A stretch of DNA of 64,000 bases from Flexilinea flocculi (GTDB lineage Bacteria > Chloroflexota > Anaerolineae > Anaerolineales > Anaerolineaceae). Shown here piece by piece: positions 1 to 64,000 of the stretch (position 1 is its first letter; each line of letters begins with the position of its first letter). A program made the position numbers and the translations under genes. The notes under the pieces were generated by a model. That model searched no databases and was not told where the DNA came from. It saw nothing but the letters and a program-made list of their open reading frames with translations. The stretch is taken from NCBI RefSeq assembly GCF_001192795.1, contig NZ_DF968181.1:1850974-1914973 (forward strand), given 5' to 3'.

Positions 1-2
1 CA

Positions 3-128
3 CAAGATGTGCGGTTTCAATATGGGGTATATCTGATTATGGAATATTTTATTGGATTATTTATGTTCTTTTTCTGGAAAAACTTACACAAAAGAGAAAA
101 AGATTCACAGCAAAGCGCAAGGAAATGA
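3..128 (+). CDS. C-terminal fragment of a membrane protein, entering from the left
   Basis: The frame is open from the window edge to a TGA at 126-128, giving about 41 residues. It holds one strongly hydrophobic stretch rich in Phe, Leu, Ile and Tyr, followed by a basic, charged tail ending in Ala-Arg-Lys. This fits the last membrane helix and cytoplasmic tail of an integral membrane protein. A prolipoprotein diacylglyceryl transferase-like C-terminus is possible, but too little is visible to name it. It could also be chance, since the open stretch is short. Confidence 0.4.
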   Translation, partial: QDVRFQYGVYLIMEYFIGLFMFFFWKNLHKREKDSQQSARK

Positions 129-206
129 TAGATATACAGCAATTCGAAATAGAAACGAACTTTTCTCATCCATCGAGAAAAATTGTATCGACAAAGAGCA
201 GGAATT

Positions 207-235
207 TTGACGTTTTGATTTTGAAGATGTATCTA
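207..235 (+). promoter_or_regulatory. Sigma-70-type promoter for the M16 peptidase
   Basis: A TTGACG -35 box at 207-212 and a TATCTA -10 box at 230-235 are separated by 17 bases. They lie about 45 bases before the peptidase start at 280. Seen in sequence; activity is inferred. Confidence 0.5.
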
Positions 236-279
236 ATCACGATAATTTTTTAATTCCTATGAAACACAGGAGAAAAACA

Positions 280-3200
280 ATGAAACGCATCTTGATACTA
301 ACAATCATATTTATCAGTTTATCTTTTTCTAATGTCTTTGCTCAAGAAAATATTGTACCGGACTTACCGAATATCGGAGAAATTGTCTCCGGATTTGAGG
401 TTATCGAGAAAGATGAGATATCGGATTACAATGCTTCTGCAGTCAGATTCGTGCATCAGGAAAGCGGTGCTGAGTTAATTTTTATACAGAACGATGACAC
501 CAATCTGGTTTTCTCTGTTACGTTTAAAACTCCGCCTGACAGCAGTCAGGGAATTCAGCACATCCTGGAACACAGCCTTCTGTCCTCCTCAGAAAAATAT
601 CCGGGTAATGATGTTTTCTTTGATATGATCTATAAAGGTTATTTGACATTTATCAATGCATTCACTTCGTCAAATTACACGATGTTTCCAATTTCCTCGA
701 CTTCGGAAAAACAATTTTTTGCCGCCAGCGATGCTTATCTGGATTTGCTTTTTCATTCTTCAGTCCTCTCGAATCCAAATTTTTTCTACCGGGAAGGAAT
801 CCGATATGAATTGGAGAATGAAGATTCTCCATTATATCCAGTGGGAATCGTTTACAACGAAATGAAACAATATGTGAATGATATCGAATACAGCGCATAC
901 CGAAAAACACTGGAAAATCTTTTTCCGGACACACCGGATCGTTTTGACTCAGCCGGTAAACCGGATGATATACTAACACTTACTTATGAGCAGGCTTTGG
1001 AATACTATCACAATTACTATGCTCCTTCCAAAGCAAAAATGTTCTTATATGGGAATGTCGATTACCGAAAATTTCTGAATAATATCAACCAGAATTACTT
1101 TCAAAATGCAGAAAAAACAAAACAAAATCAGGAACCTGCCTCACAGAAGCCATTTTCTCAACTAAAAACAGCCACCTATGAACATCCGGTAGGAACGGGC
1201 AGTGAAACCGAAAATCAAGCTTATATCGAGTTAGCCTACGGATTACCGAAAGGTATTTCATTCGATGAGATTATTGGTCTAAAATTGTTAGTAAATGAAC
1301 TCTTTAATCACGAGTCATTCCCCCTTCTTGACACATTACGGCAGAGAGACATTGCCGCACAGTTTCAATTTTTTTATGATTCAAATACGCTGCAACCTGC
1401 TTTGTTCTTCCAGGCTGCTTATGCTGATGAAAGCAAAGCTGATCTGTTGCGTCAAACAATTGAAGAAGTGCTGCAGGATGTAGTAAAAAATGGAATCAAT
1501 CCCGAACTGATCGATTCTATCGTTTCACATAATGCATTAGCGGCAAAATTCAAACCGGAAAGCAGCACAAAAGGTCTTGACCTCATTGTTGAGATGACCA
1601 ACACATGGCATATCCTGAATGATCCATTTTATGGCGCCCACCAAGCTGAGCATATCGAAAAAATTGCTTCCAAAATCGATGAAGGTTTCTTTGAGGATTT
1701 GATCCAAAAGTACATTTTACAAAATCCGCATGCCGTTCTTCTTTCAGCAATCCCACGACCAGGTCTTTTAGAGGAACAGGAAGCCAAACTGCAAGATAAG
1801 CTTGATGAGAAAAAGGCTGCGATGAGCCAGGAAGAAATCGAAAGCATGGTTCAGAAAACGAAAGATTTTGCCAGTTGGGATGCCATGGAACCAAACCCGG
1901 AAACGATTGACAAGATCGCAGTCCTGACAGTCGACGATCTTCCTGAAGAGATAAATAATACTCAGGTCGATGAAGAATACATCGACGGAGTTCGAATACT
2001 GAGCGCAATCAGTCCTGTTCCGGATGCCGCAGGAGTGCAAATCATCAACGATGTCCAAAACATCAATCCGGATACGCTTGAATACTTCAATTTTTACACT
2101 GCATTAATCGGTCGAATTTCTACTGAAAATTACTCTCAGGAGGAAATATCGCTGCTTTCATCCAAATATCTTTACAACAAAACTTTTTCCCTAAGCCCGA
2201 TGTCAATTACTTATCGGTCAGACGAGTACAGACCGGTTTTCCGATCAGGCTGGTTTTATGAAACCAGTCAAAGTGAAAACGCTTTTAATAGCATCACAGA
2301 AATGCTATTCAGATCAGAATTGACCGAAAATAATTTAGATATGATAAAAACAATTATCGATGAGCAATTAAGCTTTTGTGATAATTACAAGAAAAACGGT
2401 GTTCAGTATGTTGTCCAACAAGCACAAAGCATTTTTATTCCTTCACAAAGGTTTACAAGGTTTTTCTCAGGTCCGAATTTGATGAGTTTTCTGGAAAAAA
2501 TCAAGAAGGATATCGAATCGGATCCAAAATCAGTTTTAGAAAAAATTGATCAATCGCGGAAAACCGTCTTAAACAAAAAAAATTTGCTGGTTCTATTTGC
2601 TGGTCCGGAGGGGAGTAAAACTAAATTTGATCAGGATGTGAAAGCTTTTATTGCAAATATGAGTGATACACCGCTATCTGATGAAGCTATGAAGCCATTT
2701 GATTATCCATCACCGGAAAAGAATAATGGATTATTGGCAAATACGAAAGTTCAGAACATAGCCCTTTCCGCTTCAACCAAGGATGTTCTACCATATCAAG
2801 CGGGATTATCCGTAATTGAAAAAATCATCTCCGATGAATTATTAACACCAGAAATTCGATTTACCGGGGGTGCTTACGGCGCATCAATCCATTTTTATCT
2901 CTCATCGATGTTAGCTTTCAGTTACAACGATCCAAATCTTACCAATACTTTGGAAGTCTTTTCAAGAATTCCGGATGTATTAAAAAATTCCGGATATACG
3001 CAAAAAGAACTGGATCAGCATATTATTACTGCATACGCCGACTATACGACACCCAAAGGTGAGATTACTTTCGTTTTGGAAGGCATCCAAAACTATTTGC
3101 TTGGGAAAACAATTCAGGATCAGAAAAATGAATACATGGAATTGAAATCGGTAAAACTTGAGGACCTTCCAATTCTGGGAGAACAACTCGCCAAGGCGTT

Positions 3201-3288
3201 TCAAGCCTCTCAAATTACCGTTTACGGTTTTCCGGATACAATCCAGGAACATGCAGAACTATTTGAAACGATTACCGATATTCGTTAG
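280..3288 (+). CDS. Exported M16C zinc metallopeptidase (presequence-protease/insulinase type)
   Basis: 1002 residues. The inverted zinc motif HILEH, the following Asn-Ala-Phe-Thr segment and the downstream GIVYNEMK segment carrying the third metal ligand are all present, as in the PreP/Cym1 branch of M16, which degrades peptides inside a closed two-half chamber. The length matches a fused two-half M16C protein. The start at 280 is chosen over 259 because AGGAGA at 268-273 is well spaced from it, and because translation then opens with a clean signal peptide (MKRILILTII, predicted cleavage after Val-Phe-Ala). Bacterial M16C enzymes are often cytoplasmic, so the signal peptide suggests a role outside the membrane. 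It stands alone and ends at a terminator shared with the converging kinase gene. Confidence 0.9.
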   Translation: MKRILILTIIFISLSFSNVFAQENIVPDLPNIGEIVSGFEVIEKDEISDYNASAVRFVHQESGAELIFIQNDDTNLVFSVTFKTPPDSSQGIQHILEHSLLSSSEKYPGNDVFFDMIYKGYLTFINAFTSSNYTMFPISSTSEKQFFAASDAYLDLLFHSSVLSNPNFFYREGIRYELENEDSPLYPVGIVYNEMKQYVNDIEYSAYRKTLENLFPDTPDRFDSAGKPDDILTLTYEQALEYYHNYYAPSKAKMFLYGNVDYRKFLNNINQNYFQNAEKTKQNQEPASQKPFSQLKTATYEHPVGTGSETENQAYIELAYGLPKGISFDEIIGLKLLVNELFNHESFPLLDTLRQRDIAAQFQFFYDSNTLQPALFFQAAYADESKADLLRQTIEEVLQDVVKNGINPELIDSIVSHNALAAKFKPESSTKGLDLIVEMTNTWHILNDPFYGAHQAEHIEKIASKIDEGFFEDLIQKYILQNPHAVLLSAIPRPGLLEEQEAKLQDKLDEKKAAMSQEEIESMVQKTKDFASWDAMEPNPETIDKIAVLTVDDLPEEINNTQVDEEYIDGVRILSAISPVPDAAGVQIINDVQNINPDTLEYFNFYTALIGRISTENYSQEEISLLSSKYLYNKTFSLSPMSITYRSDEYRPVFRSGWFYETSQSENAFNSITEMLFRSELTENNLDMIKTIIDEQLSFCDNYKKNGVQYVVQQAQSIFIPSQRFTRFFSGPNLMSFLEKIKKDIESDPKSVLEKIDQSRKTVLNKKNLLVLFAGPEGSKTKFDQDVKAFIANMSDTPLSDEAMKPFDYPSPEKNNGLLANTKVQNIALSASTKDVLPYQAGLSVIEKIISDELLTPEIRFTGGAYGASIHFYLSSMLAFSYNDPNLTNTLEVFSRIPDVLKNSGYTQKELDQHIITAYADYTTPKGEITFVLEGIQNYLLGKTIQDQKNEYMELKSVKLEDLPILGEQLAKAFQASQITVYGFPDTIQEHAELFETITDIR

Positions 3289-3337
3289 ATAAAAAGACTT
3301 CCCATGATCTTATAATATTTTCGAAAACAATAAATTG

Positions 3338-3378
3338 GATGAACCAGGCAAGAAACGATTTCAACAGCCTGGTTCATC
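3338..3378. terminator. Bidirectional hairpin between converging genes
   Basis: A perfect 12-bp stem (GATGAACCAGGC at 3338-3349 with GCCTGGTTCATC at 3367-3378) sits between the peptidase and the kinase. The kinase stop codon (3374-3376) lies inside the right arm. A strong T-run is missing, so termination is likely but not certain. Confidence 0.55.
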
Positions 3379-4327
3379 TTTCAAGTGTTATTCTCTTTGA
3401 ATAATCATACACAATCGTCTGAGTTAATAATTGACGGATAACAGCAGGGTCAGGTGGATTTGAACCTGGGCACAGCACTTTCGCAGTACTGACGGCTGAT
3501 GCCAGACGAGCAGCTTCAAGATAACTCTGATGCTGTTCCAAACTGATAGCAAAGGAAGCCAGCATGGCATCGCCGGCGCCGACAGTGCTTTGGGGCTTTA
3601 CACGGATGCCTTCCACACGGATAATCTGATCCTCCGTAAGGAGCAAAGCTCCTTCAGCTCCAAGAGAAACCAGGATTACCTTGATTCCAGTATTTAGTAA
3701 TTTTTTTCCTTCGGCAATAATATGATCCAATGAAGGAAGTGTTGTATGACAGAGTTGTTCCAATTCGAAACGGTTGGGTTTAATAAAGAAAGGCGCTGAT
3801 TCGATGCCCATTTGAAACGGTGTCCGATCTGCATCAAGAAAAACACGAGTGCCTCTTCTTTGCAACATCTCTGTCCATTGTCTGTATAAAGAAGGATCAG
3901 TTCCTGGAGGAAGACTGCCAGTCAGAACGACAATGTCATCCGGTTTCATCCGTACCTGGATCTGATCAAATATATCCGCCAGTTGTTCATTACTGACTGA
4001 GATTCCCGCTTCATTGATATCTGTGTTCGTGTGATTCTGACAATCAATAATTTTCAGATTGACACGGACATCGCCATCGATCAAAACGAAGTAATGGTCA
4101 ATCCCAGAGATATCCAAAGCATTTTGGATCGTGGATGCACCATTTTTTCCAAGAATACCCAACGCGATACTTTTTCCACCGAGTTGGTTGATAACACGTG
4201 ATACATTAATCCCTTTTCCACCTGCGTCGATTCTTGACGTTGTAATTCGATTGACATCCCCAATACGAAAATTGTCGATTGTAACAGTTTTATCAATAGC
4301 CGGATTCAATGTAACTGTAAAGATCAT
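3374..4327 (-). CDS. fruK: PfkB-family sugar-phosphate kinase, probably 1-phosphofructokinase
   Basis: 317 residues from the chosen start. It begins MIFTVTLNPAID, the usual opening of FruK/LacC proteins. It carries PfkB signature 1 (GGKGINVSRV) and signature 2 (GAGDAMLASF, with the catalytic Asp). Expected reaction: ATP-dependent phosphorylation of fructose 1-phosphate; tagatose 6-phosphate kinase is the main alternative. An ATG 12 bases further upstream (4339) is also possible: AAGGAA lies about 2 bases before that codon and 13 before the chosen one, so neither spacing is ideal. No fru PTS or regulator gene is adjacent. An IS256-type element begins about 70 bases upstream and has separated the gene from its former promoter region. 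Transcription may now come from the insertion element. Confidence 0.85.
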   Translation of the reverse strand: MIFTVTLNPAIDKTVTIDNFRIGDVNRITTSRIDAGGKGINVSRVINQLGGKSIALGILGKNGASTIQNALDISGIDHYFVLIDGDVRVNLKIIDCQNHTNTDINEAGISVSNEQLADIFDQIQVRMKPDDIVVLTGSLPPGTDPSLYRQWTEMLQRRGTRVFLDADRTPFQMGIESAPFFIKPNRFELEQLCHTTLPSLDHIIAEGKKLLNTGIKVILVSLGAEGALLLTEDQIIRVEGIRVKPQSTVGAGDAMLASFAISLEQHQSYLEAARLASAVSTAKVLCPGSNPPDPAVIRQLLTQTIVYDYSKRITLER

Positions 4328-4397
4328 AATATATTCCATTTCCTTGTATGAAACAAAAGAATTATATCGAACAAAAACGGAGAACAGGAAAATGAAA

Positions 4398-5703
4398 GAT
4401 TATGCAACCCTTTTTCTGTAAATTAGAGTCTGAAATATCCATAGATCTTTAAGAATTCATAAACTTGCCAGTACAAAAATGTTTTCCGATCTGCCATTCT
4501 TCGCAGGTCTCCATCAGTAATGCCGAGACCAACCTGAGACAAGAAGCTTGATTTGGAAACACACCAACCACTCTTGTCCGTCTGCGAATCTCTTTATTAA
4601 TCCTCTCCAGACTATTGGTTGTTCGTATCGTTCTTCGATGTTCCAATGGAAAATCAAAAACCAAAAAACCCTCAAAAAGGTTATTTTCGAGCCAAGATGA
4701 AAGCCGCGGAGCAGAAATAGCATACTTCTGGATGGCGCTCTGCAAGAGCTCTTCTGCTGTCTTTCGATCAGGAGCATTAAATATGGCTCTGATGTCTGCT
4801 GCCACTTCCAATCTCATCGATTGTCTGGGCAGATAAGCTCCGGCATTCTGTTGCAGATGGAACTGACACCGTTGCCAGGGAATACCGCCAAAAACTGCTC
4901 TTCTGGCTGCCCCTAGACCTTCATGGTCATCACTGATAATCAGCTTTATTCCGTGTAACCCTCGCTCTTTTAGACTCTTTAAAAATGCTTTCCAATGTGT
5001 TTCATGCTCACTAAGCGAAACTGAAACCCCAAGTATTTGCCGTTCGCCTTCTGGCGTAATGCCAGAGGCCACCAAAACCGCTGCATCTCTTACTTGTCCT
5101 GCTTCACGAATCTTCTCATATCGGGCATCCACAAAGAGATAGCTGATCTCTCCTAATGGCCTTTCACGCCATTCTTGCAGTACTTCGTCCAATTGCGCTG
5201 TTGCCCGGCTGACTTGTGTGGCTGAGACCTCAATCCCACAAAGCTGTTCCGTAATGGTTTTTACCTTCCGAGTCGATACTCCCTGTACATACATTTCAGC
5301 CAGTGTGATCGTAAGGGCTCTTTCACTTCGCAGTCCCTTTTCCAGAGCACTGGGATAAAAACCACCCTCTCTAACCTGTGGAACTGCAAAGGTAATGTTT
5401 CCTATCCTGGTCTGTATCGTCTTCGGTTTGAAACCATTTGCATGTCCCTTGCGATCCTTTGTGCGTTCGTACTGTTCAGCTTGTAAGTACCTTGATCTTT
5501 CTACTTGCATGGCGTTATTTATCAGCACTCGCATCATTTCTGGAATTGCTTCCAATCCTTTTTCCGCTATTTCCTCTGCAAAGGTATAATTATTTGGGTG
5601 AGTCATTTCTAGTCTCCTTTTATGGTTTGGTTACTATAAGGATACTTCTGACTCACCTCTTTTGTTAAGGTTCTTTATTTTACAGAAAATATGTTACACC
5701 AAC
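4398..5703 (-). mobile_element. Complete IS256-family insertion sequence (1306 bp)
   Basis: Both ends can be placed by eye. The left end (from 4398, GATTATGCAACC) and the reverse complement of the right end (from 5703, GTTGGTGTAACAT) align without gaps over about 30 bases and share the block TTTTCTGTAAA. The element is flanked by the identical octamer AAATGAAA at 4390-4397 and 5704-5711, which fits the 8-9 bp target duplication known for IS256. One full-length transposase gene fills it, on the minus strand. Intact ends, duplication and gene suggest a fairly recent insertion. Confidence 0.9.
4449..5606 (-). CDS. IS256-family (mutator-type) transposase
   Basis: 385 residues, full length for the family. 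The DDE residues expected of IS256 transposases are visible in context: Asp in YLFVDARYEK, Asp in LIISDDHEGLG, and Glu in the C-terminal TNSLERINKEIRRR block. The N-terminal part is the basic DNA-binding region. An AGGAGA ribosome site lies 7 bases before the ATG at 5606. The gene points toward fruK, so read-through could drive that gene. No frameshift or stop is seen, so the element is probably active. Confidence 0.95.
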   Translation of the reverse strand: MTHPNNYTFAEEIAEKGLEAIPEMMRVLINNAMQVERSRYLQAEQYERTKDRKGHANGFKPKTIQTRIGNITFAVPQVREGGFYPSALEKGLRSERALTITLAEMYVQGVSTRKVKTITEQLCGIEVSATQVSRATAQLDEVLQEWRERPLGEISYLFVDARYEKIREAGQVRDAAVLVASGITPEGERQILGVSVSLSEHETHWKAFLKSLKERGLHGIKLIISDDHEGLGAARRAVFGGIPWQRCQFHLQQNAGAYLPRQSMRLEVAADIRAIFNAPDRKTAEELLQSAIQKYAISAPRLSSWLENNLFEGFLVFDFPLEHRRTIRTTNSLERINKEIRRRTRVVGVFPNQASCLRLVSALLMETCEEWQIGKHFCTGKFMNS

Positions 5704-5711
5704 AAATGAAA

Positions 5712-6056
5712 ATTGTCCATGTCGACAACAATTTCTGTGTTCAAGGATTCATTAACAATAACGAATTATTCAGTGCAAATGATCAGAACTCACAATTCTT
5801 TCGAATCGTGAATAAAAACCTCTTTACATTTCGAATGGCCAAATGAATTTTAAACAGCATCTTCACGGTACTCAGTAATCCGAAACGCAGACTTGCTGTT
5901 CAGATTTATCGAGAAATACCTGTTGTTGGGATGTTTTGCACTTCTCATAAAACATCACAACAACAAGAATTTCACACCGAGATTCTGAAGAAAATTTCCC
6001 AATTACCTTGACACTTTGTTGCCATCGAGATAGAATATTGGAGCCTTCAGAAATAA
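5712..6056. other. Spacer between IS element and tRNA genes
   Basis: No open frame with a ribosome site. It contains several CGAAT/TTCGAA-type motifs like those flanking the palindromic repeats elsewhere, and one palindrome at 5921-5965 listed separately. No clear tRNA promoter was found. Confidence 0.5.
5921..5965. repeat. Intergenic palindrome 1
   Basis: A 17-bp stem with one G/A mismatch: TGTTGTTG-G-GATGTTTT (5921-5937) against 5949-5965, with an 11-base loop. It belongs to the dispersed palindrome family; its stem is close to the one at 47624. Confidence 0.85.
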
Positions 6057-6129
6057 GGGCCTGTAGCGCAGTTGGGAGCGCGCTTCAATCGCACTGAAGA
6101 GGTCGGGGGTTCGAATCCCCCCAGGTCCA
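6057..6129 (+). tRNA. tRNA-Ala (anticodon CGC)
   Basis: 73 bases with all four stems. The anticodon stem CTTCA/TGAAG encloses loop ATCGCAC, giving anticodon CGC. The acceptor stem GGGCCTG/CAGGTCC contains the G3:U70 pair that identifies tRNA-Ala. The T arm reads GGGGG-TTCGAAT-CCCCC. CCA is not encoded. Confidence 0.95.
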
Positions 6130-6173
6130 CTTCAGATCGGCTCCTTAGATTATGAAGATAAAGTAAATTTTTT

Positions 6174-6246
6174 GGGCCTATAGCGCAGTTGGGAGCGCGT
6201 CTCAATGGCATTGAGAAGGTCGTGAGTTCGAATCTCACTAGGTCCA
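6174..6246 (+). tRNA. tRNA-Ala (anticodon GGC)
   Basis: 73 bases. The anticodon stem TCTCA/TGAGA encloses loop ATGGCAT, giving anticodon GGC. The acceptor stem GGGCCTA/TAGGTCC again has G3:U70. It lies 44 bases after the CGC isoacceptor and is probably co-transcribed with it, with a terminator directly behind. The D-arm is identical to that of its neighbour, which suggests duplication. Confidence 0.95.
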
Positions 6247-6249
6247 CAA

Positions 6250-6280
6250 AAGTCCGGATTTATCAATCCGGACTTTTTTT
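6250..6280 (+). terminator. Intrinsic terminator of the tRNA-Ala pair
   Basis: Stem AAGTCCGGATT with AATCCGGACTT around a 4-base loop, running into a stretch of seven T. It starts only 4 bases after the second tRNA. Confidence 0.9.
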
Positions 6281-6585
6281 ATCCAACCGAATGAAATCAA
6301 ATCCTGCAAATCCAAATATGGATTATCCTTCCGAATAAAAAGAGCAAATAGAATGTTCCAATGGCTTTGTGCAAAACTTAAAGCCATTGGAACAACAAGA
6401 ATTCTGATCATCTGTCTTTTAGAATTTTGAAACTCCTTTTTCAAAGAGAGAAAAATTCGTATCTTTTCATATTTCAAAATATTAAATCAATCCGATTGAT
6501 ATCGAATGATCCGTTTAAACAGAAAGAGGAATCTCCATTTTCATTGAAGATACCTCTCCCAAAAAATCATCAATCGGTTTCTTGA
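6281..6585. other. Spacer with one palindrome
   Basis: No credible gene. It holds the palindrome at 6354-6394 and AT-rich DNA; nothing else was recognised. Confidence 0.5.
6354..6394. repeat. Intergenic palindrome 2
   Basis: A perfect 15-bp stem: TGTTCCAATGGCTTT (6354-6368) with its complement at 6380-6394, and an 11-base loop. The stem sequence is unlike the other copies, but the position and the downstream ACAAGAATTCT context resemble them. Confidence 0.8.
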
Positions 6586-7071
6586 TTAGTTACGTACCAA
6601 ACCCGGCCATTGCGGCCACTGTGGATACGGGTAACAGCAACCAGAATCGTGATGCGGGCGTTGCGCAGGTCCATAATATGGAGTGATACAAATGGCATAA
6701 AGATCAACATTTTGCGCAGGCATCATAAATTGATTATATGCATATCCATAATTTGCATTTCCATTCGGAGTGTGCGACCAGCCATAAAAAATCAGCCCAT
6801 CTTTGTAAAGCACCGGATCAAATAAAACCGTTACGGTATCGCCATAATGATATGCATTCTGGTCAACAGGAACGGATAACAGACAATTATTGGGGTGATA
6901 CGTTACACAGTATGTGCCTAACTCTTTGGAGCATGGATTCGAACAGCTTTCGCAGTTTTCAACGGAAACGGTTCCTTGCTGGCATGGACAGGAACAGTCT
7001 TCGGCTGAAGCAGCGAAGCTCGTACTGAAAAGTACGACTAATACCAGAAAAACTACGAAATTTTTTTTCAT
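6586..7071 (-). CDS. Small secreted Cys-rich protein with one InlB-type repeat
   Basis: 161 residues. A signal peptide (MKKNFVVFLVLVVLFSTSF, cleavage near Ala-Ser-Ala) precedes a Cys-rich segment with about seven Cys in 30 residues. Next comes one InlB/Flg_new-type beta-grasp repeat of about 70 residues, recognisable by YHPNNC, YHYGDTVTV, FYGWSHTPNG and the closing MPAQNVDLYAI. The tail is rich in Pro, Trp, Tyr and His and has another Cys pair. Such repeats are usually found in tandem in surface proteins; a single copy in a short protein is less common. Function unknown; a cell-surface or extracellular role is inferred. Confidence 0.75.
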   Translation of the reverse strand: MKKNFVVFLVLVVLFSTSFAASAEDCSCPCQQGTVSVENCESCSNPCSKELGTYCVTYHPNNCLLSVPVDQNAYHYGDTVTVLFDPVLYKDGLIFYGWSHTPNGNANYGYAYNQFMMPAQNVDLYAICITPYYGPAQRPHHDSGCCYPYPQWPQWPGLVRN

Positions 7072-7233
7072 TTTTCCCTCTTCTTCATATGAATTCCCGC
7101 TGAATAATTATTGCCTGCTTAATTTCCAATATTTCTATTAAATTTCAAATATATTGGCTTTCAATATCAATTATACAAATTTTTTCAAGGTTTATCCAAT
7201 CATGAATCAGAAAGTCCAAATAAGAAAGAAAAC

Positions 7234-7280
7234 TTGACGTTGAATGCGTTTACGCGAAGGGTAAACGCATTCAACGTCAA
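7234..7280. repeat. Intergenic palindrome 3
   Basis: A perfect 20-bp stem (7234-7253 with 7261-7280; core GAATGCGTTTAC) and loop GCGAAGG. It is followed by AGAATCCTCCCCATAT, the right-hand flank also seen after 10713 and 12560. It lies in a divergent gap, so it cannot be terminating either neighbour. Apart from it, no regulatory signal such as a T-box was recognised in the leuS leader (7072-7442). Confidence 0.9.
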
Positions 7281-7442
7281 AGAATCCTCCCCATATGAAG
7301 TGTAAAAAAGATCAATCATTTGAAAAGCAGAAAAACAACGGACATTATTTTTTCAGGTCACAGCTTACGCGTATCATCGGGGTATTTCATTTCTTATGAT
7401 TTATAATCATAAAATATTATCATCCTTTCTTGGAGGTTTCCA

Positions 7443-9902
7443 ATGAGTGAGACAATTGTTCCTGTCTACAATTCCGGTAAGATTGAAAAAAAATGGCAGC
7501 AGAAATGGGCTGACGATAAGATTTTTGAAGCAAACATTGATCCAAATAAACCAAAACATTATGCCTTGACGATGCTTCCATATCCCTCAGGTAATCTCCA
7601 TATCGGTCACTGGTATGCTATTACACCATCTGACGCACATGCGCGATATATGCGAATGCGCGGTTATAACGTGATGTTTCCAATGGGTTTTGATGCGTTC
7701 GGTCTTCCAGCTGAAAATGCTGCGATTAAACATAATATTCATCCCAGCAAATGGACTTTTGATAATATCGATCACATGCGGGATCAATTGAAATCAATGG
7801 GTGCGATGTTTGACTGGAGACGTGAAATTATCAGCGCAAAGCCGGAATACTACCGCTGGACAGAATGGTTTTTCCTGCAATTATATAAAAATAATCTTGC
7901 ATACCGGAAATTTTCTCCAGTTGATTGGTGCCCCACCTGTAATACAACGCTGGCTCGCGAGCAGGTTTGGGGTGACGACCGGCATTGTGAACGTTGCGGA
8001 ACTCCGGTAATTAAAAAAGATTTGAACCAATGGTATTTTCGAACTACAAAGTATGCAGAAGAGTTGCTTGATTTTTCAGAAATGGACTGGCCGGAAAGAG
8101 TCCAGACCTTGCAAACGAATTGGATCGGAAAATCAGAAGGGGCTTCAGTTACATTTCTCTCTGAAGATGGAGATCCGCTGGAAGTTTTCACTACAAGGCC
8201 GGACACGCTGTGGGGTGCAACCTTTATGGTGATTGCTCCTGAACATCCGCTGGTTTCGAAATTGACTACGCCGGATCATATAGCAGAAGTGGCTGCTTAT
8301 GTTGAACAAGCAAAAAGGCAATCGGATATTCAGCGTGAAGCTGCGGATCGAGAAAAGACAGGCGTCTTTTCCGGATCGTACGCAATTAATCCCGTCAATC
8401 AAGCAAAAATTCCGATTTGGATTGCAGATTACGTTCTAATGGGATATGGAACTGGCGCCATCATGGCCGTTCCTGCGCATGATGAGCGCGATTTTGCATT
8501 TGCAAGAAAATTCAATTTGAAAGTCATTGTCGTTGTTCAGCCTGAAAATATGGAATTATTGGATGGGGACACAATGACACAATCAGTACCTGCGCATGGG
8601 ACGCTTGTCAATTCGGATCTCATGACAGGCACTCCCGGAGACAAAGCTTTCGATCGTGTAGTCAGTTGGCTTGAAGAAAAAGGTATCGGGCATCGGACTG
8701 TAAACTACCGCCTTCGAGACTGGTTGATTTCGCGTCAGAGATATTGGGGAGCTCCCATTCCAATGATCTATTGTCCGAATTGCGGTGTTGTTCCTGTTCC
8801 TGAAAAAGACCTGCCAGTCTTGCTTCCGGAAGACGTTGAATGGAAACCTACCGGAGAAAGTCCGCTGAAGCTGCATCCAACCTGGAAAAAAGTAACCTGC
8901 CCTTGTTGCGGTGCAGATGCAGAACGTGAGACCGACACGATGGATACCTTCATGTGTTCCAGTTGGTATCATTTAGGATATCTGAGTCCGTATTTTAATA
9001 CCTGGCCCTTTGACCAAAAGGAATACGATTATTGGATGCCGGTTGATATTTATACAGGCGGTATCGAACATGCCACAATGCATCTCATCTATACGCGCTT
9101 CTTCCATAAGGCTGGCCGTGACATGGGCATTATGAAAGGGAAAGAACCGATGCTCATGCTGCGCAATCAGGGCAGCGTTCTGGGCGAAGATAATGAAAAG
9201 ATGTCAAAAAGCAGAGGCAATGTCGTTGATCCGGATAAATTAGTTGCCCAATATGGCGCGGATACCGTTCGTGCATATTTAATGTTTTTTGCACGCTGGG
9301 AGCTTGGAGCGCCCTGGAACAGTTCCGGTATTGAAGGATCATCCCGTTGGATTCGCAGAGTATGGTCCTTATTCCTTGAACCGGCTGACAGACAGAATTG
9401 TGCAAATGAGGACACTTTGCGCATCATGCGCAGAAAACTGCACCAGACACTGAAAGCTGTAACGCGAGATTTAGAGAATTTTCAATTCAACACAGTCATT
9501 TCCGGTTTGATGGAATTGCTCAATGAATTGATGAAGGCAAAACAAAACGGAGCATTCGGATCCAAAGAATGGAATGAAGCAGCGAATATCTATCTCCGAA
9601 TGATGGCTCCTGTCACACCGCATATTTCAGAAGAAATTTGGTCATTACTGGGTTATCCATATTCCATTCATAACCAATTATGGCCCGAAGTCGATGAAGA
9701 AGCCGCGAAAGAGGAAGAAATTACGCTCGTGATACAAATCAATGGAAAGGTTCGTGATCGCATCACTGTTCCTGCTGATATCTCAGATGAAGACGCCAAA
9801 ACAATTGCGCTTGCTACTGAGCAGATACATTCCGCTGTTCAAAATAAAGAAATTAAAAAAATTATTGTTGTGCCAAAAAAACTGATCAATATTGTTCTTT
9901 GA
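7443..9902 (+). CDS. leuS: Leucyl-tRNA synthetase
   Basis: 819 residues, the normal bacterial length. The class I HIGH motif is at residues 53-56 (NLHIGHWYA) and KMSKS at 586-590. Between them lie the CP1 editing domain (TTRPDTLWGATF and the MAVPAHDERD segment) and two Cys-pair zinc-like knuckles (CPTC/CERC and CPNC/CPCC). The anticodon-binding and C-terminal domains follow. GGAGG stands 6 bases before the ATG. It charges tRNA-Leu in the cytoplasm and is transcribed alone, ending at its own terminator. Confidence 0.98.
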   Translation: MSETIVPVYNSGKIEKKWQQKWADDKIFEANIDPNKPKHYALTMLPYPSGNLHIGHWYAITPSDAHARYMRMRGYNVMFPMGFDAFGLPAENAAIKHNIHPSKWTFDNIDHMRDQLKSMGAMFDWRREIISAKPEYYRWTEWFFLQLYKNNLAYRKFSPVDWCPTCNTTLAREQVWGDDRHCERCGTPVIKKDLNQWYFRTTKYAEELLDFSEMDWPERVQTLQTNWIGKSEGASVTFLSEDGDPLEVFTTRPDTLWGATFMVIAPEHPLVSKLTTPDHIAEVAAYVEQAKRQSDIQREAADREKTGVFSGSYAINPVNQAKIPIWIADYVLMGYGTGAIMAVPAHDERDFAFARKFNLKVIVVVQPENMELLDGDTMTQSVPAHGTLVNSDLMTGTPGDKAFDRVVSWLEEKGIGHRTVNYRLRDWLISRQRYWGAPIPMIYCPNCGVVPVPEKDLPVLLPEDVEWKPTGESPLKLHPTWKKVTCPCCGADAERETDTMDTFMCSSWYHLGYLSPYFNTWPFDQKEYDYWMPVDIYTGGIEHATMHLIYTRFFHKAGRDMGIMKGKEPMLMLRNQGSVLGEDNEKMSKSRGNVVDPDKLVAQYGADTVRAYLMFFARWELGAPWNSSGIEGSSRWIRRVWSLFLEPADRQNCANEDTLRIMRRKLHQTLKAVTRDLENFQFNTVISGLMELLNELMKAKQNGAFGSKEWNEAANIYLRMMAPVTPHISEEIWSLLGYPYSIHNQLWPEVDEEAAKEEEITLVIQINGKVRDRITVPADISDEDAKTIALATEQIHSAVQNKEIKKIIVVPKKLINIVL

Positions 9903-9923
9903 TCGATACAAAATTTTGTATAA

Positions 9924-9960
9924 GAAAACCATTTCAATGGATTGAAATGGTTTTCTTTTT
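9924..9960. terminator. Terminator between leuS and the SRAP gene
   Basis: Stem GAAAACCATTTCAAT with ATTGAAATGGTTTTC, then a run of five T. It lies between converging genes and is nearly symmetric, so it can serve both. Confidence 0.85.
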
Positions 9961-9985
9961 TCTCGGTATGATCCGTTCCGCTCAG

Positions 9986-10597
9986 TTATTCCGTTTGGAC
10001 CTTCTGAACAAACATTTGATCTGATTCATACGGTCTAAGAAATGATGATAGTTCGGCTGTTGAGCGATCCTCCATCCATTTCCAGCGATTTTCTTGATTC
10101 AATATAACCGGCATTCGATCATGATAGGACTGAATCAATGGATTGGCAGGACAAGTTATGATTGTTGCTGAATATAATTCATTACCGGACGCATCCATCC
10201 AATATTCCCAAAGGCCGGCAAATGTAAACGCATTTTGATTTTTGACTGAAAAATAATACGGGATTTTTTTCCCGTTTGTATTTTTCCACTCATAAAATCC
10301 GGATGCAGGAATTAAGCAGCGTCTTCGTAAAAAGGATGTTCGATAAGATGGTTTTTCAAGCAATGTTTCAGACCGGGCATTAAACATTTTGCGACTGATT
10401 GAAATATCCTTTGCCCAGGAAGGAACCAGTCCCCAATAAAATACCTCAACGTTACGTTGTGCAGCATCGACGACTACCGGTATGCCGGATCCCGGGTAAA
10501 AATCTTTCATGAAAACCAGCGATGGAGATACAGAGCCCAAATCTAATTCAAGCTGTAGCATTTCCGGCTGAATCATAATGGTAAATCGTCCGCACAT
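9986..10597 (-). CDS. SRAP-domain abasic-site protein (YedK/HMCES family)
   Basis: 203 residues, full length. Cys2 follows the initiator Met (MCGRFT) and is the residue that crosslinks to abasic sites in single-stranded DNA in this family. The other conserved elements are present: NARSET, GFYEWK and HDRMPVIL (catalytic His). It shields abasic sites at replication forks. It stands alone, with palindrome 4 before its start. Confidence 0.93.
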   Translation of the reverse strand: MCGRFTIMIQPEMLQLELDLGSVSPSLVFMKDFYPGSGIPVVVDAAQRNVEVFYWGLVPSWAKDISISRKMFNARSETLLEKPSYRTSFLRRRCLIPASGFYEWKNTNGKKIPYYFSVKNQNAFTFAGLWEYWMDASGNELYSATIITCPANPLIQSYHDRMPVILNQENRWKWMEDRSTAELSSFLRPYESDQMFVQKVQTE

Positions 10598-10660
10598 GAT
10601 GCAATGCTCTCAGTTCCAGTAATCCAAAAATCAATTTTCTATTCGAGTAATCAGGAAAAA

Positions 10661-10713
10661 CTTGGTTGTTGTGACGTTTTTGCGCTTCGCGCAAAAACGT
10701 CACAACAACCAAG
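10661..10713. repeat. Intergenic palindrome 4 (longest stem)
   Basis: A perfect 25-bp stem (10661-10685 with 10689-10713) closed by a TTC loop; inner sequence GTGACGTTTTTGCGC. The right flank AGAATCCTCACGATATTTCGAATTGC (10712 onward) is shared with other copies. It lies between two minus-strand genes. Confidence 0.92.
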
Positions 10714-10741
10714 AATCCTCACGATATTTCGAATTGCAATC

Positions 10742-11557
10742 TTAGTACACTTTTTTCAAGAAATCCAATATCGAATTTTTACAGTCTTCAAATGAATCCC
10801 GTTGAATGCTGTGACCAGCATTCGGGAAATTAATAATTGTCCAATCCAAATGTTTCGCAGCGAGTTCCGCGCTTGTTTCAGCTGATACAATGGCACCCAG
10901 GTTCGGATTTCCTGTCATTAATAATGTCGGACAATGAATTCGATCTGCAGTTTCTTTCCAACCTTCCACAATCGATCGGATGATTGGAATGACTTCTTCC
11001 TTCACCTGTTGTTTCGATTTGCACCAATTCAGGTATTCATCTTCATGCCAGTTCGGATGTTCTTTTCGTATATGCGCATCCAACTCCTGCATCGTCATCC
11101 GATGATAATTCTGGATATTTTCAATATGCGTCTTCCTGCTGATTTCATAACGCTCTTCAGTGCAAAGATCTTCGCTGAACCAGGGAGGATCAATCAGAAC
11201 GACACCACTTAAACTTTCCGGGAAATCAGCGGCAAGCCTGGCAGCCGTTGCGGCGCCCATGGAATGTCCGATAACAACCGGCTTTTGCAGACCTAATGCG
11301 GATGCTAAAGCTTTAACATCCTTCGCAAATTGAGCAACATCATAACCTCGACCGGGTGCATCAGAAAGACCATGTCCCCTTGCATCAGGTAAAACAACAT
11401 CATAGAGTCGAAACAGAGCATAGGCAAGGTGGGAAAAACAGAGTCCGCTATCAGTAAGTCCATGCAGCATAATTACAGAAGGAAAATCTTGACTCGTCCG
11501 AGAATAATGGATTTTCACACCATCCGATTCAATACTGCCAACAAATAATTTATCCAT
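10742..11557 (-). CDS. Alpha/beta-hydrolase
   Basis: 271 residues. The fold is clear: the oxyanion segment MLHGLTDSG near residue 32, DARGHGLSD, and the nucleophile elbow GHSMGAA (Ser of the triad). The C-terminal MTGNPNLG strand and the NAGHSIQRD loop supply His. Substrate unknown; it is an esterase or hydrolase of soluble type. It begins 3 bases after the end of deoC, so the two are co-transcribed and probably translationally coupled, though no shared pathway is obvious. Confidence 0.85.
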   Translation of the reverse strand: MDKLFVGSIESDGVKIHYSRTSQDFPSVIMLHGLTDSGLCFSHLAYALFRLYDVVLPDARGHGLSDAPGRGYDVAQFAKDVKALASALGLQKPVVIGHSMGAATAARLAADFPESLSGVVLIDPPWFSEDLCTEERYEISRKTHIENIQNYHRMTMQELDAHIRKEHPNWHEDEYLNWCKSKQQVKEEVIPIIRSIVEGWKETADRIHCPTLLMTGNPNLGAIVSAETSAELAAKHLDWTIINFPNAGHSIQRDSFEDCKNSILDFLKKVY

Positions 11558-11560
11558 ATT

Positions 11561-12397
11561 CTATCCGCTGATAATTTTCATTCCAGAACTTGTCCCAAGC
11601 CGATTAGCGCCGGCGGCAATCATTTTTTCAGCATCCTCGCGAGATCGAATACCGGCAGAAGCTTTGACTCCAATTTCATCACCAACTACTTTTCGCATTA
11701 ATGCAACATCTTCTTCTGTGGCTCCGCCAGTTGAGAATCCTGTCGATGTTTTCACAAAATCGGCGTGTGCTGTTTTTGATAAAAGACAGGCAATGACCTT
11801 TTCTTCCTTCGTCAATAAACACGTTTCAATGATGACTTTAACAAGTGCACCGGATTCATGTGCCGTCTCAACAACGCCATGAATATCCTTGGCTACCATA
11901 CGCAGGTCTCTGGCTTTTAATGCGCCAATATTAATTACCATATCAATTTCCGAAGCACCATTTTCTATCGCACATTCTGCTTCGAATGCTTTTGCTTCAG
12001 GAATCATCGCCCCAAGAGGAAATCCGACGACACTGCAAATCTTCACATTGGTTCCACGAAGAAGTTCAGCACACAACCGCACCCAGCACGAATTCACACA
12101 AACGGACGCAAAATGATTCTCTTTCGCTTCACGGCATAAACTCATAATTTGTTCAGGTGTCGCATCCGGTTTTAATAAAGTGTGGTCAATGTACTTTGCA
12201 AGATGAACTTTTTTGTCGATATCACTGCTCTCTTCAGATGAACAGACACGAGCATCCACTACATATCCATTCGAATCATAGGTGGTTAGAACTTGTAATC
12301 CTTCCGCCTCCTCAACGACCATTTCGATATTTCCAGAATATTCATTTTCGTAATTCTCGAATTCGTCTTCAGATTCTTCAAAAAACTCTTTTTTCAT
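11561..12397 (-). CDS. deoC: Deoxyribose-phosphate aldolase with an acidic N-terminal extension
   Basis: 278 residues. Residues 66-278 are a complete Deo[13 protein letters not shown], the proton-relay Asp152 in SEIDMVIN, the Schiff-base Lys216 in [14 protein letters not shown], and Lys245 in VKASAGI. It splits 2-deoxyribose 5-phosphate into glyceraldehyde 3-phosphate and acetaldehyde. Residues 1-65 are extra: very rich in Glu, Asp, Ser and Tyr, then a short predicted beta segment. Typical DeoC proteins of about 220 residues lack this. AGGAG stands 6 bases before the ATG at 12397, so the extension is likely translated. The alternative start (GTG at 12400) changes little. Confidence 0.93.
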
Positions 12398-12430
12398 CAC
12401 CGTCTCCTCTTCTATACTAATCCTTAAAAT

Positions 12431-12439
12431 ATTATATCA
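12431..12439 (-). promoter_or_regulatory. Extended -10 box for deoC
   Basis: On the minus strand TGATATAAT reads as an extended -10 (TG-n-TATAAT), about 35 bases before the deoC start. No good -35 is seen, which extended -10 promoters can tolerate. Confidence 0.4.
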
Positions 12440-12519
12440 GGATTGATTCAGCATAAAAATCCTGTTCCAGCAATTCAAAATTCGAGGATTCTGATTCGAA
12501 TTAAGAGGGAACAATTCGG

Positions 12520-12560
12520 TATCGTGATGTTTTTTCGCGAAGTGCACAAACATAACGATA
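12520..12560. repeat. Intergenic palindrome 5 (partly decayed)
   Basis: Arms TATCGT-G-ATGTTT and AAACAT-A-ACGATA pair at 12 of 13 positions around a long loop. The flanks GATTCGAATTAAGAG (left) and GAAGAATCATCCCAATATTTCGAATTGC (right) are among the best-preserved copies of the shared outer motif. It lies in a divergent gap. Confidence 0.75.
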
Positions 12561-12641
12561 ACGAAGAATCATCCCAATATTTCGAATTGCAGATTTCAAG
12601 CTCCTTTACAGTCTTTATGAGAAATGCTATGATATGCGGAT

Positions 12642-14787
<2,146 letters not shown>

Positions 14788-14860
14788 GGAATAACGTGAT
14801 ACAGGCAGCAAAACGATGAAATTCAAATCATTGCTGCTTTGTTCTACTTCGTTTTAGACA

Positions 14861-14905
14861 AAGTGATCGGAAACTGGTATATCAACCGGTCCGATCACTT
14901 TTTTC
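14861..14905 (+). terminator. Terminator after gap
   Basis: AAGTGATCGGA pairs with TCCGATCACTT around an imperfect inner stem, followed by a run of T. Strong hairpin; pgk is probably transcribed partly on its own. Confidence 0.8.
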
Positions 14906-14949
14906 AATCAATACTATGGATTTCCAAGTGTTTGCTGCGCAAACCTGGC

Positions 14950-15064
14950 AATACGAAATAGAAGAAGAAGGATGATGTGTTGTAATGTTGTTATTGCGCT
15001 CTACACAAAAAAACCAATTATTTTTCTTCTTTTTCTCTAAAAGCTTTTTCAAATTTCGAATTAA
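14950..15064. repeat. Decayed member of the palindrome family in the pgk leader
   Basis: The outer flanks are recognisable (ATACGAAATAGAAGAAGAAGG at the left, CAAATTTCGAATTA at the right). One stem arm is also visible (TGTTGTAATGTTGTTATTGCGC, split here as two parts), but the other arm no longer matches. Read as an old copy. Confidence 0.45.
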
Positions 15065-15091
15065 TAATGTATACCAATGAAGGAGGAAAAA

Positions 15092-16267
15092 ATGTTTAAT
15101 AAGAAGACCATCAAAGATATTGATGTTAAAGGCAAAAAAGTTCTCGTCCGTGTGGATTTCAATGTCCCGATTAAAAATGGCGTTGTGGGTGATGATACCC
15201 GGATACGCGGTGCGCTTCCCACTATTCAATATTTGCTTGATCAAGGCGCTGCCGTCATACTTTGCTCCCACCTTGGCAGACCGAAAGGAACTGCAGATCT
15301 GAGCTTCTCTTTAAAACCAGTTGCGGAATATTTACAAAAATTGGTTCCCAATAAGGTTTTTTTCTCACCAGATTGTATTAACGAACCAGCAGAAAAAGCT
15401 GCAGCAGCATTAAATCCTGGTGAAATTCTGGTCCTTGAGAACACACGCTTTTATGCTGGTGAAGAGAAAAATGACATGGAGCTTGCACAAAAACTTGCCA
15501 ATTTAGCCGATCTGTTCGTGAATGACGCGTTTGGCACGGCACACCGCGCACATGCATCCACTGAAGGTGTAACGCATTTCAAACCCGGTGTCGCAGGATT
15601 CCTTCTTGAAAAAGAAATTCAATATTTATCCAGTGCAATTGAAAATCCAAAACGTCCATTTATTGCGATTTTAGGCGGAGCAAAAATATCGGACAAAATT
15701 GGCGTCATTAAGAATTTACTGAACAAAGCTGATAAAGTTCTAATCGGCGGTGGTATGGCAAATACTTTCTTCAAAGCACAGGGATTCGAAATGGCTGATT
15801 CTCTGGTTCAGGACGAAGCATTAGAAACCGCCAAGGAAATTCTATCTTCCGCTTCAAGTAAACTGGTGTTACCTGTTGATCTGGTGATTGCCGATGCTTT
15901 TGATAACAATGCTGCCGTTAAAGAAATTCCGGTTAGCAATATTCCCGCAGGATGGCGTGTCCTGGATATCGGACCCGCGACAATTTCTGCATATAGTAAA
16001 CTTGTTGCGGATGCGGGTACTGTCGTCTGGAATGGACCGATGGGAGTATTCGAAATGGCAAATTTTGCAAAAGGTACTTTCGGTGTCGCAAAAGCGGTTG
16101 CCGACAGCAATGCAATTTCGATTATTGGTGGCGGTGATTCTGTCGCTGCAATTCAGGAATCTGGCTTAGCCGATAAAGTCACTCATATTTCAACCGGCGG
16201 TGGAGCATCTCTTGAAATGCTCGAAGGTTTGATTTTGCCGGGTGTCGCAGCATTGGAAGATAAATAA
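15092..16267 (+). CDS. pgk: Phosphoglycerate kinase
   Basis: 391 residues, full length. It opens with [16 protein letters not shown], has the substrate-binding [13 protein letters not shown] and SHLGRPKG segments, [13 protein letters not shown], and the nucleotide-binding GGGDSVAAI near the C-terminus. AAGGAGG stands 5 bases before the ATG at 15092. Catalyses ATP formation from 1,3-bisphosphoglycerate. Third gene of the yvcK-gap-pgk group. Confidence 0.97.
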
Positions 16268-16317
16268 TCGATAAAATTCTTTCTGAATGACTGAAATAGT
16301 CTTCGTAGAATATTCAC

Positions 16318-16356
16318 AAAAAGAGATATTCAAAATCGATGAATATCTCTTTTTAT
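16318..16356. terminator. Terminator between pgk and vanZ-like gene
   Basis: Perfect 15-bp stem AAAAAGAGATATTCA / TGAATATCTCTTTTT with a 7-base loop. Symmetric, between converging genes. Confidence 0.88.
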
Positions 16357-16372
16357 TTCGATATGGCTATGG

Positions 16373-16987
16373 TTACTCTTGAATATTCTTCCCTCGTCCT
16401 GAAGATTCTCCAGGCGGGTATTCGCTTTTGTGATCTTGATTGGCAGGATTTACAGCAGCATTTTTTCGGTTTTTTCTGAATCGATTATATCGATCAATTT
16501 CCGCCTGCCGTGCTCGACGATTCTTAATCGGCAAAAAGATCTTATTTGCCACAAGAATTCCTGCCAGAGCTCCGGCAGAATCGATAAACACATCCACGAT
16601 ACTGGGGTTTCTTCCAGGCACATAAGCCTGATGGACTTCATCGGTTGCAGCATATAAAACCCAGAATATAAATACCAAAACGAACATGACTTTGGGTTTT
16701 CCAGGAAGTAAACCAACTGCAAGACTCACTAAAAAACCAAAGATCAGATATTCAATAAAATGTGCCAGTTTTCGAATTGGAATTTGCCATTTCTCGACGA
16801 ATTCTTGCTTTTCTGGCTCGTCCATCTGATTGTAAGGGTGATAAATTGTTTCTGCTACCCAACTAATTAATTGACCGCTTCTACTTAATGAAATATTTGC
16901 AGATTTCGATGACTGATAGAAAATGAACCCCATCCAAAAAACAACAAGACACCAAAGAAGAATACTCAGTTTTTTTGGTGGTTTCAC
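16373..16987 (-). CDS. VanZ-like membrane protein
   Basis: 204 residues with about four membrane helices. The VanZ-family core is visible: RKLAHFIEYLIFGFL, then TDEVHQAYVPGR and DVFIDSAGALAG. The C-terminal 50 residues are hydrophilic and basic. Founding VanZ gives slight teicoplanin resistance; most relatives have no known function. Translation probably starts at the GTG at 16987, with GGGAG 7 bases before it. Last gene of the ricT-nfo-vanZ operon, 19 bases after nfo. Confidence 0.8.
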   Translation of the reverse strand: MKPPKKLSILLWCLVVFWMGFIFYQSSKSANISLSRSGQLISWVAETIYHPYNQMDEPEKQEFVEKWQIPIRKLAHFIEYLIFGFLVSLAVGLLPGKPKVMFVLVFIFWVLYAATDEVHQAYVPGRNPSIVDVFIDSAGALAGILVANKIFLPIKNRRARQAEIDRYNRFRKNRKNAAVNPANQDHKSEYPPGESSGRGKNIQE

Positions 16988-17006
16988 CGCAAACTCCCGT
17001 CTTTCG

Positions 17007-17852
17007 TCAGATTTCTCCGACCGCAGCTCTCAGGATGCGAATTTCTTCCTGATATCCCTCCACTTCATTTGGAGTTTCCAGATAAAAAGGGATTCCTTTC
17101 AATTTCGGATGTTGAAGAATACGCACAATTGCATCTAAACCAATGGTCCCTTTTCCGATTTTTTCGTGCCGATCTTTGTTACTGGCAAAAGGGGTCATAC
17201 TGTCATTTAAGTGGAATGCTTTCAACCGCTTAAGTCCAACAATATGATCGAATTCATCCAAAACTGAATCCAGATCATCCACAACGTTATATCCGGCTGA
17301 ATACAAATGGCAGGAATCCATGCATACTCCCAGTTTATCCGATTGTTCAACACGCGAAATGATTGTTTGAATTTCTTCAAATCTGCTGCCTACCTCACTG
17401 CCTTTGCCGGACATCGTTTCCAATAATATGGTCGTCTCAAGTTCGGGCTTAAGCGTTCGGTTTAGAACGTCGGTGATCAAATCGATACCTATTTCGATTC
17501 CCTGACCAACATGACTGCCCGGATGGAAATTGTAATAATTTCCCGGAAGATTTTCCATAATTCGGAAATCATCCGCCATCACCATCAATGCAAAATCACG
17601 AACTTTGGGATCGGCTGAACAAGGATTTAATGTGTAAGGGGCATGAGCCAAAATCGGGGCAAAATGATTGATTGTCATCAGATGAGTCAATGCTGCAATA
17701 TCATCCTTGTTAATTTCCTTCGCTTTGCTGCCTCGCGGATTTCGAGTAAAAAACTGGAAAGTATTGGCATCGATCCTTATTGCTTCTTCTCCCATATGAA
17801 AATAACCGTCTGCAGCGGATAAATGGCATCCGATGTTTAATCGATTTTGCAT
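17007..17852 (-). CDS. nfo: Endonuclease IV (AP endonuclease)
   Basis: 281 residues, full length. Zinc-ligand motifs appear in family order: [68 protein letters not shown] and LETPNE. It cuts 5' of abasic sites during base-excision repair. It directly follows ricT with no gap, so the two are co-translated. Confidence 0.96.
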
Positions 17853-18713
17853 TTATGAACCTTCACTTTCATCATCCTTATTAACCTTATTCTCCTCAAA
17901 GGTAATCTGATCTCTTTTAAATTCTCTTCGTCCCACTTCCGGTATATCAACAAGAACAGAGTCCCGCAAGGGAAATACCTCAAGCACTTTTCCTTCGCCT
18001 TGAGGAGTCCCTACCCGTTTATTCTTCTTGGGTAATCGTTTCCTGCACTCAACGTAATACTCATTCTCATAAACGAGACAGCATCGTAACCGACCGCACA
18101 TACCGGTAATTTCAGTCGGAGTTAATGAAATACCCTGTTCTTTTGCCATCTTGATCGAGATACTATTGAATTCTGTCAAATAGCGTGAACAACATCGGCA
18201 AGCCATTCCGCAAGCGCCCATCCCTCCGAATATTTTTGCAACATCTCTTGGACCAACTTGACGGATTTCTACATTAGGCACTGAAAATGCCTTTTGTACA
18301 TCAAATTTCAAGGTTTTCAAATCAACTTTTTCTTCAATTGAACTGGAAAAAACAATAGTAATTCTCGATCCGTCATAGCTGAATTCCGCATCCAGAATTC
18401 GAATATCCTTTAGATTCAGCTCTGAAACCCGTTGTCGGCAATATTGAATAATTTCTTCTTTTTTCAGATTCCAGGTCTCACGGGCAACCAATTCGCGCGG
18501 AGTTGCAATGCTCTCGATCGGTTTCAACGGTTCACCCTCGACCTCAAAATCGTGTTTGATTAGAACCACCTCACCAATCTGTTTCCCTTTGCTTGTTTCA
18601 ACAATTACAAAATCATTTAATCCGATATCTTTATAATTTCTGGCATCAAAATGATAGATTTTATTGACTCTTGAAAAACGAATACCGACTACAAGCGGAT
18701 AAATTTCTGACAT
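17853..18713 (-). CDS. ricT: PSP1-domain protein RicT (YaaT)
   Basis: 286 residues. The PSP1 domain covers residues 1-200. The Cys clusters are intact (GACGMACRCCSRY and GMCGRLRCCLVYENEYY); in Bacillus these help bind [4Fe-4S] clusters in the RicA-RicF-RicT complex that steers RNase Y. A charged C-terminal tail follows. Partners RicA and RicF are not in the window. First gene of a three-gene minus-strand operon. Confidence 0.9.
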   Translation of the reverse strand: MSEIYPLVVGIRFSRVNKIYHFDARNYKDIGLNDFVIVETSKGKQIGEVVLIKHDFEVEGEPLKPIESIATPRELVARETWNLKKEEIIQYCRQRVSELNLKDIRILDAEFSYDGSRITIVFSSSIEEKVDLKTLKFDVQKAFSVPNVEIRQVGPRDVAKIFGGMGACGMACRCCSRYLTEFNSISIKMAKEQGISLTPTEITGMCGRLRCCLVYENEYYVECRKRLPKKNKRVGTPQGEGKVLEVFPLRDSVLVDIPEVGRREFKRDQITFEENKVNKDDESEGS

Positions 18714-18795
18714 AACTTCCCTTCATAAAACACAAAAACAGTATTTTATTGATATTTCAAATGTTTTAGAAATTCGAAATAAGAGAAAGGGTACA

Positions 18796-18843
18796 TGTTA
18801 TCGTATAGTTTTTACACCAAGTAATAAAAACAACACGATAACA
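18796..18843. repeat. Intergenic palindrome 6
   Basis: TGTTATCGTATAGTTTTTA (18796-18814) pairs at 17 of 19 positions with its partner ending at 18843. The left flank AGAAATTCGAAATAAGAG and right flank AAAGGCTTTCTCGAATTTC represent the second flank subtype, which uses AAGGCTTT in place of AATCCTCCC. Confidence 0.8.
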
Positions 18844-18886
18844 ACTAATCACTTTCTTAAAGGCTTTCTCGAATTTCAAGTTTCAG

Positions 18887-19519
18887 CTATTTTCGTTGAG
18901 CTAATGTAAATAATCCGATGATCAGCCCTAAAATTGCACTGGCTGAAATCACCAGTCCCATTGGAATCGTTCGATTGATGACAGAACTTTGATTCGTGCG
19001 GAATGTTGGAATTGACAACGGAACCGGCTGTGTAAACGTAGCTAAACGAGTAGGTTCAACCGTAATAATAAACTGTGCTGCCAGAGTGGGATCAATTGTA
19101 TTCGTAATTCTGGGAGTCGGAGTATTCGGAATCGTTACAATCGGAAGATCGCCCAGATAGTCAACATAAGATGAATAAACCCATGCATAACCTCCCGGAC
19201 CACCCGCATATTCAATCAATATCCAACCGCCGCCTTCAGTCCTGCCCTTTGCCACTGCTTTCTGATTGATCACCATCGTTCCGACTTTGTCATATTCAGT
19301 TCCCGGGCCGGATCGGAGATTTATTTGTGGATTTGCCGGATCGTTTTTTACAGTAACAACTACACCCTGATCCGTGCTGGTAACAGTCGGAATACTCACG
19401 GTAGGAATTTGCGCAGACACGGTATAAACATGAAATACGAAAAAAGAAAACAAACCAATAATCGAAAGCAGTTCCTTCCTGATTTGTCTTATATTTTCAT
19501 GATATGTTTTCAATACCAT
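18887..19519 (-). CDS. Exported SH3b-domain protein with C-terminal membrane anchor
   Basis: 210 residues from the start at 19519, chosen because GGAG lies 8 bases upstream. An N-terminal hydrophobic stretch acts as signal or anchor. It is followed by one bacterial SH3 domain (NLRSGPGTEYDKVG ... WILIEYAGGPGGYAWVYSSYVDY, about residues 65-120), a Thr/Pro-containing linker, and a C-terminal helix with a basic end (LAQRK). SH3b domains usually bind peptidoglycan peptides, so a cell-envelope role is inferred. No enzyme domain is present. An ATG at 19591 would extend the protein by 24 non-matching residues. Confidence 0.75.
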   Translation of the reverse strand: MVLKTYHENIRQIRKELLSIIGLFSFFVFHVYTVSAQIPTVSIPTVTSTDQGVVVTVKNDPANPQINLRSGPGTEYDKVGTMVINQKAVAKGRTEGGGWILIEYAGGPGGYAWVYSSYVDYLGDLPIVTIPNTPTPRITNTIDPTLAAQFIITVEPTRLATFTQPVPLSIPTFRTNQSSVINRTIPMGLVISASAILGLIIGLFTLAQRK

Positions 19520-19591
19520 TTCTTTTACTCCATCTCCGCATGGCTGTCGTGCAATTTTATTATCTAATTTTACTATAACATGATCTCTCAC

Positions 19592-19883
19592 CTATTAATT
19601 CAGCATAGAGATTTGCTTTTCGAATAAAAAAATTATTTCTCTCATTGTACCAAAGGTGAATTCATACTCCGAATTGCTGCAATGGAAGAATTATTGATTT
19701 TATTCGTTATAATTGTTTATTATGAAAAGATGATATTTTTCCTCTTTGTTGAATTCATAATCTGAATTCGAATAAAAAATGTTGATTGAATTCTAATTAC
19801 TGACAGATTGCGAAAAAGCTGATCGTATTCATTCATGTCTCTAATAAAACAAAAATTCTTTTGACGTAAATAAGGATAACTTC
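19592..19883. other. Divergent spacer
   Basis: AT-rich DNA between the SH3b protein and the P1 peptidase. It contains repeated GAATTC/CGAATT words, but no palindrome with a long stem and no convincing promoter pair were found. Confidence 0.4.
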
Positions 19884-20885
19884 ATGAAATTCGAACCGAT
19901 CTCAAAAGTTCCCGGATTTAAATTCGGGCACGCGCAAGATCTTGAAGCATTCACTGGCTGCACAGTCATTTTGTGCGATGACGGGAGCATTGGCGGTGTT
20001 GATCAAAGAGGCGGGTCCCCGGGAACAAGAGAAACGGACTTGTTAAGACCGCTGCACATGGTCGAAAATGTGAATGCAATACTTCTGACAGGCGGTTCTG
20101 CATTTGGCTTGGACGCTGCAGCGGGTATTATGCGTTTTTTGGAAGAAAAAGGAAAAGGGATTGATACCGGTTTTGCCCGCGTTCCAATAGTACCAGGTGC
20201 TGTAATTTTTGATTTAGGCTTTGGAAGTTCGAAAATTCGACCTGATGCCGTCATGGGCTATGAAGCATGTAAAAATGCCAGCGAGCAAGAGCCAAAACAA
20301 GGCAATTACGGAGCAGGGACTGGAGCAACTGTTGGAAAAATTCTAGGAAATAGTCAAGCGATGAAAGGTGGTATCGGACATGCAGCGATCGAAATCGGCG
20401 GCGGTGTCTGGATTGGAGCCTTGATGGTGGTTAATGCTTTGGGTGATATCGTCGATCCGTATAGCCGTTCGATCATTGCCGGTGCACGTTCCATCAAAAA
20501 ATCAATCATTAAAATTGGCGAAACGGATCGATTCGCCAATACATTAACGGTCATGGGAAGTTTTATCGGACAAAAATCGCTTTCTTTTTCGGCGAAACAA
20601 AATACGGTCATCGGCGCTGTCTTAACGAATGCAAAATTATCGAAAGATGAAACGAACAAACTTGCTCAGGCAGGGCAGAATGGTTTAGTATTAAGCATCC
20701 AACCATCCCATACTATGTTCGATGGAGATACCATGTTTGCCGTTTCTTCACAAAAAAAGCCTTCCAATATCAATTCAGTAGCTGCATTTGCCCCGCTCGT
20801 TGTTGCACAGGCGATCGTCAATGCAGTGACTTTTGCGGAATCATTAGGCGGTATTCCATCCGCCAGCGATTTAATCCATGTATAG
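19884..20885 (+). CDS. P1-family (DmpA/NylC-type) self-processing peptidase
   Basis: 333 residues. The fold markers are present: RGGSPGTRETDLL, LLTGGSAFGLDAAAG, and GNYGAGTGATVGK. In this Ntn-hydrolase-like family the chain cuts itself in front of the nucleophile. Here QN-TVIGAVLTNA places Asn240/Thr241 at the site, as in NylC (Asn/Thr) rather than Ser as in DmpA (assignment by motif comparison). Aminopeptidase or amidase activity on small peptides or amides is inferred. It lies 12 bases before degV and is probably in one transcript with it. Confidence 0.85.
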   Translation: MKFEPISKVPGFKFGHAQDLEAFTGCTVILCDDGSIGGVDQRGGSPGTRETDLLRPLHMVENVNAILLTGGSAFGLDAAAGIMRFLEEKGKGIDTGFARVPIVPGAVIFDLGFGSSKIRPDAVMGYEACKNASEQEPKQGNYGAGTGATVGKILGNSQAMKGGIGHAAIEIGGGVWIGALMVVNALGDIVDPYSRSIIAGARSIKKSIIKIGETDRFANTLTVMGSFIGQKSLSFSAKQNTVIGAVLTNAKLSKDETNKLAQAGQNGLVLSIQPSHTMFDGDTMFAVSSQKKPSNINSVAAFAPLVVAQAIVNAVTFAESLGGIPSASDLIHV

Positions 20886-20897
20886 AAATGAGGAAAT

Positions 20898-21746
20898 ATG
20901 ACGCAAATCATTGGAGATACAACGTCAGGTCTTACCCTGGATCAGGCAACTGAGCTGGGTATTGGCTTTATTCCCCAAATCGTAGTATTTGAAGAAAAAT
21001 CTTATCGTGATGATACAGAGATCGACAGTGATACCTTTGTAAAAATGCTTGAGGCATCTGCTGTCCTTCCGAAAACTGCAGCCCCGCCACCTGCATTATA
21101 TTCACCATTATTTGAAGAACTTCAAAGAACCGGGGATAATGCCATCATCATTTGTCCGTCATCAAAATTAAGCGGTACTGTACGCAGTGCGATGACAGCA
21201 AAAAACGATTTTCCAGATTTAGACATTCGCGTGATCGACACCGAAAGCGTAGGGAGCGGTCTGGCAATGGAACTAATCCAGGCAGTCAAATGGGCAAAAG
21301 AAGGAAAATCCATTGACGAAATCGAAGCAGGAATTCGAGATATGATGTCCCGAGAACGAATTTTTGCAGTAGTTGATACATTGGAGTATCTATACAAAGG
21401 CGGAAGAATTGGGGGCGCTTCAAAGTTAGTCGGCGATATTCTGCAAATTAAACCGATTCTAACATTACGCAATGGGATTGTAGAAACTTACGAAAAACAA
21501 AGAACAAAGAAAAAAGCGCTTGCAAGAATTGTTGAGCTGGTTGAAAAAGAGTGTCCGAAAACTGGCGATAAAGGATTCCTCTCACTCTCACTGCAGAAAA
21601 ATATTTCTGCCGACGAATTGGAATTTTTTCAAGATGAATTCAAGTCAAGAATTGGCGTTGATAATGTGCCTTTCTATAATATGCCCCCTTGTTTCATGGT
21701 CCACGCAGGTCCAAGCGTAATTTTTGTCAGTTTCTTTGTTGATTAG
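20898..21746 (+). CDS. DegV-family fatty-acid-binding protein (first of two)
   Basis: 282 residues. The N-terminal DTTSGL, the PKTAAPPPALY segment with its conserved Thr and the LEYLYKGGRIG motif place it in the DegV family, whose members hold a fatty acid and act as FakB-type partners of fatty-acid kinase FakA. FakA is not in the window. A second DegV gene lies at 47825. Followed by a terminator. Confidence 0.9.
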   Translation: MTQIIGDTTSGLTLDQATELGIGFIPQIVVFEEKSYRDDTEIDSDTFVKMLEASAVLPKTAAPPPALYSPLFEELQRTGDNAIIICPSSKLSGTVRSAMTAKNDFPDLDIRVIDTESVGSGLAMELIQAVKWAKEGKSIDEIEAGIRDMMSRERIFAVVDTLEYLYKGGRIGGASKLVGDILQIKPILTLRNGIVETYEKQRTKKKALARIVELVEKECPKTGDKGFLSLSLQKNISADELEFFQDEFKSRIGVDNVPFYNMPPCFMVHAGPSVIFVSFFVD

Positions 21747-21780
21747 CTATTTTTAATATTATTCTTATTTTTTCATATTT

Positions 21781-21812
21781 GGGACTGCTCAACAAGGGCA
21801 GTCTCTTTTTTT
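21781..21812 (+). terminator. Terminator after degV
   Basis: GGGACTGC (21781-21788) pairs with GCAGTCTC (21798-21805), including one G-U pair, followed by seven T. Confidence 0.85.
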
Positions 21813-22040
21813 GTCAATAGACTGATCATGCAGAATCTCATTCAATGGCTGGTTATTGGAAAAAGGTCAATCAACATGCGACTCAAAGGATTCAGTCCGT
21901 TATTGATAATTTGTCGACACCGAGTCGAAATATTGGAAGAATAATTTCTAAACTATAAATGTATCCAATTGATGACTCCATAGTCGTTTTGTAATATAAT
22001 ATTATGTTTGCAAGAAGTCTGTAACGTTAGTTTTAGGGTA
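21813..22040. other. Spacer upstream of rpoD
   Basis: No gene or long palindrome. TATAAT at 21995-22000 is a possible distal promoter, but its best -35 partner is 20 bases away. Confidence 0.35.
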
Positions 22041-22069
22041 TTGATTTTTTGTTTAAAAAAGTGTATTCT
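22041..22069 (+). promoter_or_regulatory. Promoter of rpoD
   Basis: TTGATT (22041-22046) and TATTCT (22064-22069) with 17-base spacing, about 40 bases before the start codon. Confidence 0.45.
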
Positions 22070-22109
22070 GTTTTATGGTAAAAAAATAAAATAAGGTTAT
22101 TGAGATAAT

Positions 22110-23315
22110 ATGAATGATGAATTAATCAATATCAGCGCAGATGACGACGAAAGTTATTCTGCGATAGCAAGATTAATTGACCTGGGCAGGCAAAAGACCT
22201 ACGTAACTATCGATGATATTTTGCATATTTTTCCAGACGCTGAACAAGATGTAGAACAATTAGAAGAAGCTTTTTCTGCTCTATTAAGCGCAGGGATTCC
22301 TTATTTGGAAGATTCAATTTTAGAGGAACCCCCTGATGAAGATCTGGAAATAACGGATGAAGAAGATTCAGTTGCTGAAATCTCTTTGGATGATCTTGCG
22401 AATATCGATACGGATGATACGATCGGGTTATATCTTAAAGAAGTAAGCCGTGTGCCATTGTTAACCGCAGATGAAGAGGTTGAATTGGCACAAAGGATTG
22501 AACGCGGTCGAATGTCCCGTGAAGAGCTTGCCCGAGTAAATGTCACGATTGCCCGCCGAACTGAATTACGAAAAAGTATTGAAGATGGATGGATGGCTCG
22601 AGAGCACTTAATTACTGCGAACTCCCGTCTGGTCATCAGTGTTGCAAAGAAATATATGGGACGCGGCGTCCCTTTTCTGGATCTAATCCAGGAAGGAAAT
22701 ATCGGTTTAATTCGAGCAACGAAGAAATTTGATTATCGTCGCGGTCATAAATTTAGTACCTATGCAACCTGGTGGATCCGACAAGCAGTCACACGGGCGA
22801 TTGCAGATCAGGGACGTACCATTCGCGTTCCGGTCCATATGGGTGACCAAATCAATAAACTATTGCGTGTGCAACACCAGTTGACACAAAAATTGGGAAG
22901 AGATCCATCCGTGGAAGAACTGGCTGATGCTCTGGATGTACCTCCCAAAAAGGTTGACAACATGATTCAGGTTGCCCGCAGACCTTTATCATTGGAAACT
23001 CCGACGGATGATGAAGAGGATTCTGTTTTAGGAGATTTCATTGAAGATGATGAAGCGCCCCCGCCAGATGACACAGCGACCTATAACCTTCTCAAAGAAC
23101 ATTTGGAAGAAGTCCTAAATGGACTTCCACCAAGAGAGGTTAGGATATTACAACTTCGTTATGGCCTTTTAGATGGTCAGGCATACACGCTGGAAGAGGT
23201 TGGACGAAAAATGGGAGTCACGCGGGAACGAGTGCGCCAAATTGAAGCACAGGCGCTCAGCAGATTGCGACATCCTTCTGTCCGAAAAATATTAAGAGAC
23301 TATCTCGGAGATTAA
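22110..23315 (+). CDS. rpoD: Primary RNA polymerase sigma factor (sigma-70)
   Basis: 401 residues. A short acidic N-terminus (about 100 residues) replaces a full region 1.1. Then come region 1.2 (LTADEEVELAQRIERG), region 2 (FLDLIQEGNIGLIRATKKFDYRRGHKFSTYATWWIRQ, core binding and -10 recognition, split here by name only), region 3, and region 4.2 (GVTRERVRQIEAQALSRLRHP, -35 recognition). It is the housekeeping sigma factor, which agrees with the TTGACA/TATAAT-like promoters elsewhere in the window. Single gene. Confidence 0.96.
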   Translation: MNDELINISADDDESYSAIARLIDLGRQKTYVTIDDILHIFPDAEQDVEQLEEAFSALLSAGIPYLEDSILEEPPDEDLEITDEEDSVAEISLDDLANIDTDDTIGLYLKEVSRVPLLTADEEVELAQRIERGRMSREELARVNVTIARRTELRKSIEDGWMAREHLITANSRLVISVAKKYMGRGVPFLDLIQEGNIGLIRATKKFDYRRGHKFSTYATWWIRQAVTRAIADQGRTIRVPVHMGDQINKLLRVQHQLTQKLGRDPSVEELADALDVPPKKVDNMIQVARRPLSLETPTDDEEDSVLGDFIEDDEAPPPDDTATYNLLKEHLEEVLNGLPPREVRILQLRYGLLDGQAYTLEEVGRKMGVTRERVRQIEAQALSRLRHPSVRKILRDYLGD

Positions 23316-23366
23316 AATAAAATTTTATATTCGAAAATAGACTTTTCAAAACAGAGAAAATTTTAT

Positions 23367-23407
23367 GGATGTGTGGTTTCCTGGCAGAGCGAAGAAATTA
23401 CGCATCC
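23367..23407. repeat. Decayed palindrome after rpoD
   Basis: GGATGTGTGGTTTC (23367-23380) faces GAAATTACGCATCC (23394-23407). 11 of 14 positions are Watson-Crick, and the three others are all G-T combinations, so an RNA copy would pair throughout. Confidence 0.5.
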
Positions 23408-23478
23408 AAAAATAGTCTTACCCATAAACGAATCAACAGCCGCTTGAAATTTGGATGGTTTTTTCGAATAAATGAAAA

Positions 23479-23529
23479 ATTGTTGTTCATAGGGGTTTAT
23501 GCTTTGCGTAAACCCCTATGAACAACAAT
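23479..23529. repeat. Intergenic palindrome 7
   Basis: A perfect 21-bp stem (23479-23499 with 23509-23529) with unusual inner sequence CATAGGGGTTTA and loop TGCTTTGCG. The left flank is TTCGAATAAATG, the right flank CATATTTCAAATTACC. Together with the decayed copy at 23367 it fills the rpoD-TPR gap. Nothing else is recognised between 23530 and 23834. Confidence 0.9.
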
Positions 23530-23834
23530 GAAATCTTTTCATATTTCAAATTACCATCAAATCACTGGATTAGCAGAATTTTTGATTACAATAGAACAAT
23601 GTTGCATAAAGCAGCGATATACACTGCAGTTGAAAGAAACGAGACAATAGAAAATATTGGTTTTCTCATGCGAACTCGGAATAGATCAACAGTCCAATTT
23701 TTCAATCTGATAATATCTGGATATCGAAATAAGAGTATGAAACGTGTTTCCGAGAACATAAAACGGAAAAATAAAATAACGTTTCAAATCAACACTCCCG
23801 AAAACTCGTGTATTAAGCCTGAAGTCATAACCGT

Positions 23835-25253
23835 ATGTCAAAAATTGAAATAAGAGAATATTTCGCAAAAATTGATGACCTGATTATTAAAAATTGTTAT
23901 GACCAGGCAATTCACCATTGTCTGTATCTGTTACGCCAATTTCCAAAAATGATTTCAATTTATGAGTTATTAGGCAGAGTTTATCTCGAAACTGATAACT
24001 ATTATGGAGCTTTAGAAATCTATTCCCGATTATTGTCGGCAAAACCTGATACTTTACTCAATTACATTTCATTGGAATTTATTTTTGGAAAAATAAACCA
24101 GTTTGAATACCAGCAAATATGCAAGAAAACTGCGGCCTACCTCAGGGCAGGAGATGCCCAAAACCAGGGGGAAAAGCTATTGGATAAAGATATCCAAGAT
24201 TATCTACCGGATACAATTGAAACCAGTTTCATCGCAGGGAAAAAGCACTATGATGAAAGAAATTACGAAAAAGCAGCATCCGAATTTGAAAAAGCTTTTC
24301 ATGGTAAACCATCATATAGCTTATATGAGCTTTTTTGGGGGTTGGCCTGTGCTGAATCCAACCTCAATGACACAGCAGCATTGATTTTTCAAAATATCCT
24401 TAAAAAGAATCCATATTATTTAAACGCGCTGCGGTTTCATGCATATTATTCTTATGAGAAAGATCCAATTGAATATTCACGTTGCATAGAAAGATTATCA
24501 GAATTGGATCCGAATTATCAAAATGCATCCATTTCTGGCAAGCATTTAATTCCGGGTTCGGTAGATTTGTTCGTCAATTTTCAAGAATGGACAGGATTCC
24601 CTAACAGAAAACTGTTATCCGGACGTTTGTTCTCAGGGGATAAATTTCTTGAAAATAAAACGGGGTTTCTTCCGAATTGGCTTTCATTATTACCTGTGAA
24701 CATGGATTTATTAAGTTCAAAACCTCAAACGGCTTCAGCTCAGGATGAAATGTTTCCATTTTCTCAAAAAGGGTCAATTTTCACATCGAATTTCAGAGAA
24801 GAAGATACTTTTTTCCAAATGGATTATTTTCGATCCCAGATCATTAAAGATTCCAATCTGAACAAATCAAAAGCAGTTCTTCAACCCGATTTGAAATCTC
24901 AGACAAACAAGCCGACAAAAAAATCAAATTTGGATGAAGCTTTTAATTATCTGGAACAGGTAATGACGGAAAGTGAACATACAGAATCGAAGGAAAAGGA
25001 TATTCCGCTCTCGTCGGAAATCGCTGATGAATCGGTGGATACGTCCGTTATACATCCGAATAAAAATGATGAAAGCATTGAGAAAATTCGGGAAGCCTGG
25101 AACTGTTTCAGTACGGGAGAACAAGCAAGGGGGATAGCTATTTATCGCGATCTGATCAAAAATCAAAATCGATTGGAATCAGTACGCGAAGATATTCAAA
25201 AGTTAATCGTTCTTTTTCCTGAAAATCAGGAATTATCTCAACTAATATCTTAA
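23835..25253 (+). CDS. Tetratricopeptide-repeat protein
   Basis: 472 residues. TPR-like helical pairs are visible at about residues 15-70 (AIHHCLYLLRQFPKMISIYELLGRVYLE ... ALEIYSRLL) and 125-205 (YEKAASEFEKAF ... AALIFQNILKKNPYY). A low-complexity, charged linker rich in Lys, Ser, Glu and Asp follows, then a final TPR-like helix pair (FSTGEQARGIAIYRDLI). No signal peptide, so cytoplasmic. Function unknown; a scaffold role is usual for such proteins. The ribosome site is poor, so the start is uncertain. It precedes ndk by 14 bases. Confidence 0.75.
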   Translation: MSKIEIREYFAKIDDLIIKNCYDQAIHHCLYLLRQFPKMISIYELLGRVYLETDNYYGALEIYSRLLSAKPDTLLNYISLEFIFGKINQFEYQQICKKTAAYLRAGDAQNQGEKLLDKDIQDYLPDTIETSFIAGKKHYDERNYEKAASEFEKAFHGKPSYSLYELFWGLACAESNLNDTAALIFQNILKKNPYYLNALRFHAYYSYEKDPIEYSRCIERLSELDPNYQNASISGKHLIPGSVDLFVNFQEWTGFPNRKLLSGRLFSGDKFLENKTGFLPNWLSLLPVNMDLLSSKPQTASAQDEMFPFSQKGSIFTSNFREEDTFFQMDYFRSQIIKDSNLNKSKAVLQPDLKSQTNKPTKKSNLDEAFNYLEQVMTESEHTESKEKDIPLSSEIADESVDTSVIHPNKNDESIEKIREAWNCFSTGEQARGIAIYRDLIKNQNRLESVREDIQKLIVLFPENQELSQLIS

Positions 25254-25267
25254 GGGATTATAAAAAA

Positions 25268-25726
25268 ATGGAAAAAACATTTGTATGTATTAAACCGGAT
25301 GGGGTTCAACGCGGGTTAATTGGTGAGATCGTCAAACGGTTTGAAAATCGCGGTTTTACTCTCGTTGCAGCGAAATTCATGCTTGTGAGCAGGGAATTAG
25401 CAGAAAAACATTATGCAGAACATGTCGGGAAAGCTTTTTACAACGGTTTGGTCAACTATATCACTTCAGGGCCAGTCTTTGCAATGGTTTGGGAAGGAGA
25501 AGATGTAATTAAAGGAGTACGGCAGACGGTTGGTGCGACAAAACCGATTGAAGCTGCCCCCGGAACAATTCGACATGATTTTGCAGCAAAAATGGATCGC
25601 AATCTGATTCATGCCTCCGATGCAATACCGACTGCTGAAAGAGAAATAGCGCTTTGGTTCCGTCCGGAAGAGATGGTTGAATGGACCAGTATTACGAATC
25701 CCTGGGTATTTGGAAAAAACTCATAA
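25268..25726 (+). CDS. ndk: Nucleoside-diphosphate kinase
   Basis: 152 residues. It opens TFVCIKPDGVQRGLIGE; the phospho-accepting His115 lies in RNLIHASDA, preceded by PGTIRHDF. Transfers phosphate from NTPs to NDPs. The stop codon is back-to-back with that of dut on the other strand (25721-25726), so no terminator separates the two converging genes. Confidence 0.96.
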   Translation: MEKTFVCIKPDGVQRGLIGEIVKRFENRGFTLVAAKFMLVSRELAEKHYAEHVGKAFYNGLVNYITSGPVFAMVWEGEDVIKGVRQTVGATKPIEAAPGTIRHDFAAKMDRNLIHASDAIPTAEREIALWFRPEEMVEWTSITNPWVFGKNS

Positions 25727-26158
25727 TTTTTTTTGTTCTGCAATGCCGCCAGTTTCTCCTCGTGGAGATTTTTCTTTATACAAGTCTTGGATCGAAACCT
25801 CGATAGCAGTCGGGGTTTCGATCGGAACAACCAATAATTGGGCGACCGCCTGTCCGGAACTGATTTTTAAATATTCTGACAGAATATTGAACACCTTAAT
25901 CAGTACTTCCCCTTGATAACCAGAATCCACCACACCACCCCCAAGTAAAAAATTATTCCTGCTTTTTGGAAGAACCAGCCCCACATAGCTTTTAGGAATA
26001 TCAACGGATATTCCAGTTCCAATGATATGGTAATTATGCGGAGCAATATTTACTTCTTCGATGGAATATAAATCGAACCCTGCATCGTCAGGATTTTTTC
26101 GAGTCGGAATTTTTGCATCCCGGGATAATTTTGCAAATCTAAGTTCGTTGATTGTCAT
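25721..26158 (-). CDS. dut: dUTP diphosphatase
   Basis: 145 residues with the five dUTPase motifs in order: DDAGFDLYS, PKSRNN, GGGVVDSGYQGEVLI (catalytic Asp, uracil-discriminating Tyr), AQLLVVPI and the C-terminal RGETGGIA, which closes over the site. Motif 5 usually reads RGxGGFGS, so Thr and Ile replacements are notable. Removes dUTP and supplies dUMP. It shares nucleotide metabolism with ndk, but they converge and overlap only at their stop codons. Confidence 0.92.
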   Translation of the reverse strand: MTINELRFAKLSRDAKIPTRKNPDDAGFDLYSIEEVNIAPHNYHIIGTGISVDIPKSYVGLVLPKSRNNFLLGGGVVDSGYQGEVLIKVFNILSEYLKISSGQAVAQLLVVPIETPTAIEVSIQDLYKEKSPRGETGGIAEQKKL

Positions 26159-26258
26159 ATCACACCCTCATAAATTTCATTTCCATGTATTTATATCATC
26201 AGTAATTCAAAACTAAGGAAAGCAGTTTTTGCGATTTGAAATTCGGGGGGAAAAATAT

Positions 26259-26306
26259 AATATTGTGATGTTTTTTTTATGCCTTACGTAAAAACGTCAC
26301 AATATT
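26259..26306. repeat. Intergenic palindrome 8
   Basis: AATATTGTGATGTTTTT (26259-26275) pairs with 26290-26306 with one T-G wobble. The left flank GATTTGAAATTCGGGGGG and right flank GAAGAATATTCCCCAAAT fit the first flank subtype. It ends 42 bases before the -35 box of the threonine-type operon. Confidence 0.85.
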
Positions 26307-26347
26307 GAAGAATATTCCCCAAATTTTAAATATATGTAACGAATCAT

Positions 26348-26376
26348 TTGACAGTTCTCAGTGAGTAGCATACAAT
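26348..26376 (+). promoter_or_regulatory. Promoter of the lysC-asd-hom operon
   Basis: A consensus TTGACA (26348-26353), 17 bases, then TACAAT (26371-26376). Expected transcription start is near 26383, only about 8 bases before the leader ATG. Confidence 0.8.
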
Positions 26377-26390
26377 ACAATGCAATTATT

Positions 26391-26480
26391 ATGAAAACAT
26401 TAATCCGATTCAACCTCCTCAATACTGCTATGATGACAACCGGTACTGGTACTACCGGTCACTTTCATATACCGAGGTAG
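26391..26480 (+). CDS. Threonine-rich leader peptide (thrL-like)
   Basis: 29 codons from ATG at 26391 to TAG at 26478. Seven Thr codons occur, five of them packed as Thr-Thr-Gly-Thr-Gly-Thr-Thr at 26436-26456. The stop codon lies inside an arm (GAGGTAG) of the downstream alternative RNA structures. This is the layout of amino-acid attenuation leaders such as E. coli thrL. No ribosome site fits before the ATG; with a start near 26383 the message would be almost leaderless. It is too short to be found by length alone; the case rests on codon content and position. Confidence 0.75.
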   Translation: MKTLIRFNLLNTAMMTTGTGTTGHFHIPR

Positions 26481-26553
26481 AACGGTTATTTTTGGATAAA
26501 TCCAATTATTAGAAAATAACAAAACTGCCTCAAAGAGAGGCAGTTTTTTTTTT
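26439..26553 (+). promoter_or_regulatory. Transcription attenuator of the lysC-asd-hom operon
   Basis: Three exclusive pairings can be drawn. (1:2) CTACCGGT at 26452-26459, which contains Thr codons, pairs with ACC-(GA)-GGTAG at 26471-26480. (2:3) GAGGTAG at 26474-26480 pairs with CTGCCTC at 26525-26531, extended by GTTATTTT (26485-26492) with AAAATAAC (26513-26520) and an inner TGGAT/ATCCA. (3:4) the terminator AAAACTGCCTC / GAGGCAGTTTT. A ribosome stalled at Thr codons covers arm 1, frees arm 2 and favours the antiterminator; fast passage to the stop codon favours termination. Pairings are seen in sequence; the mechanism follows the known thr/trp type. Confidence 0.78.
26521..26553 (+). terminator. 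Attenuator terminator hairpin
   Basis: A perfect 11-bp stem (26521-26531 with 26537-26547), loop AAAGA, and ten T in a row. It ends 15 bases before the lysC start. Confidence 0.9.
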
Positions 26554-26568
26554 CCTGAAAGGATATCT

Positions 26569-27999
26569 ATGGAAAAACCCTCTACTATTTTCCCCGATGA
26601 TACGCTCGTAATGAAATATGGTGGAACATCCGTCGGAACAGTCACTGCAATGCGGTCAGCAATCAAGATTATATGTGAAACAAAAAGCGAGCATAAAAAC
26701 CTGGTTGTTGTGACATCTGCGATTTCTGGAGCCACGAACGCTCTGATTCAAAGCGCAGTCGATGCCGCCAACGGCAACAGTTTGACGGCGGAGAAGACAA
26801 CACGGGAATTGACGCTCCGGCATCATGAATTAATCGACAAGCTGGTGAATGATCCCAACAAATGGCTCCAATTAAAAATGGATATTAACCGTCTGCTTTC
26901 TGATTTTATGAATCTCTGCAATGCCATTAAAGTCTTGGGCGAATTGAGTCCGCGTGCTCTGGATACGGTTTCGAGTTTGGGGGAAAGACTGGCTGTTCGT
27001 GTCTTGTCAGCCGGCGTGGAAGCAGCGGGATTTCCATCGAAACCGATCGAATCATCCCAAATCATCATCACCGATAATTGTTTTCAAAATGCAGCACCTG
27101 ACATGGAAGAAACCCGCAAACGCTGTGAAAAAATCATCGTTCCATTATTGAATGATGGAATCATACCGATCATTACCGGTTTCATGGGAGCAACGAAAGA
27201 AGGGGTCATTACAACATTAGGCAGAGGCGGCAGTGATTATTCTGCTTCCATCATTGGTGTTGGACTGAAAGCATCGGATGTTTGGATTTGGACCGACGTT
27301 ACCGGTGTTATGAGTGCCGATCCAAGAATTATTCCAAATGCCAAAACGATTCCCTATTTATCATTTCAGGAAGTTTCCGAAATGGCTTTTTATGGAGCAA
27401 AAGTATTACATCCGAAATCCGTTAAACCTTGTTTAGATAATCACATTGCAATGCGTATCTGCAATACTTTTTTCCCCAAGGAAATTGGAACGATACTGGT
27501 TGACAATCAAATCATGAATGATTCCGGGAAAATTAAAGCAGTTACATCCTCCAACGGATATAAACTCGTCACAGTATCCGGGGCTGGTATGGATAACGGG
27601 ATGAATGTATCAGCGAGAATTTTAAACGGCATCGTAGATGCTGGTGTAAATGTTTCAATGATCATTGAAAGCTCATCCGAGCAATCATTGTGCCTGCCCA
27701 TTCCTATAAAAGATGTAGAAAAAGTAACCAGGATACTGAAAGATATCCTGGAAAGAGAAATATCCAGAATGGATATTGAAGACATCGAAATCAGTGAAAC
27801 AGTCGACATTATTACAGTGATTTGCCCCGGACTGAAACAAAACCCGATCATTATCGCAAAAGTATTGAATCAGCTTGATGAAAAAGGTTTCAAAATTAAA
27901 GCGCTTTCCTATGGAGCATCGGATGTTTCATTAAACATCATTATTACATCCAATGACACAAAAGAAGCACTAAAAACAATTCATGAATTAATCAATTAA
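26569..27999 (+). CDS. lysC: Aspartate kinase
   Basis: 476 residues, monofunctional. The kinase domain opens VMKYGGTSVG (Tyr replaces the usual Phe), has the TLGRGGSDYSA substrate site and the WIWTDVTGVMSADP segment. The last 160 residues hold two ACT regulatory domains (VSGAGMDNGMNVSARILNGIVDAGVNVSMI, shown here by name and split across residues 325-350), so allosteric control by an end product is likely. AAAGGA precedes the ATG. First gene after the Thr attenuator; with asd and hom it covers aspartate to homoserine. Confidence 0.95.
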   Translation: MEKPSTIFPDDTLVMKYGGTSVGTVTAMRSAIKIICETKSEHKNLVVVTSAISGATNALIQSAVDAANGNSLTAEKTTRELTLRHHELIDKLVNDPNKWLQLKMDINRLLSDFMNLCNAIKVLGELSPRALDTVSSLGERLAVRVLSAGVEAAGFPSKPIESSQIIITDNCFQNAAPDMEETRKRCEKIIVPLLNDGIIPIITGFMGATKEGVITTLGRGGSDYSASIIGVGLKASDVWIWTDVTGVMSADPRIIPNAKTIPYLSFQEVSEMAFYGAKVLHPKSVKPCLDNHIAMRICNTFFPKEIGTILVDNQIMNDSGKIKAVTSSNGYKLVTVSGAGMDNGMNVSARILNGIVDAGVNVSMIIESSSEQSLCLPIPIKDVEKVTRILKDILEREISRMDIEDIEISETVDIITVICPGLKQNPIIIAKVLNQLDEKGFKIKALSYGASDVSLNIIITSNDTKEALKTIHELIN

Positions 28000-28033
28000 T
28001 TAATCAAAGATCACAACAAAGGGAGAACTGATC

Positions 28034-29092
28034 ATGAAAAACAAAATTCCGGTAGCAGTTTTGGCAGCAACAGGCAGTGTAGGCCAGCGTTTTATCAGTC
28101 TATTAGAAAATCATCCTTGGTTTGAAGTCGTAGAAATCACAGCTTCAGATCGTTCTGTCGGAAAAACTTATCAGGAAGCATGCCATTGGCTGATCACAGA
28201 CCCAATGCCGGAATCGGTGAAAAACCTGACTCTTCTCCCAACAGAAGCCAATTCTCTTCAGAAATCAGTTTTCGCCTTTTCTGCACTTCCTGCCGACATA
28301 GCAAAAAATGTTGAGCCGGATTTCGCAAGAAAAGGTATTTATGTTTGTTCAAACGCATCAGCGTATCGGAAAGATCCTTTGGTACCGATTCTGGTTCCTG
28401 AAGTCAATGCGAATCATTTGGATATTTTAGATATACAACAGAAAACTTATGGCTGGAGCGGAGGAATCATTACCAATCCGAATTGCACAACCTGCGCGTT
28501 TGTTGTACCATTAAATGCAATCGACAAGGCATATGGCGTTCAGAAAGCGATTGTTTTTTCAATGCAGGCTATATCCGGAGCCGGGTATCCTGGTGTTGCT
28601 TCGATGGATATCATTGACAATGTAATTCCATACATCGGAGGAGAAGAAGAAAAAGTTGAATACGAACCGACAAAAATCATGGGCAGTTATCAAGATGGCA
28701 AAATCAGCTTGCATCCAATGGTAATTTCTGCTCACACAAACAGAGTCGCGGTTGTTGATGCGCATACGATTTGTCTCTCCTTTTCAACCAATCAGAAAGT
28801 ATCAAAGGACAATATCATTTCTGTACTGAAAAATTACCAAATGCCTGAAATATGTATCGGATTGCCATCCTGCCCTGATAGAGGAATTGTTTATCACGAA
28901 GCGGATAACCGTCCGCAGCCTCGACTGGACAGGAATTTGGGCAGAGGAATGTCAACCAGTGTTGGAAGGATTCGAGAGGATTCAATCTTTGATTTCCGCA
29001 TGGTTTCTCTGTCCCATAATACCATCATGGGAGCCGCAGGAGGATCGATTTTTAATGGTGAATTATTGGCAAGAAGAAAATTTGGCTTCTGA
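28034..29092 (+). CDS. asd: Aspartate-semialdehyde dehydrogenase
   Basis: 352 residues, of the archaeal/fungal-type branch judging by length and motifs. NADP-binding start [14 protein letters not shown], catalytic Cys in [12 protein letters not shown], and the conserved SGAGYPGV and HTNRV segments. Reduces aspartyl phosphate to the semialdehyde. Lies 34 bases after lysC with a GGGAG-type ribosome site. Confidence 0.94.
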
Positions 29093-29110
29093 AAATGCAG
29101 GAGAAGAGTG

Positions 29111-30127
29111 ATGAAAAAAGTAAGGATTGGAATAATCGGTTTTGGAAATGTTGCATATGGTTTGGTAAAGATCCTACAAGAAAAGAAGGATTTTTACATG
29201 AAAGAATTTGGATTGGAGTTTTTGGTAACAGCAGTGGTTGACCTAAAAAAAGGCACAGCTTACAATCCGGAAGGAATTAACCTGGAAGCGTTGATCAATC
29301 ATACATCTCTTAATGAAATCCCAAATGCAGATCATCCCAACTGGAATGCAGTCAATATGATTCATAACGCTGAGACAGACGCTATTGTCGAATTAAGTTA
29401 TACAAATCTTAAAACAGGTGAACCCGCAGTACTCCATATACGGGAAGCGATTCTTTCTGGAAAACATGTGGTAACCAGTAACAAAGGTCCTGTCGCTCTT
29501 CATTATCGAACGTTGCATACGCTTGCACGAGAAAATAATGTTCAGTTTGGGATTGAGGGAACTGTAATGAGCGGCACACCCACATTACGGCTTGGAACAG
29601 AGATTCTGCGTTCATCAGGGGTCAATGCGATTCAAGGGATATTCAACGGAACAACAAATTTCATCCTCTCAGAGATGGAAAATGGTTCAACGTATGCAGA
29701 AGCATTGCTATTAGCACAGGAATTTGGATATGCGGAAGCGGATCCATCCGGAGATGTGGAAGGTTTTGACACAGCGGGTAAGGTTGCCATTCTGTCTCAA
29801 TTAATTTTCGGAGAGACGATTAATCCTTCTGAAATTGAGAGAGAAGGTATAACCGATATCACACCGGATGACATCCTCGCTGCAAAAAAGATGAATTCCA
29901 GATGGAAACTGATCGGTTCCGTCAAAAAAGTTGATAATAAGATACTTGCTTCTGTTAAACCGGTCATGATTCCATATTCGAACGCCTTGGCTAATGTGAT
30001 GGGAGCGATGAATGCAATTGAATATGAGACCGAACTTTTAGGGCCTGTATTCTTGATCGGTCCAGGAGCTGGAAGAATTGAAACAGGATATGCAATTTTG
30101 CAGGATCTGATTTCAATTTTCAATTAG
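29111..30127 (+). CDS. hom: Homoserine dehydrogenase
   Basis: 338 residues. NAD(P)-binding GIIGFGNVAYGLV, TSNKGPVALH, the GTPTLRLG and GIFNGTTNFILSEM segments, and the catalytic ADPSGDVEGFDTAGK. It lacks the C-terminal ACT domain of longer enzymes, so feedback control must come from elsewhere, such as the attenuator. The start at 29111 is chosen because AGGAG lies 7 bases upstream; a GTG at 29108 also exists. thrB and thrC are not in the window. Confidence 0.95.
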   Translation: MKKVRIGIIGFGNVAYGLVKILQEKKDFYMKEFGLEFLVTAVVDLKKGTAYNPEGINLEALINHTSLNEIPNADHPNWNAVNMIHNAETDAIVELSYTNLKTGEPAVLHIREAILSGKHVVTSNKGPVALHYRTLHTLARENNVQFGIEGTVMSGTPTLRLGTEILRSSGVNAIQGIFNGTTNFILSEMENGSTYAEALLLAQEFGYAEADPSGDVEGFDTAGKVAILSQLIFGETINPSEIEREGITDITPDDILAAKKMNSRWKLIGSVKKVDNKILASVKPVMIPYSNALANVMGAMNAIEYETELLGPVFLIGPGAGRIETGYAILQDLISIFN

Positions 30128-30148
30128 ATCAAATGACTTTTTTCAGAA

Positions 30149-30186
30149 AAGAATGAGATTATTGAACCGATCTCATTCTTTTTTTT
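30149..30186 (+). terminator. Terminator of the lysC-asd-hom operon
   Basis: Stem AAGAATGAGAT / ATCTCATTCTT (11 bp), then six further T. No feature was recognised between it and the PAP2 gene. Confidence 0.9.
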
Positions 30187-30353
30187 AAATTTTTTTCCTT
30201 CTTGCTGTTCTTAACCTAAACAACATATTTTCTCATCCTATCCGAAAAGATTGTTCATATTTGGAATCGCTGTTAGATTGATCTTTCAGAGCGATTTAAT
30301 AGCGCACGATTTTATTGGAGTTATGTTGAATCATATGATTTTACAGATATGGA

Positions 30354-30992
30354 TCAATTGAACAATCTCTCAAGGATTCCCGGCCATAAAGACCGATCAA
30401 AAAGGAAATAGAACATTTCAAACAGATATGGCATTACAGCAATCCATCCAATTCCAATGAGAAGCCCGAGAAAGATACCAGCCGTTACATCCAATAGAAA
30501 ATGAACTCCAGTGATCACTCTGGAAAGAATCATCAGTATTGCCCAAAGGATAAAAAATATCATGAACGGAAAGTGAAAGGTGTTCATTGCCAGAACAAGA
30601 ATCAATCCAGCTCGAACAGCATGACCGGAAGGAAAAGAATGAGGATCCGTTTTCCGATAGATATCACCCCAGTTGCCTTCAGGTCTTTTCCGATGAATCA
30701 TGCATTTCAAGAGAAAGATAAAAACAGCCGTAACAGCGATGGCAATGCCCCAAAATGCAACTGTTTTCTGTAAAGTTCCATGTGCAAACAACCAGATGAT
30801 GAATAAGCCACTGCACCAGAACCATGAATCTCCTGTGTGCGAGAGAAATGCAGCTATGCGAAATAATTTGTTATTTTCATCCTTTATCCGTATTTTACCA
30901 GTCAGTACCCGATCCAGTTCCAAGATCTTTTGCATTGCTTTTCGTTTTTTTCCTGGTTGTCTTGTGAGTTTCTTTGTGAAATTATTCTTCAT
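30354..30992 (-). CDS. PAP2-family membrane phosphatase
   Basis: 212 residues with about five to six membrane helices. The three PAP2 motifs are present in order: KCMIHRKRPEG, FPSGHA and SRVITGVHFLLD. Candidate substrates are undecaprenyl or phosphatidic acid phosphates, acting at the outer membrane face. The first 35 residues are basic and cytoplasmic. Single gene, divergent from the hydrogenase operon. Confidence 0.9.
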   Translation of the reverse strand: MKNNFTKKLTRQPGKKRKAMQKILELDRVLTGKIRIKDENNKLFRIAAFLSHTGDSWFWCSGLFIIWLFAHGTLQKTVAFWGIAIAVTAVFIFLLKCMIHRKRPEGNWGDIYRKTDPHSFPSGHAVRAGLILVLAMNTFHFPFMIFFILWAILMILSRVITGVHFLLDVTAGIFLGLLIGIGWIAVMPYLFEMFYFLFDRSLWPGILERLFN

Positions 30993-31047
30993 GTATTAAT
31001 CACCTAAATATACCACCAAATGTAATCCGTTTTTTTATTTTTTTGTC

Positions 31048-31053
31048 TATAAT
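31048..31053 (+). promoter_or_regulatory. Possible -10 box of the hydrogenase operon
   Basis: A perfect TATAAT about 68 bases before the first gene. No good -35 box is seen at 16-18 bases, so regulated or activator-dependent transcription is possible. Confidence 0.35.
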
Positions 31054-31120
31054 AAATACAGAGAATTCTTATCAATTATTTTTTTATGAGATTGAATCTT
31101 ATTTTTATAGGAGGATTCAC

Positions 31121-31618
31121 ATGACGTTTATTTATGCACTGATCGCAGTGGCACTTCTTTACTCTGCGCATAAAGCGACAAGAGTCAAAGGGCTGCTGAA
31201 TGCCGCTCTTTGGTTGGCTGCGACAAGCTGCCTTACGGCGATCTTAATGTATATCATGGGCTCTCCCGGTATTGCTGTTATCGAGTTAAGCGTCGGTGCC
31301 GGATTGGTCACAGTGCTCTTCGTTTTCGCTATCAGTATTATTGGAGATGAAAAAATCGAATCGAAATTTTTCATTCCGCCTTTAGCTGCATTGTTAATGG
31401 CGACCATACCTTTCATCATACTTGCCTTCCTCTGGATCAGCGGGATTTCTCCCGTTTTTGAAAACACGCCTGCCGACATCCTGGCAAATACGATCTGGGA
31501 AGACCGAAAAGTTGATTTGTATTTACAGGCAGCTCTGATTATAACGGGCATTCTGGGCATCATGCTGCTAATTGCGCCTTCCGTTGCAAATCGTTTCAAG
31601 AAGGAGCGAGAGAAATGA
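31121..31618 (+). CDS. Hydrogenase membrane subunit, NuoJ/DUF4040-like
   Basis: 165 residues, about five helices. The segment IAVIELSVGAGLVTVLFVFAIS is typical of NuoJ/MrpB-type subunits. The start at 31121 is supported by GGAGG just upstream; the frame is open further to 31043 without a ribosome site. First gene of the group 4 hydrogenase operon; overlaps the next gene by 4 bases (ATGA). Confidence 0.8.
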   Translation: MTFIYALIAVALLYSAHKATRVKGLLNAALWLAATSCLTAILMYIMGSPGIAVIELSVGAGLVTVLFVFAISIIGDEKIESKFFIPPLAALLMATIPFIILAFLWISGISPVFENTPADILANTIWEDRKVDLYLQAALIITGILGIMLLIAPSVANRFKKEREK

Positions 31619-31914
31619 GTTATATTATCGTTATCTGTATCTTAGGTTTGTTAGGTATAGGATTTTATTGTCTCCTGATCACAAGAAATCTGCTTAAACT
31701 TGTCGTTGCACTTCAAGTGTTGGTGAAAGGCGCAATGCTGGCAGTATTGTTTGCCGGATGTCTGGTTGACAATATGGAGGTCGCTCAAAGCATGGCTTTA
31801 ACAATTATCGTTGCAGACACAATTGTTGCTGTCATTGGTCTGGCAATGGCAATTCAAGTACGCCAAATTACCAATACCAGCAATATTCGTTCGATTTCGA
31901 CTCTTAGAAAGTAA
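31615..31914 (+). CDS. Hydrogenase membrane subunit, NuoK/MrpC-like
   Basis: 99 residues with three helices, the size and pattern of NuoK: NLLKLVVALQVLVKGAML followed by MALTIIVADTIVAVIGLAMAI. It has no Glu in the second helix at the position where NuoK carries one, so proton handling may differ. Start overlaps the previous stop. Confidence 0.82.
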   Translation: MSYIIVICILGLLGIGFYCLLITRNLLKLVVALQVLVKGAMLAVLFAGCLVDNMEVAQSMALTIIVADTIVAVIGLAMAIQVRQITNTSNIRSISTLRK

Positions 31915-31919
31915 AGACC

Positions 31920-33674
31920 ATGACAGCTATTCTTATTGCACTAATCATTTTATTTCCATGGTTTGGAGCGGTCATTATTTGGTTAATGAAGGATGAACAA
32001 GAAAAGCTCACGCATATACTGGCGATGAGCTTTACTGCTTTTTCAGCCGTTCTCAGCCTGGTTTTGCTGACTAGAATAGGGCAGGACCAAATCTCTGCCT
32101 ATTCGCTTGGAATTGGAATGGGTGATCTCGCTTTCTCAGCAGATGCATTGGGAATCATACTTACATGTATTGCAAATTGTATCGGATGTCTTGCGGTAGT
32201 CTTTTCTAAGGATTACATGAATGGGGAAAAAGACCTCCAACGATATTACAGTATGATTCTACTCTTTATCGGAGCAATGTCCGGACTGGTACTCACTTCC
32301 AATGCCATGCTGATCTTCTTCTTCTGGGAAATTACAGCGCTTTGCTCTTACCAGCTTATTTCCTTCTACAATGATGATCCGAAAGCTGTGCGCGGCGGAT
32401 TAAAAGCGCTCTTCATCACACAATTCGGAGGGATAGGATTACTTCTTGGATCTTTGCTGATTTTCTCGCAAACCGGCTCTCTGGATATTCAACACTTCAT
32501 AGCCGCGGCACAGGCTGGCGAAATTTCTTCCGCTGCGCTGGCTGTTGCCGGATTTGGATTGATTGCAGCCGCTGCAGCAAAGAGTTCGCAATTTCCATTC
32601 TTCACATGGCTGCCGGATGCCATGGAAGCGCCAACACCAGTCAGTGCTTTAATTCATGCCGCGACAATGGTCAATGCAGGTGTCTATCTGCTTTGCAGAT
32701 TCGCTCCTGCTTTTCAGGGTGTCGCTGGATGGAATACCACTGTCCTCTGGGTTGGAATCATCACAATTTTACTCTCCTCTGTGATGGCAATTTTTGCAAA
32801 TGATTTAAAAAGAGTTTTAGCGTATTCAACAGTCAGTCAGCTTGGTTTCTTATTTGCAGCCATCGGAGCCGGTTCCGTAACCGCCAGTCAATTTCATTTA
32901 CTATCTCATGCAATCTTTAAAGCGCTTCTCTTTTTATGTGCAGGCGCCGTCATTCATTCAGTCGGTACAAGAGATATGAGACTGATGGGAAATCTTTATA
33001 AAAAAATGAAACCGGTTGCAATTTGTTTTATTATCGGAGCTTGCAGTTTGGCAGGAATTCCAATTTTTAATGGCTTCTGGTCCAAGGAGTTAATTTTAGA
33101 GGCAATCCATTCCGGAGCGCCGTTATCAGTGTACATTTTGATGCTTTTCGCAGTAATTCTGACCGCGATTTATTCAATTCGCTGTGTTTGGATGGTCTTT
33201 TTTGGAAAAGAAAAATCTGAACTGCATGTTCATGAACCAGGCAGATTTATGAAATATTCCTTATATGTTCTTGCAGCAGGCACGGTAGTATCCTGGCTCA
33301 CTTTTGGTGGTTTTAGCAATGCTTTCAGCAAATCACTTCCACATCATGAAATTGAAGCAGAATCTTTAGGCAAATTTCTTTCAACAATCATAAAGGATCC
33401 GCTGACCTATCTGGCAATTTTCATGGTCATTTTAGGAATTGTTTTATGGATTTTTCATAAACCTGGTCCATCAAAAGCAGTATTACCGAAAGTTCTCGAA
33501 ACTTGTGCTGTCAATAGTTTTGGGTTTGAAATTATCAATGAGAAAATTATTGATAAAATCCAAAATCTCAGCGAATTCAGCCGTGAGCTCCAATCCGGAA
33601 TTCTCAATTGGAATATATTTGGCGTCCTGACCGGTTTAGTGCTTATCCTTATTGTTCTTGGAATCGGGGGGTGA
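31920..33674 (+). CDS. Hydrogenase proton/sodium-pumping subunit, NuoL-like
   Basis: 584 residues and about 14-16 helices. Antiporter-like core: FFFWEITALCSYQLISFYND (the Glu of helix 5), KSSQFPFFTWLPDAMEAPTPVSALIHAATMVNAG (split here as the helix 7-8 loop, about residues 220-255) and the Lys/His of the later helices. The C-terminal 120 residues are longer than in NuoM. It couples electron transfer to ion movement. First of two antiporter-like subunits. Confidence 0.9.
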   Translation: MTAILIALIILFPWFGAVIIWLMKDEQEKLTHILAMSFTAFSAVLSLVLLTRIGQDQISAYSLGIGMGDLAFSADALGIILTCIANCIGCLAVVFSKDYMNGEKDLQRYYSMILLFIGAMSGLVLTSNAMLIFFFWEITALCSYQLISFYNDDPKAVRGGLKALFITQFGGIGLLLGSLLIFSQTGSLDIQHFIAAAQAGEISSAALAVAGFGLIAAAAAKSSQFPFFTWLPDAMEAPTPVSALIHAATMVNAGVYLLCRFAPAFQGVAGWNTTVLWVGIITILLSSVMAIFANDLKRVLAYSTVSQLGFLFAAIGAGSVTASQFHLLSHAIFKALLFLCAGAVIHSVGTRDMRLMGNLYKKMKPVAICFIIGACSLAGIPIFNGFWSKELILEAIHSGAPLSVYILMLFAVILTAIYSIRCVWMVFFGKEKSELHVHEPGRFMKYSLYVLAAGTVVSWLTFGGFSNAFSKSLPHHEIEAESLGKFLSTIIKDPLTYLAIFMVILGIVLWIFHKPGPSKAVLPKVLETCAVNSFGFEIINEKIIDKIQNLSEFSRELQSGILNWNIFGVLTGLVLILIVLGIGG

Positions 33675-33678
33675 TATC

Positions 33679-35187
33679 ATGAAAAACAATTTAATTCTAT
33701 GGCTATTATTCACTCCAATGATTTCATCTGTAGTCGTCTATGTTGTCGGAAGATTCCTTGCGCCGAATGACACTGAGAAACCGAATAAAACAGTATGGCT
33801 GTGCGTTGCAGGTATTGCGGCGACATTTGTCCCTTTTATTCTTTCTTCAATCAATATACTGAACGGGAAATCAGTAGCAACTACAATCGGCGATATAACG
33901 CTCGCTTTTGACGGTATCAGTATGCTCGTCTCGTTGACTGTTCTGATTCTCGGACTGGCAGTCATTCTGTTTTCTGTCGATTATATGGCAGCAGAACATA
34001 GCGAAGAAAAGTTTTACGGATTGTTGATGATCCTCATCACCAGTATTATTGGTCTTTCAACCTCCACTGACTTGTTTAATATTTACATCTGGTTTGAGCT
34101 GATGGCTGTCTCAACATATTCACTGGTCGCATTTTACCGAAACCGTGCAACATCTCTTGAAGCAGGTATCAAATACTTGACACAAAGTGCCGCAGGATCG
34201 ATCTTCATCATTCTTGGGATTGCCATGATTTTTGGTACAACCGGGAAAATATCCATGCAGGATATTCCTGCATTAATTGCTTCTTCAAAACGAATCATGA
34301 TTGCTGCAGGAGCCTGCTTTATTACGGGTTACGGGATAAAATGTGCATTTGTTCCAATGCATTTCTGGCTTCCAGATGCCCATTCACAGGCACCTTCCGG
34401 TGTCAGCGCTATGCTTTCCGGTATTGTAATCGAGACAGGGCTTATTGCACTTCTCCGCTCTCTCTCCGCTCTGAATCCGGCAGCCGCTTCTTTCGGCATC
34501 ATCTTTTTATTGATTGGCGCGTTAAATATGCTGATTGGAAATCTGGGAGCTCTTCGCCAATCGGAAGTTAAAAGGATGTTTGCGTTTTCTTCAATCAGCC
34601 ATATGGGTTACATTGCGCTGGGAATCGGATTCTTTCTCACCTTTCAGGAGAGCACAGCATCTGCAGATGGCGTCTTTTTCCATATATTCAACCATGCAAT
34701 GATGAAAGGATTGGCATTTCTCGCCGCCGGAGCGATTGTTTTCAATCTGAAACAGGCAAAAGGAGATCATTCGCCATTGATGGTTAAAGATCTGGATGGT
34801 ATTTCACAGAAATATCCATGGTACGCATTACTGCTAAGTATTGCAGTTTTAGCGCTTGGTGGTCTTCCGCCGCTTGCCGGCTTTATCTCAAAGTGGCAGA
34901 TATTTGCAGGTGGAGCTTTATCCAAAAATCCCTGGGCAATGTTTTTGATAGTTTTTGCAGGAATCAACAGTGTGCTTTCTCTCGGCTACTATGCTCCGTT
35001 GGTTAATCGCATGTACCGCCATCAACCATCCCAAACCGTTTTGGCAGGAATTTCAAAATGTTCAGCCACAATGCTGGCATCGCTGATTCTGCTAGGAATT
35101 TTTGTAGTGTTGCTCGGGCTTTTCCCGATGCTGATTTCAAATTATACCGGCAGTGCCTCTTCAGCACTGCTGAATATGTTTCGATAG
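33679..35187 (+). CDS. Hydrogenase ion-pumping subunit, NuoN/NuoM-like
   Basis: 502 residues, about 14 helices. Motifs FNIYIWFELMAVSTYSLVAFYRN, AFVPMHFWLPDAHSQAPS and HIFNHAMMKGLAFLAAGAI mark it as a NuoN/MrpD-type antiporter-like subunit. The start at 33679 lies 4 bases after the previous stop and has a G-rich ribosome site; the frame opens at 33652 on a TTG only. Confidence 0.9.
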   Translation: MKNNLILWLLFTPMISSVVVYVVGRFLAPNDTEKPNKTVWLCVAGIAATFVPFILSSINILNGKSVATTIGDITLAFDGISMLVSLTVLILGLAVILFSVDYMAAEHSEEKFYGLLMILITSIIGLSTSTDLFNIYIWFELMAVSTYSLVAFYRNRATSLEAGIKYLTQSAAGSIFIILGIAMIFGTTGKISMQDIPALIASSKRIMIAAGACFITGYGIKCAFVPMHFWLPDAHSQAPSGVSAMLSGIVIETGLIALLRSLSALNPAAASFGIIFLLIGALNMLIGNLGALRQSEVKRMFAFSSISHMGYIALGIGFFLTFQESTASADGVFFHIFNHAMMKGLAFLAAGAIVFNLKQAKGDHSPLMVKDLDGISQKYPWYALLLSIAVLALGGLPPLAGFISKWQIFAGGALSKNPWAMFLIVFAGINSVLSLGYYAPLVNRMYRHQPSQTVLAGISKCSATMLASLILLGIFVVLLGLFPMLISNYTGSASSALLNMFR

Positions 35188-35196
35188 GAGCTCAAT

Positions 35197-35511
35197 ATGG
35201 ATATTCTAATGAGTACTCCGGTTATTTTCTTGATCTTTATTGTGCTGGGAATCCTGTTGATGTTATTTGGACAATACACAGCGCCGGTAGAAGATACAGC
35301 TTTGGACCAGAAACGCTCACTTTACGGCAGTGGCGAAGCCGGACCTGAATCAAGAGGAGTCCCGGGTTATAAACCATTTCTTCTGATTTCTCTCTTCTTT
35401 GCAATTCTTCATCTGGGTGTGCTCGTTGTAGGTTTGAGCAATCTCAGCATGACTTCTGTCGTTTATCTGATCGCATTAATGCTTGGCTTGCTCGCGTTGA
35501 TGTTGGGGTAA
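35197..35511 (+). CDS. Hydrogenase small membrane subunit, NuoA-like
   Basis: 104 residues: one N-terminal helix, a polar loop with YGSGEAGPES, and two further helices. Topology and place in the operon fit a NuoA-like subunit, but the acidic residues typical of NuoA helix 2 are not evident, so the assignment is by context. TAGGAG precedes the ATG. Confidence 0.65.
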   Translation: MDILMSTPVIFLIFIVLGILLMLFGQYTAPVEDTALDQKRSLYGSGEAGPESRGVPGYKPFLLISLFFAILHLGVLVVGLSNLSMTSVVYLIALMLGLLALMLG

Positions 35512-35617
35512 TGGATCGGTGAAATGTAAATGAATCATCTATTATTTGAATTCAGAATCCGCCATTTTCATATATTATTGATTAATGGCAGCATCGATGA
35601 ATTATAGAGGAAAAATT

Positions 35618-36274
35618 ATGGAAGAAAATATTGAAGAAATCACCATCAACCCTGAATCGTCAGATAAGAGCATCATCGATTCTGTTGTTGATAAAATCCG
35701 CAGTTGGTCCAGAATCAACAGCCCATGGGCGATTCATTACAACAGCGGATCTTGTAACGGTTGTGATATTGAACTACTAACGTTGGTCACACCGCGCTAT
35801 GACGTTGAAAGACTTGGAATTAAATTGCAGGGCAGTCCACGCCACGCAGATGTCTTGATCGTAACAGGGGCTGTAACATTTCAATCGAAAGATCGCCTCA
35901 TCCGTATTTATAATCAAATGCCCGAGCCTAAATTCGTAATTGCGCTGGGATCTTGCGGAATTAGCGGCGGCGTTTTCCATGATTGCTATTGTGTCGAAGG
36001 GGGTGTGGCAGATGTGATACCGGTAGATGTCTTTGTCCCCGGATGTCCGCCTCGACCGGAAGCAATGATTAATGGCGTTGCGACACTTTTAGCAAAAATC
36101 AAAGCTGGAAATTCGAAAAAAGAGAGTAGCGGACCAACGATCTTTGCGATGCCTGAAATTCCGGTTGAACCAGCTGAAACGACCTCTGCAAATGAGCCAT
36201 CTCAAAAAACAAGTTTGGAACCATCCTCAGTATCTGAAGAAAACCAAAACACTTCCAAGGGAGAGAATCAATGA
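35618..36274 (+). CDS. [NiFe]-hydrogenase small subunit, NuoB-like
   Basis: 218 residues from the ATG at 35618, which has AGAGG 8 bases upstream. The proximal [4Fe-4S] ligands are visible: Cys46 and Cys49 in SCNGCDIE, then Cys in GSCGISGG and in PGCPPRPEA. Residues 170-218 form an unusual tail rich in Pro, Glu, Ser and Thr, absent from most NuoB-like proteins. It receives electrons from the ferredoxin-like subunit and feeds the nickel site. Confidence 0.93.
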   Translation: MEENIEEITINPESSDKSIIDSVVDKIRSWSRINSPWAIHYNSGSCNGCDIELLTLVTPRYDVERLGIKLQGSPRHADVLIVTGAVTFQSKDRLIRIYNQMPEPKFVIALGSCGISGGVFHDCYCVEGGVADVIPVDVFVPGCPPRPEAMINGVATLLAKIKAGNSKKESSGPTIFAMPEIPVEPAETTSANEPSQKTSLEPSSVSEENQNTSKGENQ

Positions 36275-36765
36275 CAGATATAATGAACTATCTCAAAGAA
36301 GCGGAATCCTATCTCTCCGATATTTCAGAGAAAGTGGTTTATCCGGAGAATCAAACGAACCGGATTGACGTTTATGTCGCTCCGCAAGATATAAAAAGAG
36401 CTGTTAAAGCCCTGTATGATCACCATTTTGGCTATCTCATTACCATATCGGCATATGACACAACCAGTGATGACGGCAAACCACAAATCGGACTCGTCTA
36501 TCACTTTGGAGAAGGTCCAACCATCTGCAGTATACGTACTTTTCTGCCTCATGATCATCGGATTGTTGACACTATCTGTGACATTATCGGATCCGCAACC
36601 GTTTATGAACGGGAATGCCGAGAGTTATTTGGTATTGAAATCGTCGGTACACCCGATAAATCTAAACTTCTGCTGCCTGAAGATTGGCCGGATGGCGTTT
36701 ATCCCATGCTAAAATCTTTTACCGGATTAACAGACGCTGGTAAATGGCAGAAAGAGAGCAAATAA
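36271..36765 (+). CDS. Hydrogenase subunit, NuoC-like
   Basis: 164 residues. The NuoC/HycE-N signature ERECRELFGIEIVGTPD is clear, with the preceding DHRIVDTICDIIGSA helix. It forms the interface between small and large subunits. The start codon overlaps the previous stop (ATGA). The NuoC and NuoD parts are separate genes here, unlike HycE where they are fused. Confidence 0.9.
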   Translation: MTDIMNYLKEAESYLSDISEKVVYPENQTNRIDVYVAPQDIKRAVKALYDHHFGYLITISAYDTTSDDGKPQIGLVYHFGEGPTICSIRTFLPHDHRIVDTICDIIGSATVYERECRELFGIEIVGTPDKSKLLLPEDWPDGVYPMLKSFTGLTDAGKWQKESK

Positions 36766-36766
36766 T

Positions 36767-38023
36767 ATGACCGACAATTTGATTGATTCCAACAAATCCC
36801 AAAAATATATTGTCCCGATCGGTCCCCAGCATCCGGCATTGAAAGAACCGGGACATTTCGAATTTACTGTAGAAGGCGAAATTGTGGTAGATGCCTCGAT
36901 TCGACTCGGATATGTGCATCGTGGGGTTGAAAAAGCGGCTGAAAGCAGAACATGGACACAGGTTCTTTATCTTGTAGAACGTGTCTGCGGGATCTGTTCC
37001 CATGCACATGGGACAGCGTTTATTCAGAATGCGGAAGCGCTGGCAGGAATAGAAATTCCTCCAAGAGCAAAAGTCATTCGCGCCATTGCAGGGGAAATCG
37101 AACGGCTCCACAGCCATTTACTTTGGCTTGGTGTCGCTGCCCATGAAGGCGGCTTTGATGCGATGTTCATGTATTCCTGGCGAGACCGAGAAATTGTCAT
37201 GGACATACTGGAAAATTTCTTTGGAAATCGCGTAAACTATTCAGTCAATATTCCAGGAGGAGTAAAAGAAGACATAACCCCTGAATTTGCTGAACAATTA
37301 CGCATAAAGCTGGATTTTCTTGAGAAACGGTTAAAACATTACCTTGATGTAGTAAACGACGATGTAACGTTTCGCGCAAGGACAGTAAATATTGGTACAC
37401 TCGGCAAAGAAGAAATGACCAGGCTCGGAGCCACCGGACCGACTGCCCGATCAGCGGGAATTACACGAGATATCCGTGTTGATCGACCGTATTCCGGCTT
37501 TGATATCTATCCGATCAACATGATTTTAGACGATCATGGAGACCTCAACGCTCGTTTTGTTGTACGCTTAAAAGAGTGTTTCGAATCCATTCGGTATATC
37601 CGGGATGTCCTGGAAAAAATACCTGAAGGAGAGCTATCTGTTAAGTTTCCAAGAAAAATTCCAGCGGGCGAATCAATGTCCTCTGTTGAAGCGCCGCGCG
37701 GTGAATTATTCTATTTTGTCCGATCCAATGGCACAGAAAATCCAGACCGTGTCAAAGTTCGAACAGCAAGTCTTTGTAATTGGGGGACAATTGTATCCGC
37801 AGTCGCAAAAGGGCATAAATTAGCTGACATGCCAATGATCCTGGCAGGAATTGATCCATGCTTTTCCTGTAATGACCGCATGGTTAATATTGTCGGCAAA
37901 GAAAAAAATGCTCAGCTCTGGACATGGGAACAGCTCAGAAAATATGGCATCAATTATCATGCAATGCAAGAGGGATTCAATGTTTCTGATTGCGGCATCG
38001 AACAACTCAGAGAGGAAAAATAG
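36767..38023 (+). CDS. Group 4 [NiFe]-hydrogenase large (catalytic) subunit
   Basis: 418 residues. All four Cys that hold the Ni-Fe site are present: Cys74 and Cys77 in ERVCGICSHAHG, Cys365 and Cys368 in DPCFSCNDRM. This separates it from complex I NuoD, which has lost them. After Arg371 a 47-residue tail follows (MVNIVGKEKN...), as in HycE, where a protease removes the tail after the Arg once nickel is inserted; the same cleavage is predicted here. It reduces protons to H2 or oxidises H2. Starts one base after nuoC-like gene. Confidence 0.96.
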   Translation: MTDNLIDSNKSQKYIVPIGPQHPALKEPGHFEFTVEGEIVVDASIRLGYVHRGVEKAAESRTWTQVLYLVERVCGICSHAHGTAFIQNAEALAGIEIPPRAKVIRAIAGEIERLHSHLLWLGVAAHEGGFDAMFMYSWRDREIVMDILENFFGNRVNYSVNIPGGVKEDITPEFAEQLRIKLDFLEKRLKHYLDVVNDDVTFRARTVNIGTLGKEEMTRLGATGPTARSAGITRDIRVDRPYSGFDIYPINMILDDHGDLNARFVVRLKECFESIRYIRDVLEKIPEGELSVKFPRKIPAGESMSSVEAPRGELFYFVRSNGTENPDRVKVRTASLCNWGTIVSAVAKGHKLADMPMILAGIDPCFSCNDRMVNIVGKEKNAQLWTWEQLRKYGINYHAMQEGFNVSDCGIEQLREEK

Positions 38024-38025
38024 CC

Positions 38026-38946
38026 ATGACAGCGCTTCACCCTTTATTCGCTTTGTTTATTTTCCCAGCCGGGCTTTTTCTGATCCTGATCTCATTCTTC
38101 TTTGAATGGCTTGACCGAAAACTGATCGCTCGGTTCCAAAATCGTCAGGGACCGCGTTTTTTGCAGCCGTTTGCGGATATTTTTAAACTTCTCGCAAAAG
38201 AAGAAATTGTGCCAATTGGCGTTCACCGAACGCTTTTCATGGCGCTGCCGATTTTTGCTTTCGCATGTGTGATGACAGCATCGCTATATGTTCCATTCTT
38301 CGGATTTAAAGCGGCATGGCATATCAGGGGAGACCTGATTATTGCCATGTATCTTCTTTCAGCAATGACTGTATGTTTGGGAATGGCTGGAACCAACTCA
38401 ATTAACCGTTTTGCTGTTGTCGGTGCAACACGAACATTGACCCAGTTATTTGCGTATGAAGGTCCTTTCATGTTAGCGTTACTGATGCCAGCATTGGTTG
38501 CCCAGTCATGGACGATCAGCAGTATTGCCGACTATGCGTCCAATCATACATGGATGATTGTCACACAACCGATCGGTTTCATTGTTGCAATCATAGGCTT
38601 GATTGGTAAATTGGAGCTTCCTCCGTTTGACGCTCCCGAAGCAGAACAAGAAATTGTCAGCGGCGCTTTATCGGAATATTCAGGCAGAGGATTTGGACTA
38701 TTTAAAATCGCAAAAAATGTGGAACTTGTCATTGGTCTTGCCCTGATCACAGTTTTTTACCTGGGCGGCATTGTGAATCCGCTGCTTTTTTCCATAAAAA
38801 TGGTCGTATTGCTCTGTGTCATTGCTCTGATGCAGTCAACGCTTACACGCCTCCGAATTGATCAAACCGTCGGGTTGTGGTGGCAAGCAGGAGCCATACT
38901 TTCGCTTGCGCAACTTCTAATTATCATTTTAGTGAGGGTTAGATGA
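38026..38946 (+). CDS. Hydrogenase membrane subunit, NuoH-like
   Basis: 306 residues, eight helices. Markers: LDRKLIARFQNRQGPRFLQPFAD and ELPPFDAPEAEQEIVSGALSEYSG. It anchors the soluble arm to the membrane and forms the coupling channel. The start at 38026 has AGAGGA upstream; the 12 codons before it in the same frame have no ribosome site. Confidence 0.94.
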   Translation: MTALHPLFALFIFPAGLFLILISFFFEWLDRKLIARFQNRQGPRFLQPFADIFKLLAKEEIVPIGVHRTLFMALPIFAFACVMTASLYVPFFGFKAAWHIRGDLIIAMYLLSAMTVCLGMAGTNSINRFAVVGATRTLTQLFAYEGPFMLALLMPALVAQSWTISSIADYASNHTWMIVTQPIGFIVAIIGLIGKLELPPFDAPEAEQEIVSGALSEYSGRGFGLFKIAKNVELVIGLALITVFYLGGIVNPLLFSIKMVVLLCVIALMQSTLTRLRIDQTVGLWWQAGAILSLAQLLIIILVRVR

Positions 38947-39353
38947 AACTAATTGGAATGATTCAAGATGTTTTATCGTCAATGTTTAAAAAAACTGCAA
39001 CGATTTCCTATCCTTTAAAACCCAGCCCTCCGCCTGAAAGGTATCACGGAAGACTTGATTATAACGCTGCGAAATGTACCGGCTGTATGATGTGTACCAG
39101 GGATTGTCCGGCAGAGACGATTCAGATCAAAGTGATCGACCGGAAGACAAAACAATTTGTAATGACCTACAACATTGGAGAATGTGTTTATTGCAAACAA
39201 TGTGTGTTCAATTGCAAGTTTGATGCGCTTCATATGACAAATCTTATGTGGGAATCAGCTTCGGATTCGAAAGAAGGATTTCAGCTGTATTTTGGCAAAA
39301 AGGAACACATCGATTCATTGTTAAAACAAAAAAATGAAGAACCAACAGCATAA
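38943..39353 (+). CDS. Hydrogenase ferredoxin-like subunit, NuoI-like
   Basis: 136 residues with two [4Fe-4S] motifs: CTGCMMCTRDCP and CVYCKQCVFNC. It carries electrons between an external donor, probably ferredoxin, and the small subunit. No NADH-binding module (NuoE, F, G) is present in the operon, which supports ferredoxin as partner. Starts on an ATGA overlap. Last gene before the terminator. Confidence 0.94.
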   Translation: MKLIGMIQDVLSSMFKKTATISYPLKPSPPPERYHGRLDYNAAKCTGCMMCTRDCPAETIQIKVIDRKTKQFVMTYNIGECVYCKQCVFNCKFDALHMTNLMWESASDSKEGFQLYFGKKEHIDSLLKQKNEEPTA

Positions 39354-39393
39354 TAAGCTGAATAGTTGTTCAAATTTTTATCAATGGAAATCA

Positions 39394-39425
39394 AAAAACC
39401 GGGGATCAGACTCCTCGGTTTTTAT
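39394..39425 (+). terminator. Terminator of the hydrogenase operon
   Basis: AAAACCGGGGA pairs with TCCTCGGTTTT (one G-U pair) around TCAGAC, and ends in a T-run. Confidence 0.85.
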
Positions 39426-39590
39426 TATGTATTAATGGGAAAATCACACTGCAATGCAGGGGAGTGAAGAAGCTTTATCGAAAAATAGAGAAAGAACATG
39501 TTTGTAGTTTCTTCAAATGTGATCAGGGAAAGTTGGTGTTCACCAACAGGTAGTGAACAATCGGTGTATCGTTGATTATGATTAATAAAG

Positions 39591-39628
39591 TGACAGAAGA
39601 TCGTTTTGCTACGCTCGCAATGACAGGA
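39591..39628. repeat. Fragment resembling a common 'GCTACGCTCGCAATGACA' genomic repeat
   Basis: The words TTTTGCTACGCTCGCAATGACAGG (39604 onward) match a short dispersed sequence I know from many bacterial genomes, usually mistranslated as CHCERS. A single fragment here; origin unknown. The rest of 39425-39819 shows no gene. Confidence 0.4.
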
Positions 39629-39819
39629 TTTACTACTTTTTGGATCACATGACAATCGGTCATTTCCAGAATGGCGTCAATCCGAGAAAGCAATCATAAG
39701 TTTTAGAGAAAAATACTTTACTATTCAAAGGGAAAAATAACATTAGCTATTTTAAAGAGTCCCCTAAATAAAATTGCCACAGGATGTTAACCGGATTATA
39801 CGAAAGGCGGAGGAACAGC

Positions 39820-39924
39820 ATGGCTATCGGGTACATATTGTGCCATCAAGCGCTGCAGGTTTTTTATGCCTCTTATTCGGAAGAAACAAACAGCGAAACC
39901 GATGATTCCGAATGTCATAATTGA
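39820..39924 (+). CDS. Candidate small protein before the hydrogenase protease
   Basis: 34 codons with a strong ribosome site (GGAGG, 5-6 bases before the ATG). The product is hydrophobic at the start and acidic at the end, and ends with a Cys-His pair (ECHN) matching an earlier Cys-His (LCHQ). All three frames stay open for part of this stretch, so it may be a remnant of a larger gene. Function unknown; reported for its ribosome site and position in an otherwise empty 680-base gap. Confidence 0.35.
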   Translation: MAIGYILCHQALQVFYASYSEETNSETDDSECHN

Positions 39925-40035
39925 TGGAAATTAATCCGATGCAAATTTCGAATCACTGTTCCAAATATAGATGTCTTTGAAATACAACGGCATGAGTTTA
40001 CAATCTTTACGTTAATATATACATCTGGAGAAAAA

Positions 40036-40560
40036 ATGGAACATTGGAATCAACAATTACGAGAAAAATTACAACAGATTAAAAACAAAACAGGAAGAGC
40101 CTCAAAAATTGCTATCCTTGGTATCGGAAGTGAGTTGAACGGGGATGATGCAGCCGGAGTTTTGGTCATACGCCAATTAATTGACCACCTACATTCATTA
40201 TCATCATGCAGCCCCAATCGCTGCCTTTTCGATTGCGGTACGGTACCAGAAAACTTTACAGGTGTATTGCGTCAATTCATGCCTGACTTTGTCTTAATAA
40301 TTGATGCAGGATCGTTTGGAAAAAATCCAGGATCGATCGTTTTTACTGATTTTCAGGATACAGATGATTTGAGTTTTTCTACACATTCATTGCCGCCGTC
40401 TGTCTTTGCGGGTTTTTTGGTTAAAGAACTTGGTTGCGAGTTGAATTTATTATTAATTCAGGTGAATAATATAGAATTCTGTCATCCGATCGACCCCAGA
40501 GTAATATCAGCGATCGAAACAATCACGGAATACCTGGCTGATCTTTTAGCTGAATTCTAA
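40036..40560 (+). CDS. Hydrogenase maturation endopeptidase (HycI type)
   Basis: 174 residues. ILGIGSELNGDDAAG holds the first Ni-binding acidic residue, IIDAGSFG the second (Asp90) and FSTHSLP the His117. This protease family trims the large-subunit tail after nickel insertion; the target is presumably the large subunit encoded at 36767. Transcribed in the same direction but behind the operon terminator. The hyp genes are not in the window. Confidence 0.9.
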   Translation: MEHWNQQLREKLQQIKNKTGRASKIAILGIGSELNGDDAAGVLVIRQLIDHLHSLSSCSPNRCLFDCGTVPENFTGVLRQFMPDFVLIIDAGSFGKNPGSIVFTDFQDTDDLSFSTHSLPPSVFAGFLVKELGCELNLLLIQVNNIEFCHPIDPRVISAIETITEYLADLLAEF

Positions 40561-40632
40561 TCGACGGTTTTCCACGTTCTGAATGATCGCCGCATCGCCT
40601 GCAATTCAAAATTCGAGAATGATAAATAATGT

Positions 40633-40673
40633 AATGGTGCTGTTTTTACTATTCTGGTAAAAACAACACCATT
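40633..40673. repeat. Intergenic palindrome 9
   Basis: AATGGTGCTGTTTTTAC (40633-40649) pairs with 40657-40673 with one C/A mismatch; loop 7 bases. The left flank CAATTCAAAATTCGAG and right flank TTAAGGCTTCTTTAAAATAC are of the second subtype. In a convergent gap. Confidence 0.85.
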
Positions 40674-40713
40674 TGGAGTTTTTCCTTTTTTTAAGGCTTC
40701 TTTAAAATACAAG

Positions 40714-41829
40714 TTAATGACTCATTAATGTCAAACTGGATTCGATCGTCCAACCTTCCCAGCCAGAGGATGTTCGTACATGATACCACTTTGTGAAATT
40801 GATCTCTACCGGTCCCTCAATGATTTCCAGCATAGAGCCTTGCGGAGCTACACAAATAATCGTCTTATTGACGCCGGGTTCCTGAAGGAGGAAAACACCA
40901 CCGTCATGACCGGAATTAACAATCGCATATCTGGTTTCAGCCTCAGTAGTTGGATCCGGTTCCGGAGTGTTGTAATACACGCGCTCCTTCACATCCATGG
41001 CACATCGAAAACCGGTTTCATTATTGAACTGATCAGGTTCCAAAGCAAAACGGTTTGTGACATGAATTGTTTCGACATCACTATTCCAGGAATCGCCGCG
41101 AATTACTTTTTTCGTTCCACCTGCCGGACCAGAGGGATTTTCAACAACTGATTCCTGATAATAGGTCTCAGAATACCAATCAGAAACCCATTCGGATACA
41201 TTCCCGACTACATCTACCATGCCATATGGACTCTGACCTTTCCAATAGGTATTACCCATCTCAGTATCTCCGGGAATTTTCGTAAGATTTAATGTATAGG
41301 TTTGAGGTGCCCCGTTACCCCATGAATAGCGTCGATATCCGGATGTTCCCATCCCTGCTTTTTCCCACTCCGCTTCAGTAGGCAGCCGTTTTCCAACATA
41401 TTCGCAATAATTTTTTGCATCTTCCCACGTGACATTGACAACGGGATATCGATTAAACAATGCATTTCCATAATAGTTTTCTCGAGTTGCACTGCTCGTT
41501 TCATGTGGTTCACTGCATTTGCCATCTTTAACACAGGCTGAATACGCTTCATTGGTAACTTCAAGGATATCAATATAATAAGATTTCAAGTAGACTTCAT
41601 GAATCGGTTTCGCGTCTGATTTTGCGTCCAAATCATCATCTTTCGCGCCAACTGTAGACATTCCCTCTTCCACATAAACCATCCCCTCCGGAATATCAAC
41701 AACATATTTATCAGTAATATTGATAAAAGCGCTCGTCAAAATAAACGAGATCGATAAAAAGAGATTACAAACAGTTTTCAACAATTTCTTTCTTTGATTC
41801 ATGCATTTTTCTTTCATAAAAAAATCCAT
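40714..41829 (-). CDS. Secreted SUMF1/FGE-domain protein with C-terminal SH3-like domain
   Basis: 371 residues at most. A hydrophobic signal (LLKTVCNLFLSISFILTSAF) is followed by an FGE-sulfatase-type domain (GMVYVEEGMSTVGA, VNVTWEDAKNYCEYVGKRLPTEAEWEKA, DVVGNVSEWVSDW, RGDSWNS, NETGFRCAMD; about residues 55-285) and a C-terminal SH3-like domain (KWYHVRTSSGWEGWTI). The Cys pair that makes true FGE active is absent after RGDSWNS, so formylglycine formation is not expected. A binding or structural role outside the membrane is inferred. The exact start is uncertain; ATGs at 41829, 41817 and 41802 all lack a good ribosome site. Confidence 0.8.
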   Translation of the reverse strand: MDFFMKEKCMNQRKKLLKTVCNLFLSISFILTSAFINITDKYVVDIPEGMVYVEEGMSTVGAKDDDLDAKSDAKPIHEVYLKSYYIDILEVTNEAYSACVKDGKCSEPHETSSATRENYYGNALFNRYPVVNVTWEDAKNYCEYVGKRLPTEAEWEKAGMGTSGYRRYSWGNGAPQTYTLNLTKIPGDTEMGNTYWKGQSPYGMVDVVGNVSEWVSDWYSETYYQESVVENPSGPAGGTKKVIRGDSWNSDVETIHVTNRFALEPDQFNNETGFRCAMDVKERVYYNTPEPDPTTEAETRYAIVNSGHDGGVFLLQEPGVNKTIICVAPQGSMLEIIEGPVEINFTKWYHVRTSSGWEGWTIESSLTLMSH

Positions 41830-42190
41830 ATCCGTTCATTCGAAAAAAAGCACCGAACAATACAGCCAAGCTCTATGATTTCTATACCGATACATGAATA
41901 TATATACGGGAAAAATCCGCCTGCTTTTTAATTATTTGTTTTTGATTTACGATTCTTGCAGAGTTTTCCAATATCACATTTCAAAAAATGATAGTGGAAA
42001 ATTTATTTAATACCAGCAAATCAAACAGAAAACCAACTTTTTGAATCGCTGATATGATACAAAGCAATTTCTGCTGTTTTTAAGCCTTCCTAAATTTCAA
42101 TTTGTTATTAGAAACGTCTTTCTAATTTCTAATAACTGTATCCAATATTCTACTCCTGTTTATGACAATTTTACGCGTAATTACGATTCT
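41830..42190. other. Long spacer with weak palindromes
   Basis: No gene. It holds an imperfect palindrome at 41964-42001, a piece resembling a right-hand repeat flank (TTTTTAAGCCTTCCTAAATTTCAA near 42077), and an 11-bp hairpin GTTATTAGAAA/TTTCTAATAAC at 42104-42136. Confidence 0.4.
41964..42001. repeat. Possible old palindrome copy
   Basis: TTTTCCA-A-TATCA and TGATA-G-TGGAAAA pair at 12 of 13 positions around a 12-base loop. Flanks are not clearly of the family. Confidence 0.4.
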
Positions 42191-42220
42191 GAAACCCGCC
42201 TGAGGGCGGGTTTCGCGCCC
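42191..42220 (+). promoter_or_regulatory. Overlapping alternative hairpins upstream of phnD
   Basis: GAAACCCGCC/GGCGGGTTTC (42191-42214) and GGGCG/CGCCC (42204-42220) use the same bases and exclude each other. A run of ten T begins about 12 bases later. It may be a decayed terminator of an earlier gene or a leader structure; it matches no riboswitch I recognise. Confidence 0.35.
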
Positions 42221-42404
42221 GTTAGAAGTAGGTTTTTTTTTACACTATTAAGTATGTCTTCATTCTGTGAAAGACTGAACCGATTCGGACATCCTTTTAT
42301 TTTTTCGCATGTATTTTTTTAAATTTGAGATATTTTGATGATCATTAAGAAGAAATTTCTCTGAAATTGTGAATAAAAGTAAACCTTCCGAAAATCTGTA
42401 TAGA

Positions 42405-42434
42405 TTGATTCTTCATTTTCCTCCTTTTTATGCT
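42405..42434 (+). promoter_or_regulatory. Candidate promoter of phnD
   Basis: TTGATT (42405-42410) and TATGCT (42429-42434) with 18-base spacing, 64 bases before the start. Confidence 0.4.
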
Positions 42435-42497
42435 ATGATGGATATGATATCAGTTTTCAATTTGTTCCAAAAAGGCAAATATTTTAGAGGAGTGAAA

Positions 42498-43526
42498 ATG
42501 AAAAGAATTTCTATGTTCCTTGCAGTTTTTATGGCTTTAATCATGATACTGCCCGTTGTCGCTCAGGCTGAAATTGGTTCTGAGGAAAATCCTATTAAAG
42601 TCTTATTTGTCCCTTCTGTTGAAGCCAATACTATCGTCACCGGTGGCGAAATCATGGCAAAAGCGTTACACGACGCTACCGGGTATTTCTTTGAAGTTTC
42701 CGTTCCGACATCATTTGCTGCAACAGTGGAAGAGATGTGTGCCAGTCCGGATAATACGATGGGATTTATTCCGGCAAAACCCTATGTATTGGGAAGTGAA
42801 CTTTGTGGTGTCGATGTGGCTTTTGCCGCCCTTCGGTACGGATTCAAAGAGTATTGGTCTGAGTTTATCGTCCGACGTGATAGCGGCATTGAAAAAATTG
42901 AAGACCTCGCCGGAAAAAAATGGGCTTTCCCGGATGCAGCATCAACCTCCGGATACACCGTTCCATCCGTCATGTTTAAAAAACTCGGCATCAAAGTTGG
43001 AGAAGAAGTCCAGGCTGGCGGTCATAACCAGGCTGTAAAGGCTGTTTATAATGGCGAAGCTGATTTCGCAACGGTATTTTACAGCGCGTTTCGAACACCG
43101 GAAGGTGTGTCACCCTGGAAATATGGTGATCCTCCTGATATTCCGGAAGATTTAATTGATTCGTGTGTTCTCACTGAAGATAAGAAAAATATCGATTGCG
43201 GAGGATATCTTGTGAAAGATGCTCGAGCGAATATACGAGAGGAAGCACCAGATGTCGTCCAAAAAGTAAAAATAATAGCTTTGAGTGAAGCCATTCCAAA
43301 CGACACACTATCCTTTGGGCCTGATTTCCCGGCAGATATCCGAGCAAAAATTGAAGAAGCGCTGATTGCATTTGCGGATACCCCCGAATGGGCAGAATCA
43401 ATCGGAAATCCTGATTTTTACGACTGGACAGGGTTGGAGAGAACAGATGATACCAATTATGATATCGTCCGCCAGATGGTCGCAGAATTAGGTGAAACAT
43501 TGGATGATTTTCGCAAAAGTAACTAA
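42498..43526 (+). CDS. phnD: Phosphonate-type ABC transporter substrate-binding protein
   Basis: 342 residues. Signal peptide MKRISMFLAVFMALIMILP, cleavage near Ala-Gln-Ala. The PhnD-like fold is seen in IKVLFVPSVEANTIVTGG, GFIPAKPYVLG and LAGKKWAFPDAASTSGYTVPS. No lipobox Cys, so it is a secreted rather than a lipid-anchored protein, or held by its signal. The start at 42498 has AGAGGAG upstream; the 43 codons before it in frame lack a ribosome site. The ligand could be a phosphonate, phosphite or phosphate ester. A terminator separates it from phnC. Confidence 0.9.
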   Translation: MKRISMFLAVFMALIMILPVVAQAEIGSEENPIKVLFVPSVEANTIVTGGEIMAKALHDATGYFFEVSVPTSFAATVEEMCASPDNTMGFIPAKPYVLGSELCGVDVAFAALRYGFKEYWSEFIVRRDSGIEKIEDLAGKKWAFPDAASTSGYTVPSVMFKKLGIKVGEEVQAGGHNQAVKAVYNGEADFATVFYSAFRTPEGVSPWKYGDPPDIPEDLIDSCVLTEDKKNIDCGGYLVKDARANIREEAPDVVQKVKIIALSEAIPNDTLSFGPDFPADIRAKIEEALIAFADTPEWAESIGNPDFYDWTGLERTDDTNYDIVRQMVAELGETLDDFRKSN

Positions 43527-43534
43527 TATTGAAA

Positions 43535-43564
43535 AAAACGGGCAACATGTTAGTTGCCCGTTTT
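43535..43564 (+). terminator. Terminator or processing hairpin after phnD
   Basis: Stem AAAACGGGCAAC / GTTGCCCGTTTT (12 bp) with loop ATGTTA and a short T-run. It probably lets phnD be made in excess over phnC and phnE. Confidence 0.8.
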
Positions 43565-43615
43565 CATAAATCAAGCGTCAGGATCCAGCGATCCGAATTG
43601 AACTAATGAGTAATG

Positions 43616-43658
43616 TTTTTGAGTTGTTTTTGCATGAAATGCAAAAACAACTCAAAAA
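43616..43658. repeat. Intergenic palindrome 10
   Basis: A perfect 20-bp stem (43616-43635 with 43639-43658; core GAGTTGTTTTTGCAT) with a GAA loop. Left flank ATCCGAATTGAAC, right flank CCGAATTTCGAATGAC. Between phnD and phnC. Confidence 0.9.
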
Positions 43659-43839
43659 TCGTTTCCGAATTTCGAATGACTGAACAGAATTATGATTCCA
43701 TTTTTCCAGTACGATTATACAATTTATGATGATTCTCTGGAATCACATGGAGATTGATAACCTCAGCCATGATGTTTTTATTTTACAAAAAAGTTTTGTA
43801 ATCCGAAATCCCTAAATACCACATCGACAAGGATTCATA

Positions 43840-44592
43840 ATGCTGGAAATCAATGAACTATCAAAAATATATCCCGGCGGCACACAGGCATTAAAAGCAG
43901 TTACCTTTAATGTACCCAAAGGTCAGTTTCTTGCAGTCATCGGTCTCAGCGGTTCCGGAAAATCAACGCTGCTGCGTTGTATTAATCGGCTGATTGAACC
44001 GACAAAAGGCCAAATTATATGGAATGGAATCGATTTAGCTGCACTTCCGGAAAATGAAATGCGATTATACCGAAGAAAGATCGGAATGGTTTTCCAAAGC
44101 TTTAATTTGGTACTTCGCTCAACAGTTTTAACCAACGTCCTTTCCGGCAGACTCGGATACATCAACCCTGCCTGGAGCTTTTTGAATCGGTTCTCAAAAC
44201 AAGATTATCTTGATGCGATGAAGCAGTTGGAACGCGTCGGTATCGCAGACAAAGCTTTTCAAAGAGCCGATGAACTCAGCGGCGGGCAGCAACAACGCGT
44301 CAGCATTGCCAGAGCTATGATGCAAAATCCGGAAATTATGCTTGCTGACGAACCAGTTGCATCACTTGATCCGGTTCTGGCACATTCTATCATGCAATAT
44401 CTGGATAAAATCAATAAAGAATTAGGCGTTACAGTAATCTGCAGCCTGCACTTTTTAGATCTGGTACATCGATATGCAGACAGAGTAATTGCGCTTAACA
44501 ATGGCTATGTGGTTTTTGATGGTTTACCAAGTGAAATCGATGATATGAAATTTAAAGAAATTTACGGGCGTGATGCAGAGAGGGTGGGATAA
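43840..44592 (+). CDS. phnC: Phosphonate-type ABC transporter ATPase
   Basis: 250 residues. Walker A GLSGSGKST, Q-loop VFQSFNLV, ABC signature LSGGQQQRVSIARAM, Walker B IMLADEPVASLDP and the H-loop in CSLHFLD. Powers uptake by the permease encoded next. No clear ribosome site apart from AAGGAT close to the ATG. phnE starts 4 bases after its stop. Confidence 0.95.
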   Translation: MLEINELSKIYPGGTQALKAVTFNVPKGQFLAVIGLSGSGKSTLLRCINRLIEPTKGQIIWNGIDLAALPENEMRLYRRKIGMVFQSFNLVLRSTVLTNVLSGRLGYINPAWSFLNRFSKQDYLDAMKQLERVGIADKAFQRADELSGGQQQRVSIARAMMQNPEIMLADEPVASLDPVLAHSIMQYLDKINKELGVTVICSLHFLDLVHRYADRVIALNNGYVVFDGLPSEIDDMKFKEIYGRDAERVG

Positions 44593-44596
44593 GACG

Positions 44597-46426
44597 ATGA
44601 AAAAAAAATCAAAATCCCCGTTTCTTCATTCGATAAAAGTAGCCTTTATTATTATTGGTTTAATCATTCTTTATGCAATCGGCTTTTCAGTTACAAAAGT
44701 AAATCTTGAAGAGACAAAATCCGAAATTCGTCAAAAACAATTGATCAGGATCATACGTGCATTGGTCCAACCGGATCTTTTTACATATGATACAGTCGAT
44801 ACATTGATCCAGACGAAAATTCTCGCACCTTGTTCAGAAAATGCTTTTACTGGCATCGCTGTGGATCCAACCACTTCAGATCCGTACTTGACACTGAGTA
44901 CTTATTGTGCAAACCCCGGAGATGCGATTACGATCGAAGGATTTAATTTTGAAGTATCGGAACAGATTTTCGTTCAATTTATTCCTCCGAATGGAGTAAA
45001 ACTGACTTTAGGACAAGCCAATACAGATGAAAACGGTCATTTCATTCTCGAGACAAAAATACCTAAGAATCGTAAATCGGATCAACCTCAGACCATACAA
45101 GTTAAAACTTCTGTGTATGCTGGCAATTTAAAAATTTCGGGAACCCTAAAAGACACCTGGGATAAGATCGTCGAAACCCTGTTCCTTGCATTGTTATCCA
45201 CAACCGTAGGCTGTATTTTTGCACTCCCACTCAGCTTTTTTGCTGCAAAAAACCTGATGGAACGTTTGAAGACTGAGTTTATAAGCGTTTCTCTGACACT
45301 CATTTTGTTCCCGATCGGGTTTTATATCGGTCTTAAGATTGTTCAAATCATAATTCGCTGGATTTCAACTCTGACGATTTCACCGATTTTCGTTGTGATC
45401 GGATGCATTCTGCTTGCCGTCATTATATTTCTACTGCTTCGACAGCTTTTTTCCAATCAGAAAATTCCCGGAGAACATACTTCAAATAAATTTCGATCTA
45501 TATTATCAAAATCTACAGCCGCCATTACAGTCGTGGTTTTTTGCTTTCTGCTTTCGAAAGTCTTCATTCTTGCAGGTGATTCACTGGCAAAATCATTAGG
45601 AACATTCGCTTTTATTGGTGAATTCATTCGTGATATGGGAGAAATTCTGGAAATGATTCTTCCCGTAGGAGTTGGAATCGCGGCATCATTCATCGCAGTT
45701 AGTCTTGGCAGTAAAATCAGTAAAAGCATTCTCGCTGCACCACCGATCTGGATGAAAAAAATCATATCGGTAGTTCTTTCTGTCGCAGCATATGCGGGAT
45801 TGTGTCTGCTGATCATAAATGCATTAAATTTCTTGTATGAATTTAAAAATATTCGAGAAATTAATCTATATACAGGAATGATTGGCGGCTTGGTCGGATT
45901 GATGTTGGGATTAATCTTTCAACCAAATTATGAAATTAAAATCGGGAATGTGATTTATATTATTACACGATCTGTTTTCAATATTCTCAGATCGATTGAA
46001 TCACTGGTGATGGTCATTGTGTTCGTCGTTTGGGTAGGAATTGGTCCTTTTGCCGGATCGCTCGCATTGGCGCTGCATACGATCGCAGCTTTGGGCAAGA
46101 TGTATTCAGAACAGGTTGAAAATATATCCGAAGGACCTTTAGAAGCCATTCAGGCAACCGGCGCAAATCTTGTTCAGCAAGTTGTTTATGCTGTAATTCC
46201 TCAAATCATTCCACCTTACATCGCATTTACGCTCTATCGCTGGGATCAAAATGTCCGCATGTCAACGATCATCGGTTTTGCAGGCGGCGGAGGTATTGGA
46301 TTCCTCTTACAGCAAAACATCAACCTGCTGAATTACCGCGCCGCTTCAGTGCAGATGATTGCAATCGCGGTCGTAGTCTCATTAATGGACTATCTAAGCG
46401 GTTATGTAAGAAATAAGATCGTTTAA
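44597..46426 (+). CDS. phnE: Phosphonate-type ABC permease with Ig-like domain and split transport domain
   Basis: 609 residues, more than twice the usual 270. Residues 12-32 form a membrane helix. Residues 104-172 look like an external Ig-like (IPT/TIG-type) domain (CANPGDAITIEGFNF ... TDENGHFILETKIP). The PhnE transport domain begins at 186-222 (ETLFLALLSTTVGCIFALPLSFFAAKNL) but continues only at 456-605 (RSIESLVMVIVFVVWVGIGPFAGSLALALHT, then the EAA loop EAIQATGANLVQQ). Between them lie about 230 extra residues with five to six more helices. phnC precedes it by 4 bases. The motifs of both halves are intact, so the protein is probably functional. Confidence 0.88.
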   Translation: MKKKSKSPFLHSIKVAFIIIGLIILYAIGFSVTKVNLEETKSEIRQKQLIRIIRALVQPDLFTYDTVDTLIQTKILAPCSENAFTGIAVDPTTSDPYLTLSTYCANPGDAITIEGFNFEVSEQIFVQFIPPNGVKLTLGQANTDENGHFILETKIPKNRKSDQPQTIQVKTSVYAGNLKISGTLKDTWDKIVETLFLALLSTTVGCIFALPLSFFAAKNLMERLKTEFISVSLTLILFPIGFYIGLKIVQIIIRWISTLTISPIFVVIGCILLAVIIFLLLRQLFSNQKIPGEHTSNKFRSILSKSTAAITVVVFCFLLSKVFILAGDSLAKSLGTFAFIGEFIRDMGEILEMILPVGVGIAASFIAVSLGSKISKSILAAPPIWMKKIISVVLSVAAYAGLCLLIINALNFLYEFKNIREINLYTGMIGGLVGLMLGLIFQPNYEIKIGNVIYIITRSVFNILRSIESLVMVIVFVVWVGIGPFAGSLALALHTIAALGKMYSEQVENISEGPLEAIQATGANLVQQVVYAVIPQIIPPYIAFTLYRWDQNVRMSTIIGFAGGGGIGFLLQQNINLLNYRAASVQMIAIAVVVSLMDYLSGYVRNKIV

Positions 46427-46442
46427 ACCAATTTCCACCAAA

Positions 46443-46473
46443 AAAGGATCACTATTAATAAGTGTCCTTTCTG
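46443..46473 (+). terminator. Terminator after phnE
   Basis: AAAGGA-T-CACT pairs with AGTGTCCTTT with one bulged base; weak T-run. Confidence 0.5.
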
Positions 46474-46558
46474 ATTGGGAATGAACTTAATAAAGAACAA
46501 TCTTTATCAGTCAAGATCTATCAGCAATTTGAAAATTGGATAAAACGAAGAAACAAAA

Positions 46559-46608
46559 CTTGTTATCGCATTGTTTTTACACAGAATCCAAAATAACGCG
46601 ATAGCCAG
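46559..46608. repeat. Decayed intergenic palindrome
   Basis: CTTGTTATCGCATTGTTTT (46559-46577) still matches 46590-46608 at 15 of 19 positions. It shares the TATCG...TGTTTTTAC core of palindrome 6. Right flank CCCATTTCAAATCGCCG. Confidence 0.6.
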
Positions 46609-46669
46609 TAATCCTTTTCCCATTTCAAATCGCCGATAAACAGGAAGATTGTTCTTTTCTCATAATTTT

Positions 46670-47470
46670 TTATTGAAGATAAGACATAATAACCGAGAAA
46701 TCATTTTTTGCAGTCAAATCAATCGTCATCGGGCTAACTGAAACAATCGACTCATTACAAACCGCTTGAATATCTGAGTCATGTTCAATTAAATCGTTGT
46801 TGAAACAAGGGAACCAGTCAATATGCGCCGGCTGGTCAAACGAAACCCGGTTTACTTTTTTGCTCATTTCGCTGTTTCTGGATACGCGGGTTAATCGCCA
46901 TGGTGTTGCAGTTGTGGCAGTTCGAGGAACATCAATTTTCAGGATATCCACACCGTCCGGCAGTCCATTTTCAAGGATTTTCCAAGCAAATTTATGACCG
47001 AAATATGCAGCAGCACTGAAATCCACATTCTCTGAATAATTGAGATAACCAACCTCCGGTAATATTTCCAGTGAAATAGCCACAGATTTAATACCATAAC
47101 CGCCGGCTTCAATAGCTGCTCCAATAGTTCCGGAGCTGGTTACGATATTCCCCAAGTTTTCCCCATAATTAATCCCACTGACGATCAAATCCGGCGTCTT
47201 GGGCAGAATTTCATGAATTGCATGAAAAACAGACTGTGCGGGGGAACCGCTCACTGCAAATGCCCGAATATTCGATACGGATACTTTGTTTTCACGTTCC
47301 TGAATAATTCCCTCTGATTCGCGAAAATAGCAGCGGCCGGCACCTGAATATTGAATATTTGGAGCAACAATCCAAAGATCGCCTAAAAGTGCCAGTTTCT
47401 CTGCAATCGCCCACAATCCTGGCGAATCTATACCGTCATCATTCGTTAAAACAATTTGCGCATCGGTCAT
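46670..47470 (-). CDS. surE: 5'-nucleotidase SurE
   Basis: 266 residues. Metal-binding NDDGIDSPGL at the N-terminus, APNIQYSGAG, and SGINYGENLG are all conserved. Dephosphorylates nucleoside monophosphates and some short phosphates. The start at 47470 is preferred because GGAG lies 7 bases upstream; an ATG at 47482 overlaps that ribosome site. Single gene. Confidence 0.93.
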   Translation of the reverse strand: MTDAQIVLTNDDGIDSPGLWAIAEKLALLGDLWIVAPNIQYSGAGRCYFRESEGIIQERENKVSVSNIRAFAVSGSPAQSVFHAIHEILPKTPDLIVSGINYGENLGNIVTSSGTIGAAIEAGGYGIKSVAISLEILPEVGYLNYSENVDFSAAAYFGHKFAWKILENGLPDGVDILKIDVPRTATTATPWRLTRVSRNSEMSKKVNRVSFDQPAHIDWFPCFNNDLIEHDSDIQAVCNESIVSVSPMTIDLTAKNDFSVIMSYLQ

Positions 47471-47623
47471 GACAATCTCCATGTAATTGGCTACATTGAT
47501 TCTAATCGATTTTTACCCCTCTTTTTTGAAAATTAATAGATACTCTATACAACACAAACCATTCCCGTATTTCCCAAAGTACTGTGAATTTTCCGGTAAT
47601 TTGAAATATGATGAGATTCATTT

Positions 47624-47666
47624 TTGTTGGGATGTTTTTACGGTTGGTACAAAAACATCACAACAA
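47624..47666. repeat. Intergenic palindrome 11
   Basis: TTGTTG-G-GATGTTTTT (47624-47639) pairs with 47651-47666 except for one G/A mismatch, the same mismatch as in palindrome 1. Left flank GGTAATTTGAAATATGATGAG. In a divergent gap. Confidence 0.85.
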
Positions 47667-47824
47667 CAAGTTATTCCCGAGTAATTCGGAAAATTAGTCA
47701 AATTTTTGAATTACTGCAAATTCTTGATTGATCAAGAAAAGATTCTTATTTTCGCTTATAATTTTTATGAGCCTGTTTCGAAAGAATGGGTCCAGGTTAT
47801 AACGATTCAATAATCGGAGGATTT

Positions 47825-48682
47825 ATGTCATTTCATATTGTTACAGATTCTTGCTGCGACTTACCAGAATCCTTAACCGCTTCTTATACTGATTTTCACA
47901 TTGCGAATTTATCCTTCACAATTGATGGACAACCGGCGCCAAATTCTTTTCCCGCAAAAGAATTCTACAACCGTCTGCGAAATGGCAGTATGTCAAAAAC
48001 CAGTCAGGCAAATCCGGAAGTTTTTGTGGAGTTATACAAAAAAGCGCTGTCACAAAACAAAGATATTTTATATATCGGCTTTTCCAGCGCATTGTCCGGG
48101 ACGCTGGAAAGTGGTCGTCGAGCAAAAGAAATTCTTGGAAATACATATCCTGACTGCAGAATTATCACAATTGATTCATTGTCAGCTTCTATGGGTTTAG
48201 GTTACTTGGTAGACCAGGCTGTACGATTACGAGATTCTGGAAAGAGTCTGGAAGAAGTTGCAAATTGGCTTGAATCGAACAAGTTGAAATTGAATCATTG
48301 GTTTACTGTCGATGATTTGTTTTTTCTGCAGCGAGGCGGAAGAGTTTCTGCAGGAGCAGCCTGGTTTGGTAGTGTCCTTAATGTGAAACCTGTCATGAAT
48401 ATGGATGACCTTGGAAGATTGATTCCAAGAGAAAAAATCCTTGGCAGAAATAAAGCCATAAAAAGGCTGTTTGAAAAAATGAGAGATATGGCAGTTGATC
48501 CAGCGGATCAAAGAGTATTCATCAGCCATGGAGATTGTATCGAAGAAGTAGAAAAACTGATGGATATGATTCAACAAAATTTAAGGACAAAAGAATTTGT
48601 AGTGAATTATGTCGGTCCGGTCATTGGATCACACACTGGCCCAGGTGTCATTGCGTTGTATTTTATGGCAAATCATCGCTGA
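47825..48682 (+). CDS. DegV-family fatty-acid-binding protein (second of two)
   Basis: 285 residues. VTDSCCDLP, SMSKTSQANPEVF, GFSSALSGTLE and FLQRGGRVSAGAAWFGSVLNVKP are the family motifs. The start at 47825 has GGAGG about 5 bases upstream. The two DegV proteins in the window differ in sequence, which fits FakB-type proteins choosing different fatty acids. Single gene. Confidence 0.9.
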   Translation: MSFHIVTDSCCDLPESLTASYTDFHIANLSFTIDGQPAPNSFPAKEFYNRLRNGSMSKTSQANPEVFVELYKKALSQNKDILYIGFSSALSGTLESGRRAKEILGNTYPDCRIITIDSLSASMGLGYLVDQAVRLRDSGKSLEEVANWLESNKLKLNHWFTVDDLFFLQRGGRVSAGAAWFGSVLNVKPVMNMDDLGRLIPREKILGRNKAIKRLFEKMRDMAVDPADQRVFISHGDCIEEVEKLMDMIQQNLRTKEFVVNYVGPVIGSHTGPGVIALYFMANHR

Positions 48683-48716
48683 ATAGAGCACTGTGATACG
48701 AAAAATAAGAAGAATG

Positions 48717-48762
48717 GAGTATTGTTGTTGCGCTTGAAGCGCAACAACAATACTCTTTTTTT
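48717..48762. repeat. Intergenic palindrome 12, also a likely terminator
   Basis: GAGTATTGTTGTTGCGCTT (48717-48735) is mirrored exactly at 48737-48755 and followed by seven T, so it may end degV transcription. Left flank GATACGAAAAATAAGAAG, right flank CCAATTTCTAATTAC of the second subtype. In a convergent gap. Confidence 0.88.
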
Positions 48763-48823
48763 ATCTTTTCGCTAAATTTTTTTCCAATTTCTAATTACAG
48801 TGAATATCAATCAGCCTGTCATA

Positions 48824-48857
48824 AAAAGCCGCCCATTTTTTATGAGCGGTCTTTTTC
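48824..48857 (-). terminator. Terminator of alaS
   Basis: On the minus strand AAAGACCGCTCAT pairs with ATGGGCGGCTTT with three non-matching positions, followed by T. Confidence 0.7.
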
Positions 48858-48860
48858 CCC

Positions 48861-51599
48861 TTAGTTGATTTTTCCCTTCACATATGCTTCAGCAGCTTTC
48901 AGAGCTTCCGGAATCTTGTCTATCTCTTTTCCTCCGCCTTGAGCCATGGTGGGTCTTCCGCCACCTTTTCCACCAACAACCGAAGATGCACTGGAAACAA
49001 TATCACCCGCTTTTATTCCCCGTTTGATCACGGATTCTTTCACTGTGGCAATTAATACAACCTTCTCATCAGAAATCGTACTAAAAATAGCTACCGCATT
49101 TTCATTCTCGTCCCGGAACTTGTCAGCCATCATCCGGAGCGTATCTGGATTTACATCCGGTATATGAATTCCCAGGAAATTGATATCTTGTATTTTCTGA
49201 ACTTGATTCATTTTCTCAGAAAAATCTTTTAATGCAATTTCATTACGAAGATCCGTAATTTCTTTTTGCGCTTTATGATTCTGATCCTGAAGTTCATCCA
49301 CCCGATCTAACACACCATCCATCGGTACATTGAGAATTGCAGACATTTCGCGTAATTCGGATATCTTCTTTCGCGATAGAACATTTGCAACCGTTCCGGA
49401 TACCGCTTCAATTCTGCGGATACCAGTTGCTACGCTGCTTTCGCTCAAAATCATAAACAATCCGATCTCACTGGTATTTGAAACATGAGTACCGCCACAA
49501 AGCTCGGCAGAGATAACATCATCTTGATCCAATCCGATCCGCACAACCCGAACTTCATTGCCATATTTTTCATTAAATAATGCCGTCACACCTTCTTGAA
49601 TCGCATCATCCAGATTTTCAATCTGAGTAGTAACTGGAATTGCATCCAATATCTTCTGATTGACAATATCTTCGATTTCGGCGATTTGTTCTGATGTCAG
49701 AGCCTGATTACTGTTGAAATCAAAACGCAGACGGTCTGGAGCAACCAGTGAACCGGCTTGTCTGGCCTGGTTTCCAATCACCTGATGTAAAGCAGCATGC
49801 AACAGATGGGTAGCCGTGTGATTACGCATGATATCATGCCGCCGATTTCCGTCAACAGCAACCATGACCTCACTGCCAGTTTTTGCATTTCCTTTTAGAA
49901 CTCTACCTTGATGGATGATTAGACCGGCACACGGACGTCGAATACTGGTCACTTCAAACAGAAAATCACTTCCAATTCCTTGAATTGTTCCCGTATCACT
50001 AACCTGTCCGCCCATTTCCAGATAAAAATTTGTAGAGTCAGTTATCACTTCAGCTTCATCACCTTCATTGATTTCGGAAACATTTTCTTTATCATGGATC
50101 AATAATATTAATTTCGATGGTATCGGGTGATGATCGTACGGGTTATATCGGACACCGTCTGAAGTGAGCAAACCTTGATCTTTCAAATGATCCAAATACA
50201 TGGCATAAATATCAGCATCCTCTCCGCCCATCTGACCCATGGCTTTTCCGCCGCCTGAAACAATTCGATGTGTTTCAGCAGCTTTTTGGAATCCATTACG
50301 ATCGACATCAAATCCATATTCGCGAACGATGTCAAAGGTAATCTCAAGCGGCAGGCCGTGAGTTGAATAAAGGTCGAAGCAAGTCTCCCCATCGACAATC
50401 GTTTGACGATTCTCTTTCATCAGAGTGATAATTTCATTCAACTGAGCGATTCCGTTATCCAGTGTTTTGTTAAATCGGTTTTCTTCCCAGGAAATCGCAT
50501 TGAGGATCGATGACCTCATTTGTGCAAGTTCAGGATATGCATCTTTGTAACTTTCAATCACACTTTCTGCGACTTTATCCATGAATGGTTTTTTGATCCC
50601 GATTTGCTGACCAAATCGCACAGCTCTTCGTATGATCATGCGGCAAACATAATTCCTCCCGATATTCCCAGGAACTACTCCGTCAGCAATTAGAAAGGAC
50701 GCTGCTCTTGCATGGTCGGCAATAACGCGATACGGAGTAAAATTTTGATGCATTTGTTCCAAATTCGTTCCGGCAATTTGTCGAATGGTCGACATCATTT
50801 TCGAAAACAGATCGGTTTTATAGTTGGAATCAGTCTTCTGCAACACCGAAACGATTCGTTCAAAACCCATTCCGGTATCAACAAATTGTTGTGACAAAGG
50901 AACCAGCGTTTCTGCATTTAGGCGATTGTATTGAATAAAGACAAGATTCCACAATTCCATATAACGGCTGCAGTCGCCATTTACGCGACAGATATGACCT
51001 GGTACGTTTTTTTTGTTGCATCTTTCGGGACCTAAATCGATATGGATTTCACTACACGGACCACAAGGGCCAGTATCAGCCATTTCCCAAAAATTCTCTT
51101 TACGTCCAAAAAACAACACATGTTCCGGATTGATTCCGGGTTGTTTTTTCCAAATCTCATAAGCTTCGGAATCCGGTTGAATTTCTCCTCGATCATCCTG
51201 AAAACAAGTTGTCCAAAGCTTGTCCTTATCCAGTTTCCAAACTTCTGTCAACAGCTCCCATGCCCAGGAAATTGCCTCTTCCTTGTAATAATCCCCAAAT
51301 GACCAGTTACCGAGCATTTCAAAAAAAGTATGATGGCTGTCATCTCTACCGACATCATCCAGATCATTATGCTTTCCGGCAACGCGCATACATTTTTGAC
51401 TGTCGCAAGCACGTGTATAAGAACGTTTATCAGTTCCAAGAAAAATATCTTTAAATTGAACCATGCCCGCATTCGTGAATAACAGTGTTTTATCACCGGC
51501 AGGAACCAAAGATGCGGAACGCACGGCTGTATGTCCTTTATTAACAAAAAAATCAATAAATTGTTGCCGTATTTGATTTCCGCTCATTTCTTTTTGCAT
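48861..51599 (-). CDS. alaS: Alanyl-tRNA synthetase
   Basis: 912 residues. The N-terminal class II core (HTAVRSASLVPAGDKTLLFTNAGMVQFKD, split here by name, residues 18-50) is complete. The editing domain has its zinc-binding HTATHLLHAAL and CGGTHVSNTSEIG. The C-terminal C-Ala domain ends in GGGRPTMAQGGG. GGGGAG stands 8 bases before the ATG. It charges both tRNA-Ala genes found at 6057-6246. Single gene. Confidence 0.97.
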   Translation of the reverse strand: MQKEMSGNQIRQQFIDFFVNKGHTAVRSASLVPAGDKTLLFTNAGMVQFKDIFLGTDKRSYTRACDSQKCMRVAGKHNDLDDVGRDDSHHTFFEMLGNWSFGDYYKEEAISWAWELLTEVWKLDKDKLWTTCFQDDRGEIQPDSEAYEIWKKQPGINPEHVLFFGRKENFWEMADTGPCGPCSEIHIDLGPERCNKKNVPGHICRVNGDCSRYMELWNLVFIQYNRLNAETLVPLSQQFVDTGMGFERIVSVLQKTDSNYKTDLFSKMMSTIRQIAGTNLEQMHQNFTPYRVIADHARAASFLIADGVVPGNIGRNYVCRMIIRRAVRFGQQIGIKKPFMDKVAESVIESYKDAYPELAQMRSSILNAISWEENRFNKTLDNGIAQLNEIITLMKENRQTIVDGETCFDLYSTHGLPLEITFDIVREYGFDVDRNGFQKAAETHRIVSGGGKAMGQMGGEDADIYAMYLDHLKDQGLLTSDGVRYNPYDHHPIPSKLILLIHDKENVSEINEGDEAEVITDSTNFYLEMGGQVSDTGTIQGIGSDFLFEVTSIRRPCAGLIIHQGRVLKGNAKTGSEVMVAVDGNRRHDIMRNHTATHLLHAALHQVIGNQARQAGSLVAPDRLRFDFNSNQALTSEQIAEIEDIVNQKILDAIPVTTQIENLDDAIQEGVTALFNEKYGNEVRVVRIGLDQDDVISAELCGGTHVSNTSEIGLFMILSESSVATGIRRIEAVSGTVANVLSRKKISELREMSAILNVPMDGVLDRVDELQDQNHKAQKEITDLRNEIALKDFSEKMNQVQKIQDINFLGIHIPDVNPDTLRMMADKFRDENENAVAIFSTISDEKVVLIATVKESVIKRGIKAGDIVSSASSVVGGKGGGRPTMAQGGGKEIDKIPEALKAAEAYVKGKIN

Positions 51600-51816
51600 A
51601 GCGATCGCTCCCCTTTGAGAATTATCTATTTAATTTATTTGCCATAGAATTATAAACGGAAATATAAACCGCAACAGTCAATTTTCATTAATTTGAAAAA
51701 CAGACTTACTTTTCAAATCGATCGCAAAAAAAAACAGAATATCCAAAGAATCCTTCTTCTTTTTCAAATTCTTATAATGAAAGTAATCAGTTCAAAATAT
51801 GGGGGTGTTCTTTATA

Positions 51817-51859
51817 GTTATGATGTTTTTGCGCTTCGTGGAAAACAATAAGAATAACG
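51817..51859. repeat. Decayed intergenic palindrome
   Basis: GTTATGATGTTTTTGCGCTTCG carries the family core, but its partner arm (AAAACAATAAGAATAAC) now pairs only with gaps. Left flank AGTTCAAAATATGGGGG, right flank GAAATCTTTTCATTTTTCGAATGGC. The remainder of 51600-51972 shows nothing else. Confidence 0.5.
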
Positions 51860-51972
51860 AAGAAATCTTTTCATTTTTCGAATGGCAGTAAAAACATTAG
51901 AAATGTGGTTAAATTAGATTGTTCCGGACAATTCTGACGGATCATTACATATTATTCAGAGAAACAAAAAAA

Positions 51973-52569
51973 ATGCCGCGTCTGTTTATTGCAGTTCCAA
52001 TTTCTAAAACAAGTAAAGAGATCATCGTCAAAAATGTTCTTCAAAATCCGGTTGTCAAAATGCCGGATATTCGCTGGATTTCGGAAAACAATCTTCATAT
52101 TACACTGAAATTTTTAGGTGAAGTGCCAATTCGTAAAGTTCAATTATTGAAAGAAATTGTTCAAAAATCCGGCCTAAGCCATGATTCTTTTAAAATTCAA
52201 TTGAAAGATTCAGGCGTTTTCCCCAACAAAAGAACACCGCGTGTATTATGGATCGGAATTCAACCTCCCGATGCACTTTGTAGACTACAGAATGATCTTG
52301 AAAAGTTGGCTTTTGATCAAGGCTTTGAAAAAGAAAACCGTCCGTTTCAACCGCATCTAACCCTTGGAAGATTATCTGATAATGGTCATGAAATTGCAAT
52401 CGAATCACTGGATACTGTGATTCAAACGGTAAAAGAGATTCATTTTCCTCCATTTGTTGTAGATCAAATTCAACTAATTGAGAGCACATTAACTCCGCAA
52501 GGTCCGCTTTATCATACAATCTATAGTCAAAATCTTAAAAATATGTTAATATCAGTTCAAAATAACTAA
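51973..52569 (+). CDS. thpR: RNA 2',3'-cyclic phosphodiesterase (2H/LigT family)
   Basis: 198 residues. Two catalytic HxT motifs are present: HITLKFLG and HLTLGRL, about 85 residues apart. Known members open 2',3'-cyclic RNA ends. The start at 51973 (MPRLFIAVPI) fits the family; the frame upstream opens only on TTG. Followed 22 bases later by rsfS. Confidence 0.92.
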   Translation: MPRLFIAVPISKTSKEIIVKNVLQNPVVKMPDIRWISENNLHITLKFLGEVPIRKVQLLKEIVQKSGLSHDSFKIQLKDSGVFPNKRTPRVLWIGIQPPDALCRLQNDLEKLAFDQGFEKENRPFQPHLTLGRLSDNGHEIAIESLDTVIQTVKEIHFPPFVVDQIQLIESTLTPQGPLYHTIYSQNLKNMLISVQNN

Positions 52570-52591
52570 TACTTTAAATCAGGAGAATACT

Positions 52592-52936
52592 CTGGATACG
52601 ATTACAATTGCCCGAAAAATTGTTGATATTTTAGAAGAACATAAAGCTGAGGATATCATCTTGATGGATGTAAGTCAGCAAGTTTCATTTACGGATTATT
52701 TTGTGATTTGCTCAGGTACCAGCAGCCGCATGCTGCAAAGTCTTTCCGAAGCAGTATCAGAGAAGATTCGTGAAGAATATCATCAGCATTGCAGCATACA
52801 AGGCGCAGACAGCGCAGGATGGGTGTTATTAGACTTTGGCGATATTGTCGTCCACATTTTTTCTCCGGATCGCAGAGACTATTACCAGTTGGAAGATTTG
52901 TGGAAAGAAGCCAAAACCTTAATAAAAGTTCATTAA
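52592..52936 (+). CDS. rsfS: Ribosomal silencing factor, apparently starting at CTG
   Basis: 114 residues. RsfS binds ribosomal protein uL14 and blocks subunit joining in starvation. The conserved core FTDYFVICSGTSSRMLQSLSEAV and DFGDIVVHIFSPDRRDYYQLEDLW are present. The family's N-terminal helix (ARKIVDILEEHKAEDIILMDVS) is encoded before the first ATG at 52661. The only start fitting both that helix and the ribosome site AGGAG (52581-52585) is a CTG at 52592, 6 bases downstream. The family call is certain; the CTG start is an inference. Confidence 0.88.
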   Translation: MDTITIARKIVDILEEHKAEDIILMDVSQQVSFTDYFVICSGTSSRMLQSLSEAVSEKIREEYHQHCSIQGADSAGWVLLDFGDIVVHIFSPDRRDYYQLEDLWKEAKTLIKVH

Positions 52937-52964
52937 CAATAACCATCTTCGGGAAGATTTATTT

Positions 52965-53009
52965 GTAGTAATGTATTTTTTGCTCTCTGTGTAAAAAATA
53001 CATTACTAC
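52965..53009. repeat. Intergenic palindrome 13
   Basis: A perfect 17-bp stem GTAGTAATGTATTTTTT (52965-52981) with 52993-53009, loop 11 bases. Right flank GCTAATTTCGAATTACC. Between rsfS and the Rrf2 gene. Confidence 0.9.
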
Positions 53010-53088
53010 TATTTTTCGCTCTGTTTTCAAAAAGTTATCGCTAATTTCGAATTACCAAACTATCATAAACTAACTTGATCTTAATAAG

Positions 53089-53116
53089 TTAACATATAAT
53101 TCGTGTATAATGTTAA
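53089..53116. promoter_or_regulatory. Candidate operator dyad of the Rrf2 gene
   Basis: TTAACAT (53089-53095) and ATGTTAA (53110-53116) form a perfect 7-bp inverted repeat spaced by 14 bases, roughly the geometry of Rrf2-family operators. It overlaps two TATAAT boxes (53095-53100 and 53106-53111), so binding would block transcription. Autoregulation is inferred. Confidence 0.5.
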
Positions 53117-53195
53117 TATAAATAGTGATTAGTATTCTTCATTATCGGAAATCAATCAGCAGATATTGCTGAGAAAAGTGTTTATGAGGTGAACT

Positions 53196-53591
53196 ATGTT
53201 GAAGGTTAGCAGAAGACTTAATTACGGATTGCAGCTTATGATAGCGCTGGCATCCGATAAAGAAAACTCTTCAAAATCCACCGCTGCAATTTCTGAGCAG
53301 CTTGCTATACCGCTGCCATTCCTGCATCAGATAGCTCATACTTTACAGCAAAACGGCTTAATAAAAGCGACACCTGGTCCAAAAGGCGGCTTGAAGCTGG
53401 GCTCAAAAGGAATGGGAATAAGCATTTATGATATTTTCAATGCATTAGAAGGACAATTTTCTGTTCCAACATCTGAAAGTACTGAACCGATTGAAGAAAA
53501 TGACATCGCTTTGGACGTTTGGAATGCTGTGGGAAACAGGATACAGGAAGCATTAAAAGATTATAAACTGTCAGATCTCTTGAAAAAGTAA
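53196..53591 (+). CDS. Rrf2-family transcriptional regulator without cluster Cys
   Basis: 131 residues. N-terminal winged helix: RRLNYGLQLMIALA, ISEQLAIPLPFLHQIAHTLQQNGLI and the wing GPKGGLKLG. The three Cys that hold an Fe-S cluster in IscR/NsrR are absent, the region reading SVPTSESTEPIEENDI. So it senses something other than an Fe-S cluster, or acts through redox-independent means. GAGGTG precedes the ATG. Single gene with its own terminator and a dyad in its promoter. Confidence 0.9.
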   Translation: MLKVSRRLNYGLQLMIALASDKENSSKSTAAISEQLAIPLPFLHQIAHTLQQNGLIKATPGPKGGLKLGSKGMGISIYDIFNALEGQFSVPTSESTEPIEENDIALDVWNAVGNRIQEALKDYKLSDLLKK

Positions 53592-53625
53592 ATTCTGCCT
53601 TGTCCGGAAACAATACCTTGAATAA

Positions 53626-53657
53626 AAAAAAGACGGTTTTTTCCAGCCGTCTTTTTT
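53626..53657 (+). terminator. Terminator of the Rrf2 gene
   Basis: AAAAAAGACGG pairs with CCGTCTTTTTT (11 bp); loop of 10 bases. Confidence 0.9.
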
Positions 53658-54118
53658 CATTAATACAATAAGATTGCTTCATCGGAGGTTTATACCATCA
53701 TCGTAATGATCGATTGCCAAGTGAGCCCTAAAGTCGCGAAACTTTTCATTGAGAGCCGCATAGTGGCATAGTTTTTCATTGCAACGAATTGTTATCAAAT
53801 ATTTATCAATTCGAAATGTGGAAAGAATTTCTGCCAGATATGATGATAACTGGAAAAAACCGAGTGCTTGTCTTATAATAAATCTGCTTTAAAGGATAAA
53901 GAACCCGTGAAATCAATCAAAAAGCTATTATCAATAACCAGCAACTCGAAATTCTGAAGATCGATCGAATTATTGATAAAAGCCCTTGTTTTGAAAGGTT
54001 ATTCACCAACTGAAAAAGCTGATAAATATAAAAAAAGGTTCTCTTTGTTAATGTACTATGACGGGAAGTGAACACAAAAAATTTTTTTATAACCTAAATT
54101 GCCCAAAAGGATTATTCT
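53658..54118. other. Spacer before glnS
   Basis: About 460 bases with no credible gene. TATCAATTCGAAATGTGG near 53808 resembles a left repeat flank, but no palindrome with a long stem follows. No promoter pair was convincing. Confidence 0.45.
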
Positions 54119-55801
54119 ATGAATCAAGATGAAGATAAATCGATTGATTTTATACGCGAAGCGATTAATGAAGATTTGAAATCCGGCCGTTTTACAAATA
54201 TTCATACGCGATTTCCGCCTGAACCAAATGGCTATCTACATATAGGACATGCCAAAGCGCTTACAATCAGTTTTGGAATTGCAGAAGAATATGGCGGAAA
54301 GTGTAATTTGCGCTTTGATGACACCAATCCAACTAAAGAAAATATCGAATTTGTAAATTCTATCAAAGAAGACATCCATTGGTTGGGCTTCGATTGGGAA
54401 GATCGTGAGTTTTTTGCATCCTCCTACTTTGACAAACTGTACGAGTGGGCGATCCGTTTGGTTAAAAAAGGGAAAGCCTACGTTGATGATCAATCTCAGG
54501 AAGATGTCAAAGAAAATCGCGGTACATTAACTGAACCAGGGAAAGAATCCCCTTTTCGCAATCGCAGCGTTGAAGAAAATCTTGATTTACTGAATCGTAT
54601 GAAAAATGGGGAATTTCCGGATGGGTCACGTGTTTTACGCGCAAAAATTGACATGGCAAGTCCTAACATGAATATGCGGGATCCAGTCATGTATCGTATT
54701 ATCCATGAACCATCCCATCATCGCACCGGAAATAAATGGTGTATCTATCCGATGTATGACTGGGCTCACGGTCAAAATGACTCCATGGAAGGAATTACAC
54801 ATTCTCTCTGTGACCTCGCTTACGAAAACCACCGGCCGTTATATGAATGGTTCCTGGATGAATTAGGGGAATATAAACCGCGGCAAATTGAATTTGCACG
54901 TCTTAATTTAAGTTATACGGTTCTCAGCAAGCGGAAATTGCTCAGGCTTGTCAAAGAAGGAATCGTAAAAGGATGGGATGATCCCCGTATGCCGACTTTA
55001 TGCGGTTTACGAAGGCGTGGTTATACACCGGAAGCAATCAAAGATTTCATAAAACGGGTAGGTATCGCGAAAAACTTCAGCATTATCGATATCGCATTAT
55101 TGGAATCTGCTATCAGGGATGATCTTAATCAGCATTCCCTTCGACGGATGGCAGTACTGAAACCGCTTAAAGTCATCATCGATAATTACCCAGATCAACA
55201 GGTTGAAGAGCTGGATGCAGAAAATAATCCGGGAGATCCGGAAGCCGGCACAAGGAAAATTCCATTTTCCAAAGTGATTTATATCGATCAGGATGATTTC
55301 CGGGAAACTCCTCCGCCAAAATATTATCGATTGTTCCCTGGAAATGAAGTTCGATTACGTTATGCGTATTACATCAAATGCACTGATATTGTGAAAAACA
55401 GTAACGGAGAAGTCATTGAAGTCCACTGCACTTATGATCCTGATTCATATGGCGGTAAATCCAATGATGGAAGGAAAGTAAAAGCGACGATTCATTGGCT
55501 TTCAGAAGCGTATGCCAAAAAAGCTGAATTCAGACTTTATGATCGGCTGTTCCTGGAGGAAAATCCGGAAGATGGCGAAGATGGATTCCTGAGCTGTATT
55601 AATCCGGATTCTCTGACCATCCTGAACGGTTATGTTGAACCGTGTCTCGCTATGGTAAATTCGGGTGAAAAATTTCAATTTGAAAGAGTTGGTTTCTTCG
55701 CTGCTGATCCGGACACAACAGCAGAATTGCCAGTCTTCAATCGAACCGTTTCACTCCGAGATACATGGAGCAAAATCGAAAAATTGCATCAGAATCAATA
55801 G
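54119..55801 (+). CDS. glnS: Glutaminyl-tRNA synthetase
   Basis: 560 residues. The class I signature [16 protein letters not shown], the Gln/Glu-specific LRFDDTNP, and the KMSKS variant VLSKRKL are present, followed by the beta-barrel anticodon domains typical of GlnRS. It charges tRNA-Gln directly. A GluRS gene lies at 60438. Single gene. Confidence 0.97.
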
Positions 55802-55814
55802 AAAAATATCACAT

Positions 55815-55853
55815 AAAAAAAGCCATCCCATGATAAACGGATGGCTTTTTTTT
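55815..55853. terminator. Terminator between glnS and the lipoprotein gene
   Basis: AAAAAAAGCCATCC pairs with GGATGGCTTTTTTT (14 bp), T-run at the right and A-run at the left, so it serves both converging genes. Confidence 0.9.
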
Positions 55854-55910
55854 ATCTATTTAGAATGAAATCAGCAATTCGTTCTGTCCAGATATTCGGT
55901 GTTCAAACGG

Positions 55911-56978
55911 CTAAGGTGTTGTTGGTGCTTCTACATTTGCAACTGCAGTCAATGCGTAAGCAGTTGGATCTACAGTCGGAGTGGGCAGTGTCCAATTCAT
56001 TGTCTCCTGTGAAATCGTCCCTTCCTGCCATGGCAGATAGGAGAAGAAATCATTATAAGAGAGACCTTTTAATATTTCATATCTTCCAAGATATAAGACA
56101 TTGTTTATTGATTGTTTTACTGTGTGTTGTTTTCCAAATGCAGCTTTGTAAAGATATGAACTGACTGCACTGGCCATGCGCCCTTCATTATCTGGAAGAC
56201 CGTAAGGATAGGCGAATACCTGAACTTCAACACCAAATTTTTGTTCCAATAATGGTTTGGACTTTCCAATTTCCTCGCCAGTTTTGGATGGATCGTGATA
56301 AATATCGTTTCCCCAATATCCTCTGCTGCCAATTTCCCATCCATCAGCCATCATTTCTTTGATTTGTTCAGTCGTCAGACAATTTTTTGTATCGATTTGA
56401 GCTGCTAAAAGCATCAAATTACCCTTCATTCCATATTTTTTCAAAATCGGATAAGCATTTCGATATTGTCCTAATTTTGTTGAATCGAATGTAAACATGA
56501 CCGGACGCGGAGGAAGCTCGCCACCTTCATATAAAACCTTCACCATGTCTGATAGACCGATACTGGTATAACCTAATTCATAAAGTACTCGGACCTGCTG
56601 TTCAAATTCAGCTTTTCGTACATAAGACTCACTTTCCCATTGATAATATGCATCCTCATCAGCGCTTTCAGCAACATCGTTATAATACAAGACGAGAATA
56701 TCCGCTGATCCGGCTGCGTGGGTTACCCAGGTTGGTGAAGGAACAATCGTCGCTGTCGGTGTATTCGTGGCTGTTGGGGTTATCGTCGGTGTCGGTGTGA
56801 TGGTTGATGTCGGAGTTGGAGGAGTTAAAGAAGCAATCCGGTTGTTTTCCGCCTGAATCGTTTCAGCCGCTAATGTATATAAAATTCCGGGATCAACATT
56901 CTGATCTGGTAAATGGCAGCCAGAGATGAATAATCCAACGATTCCCGCAACAAAGATGATTTTCGCAATTCTTTTCAT
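55911..56978 (-). CDS. Lipoprotein with polysaccharide-deacetylase fold lacking metal ligands
   Basis: 355 residues. A lipobox (LFISGC, Cys21) is followed by a Thr/Pro linker at about 51-83 (repeats of TPT). A NodB-type deacetylase fold then covers residues 92-325. RPVMFTFDST at 158-167 stands where active enzymes read TFDDG, and SRGYWGND at 218-225 where they read SHTxxH. The Asp and both His that hold the metal are thus lost, while FAYPYG (255-260) and the fold are kept. Catalysis is unlikely; carbohydrate binding at the cell surface is inferred. The tail (after 330) is again Thr/Pro/Ala-rich. Confidence 0.85.
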   Translation of the reverse strand: MKRIAKIIFVAGIVGLFISGCHLPDQNVDPGILYTLAAETIQAENNRIASLTPPTPTSTITPTPTITPTATNTPTATIVPSPTWVTHAAGSADILVLYYNDVAESADEDAYYQWESESYVRKAEFEQQVRVLYELGYTSIGLSDMVKVLYEGGELPPRPVMFTFDSTKLGQYRNAYPILKKYGMKGNLMLLAAQIDTKNCLTTEQIKEMMADGWEIGSRGYWGNDIYHDPSKTGEEIGKSKPLLEQKFGVEVQVFAYPYGLPDNEGRMASAVSSYLYKAAFGKQHTVKQSINNVLYLGRYEILKGLSYNDFFSYLPWQEGTISQETMNWTLPTPTVDPTAYALTAVANVEAPTTP

Positions 56979-57080
56979 GCTTCATTTCCTTCGCAACAAC
57001 TGAATTTCTTTATGTCTATTGTACATGATTAAATGAATCATAGATGTTTTTTACCAGTAATTTAAAATATGGGGAGGATT

Positions 57081-57131
57081 TTTGTTGTAGTGGCGCTTTT
57101 GCGTAAAACGCAAAAGCGCCACTACAACAAA
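57081..57131. repeat. Intergenic palindrome 14
   Basis: A perfect 24-bp stem (57081-57104 with 57108-57131; core GTGGCGCTTTTGCGT) and AAA loop. The left flank AGTAATTTAAAATATGGGGAGGATT is the mirror of the right flanks at 7281 and 10714. The rest of 56979-57316 is AT-rich with no gene. Confidence 0.92.
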
Positions 57132-57316
57132 CTTTCTTTCTTTCTTCGAAAAAGCTAAGCGTTTTTATACATGATTATCTTTTCTTTTAATCATCAAACG
57201 ATTTTCCATTTTTGAAATTACACTGCGTTTTTCTTCTTACAAAAAAATTTCTCTTACGTACGAAGCAGGAGTCTTTTATCGCATTTTATTCATCATTGTT
57301 ATTTTCGTTTTTCATG

Positions 57317-58252
57317 CTATAGATTGTTAATCCAAACAGCAGTTATCTGAAAATATTCCAGCAAGATAATATTCGCAAATGATAGAAAAGTCAATAATCT
57401 TCTCTCAAATTTTTTTCCTGTGAGAATTCTCTCAATCAATACCATTTGCACAACCACCGTTGGGATTGTCAATAATTGAGGCCATTGAATCCGCCAATGG
57501 ACTCCCATGAGATTGGTTAAAATGATAATGCCATATGCGGCGAAAGGGAAGAAATGGTGGATTCGCAAAGAATTTTTGTGAATTGCAGTGACAAAAAAAC
57601 CGGGAGAAAACGGCACATCTTCTTCCACCATGATCATGCTGAAAACGAAACGAAATGATAAGAAAAGGCAAAGGATCGGCAGCATATAGCTTAAAATGGA
57701 TAATTGAAGCTCCATAGATTCAAATTGTATGGAAAGCCATATGGATGGTGTGATTACCGTAAGGAGACCATCAGAAATTTCTTCAATCCATGATATTTTT
57801 CGGTATGAACCGGCATAAGTAAATAAAAGGACTAGAAATAACACCAGTAAGAAAAATATATTGTTAACCAGGCGATTTTTAACAAGATGTATCATCCAAA
57901 GATAGAAAAGCATGAGGACAATGCAAGACACCAGCAAAATAAAATTAAAAATCGGCACTGAATTCTCAGGATTAAAATCAATTCCTCTTCGCCATGGAGA
58001 CGTCAGAACTGTAAATTCCTGTCCGACAGGAATTCGCTCTCGAAGAAAAGCAAACCGAATTTGCAGCCAGCGGGCAAGAATAATCGTCAACGATGAAAAT
58101 AAAAAAACATAGAAAAAAAAGATCCAATTGGATTGAAATCCCCAAAATTTTATCAGCCCGGCTGTCGAAAAAAGCGCACCTAGACTGACAGCCAGTTTCC
58201 AGAGTGGAATAATCTTCAACATTTTAATGAGGATGTCACGATTGAATTGCAT
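57317..58252 (-). CDS. Polytopic membrane protein of unknown function
   Basis: 311 residues with about eight to nine predicted helices and short loops. I do not recognise a family. The layout (many helices, cytoplasmic basic loops, small size) resembles UbiA-type prenyltransferases, but their Asp-rich motifs are missing. It follows the SDR gene with 2 bases between and is the last gene of a three-gene operon with the Fe-alcohol dehydrogenase. Confidence 0.7.
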   Translation of the reverse strand: MQFNRDILIKMLKIIPLWKLAVSLGALFSTAGLIKFWGFQSNWIFFFYVFLFSSLTIILARWLQIRFAFLRERIPVGQEFTVLTSPWRRGIDFNPENSVPIFNFILLVSCIVLMLFYLWMIHLVKNRLVNNIFFLLVLFLVLLFTYAGSYRKISWIEEISDGLLTVITPSIWLSIQFESMELQLSILSYMLPILCLFLSFRFVFSMIMVEEDVPFSPGFFVTAIHKNSLRIHHFFPFAAYGIIILTNLMGVHWRIQWPQLLTIPTVVVQMVLIERILTGKKFERRLLTFLSFANIILLEYFQITAVWINNL

Positions 58253-58254
58253 AA

Positions 58255-58977
58255 TCAGGATCCCAATCGATATCCGCCATCGACAACGATATCGGCACCG
58301 GTTAAATATGGCGAATCTAAAATAAAATCCAGAGCGCGCAATAAATCATCGATTTTCCCATCCCGTTTTAGTAGCGATTTTCGCACAAGATAATTCCATT
58401 GATCCGGTTTCATATCGTCAGAAGGAAGAATCAATCCGGGAGAAATGGAATTGACGCGAATATTCGGCGCAAGACTTTTTGCAAGTACTTGCGTTAAATT
58501 TATCAATGCATTCTTGCTGATTCCATAGGCTGCATTCTTTATCCAGTTTTTTGTCGCACCGGAATCTGCAATATTAATGATTACGCCATCGCTCATTGAC
58601 TTCATCAATTCGGCAGCACAAATGGAACAAAACCAGGGAGCGCGCAAATTGATGCCAAAGATTTCATTCCATTCGGAAAATTTCGTTTCGGTAATTCTTT
58701 TTGATTGTATGACAGCGGCATTATTCACCAGTAAATCCAACGATTTTCGTTTTTGTGAGCATTCAGCGAACATCTCTAAGACCGCTTCTTCTTTGGTCAA
58801 GTCAGCCTGGAGAATCTCTGCAGCCCCACCTTGCCGTCTGATGTGATCTGCAGTCGCCATGGCGTTCTGATGATCCTGAAAATAGTGAATCCAGACAAAA
58901 TAATCCTTTTCGGCAAGATGAAGCGCCATTGATCTGCCTAATCGCTTAGAAGACCCTGTAATTAGTGCCGTTTTCAT
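58255..58977 (-). CDS. Short-chain dehydrogenase/reductase
   Basis: 240 residues. Cofactor site TGSSKRLGRSMA, DLLVNNAA, Ser of NIADSG and the catalytic YGISK, then VNSISPGL and the C-terminal TGADIVVDGGY. The Arg in the cofactor loop suggests NADPH and resembles pteridine reductases (FolM/PTR1 type). The start at 58977 lies 4 bases after the stop of the Fe-ADH gene; an ATG at 58995 overlaps that gene. Substrate unknown. Confidence 0.87.
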   Translation of the reverse strand: MKTALITGSSKRLGRSMALHLAEKDYFVWIHYFQDHQNAMATADHIRRQGGAAEILQADLTKEEAVLEMFAECSQKRKSLDLLVNNAAVIQSKRITETKFSEWNEIFGINLRAPWFCSICAAELMKSMSDGVIINIADSGATKNWIKNAAYGISKNALINLTQVLAKSLAPNIRVNSISPGLILPSDDMKPDQWNYLVRKSLLKRDGKIDDLLRALDFILDSPYLTGADIVVDGGYRLGS

Positions 58978-58981
58978 AACT

Positions 58982-60151
58982 TTAAAATGACTCAAGCAAC
59001 ATGGTTCTTAAATCAGAATCGGTAATCTCGTACAAATCCCTTGAGAACGCACCGCCAGCAATCACATGAGATTTTTCGATAATTTCGTCAAAATCCGACT
59101 CAAGAAAACCATAATCTCTTAAACACAGTTTTCCAACTCCACAATCGAATTTTAATTGTTCAAACGCATCCAAAAAGGCATGCGCTTTTTCCTGAATCGT
59201 CTGATTTGGCATCGAAATACCGATTGCGTCTGCTAATGCTGCATATTTTTCAGGAATTCTTTTTGCCCCTAAACGATGAAAAGCGCTTGAGATGATAATT
59301 AGCCCTGCTCCATGAACCACTGCCGGCTTTATTCCGCTCAGACTGTGTTCAATATTGTGTGCTGTCGTACAGGAAGACAAACATATAACCATACCACCTA
59401 ATGTCGCACCCCATGCCATATTGGATCGTGCATCCATATTTTCGCCATGATTGACTGCTGTGGCTAAATTGTTAAATATGATCTTCACACCATCCAAAGC
59501 CAGAGGATTGCTAATCGGAATCGCTTTTTTCGCAATAAAAGCTTCCATACAATGAAACAGCGCATCGAATCCTTGAAACGCAGTGTATTTTGGAGATATA
59601 TTTATCGTCAATTCAGGATCGACAAGCGAGATTCGCGGAAAACAACATCCAATTCCGACTTTTTCGCCGGTCGCCTCGTTCGTTATCACAGCCGTGGCAT
59701 TCCCTTCTGTTCCGGTGCCGGCAGTCGTCGGAATGGCAATCAACGGAATCGGATCATGAACAAATGCCTTTCTTTTTCCAGTTCCGATTTGCACATAATC
59801 CCAAAGGTCGCCTTCATTCGTCAGCATGGCAGCTGCCGCTTTCGCCGCATCGATACTGCTCCCTCCCCCAAAACCTATTAGAAAGTCACATTGATTCTCA
59901 CGGAAAACTTCGACAATTTCCTCAACATTTCGTTTTGTCGGATTTTGGACAACAGAATCAAAAATCACAGATTCAATTTGTAATTCGGAAAGTATGATCC
60001 TTAATGTATCTAAATAACCAAATTTCTTGATGGATGTACCGCTGGTAACAATAACGGGCTTCTTCCCCGGTAATTTTACGTTCCGAAGATCTTGAATCTT
60101 TCCTCGTCCAACATGTATTTGAGTTGGAATTTGAAAAGAAAAACTGTCCAT
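58982..60151 (-). CDS. Iron-containing alcohol dehydrogenase
   Basis: 389 residues. NAD-binding GFGGGSSIDAAKA, IPTTAGTGTEGNATAV, and the metal-ligand segments GFDALFHCMEAF and HNIEHSLSG...HGAGL (His ligands) are present. Fe-ADH members reduce aldehydes or oxidise alcohols in fermentation. AAGGAA stands about 5 bases before the ATG. First gene of the ADH-SDR-membrane protein operon. Confidence 0.93.
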   Translation of the reverse strand: MDSFSFQIPTQIHVGRGKIQDLRNVKLPGKKPVIVTSGTSIKKFGYLDTLRIILSELQIESVIFDSVVQNPTKRNVEEIVEVFRENQCDFLIGFGGGSSIDAAKAAAAMLTNEGDLWDYVQIGTGKRKAFVHDPIPLIAIPTTAGTGTEGNATAVITNEATGEKVGIGCCFPRISLVDPELTINISPKYTAFQGFDALFHCMEAFIAKKAIPISNPLALDGVKIIFNNLATAVNHGENMDARSNMAWGATLGGMVICLSSCTTAHNIEHSLSGIKPAVVHGAGLIIISSAFHRLGAKRIPEKYAALADAIGISMPNQTIQEKAHAFLDAFEQLKFDCGVGKLCLRDYGFLESDFDEIIEKSHVIAGGAFSRDLYEITDSDLRTMLLESF

Positions 60152-60362
60152 GTCAATTCCTTTCTATTTTCAATAAGCCAATCTTTTGTTAATTAAAGAG
60201 AATGATCATCCTTCTATTATTTACATTTCCTTTTTCGTGAAAAACATTGGCAATAATTAATTACTGTTTTTCGCAGATGAAAGCAAACCTTTAAATGAGA
60301 ATGCCTGTATTCTTTATCAACAATTCGGAATTCAGACCAATCATCCGAATTAAGATATAAAC

Positions 60363-60411
60363 TTGTAATAATGTTGTTTTTTTACGAAACGAAAAAACAA
60401 CATTATTACAA
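60363..60411. repeat. Intergenic palindrome 15
   Basis: A perfect 20-bp stem (60363-60382 with 60392-60411; core AATGTTGTTTTTT) and a 9-base loop ending GAAACG. Left flank ATCCGAATTAAGATAT, right flank TTTTTCGTATTTCAAAGC. Between the Fe-ADH start and the gltX end. Confidence 0.9.
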
Positions 60412-60437
60412 AATCTTTTTCGTATTTCAAAGCGCTG

Positions 60438-61934
60438 TTACGAATTCGAGGAACGCAGCAAGATTTCTGCTGATTTAATTCGTTCCAAGACCTTTTCTTT
60501 TCCGATAATTTCCATACTTTCAAATAATGGTGTACTGACTTTTTGTCCTGTAACGGCTACGCGAAGAACGCCAAAAACCTGAGCTGGTTTTAACCCCATT
60601 TCTACGACCAGATCTCGCATTTCCGGTTCCCCGATTCGTGTATTGATCTCAGGCAATCCGGACAACAGCGTATAGCTTCGTGATGCAATTTCCGCACATT
60701 GTTCTGTTGTTAATCCTTTTTGAATAAGATCCTCAACAGAAGGTTGGACTGAATCCTTAAAAAAGAATCCTGCCATATTCGGCGCTTCATCCAAACCGCC
60801 AATATGCTCTTGAACAATCGGAGCAATTTTTAACAGTGTAGCGTCATCTGTTTCGTATCCTTGTTGTTCGAAAAAAGGTTTCATTCGCTGAGCCAAATCT
60901 TCCGGAGCCAATCGTCGAATGTGATTTCCATTAAAGAAATCCAGCTTGGTGAAATTAATCGCTGCCGGTGATGGATTCAGATGTTCCAAAGAGAAATCAC
61001 GAATCAGATCCTCCATCTGAAAGATCTCTGTATGATCGTCAAAACTCCAGCCCATCAAAGAAATCCAATTCGTTACTGCTTCCGGAATATATCCTAAATC
61101 TTTTAAATCTGTCAGAAAAATCGAATATCCATCTTTAAGTAAATCGGCTGATTCTCGTTTTGACATCTTTCCTTTTCCACTTGGCTTTAAGAAAACCGAG
61201 AGATGAATCCAGACAGGTTCATTCCATCCCAACGCTTTAATGATCAAATGATGAAGTGGAAGGGTTGAAAGCCATTCAGATCCGCGAATCACATGTGTGA
61301 TTCTCATCAGATGATCATCGACCATTGCTGCCAGATGATAAAGCGCCCAACCGTCAGATTTGACGATAATATAATCATCGATCTGCCGATTATCTATAGT
61401 CATCTCTCCTCTCAGCAAATCCTTCACAGTCGTCGTACCCTCTTGAGGGGATTTGAAACGAATCACATACGATTCACCTGCAGCCACCCGTCTCTTGGCT
61501 TCTTCTAGCGGAATATTCCGACAACAACCGTCATAATGAGGAAATTCTTTGCGCTGTTGTTGCAGTTCTTTCATCTCTTTGAGACGTTCCGGTGAGCAAA
61601 AGCAATAATAGGCATCTCCCTGTTCAATTAGCTTTTCGGCAACATCCAAATAAATTTGTTTGCGTTCCGACTGTCGATAAGGGCCATCCGGTCCACCTTT
61701 ATCGGGTCCTTCGTCCCAATCGATACCCAGCCAATGTAAACCGTCAATAATTTCCTTTTCAGCGCTATCAACGTACCGTTTTTTATCTGTGTCTTCTATT
61801 CGTAAAATAAAAGTTCCGCCAGTCTTTTTTGCTAAAAGGTAGTTATATAAGGCGGTTCGCCCCCCTCCCAAATGTAGTCTCCCGGTTGGGGATGGAGCAA
61901 AACGAACGCGTACTGGTTGCAAATCATCTGACAT
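60438..61934 (-). CDS. gltX: Glutamyl-tRNA synthetase
   Basis: 498 residues. HIGH-equivalent PSPTGRLHLGGGRTALYN, the zinc-like Cys segment CFCSPERL ... CCRN, and KMSKR in GKGKMSKRESADLL. Charges tRNA-Glu. Because GlnRS is also present, it can be discriminating and does not need to form Glu-tRNA-Gln. Single gene. Confidence 0.97.
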   Translation of the reverse strand: MSDDLQPVRVRFAPSPTGRLHLGGGRTALYNYLLAKKTGGTFILRIEDTDKKRYVDSAEKEIIDGLHWLGIDWDEGPDKGGPDGPYRQSERKQIYLDVAEKLIEQGDAYYCFCSPERLKEMKELQQQRKEFPHYDGCCRNIPLEEAKRRVAAGESYVIRFKSPQEGTTTVKDLLRGEMTIDNRQIDDYIIVKSDGWALYHLAAMVDDHLMRITHVIRGSEWLSTLPLHHLIIKALGWNEPVWIHLSVFLKPSGKGKMSKRESADLLKDGYSIFLTDLKDLGYIPEAVTNWISLMGWSFDDHTEIFQMEDLIRDFSLEHLNPSPAAINFTKLDFFNGNHIRRLAPEDLAQRMKPFFEQQGYETDDATLLKIAPIVQEHIGGLDEAPNMAGFFFKDSVQPSVEDLIQKGLTTEQCAEIASRSYTLLSGLPEINTRIGEPEMRDLVVEMGLKPAQVFGVLRVAVTGQKVSTPLFESMEIIGKEKVLERIKSAEILLRSSNS

Positions 61935-61978
61935 TTTTTTAAAATCCTTTCAAAAAGTCTTCCCTGTTTTTTCCGTTT

Positions 61979-63106
61979 TTACACAATTTCATCGCGTTTT
62001 TCCTGCCGTGCAATGACACTTTCAACCAATCCGATAGCCAATGCCAAAGCCAGTGTCGAAGAACCGCCGTAGCTGACAAAAGGCAGTGTCAAACCAGTTA
62101 CCGGCATAACCTGTAAATTCACCCCCATGTTAACCGACATCTGAAAAAAGAATAATGTCGCCACACCATAACAAATCAGTGATCCAAACATATCCGGTGC
62201 CTTTCTTGCAGCGCGCAAACAACGCAGCACCATAAAAATTAACAATGCCATCACTGAAATGGTCCCTACAAAGCCAAATTCTTCTCCTAATGCTGAAAAG
62301 ATAAAATCCGTATGACGTACTTTTAAGAATCGAAGTTGAACCTGTGTTCCATTCCCATATCCCTGACCAGTCCATCGCCCTGATCCGAGAGAAATAATCG
62401 CCTGTTCGACATTATAATTATCCCCATATCGCGCATTTTCATCTGGAGCAATAAAATTTCGTACACGATTCAATTGATATTCCTGAACAAACGGAATGGT
62501 ATCCGGAGAAACAAAAATCCAGACAACAATTCCTGCGATTACCAGGAGCCCGACAATTCCCAAAATTGTTAAAGTTTTCATGGGGATCTGGCTTACCCAA
62601 AGCATTGAGAACCATAAAACCATCATGACAATTGAGGTACTCATATTCGGCTGCAACAAAATAAAGACTACAATGCCCATTGTAAGGAAAAAACTCGAGA
62701 GCAACCAGCGCAGACCGTGTTTTTCATCCATATGATCTGAAAAATACTTCGCCAGGCTGATAATTAATACTGTTTTCGCGAACTCAGAAGGTTGTAGTCG
62801 AATCGGGCCGATGGATAGCCAGCGGGCTGATCCAAATGTCGCCTGACCAAATATATTTAAAATCAGCAAGATAAAAATAATTCCCCAATACATTAAGTGC
62901 GCCAGCGATTCAAAATAGTGATAATCGATTAGCGTCAACACGAGAATCATGATCAAACCGATAATCACATATTCAATCTGGCTATTGAGAGATATTTCCA
63001 AATTACCGGCCAGAGCTGAACGAATCATAACAATGCCGAAGACACAGAGAATAACAACATCTCCATATAACCAGAAGTCAAAATTTCGCCACAACTCACG
63101 CCGCAT
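61979..63106 (-). CDS. rodA: RodA/FtsW-family peptidoglycan polymerase
   Basis: 375 residues, ten membrane helices. Family signatures: GSARWLSIGPIRLQPSEFAK, the LQPNMSTSIVM segment, GQGYGNGTQVQLRFLKVRHTDFIFSALGEE and the C-terminal GLTLPFVSYGGSSTLA. SEDS glycosyltransferase for wall elongation (RodA rather than FtsW by its place next to minDE). Starts 6 bases after minE. Confidence 0.93.
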   Translation of the reverse strand: MRRELWRNFDFWLYGDVVILCVFGIVMIRSALAGNLEISLNSQIEYVIIGLIMILVLTLIDYHYFESLAHLMYWGIIFILLILNIFGQATFGSARWLSIGPIRLQPSEFAKTVLIISLAKYFSDHMDEKHGLRWLLSSFFLTMGIVVFILLQPNMSTSIVMMVLWFSMLWVSQIPMKTLTILGIVGLLVIAGIVVWIFVSPDTIPFVQEYQLNRVRNFIAPDENARYGDNYNVEQAIISLGSGRWTGQGYGNGTQVQLRFLKVRHTDFIFSALGEEFGFVGTISVMALLIFMVLRCLRAARKAPDMFGSLICYGVATLFFFQMSVNMGVNLQVMPVTGLTLPFVSYGGSSTLALALAIGLVESVIARQEKRDEIV

Positions 63107-63112
63107 ATAGAG

Positions 63113-63364
63113 TTATTTCCGTCTCGGATTTTTGATCGGGATATCCGCAATCAATTTCTGTTCGCGACCATCATGCTGAATGTCAATCACAACCGATTCC
63201 GGATCAATATCGATATGTCTGGAAATCACTTCAAGTATTTCATTTTTTATTTGATCCAATTTTTCAAGTGATAAATCTGTTCGGTCATGTACCAATACAA
63301 ATTTAAGACGTTCTTTTGCAGTAGTCGAGCTTCTGGATTGATTCTCTTTATTCCAAAATCCCAT
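63113..63364 (-). CDS. minE: Cell-division topological factor MinE
   Basis: 83 residues. After a short membrane-binding start (MGFWNKENQ) comes the MinD-contact helix TAKERLKFVLVHDRTDLS and the dimer domain LDQIKNEILEVISRHIDID. Drives MinD oscillation. GGGGG precedes the ATG. minD ends 12 bases upstream. Confidence 0.93.
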   Translation of the reverse strand: MGFWNKENQSRSSTTAKERLKFVLVHDRTDLSLEKLDQIKNEILEVISRHIDIDPESVVIDIQHDGREQKLIADIPIKNPRRK

Positions 63365-63376
63365 AATACCCCCAAT

Positions 63377-64000
63377 CTATCCAAATAGTTTGCGAACCTT
63401 TTCGAGAAAATTATCTTTTCCCTCAATTTCGTTAAAAGGAATCATATCTCCTTCAACTCTTGCAGCAAGATTCAGGAAAGCTCTTCCTGCCTTGGATTTT
63501 CCTTCGAAAGCAATCGGAGAACCTTTATTGGTACTGATAATAACATTTTCATCTTCTGGGATTAATCCAATCAGATCAATCGCCAGAAGCTCATTCACAT
63601 CATTCTGTGTCAACATATCCCCGCGATTTACCATCGCCGAATTAATACGATTGATAATAAGACTAGCCGGGCCTTTTTCCTCTGCTTCAATCAATCCGAT
63701 AATTCGATCGGCATCTCGGACTGCAGATACTTCAGGATTGGTAACCACAAATATCTGGTCTGCCGGGGCAATTGCATTCTTAAATCCCTGTTCTATCCCT
63801 GCCGGGGAATCAATCAAAACATAATCAAACTCAGATTTAATTTCTTCACACAAACGAATCATAGCTTCCGGTGTTATAGAATTCTTATCTCTTGTTTGGG
63901 AAGCTGGTACAAGAAACAGATCAGGAAGCCTTTTATCTCGAATCATCGCCTGTTTTAATCGGCAGCGACCTTCCACAACATCGACGATATCATAAACAAT
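63377..64000 (-). CDS. minD: Septum-site ATPase MinD, N-terminus beyond the window
   Basis: 208 visible C-terminal residues; the frame is open to the window edge. VLIDSPAGIEQGFKNAI is the Walker B/switch segment; VTNPEVSAVRDADRIIGL and GLIPEDENVIISTNKGSP are typical of MinD. The end (NFLEKVRKLFG) is the amphipathic membrane-targeting helix. With minE and rodA it makes a division/elongation operon; minC, if present, lies outside. Confidence 0.94.
   Translation of the reverse strand: MVYDIVDVVEGRCRLKQAMIRDKRLPDLFLVPASQTRDKNSITPEAMIRLCEEIKSEFDYVLIDSPAGIEQGFKNAIAPADQIFVVTNPEVSAVRDADRIIGLIEAEEKGPASLIINRINSAMVNRGDMLTQNDVNELLAIDLIGLIPEDENVIISTNKGSPIAFEGKSKAGRAFLNLAARVEGDMIPFNEIEGKDNFLEKVRKLFG

Follow-up and report, generated by a model that had tools for sequence, protein, structure and literature searches.

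A predicted ribosome-mediated attenuator with threonine codons ahead of lysC-asd-hom in a Flexilinea-like member of Chloroflexota

The thr attenuator of E. coli controls the thrABC genes, and T-boxes sense uncharged tRNA. Vitreschak et al. (2004) reportedly predicted an attenuator of thrA in Pasteurellales that uses Thr, Ile and Met codons. Their case is said to resemble the one presented here in placing Met alongside Thr codons upstream of a gene for aspartate kinase/homoserine dehydrogenase, and to differ from it in coming from Proteobacteria, in preceding the bifunctional thrA and in also using Ile.

In the portion of PMC2965389 available to us, its authors knew of no leader-peptide systems shown beyond Proteobacteria and Actinobacteria before their own case in Firmicutes, the atypical ermC leader excepted. 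As far as the accessible parts of three further articles go, threonine operons of Actinobacteria are without a conserved RNA regulatory structure (PMC1262725), the regulation treated in Gram-positives is that of histidine (PMC9413887), and the sole relevant mention for Chloroflexi concerns noise that arises where a group is represented by few genomes (PMC4833913). We found no description of leader attenuation in Chloroflexota in the open literature, a scope that takes in few subscription papers and leaves absence from print unproven.

Here we analyse a 64,000-nucleotide stretch of DNA (the window, by which we mean the whole stretch) and describe an element that is very probably a ribosome-mediated transcription attenuator of lysC-asd-hom. 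We computed its anatomy, its two mutually exclusive hairpins, the covariation of its arms in relatives and its Thr bias. A preliminary description of this DNA had read the element as a threonine attenuator; our analysis supports that reading and amends it in two respects, a 1:2 pairing that is doubtful in the window and, across the class of related leaders, Met as a likely second signal.

Anatomy and folding of the leader region

The source genome of the window comprises 3.51 Mb on three contigs. The window's aspartate kinase is 93% identical to its counterpart in a MAG named Flexilinea sp. and, placed by lysC alone, the host is best taken as a Flexilinea-like member of Anaerolineaceae, Chloroflexota. 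The leader region and the operon contain the following features.

26348–26376, + strand: sigma-70-type promoter TTGACA-17-TACAAT, with 11/12 consensus matches (TTGACA 26348–26353, TACAAT 26371–26376, 17-nt spacer)
26391–26480, + strand: predicted leader ORF of 29 codons, MKTLIRFNLLNTAMMTTGTGTTGHFHIPR, from ATG 26391 to TAG 26478–26480; its Thr block is kept in relatives
26439–26459, + strand: predicted hairpin within the Thr/Gly codons, −9.1 kcal/mol, which out-competes the 1:2 pairing proposed earlier
26474–26480, + strand: predicted antiterminator arm 2, GAGGTAG, which includes the leader stop (from folding, shuffles and relatives)
26485–26520, + strand: predicted 9-bp antiterminator extension and apical hairpin (from fold energy)
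26521–26553, + strand: predicted intrinsic terminator 3:4 and T run (arm 3 26521–26531, arm 4 26537–26547, T run 26544–26553)
26559–26563, + strand: AAGGA ahead of the lysC ATG, which we take from the sequence to be the Shine-Dalgarno-like motif of lysC
26569–27999, + strand: lysC, aspartate kinase with ACT domains (PF00696 1.8e-47, PF22468, PF13840; TIGR00657 above cut-off)
28034–29092, + strand: asd, aspartate-semialdehyde dehydrogenase (TIGR00978 406.7 bits, cut-off 301.2)
29108–30127, + strand: hom, homoserine dehydrogenase (NF004912 386.6 bits, cut-off 373)

The consensus promoter and the 29-codon, Thr-rich leader were both recovered as first described. Seven of the leader codons specify Thr (codons 3, 12, 16, 17, 19, 21 and 22) and two specify Met (codons 14 and 15); the 29-aa peptide has no family match in Pfam or NCBIfam. 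Immediately 5′ of the leader promoter lies a 98-bp imperfect palindrome (26234–26331), which has 14 more partial matches in its own genome (72–86% identity, E ≤ 0.01) and looks like an interspersed MITE- or REP-like element. A tandem pair of tRNA genes occupies 6057–6246 of the window, on the + strand.

The 3:4 terminator, a claim of the preliminary description that stands, is an 11-bp stem (26521–26547) with ten T at 26544–26553, four of them inside the stem. Its folding energy is −16.2 kcal/mol (z −5.3), and none of 200 dinucleotide shuffles was equal or better. The 2:3 antiterminator pairs 26474–26480 with 26525–26531 (7 bp) and continues in an extension of 26485–26493 with 26512–26520; it reaches −20.5 kcal/mol (z −5.9), again with 0/200 dinucleotide shuffles equal or better. 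The antiterminator itself thus agrees with the earlier claim, except that its extension measures 9 bp and not 8 bp, and the leader stop codon UAG (26478–26480) indeed falls inside arm 2. The entire window leader likewise outdoes all of its shuffles (z −4.25).

We modelled the effect of the ribosome by masking its footprint and computing pair probabilities at the point where arm 3 has emerged and arm 4 is not yet transcribed. This mask model describes an equilibrium with an assumed footprint, not kinetics, and a ribosome sitting on arm 2 abolishes 2:3 in it by construction. Placing the A-site at Thr16, Thr19 or Thr22 led the model to predict 7.0 of the seven arm 2:3 pairs in the window leader, as compared with 0.0 for an A-site at the stop codon. 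The identical script, applied as a control to thrL of E. coli K-12, returned 8.9–10.0 pairs for the stalled ribosome and 0.0 at the stop. In the ribosome-free state, the model gave 7.0 2:3 pairs for the window and 5.4 for E. coli thrL. Because 2:3 forms in the window without a ribosome, efficient translation of the leader would be needed to hold the operon off, although no Shine-Dalgarno motif was flagged for the window leader.

The preliminary description had also proposed a 1:2 pairing (26452–26480), and this part did not hold up. The pairing can be drawn (−5.5 kcal/mol), but it loses to the hairpin at 26439–26459, and we rejected it as the main alternative structure in the window. The stretch 26440–26485 folds equally well in 138 of 200 shuffles, and the expected number of 1:2 pairs was 0.00–0.09 in all six modelled states, that is, the ribosome-free state and five ribosome positions. 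Since 1:2 is doubtful in the window according to these models, an untranslated leader should be read through rather than super-attenuated. In relatives such as L022, L087 and L093, the mask model predicts that 2:3 is blocked in the ribosome-free state and that a stalled ribosome releases it.

Ribosome stalling, termination and a response to Thr are what we infer for the window leader. Transcription would start a few bases 5′ of the leader AUG, and the ribosome would load with little 5′ UTR. When Thr-tRNA is scarce, the ribosome would stall at Thr codons 16–22 and leave arm 2 free to form the antiterminator with arm 3; the terminator would then not form and lysC-asd-hom would be transcribed. 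When Thr-tRNA is plentiful, the ribosome would reach the UAG in arm 2 and cover this arm, arm 3 would pair with arm 4, and RNA polymerase would stop at the U run.

Threonine and methionine codons upstream of lysC in relatives

We collected 178 upstream regions of lysC, comprising 65 from the 66 family places, 109 elsewhere in the order and four named loci; three of the 178 have less than 250 nt of upstream sequence. The family sample derives from the 58 of 147 genomes that matched at E 1e-40, and the sample from the order outside the family consists of 109 loci from 108/165 matching genomes, 40 of these loci being hand-chosen. Before counting, we dropped L010–L019, from other phyla, and L001–L005, which duplicate places or contigs represented by L020, L021, L022, L025 and L026. 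One of the 66 family places (G051, where the contig starts within the gene) was also dropped, as were 4 of the 54 matches in a search outside the family, G164, G223, G236 and G241, in which the gene was incomplete or the contig ended. L006 and L130 have an identical leader on contigs of equal length and look like one locus counted twice.

A strong intrinsic terminator within 215 nt precedes lysC in 84 of the 178 loci, and 72 of these 84 contain a Thr-rich leader ORF, defined as a short ORF in which 10 codons include 4 or more for Thr. By comparison, such an ORF occurs in 4 of the 94 loci without a strong terminator (Fisher p 1e-31, for loci that are related and therefore non-independent). One of these four, L050, has the leader and a shorter terminator stem that falls below the terminator score. 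Shuffling each of the 84 regions 20 times gave an expectation of 4.7 loci with a Thr-rich ORF, as opposed to the 72 observed, and in L008 (p 0.11) and L096 (p 0.08) the Thr content is not singly beyond shuffles. L042 and L177 are above the numerical cut but doubtful: they are included in the counts over 84 and 94 loci, in the shuffle expectation and in the 72-locus duplex test below, and left out of the 70-locus sets used for swapped arms and for the mask model.

The 12 terminator loci below the Thr cut comprise six with 3 Thr per 10 codons, a Met-rich ORF or both (L086, L102, L106, L110, L167 and L171), one T-box (L077) and five in which we found the terminator and no Thr or Met leader (L097, L133, L146, L172 and L185). 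The preliminary description would, by its own account, be contradicted by relatives that keep the terminator and lose the Thr codons; the 72 loci show the codons retained, whereas the last five run the other way.

In the window's genus, the leader is present in all eight members with a lysC match (L020–L026 and L050); six further members gave no lysC match at the same threshold (E 1e-40). The asd gene follows lysC in 40 of the 47 leader loci with 300 nt or more of sequence downstream and also in 34 of the 60 leader-free loci with 900 nt or more, so that its presence does not set leader loci apart. In six loci, all from the window's genus, hom lies behind asd. Outside the order, among 40 places hand-chosen from the listing, a terminator with a Thr-rich ORF was found in L205 and L206, from the same class, and in L233, from another class, while the other 37 were without.

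Thr codons in these leaders are frequently accompanied by Met codons. The Thr blocks of 69 distinct leaders include 200 residues other than Thr, of which 74 are Met (37%) and seven are Ile; tested against 2.5%, this Met share has a binomial p of 1e-64, for leaders that are related. Met occurs inside the Thr block in 42 of the 69 leaders. With the same cut of at least 4 per 10 codons in the 84 loci, the next excesses after Thr were those of Met (9 loci vs 0.1 in dinucleotide shuffles) and Tyr (8 vs 0.3). Homoserine is the common precursor of Thr and Met, and a joint Thr/Met signal makes sense because the operon makes this shared precursor. The codon content thus suggests that the leader class probably senses Thr together with Met, and in the wider class a shortage of Met-tRNA would probably also release the operon. 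The window itself has no Met within the Thr block and a Met-Met directly before it; in its genus, L021, L022 and L050 retain one Met before the block and L023–L026 none. A Met signal in the window itself is weak.

Alternatively, these leaders might be pure threonine attenuators, with Met codons as a signal-free by-product of, for example, ACN-ATG repeats or a hairpin constraint. The Met-free block of the window would be as expected from this, and so would the 27 of 69 leaders without internal Met (e.g. L006, L067 and L079–L081). Against it stand the proportion of Met among the non-Thr block residues, the 42 leaders with internal Met and the nine Met-rich loci where 0.1 were expected, and we therefore regard a Thr-only signal as possible but rather unlikely.

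Arm pairing, leader geometry and other explanations

To judge whether the 2:3 pairing is kept in relatives, we used a simple duplex in the 72 loci, over which the mean z was −2.0. In 40 of them the duplex outperformed 143 or more of the 150 shuffles, whereas 32 fell short of p < 0.05. When native arm pairs were compared with swapped ones in 70 loci, the native mean was −3.59 and the lowest mean in 2000 permutations −1.07; in 30 of the 70 loci the native arm was within the best 5% of unrelated arms. Conservation of 2:3 is thus borne out by these 40 loci and by the compensatory changes described next, and is not significant in the remaining 32.

We aligned 21 sequences from a single related group, hand-chosen for similar arms, and drew the structure on the first member. 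In this alignment, 92.6% of the cells are paired for 2:3, with 23 double-change cells vs a shuffled mean of 7.9, and 97.4% are paired for 3:4, with 21 double-change cells vs 7.4. Sliding the structure by 1–3 columns left 30–61% of cells paired and 0–2 double-change cells, a comparison in which the unslid version is favoured because the structure was drawn on the first member. Five pairs of 2:3 show a double change, a number reached by 55 of 500 shuffles, and six pairs of 3:4, reached by 2 of 500; the number of pair types was not above shuffles for either helix. Arms 2, 3 and 4 therefore covary among the 21 sequences. In the window's genus, arm 3 is constant (CTGCCTC) and arm 2 is either GAGGTAG or GAGGCGG, both of which pair with it. 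By eye, L078–L081 (genus g36) have a CATCAC/GTGATG-type hairpin behind the Thr block and, at the stop codon or close to it, one of the GTAGA/TCTAC or GATAGA/TCTATC type; these hairpins are possibly pause or protector elements.

A promoter score of at least 8 was obtained in 63 of 79 related leader loci, and in 38 of these 63 the nearest in-frame ATG lies 7–14 nt behind the −10 box, with a peak at 10–11 nt; the window's ATG lies 14 nt behind it. Transcription usually starts 5–9 nt from the −10 box, so these gaps predict a 5′ UTR of a few nt. A Shine-Dalgarno-like motif at the in-frame ATG behind the promoter was seen in 8 of the 79 loci, and L006 and L009 have a longer leader with a Shine-Dalgarno. 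Judged from the position of the −10 box, the leader ORF would have a near-leaderless start.

Arm 2 contains the stop codon in the window; in 25 of 72 loci, its end lies 15–21 nt short of the last base of the stop codon. In the mask model, a stalled ribosome allows over two 2:3 pairs more than a ribosome at the stop does in 49 of 70 loci. A further 18 of the 70 show no gain, partly because arm 2 lies before the stop and is left free by a ribosome positioned there (as in L134, L140 and L142), and partly because 2:3 is scant in every state (as in L123, L152, L159 and L193). In loci with arm 2 inside the ORF, termination should depend on when the ribosome passes and not on its parking at the stop.

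It is very unlikely that translation of the leader as such exerts control, through Rho, reinitiation or a protein, combined with a trans action of the Thr-rich peptide. Although a trans-acting leader peptide has a precedent in peTrpL of Sinorhizobium meliloti, according to the accessible part of PMC7298713, the sequence outside the Thr/Met block varies between genera by eye, and relatives repeatedly show an intrinsic terminator together with an alternative pairing. Likewise, it is highly improbable that an ordinary terminator of an upstream transcript and an unrelated small gene lie side by side, uncoupled. Terminator-like sites are common here (4 in a scan of 1.2 kb, vs 0.9 in shuffles), but the ORF upstream of the leader (25721–26158) is on the opposite strand, the promoter intervenes between it and the terminator, the Thr-rich ORF and the terminator co-occur in relatives, and covariation links the terminator to arm 2, which lies within or close to the ORF. 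At the window leader, a T-box or metabolite riboswitch is barely credible, since the leader has no Rfam family at gathering score and six T-box matches in its own genome all lie elsewhere, despite these matches and a T-box at the same position in one related genome.

The six matches in the window's own genome (L239–L244) have E ≤ 0.001, and two exceed the gathering score. Membership of the leader in Thr_leader (RF00506) was rejected at 21 bits vs a gathering score of 55, and a sub-threshold Phe_leader match (27.7 bits, gathering 55) was given no weight. The T-box of the related genome, G052, belongs to RF00230 and lies directly before lysC (L077, 5480–5714, minus strand; 102.1 bits, gathering 93). 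Its alignment has ACC (Thr) at the apparent specifier position, which we assigned from T-box anatomy; the sequence is thus apparently that of a Thr-specific T-box in place of the leader attenuator. A shallow search for further leader attenuators in the window's own genome, covering the surroundings of hisG (L194) and of two genes for TPP enzymes (L195 and L196), returned no terminator and no Rfam match, and short ORFs around hisG hold at most 2 His per 10 codons. The same genome, 97% complete, has no match to PF00425 (Chorismate_bind; trpE/pabB/menF type) at E ≤ 0.001, whereas 14 of 14 control genomes have one.

Comparison with known systems

For lysC-asd of Anaerolineales as a whole, we propose, at even odds, a near-leaderless attenuator that senses Thr and Met together, that is evolutionarily interchangeable with a Thr T-box and that in many genera has arm 2 within the ORF, so that transit of the ribosome and not its release would decide termination. 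The attenuator described here would extend ribosome-mediated attenuation of amino-acid synthesis to Chloroflexota, with dozens of diverged natural examples whose common features can reveal what the mechanism requires. It also offers a dual Thr/Met sensor, both inputs of which are separately testable, and, with the apparently Thr-specific T-box of G052, a naturally occurring swap of tRNA sensors at a single operon. Classical ribosome-mediated attenuation is known; the novelty lies in the phylum, in the Thr/Met signature and in the predicted near-leaderless start.

The T-box (RF00230) of G052 occupies the same position before lysC as the attenuator and apparently also serves Thr. T-boxes bind tRNA directly and have no leader peptide, unlike the leader attenuator described here. 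The window leader resembles trpL of S. meliloti, as presented in the accessible part of PMC7298713, in having a regulatory ORF that lacks a Shine-Dalgarno and, by prediction here, lies very close to the 5′ end of its RNA; that system concerns Trp in Alphaproteobacteria and its RNA begins at the ATG, whereas the start proposed here derives from the −10 box.

The window leader also resembles E. coli thrL (RF00506), which has a leader with a run of Thr codons before an aspartate kinase gene, a stop codon positioned at arm 2, 2:3 and 3:4 hairpins that exclude each other, and the same behaviour in the mask model. Unlike thrL, which combines Thr with Ile, the class described here mixes Thr with Met, would control lysC-asd(-hom), has a very short predicted 5′ end and belongs to another phylum; in its other genera, arm 2 often lies well before the stop. 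The window leader would thus work like Thr_leader, yet it scores below the threshold of that Rfam model.
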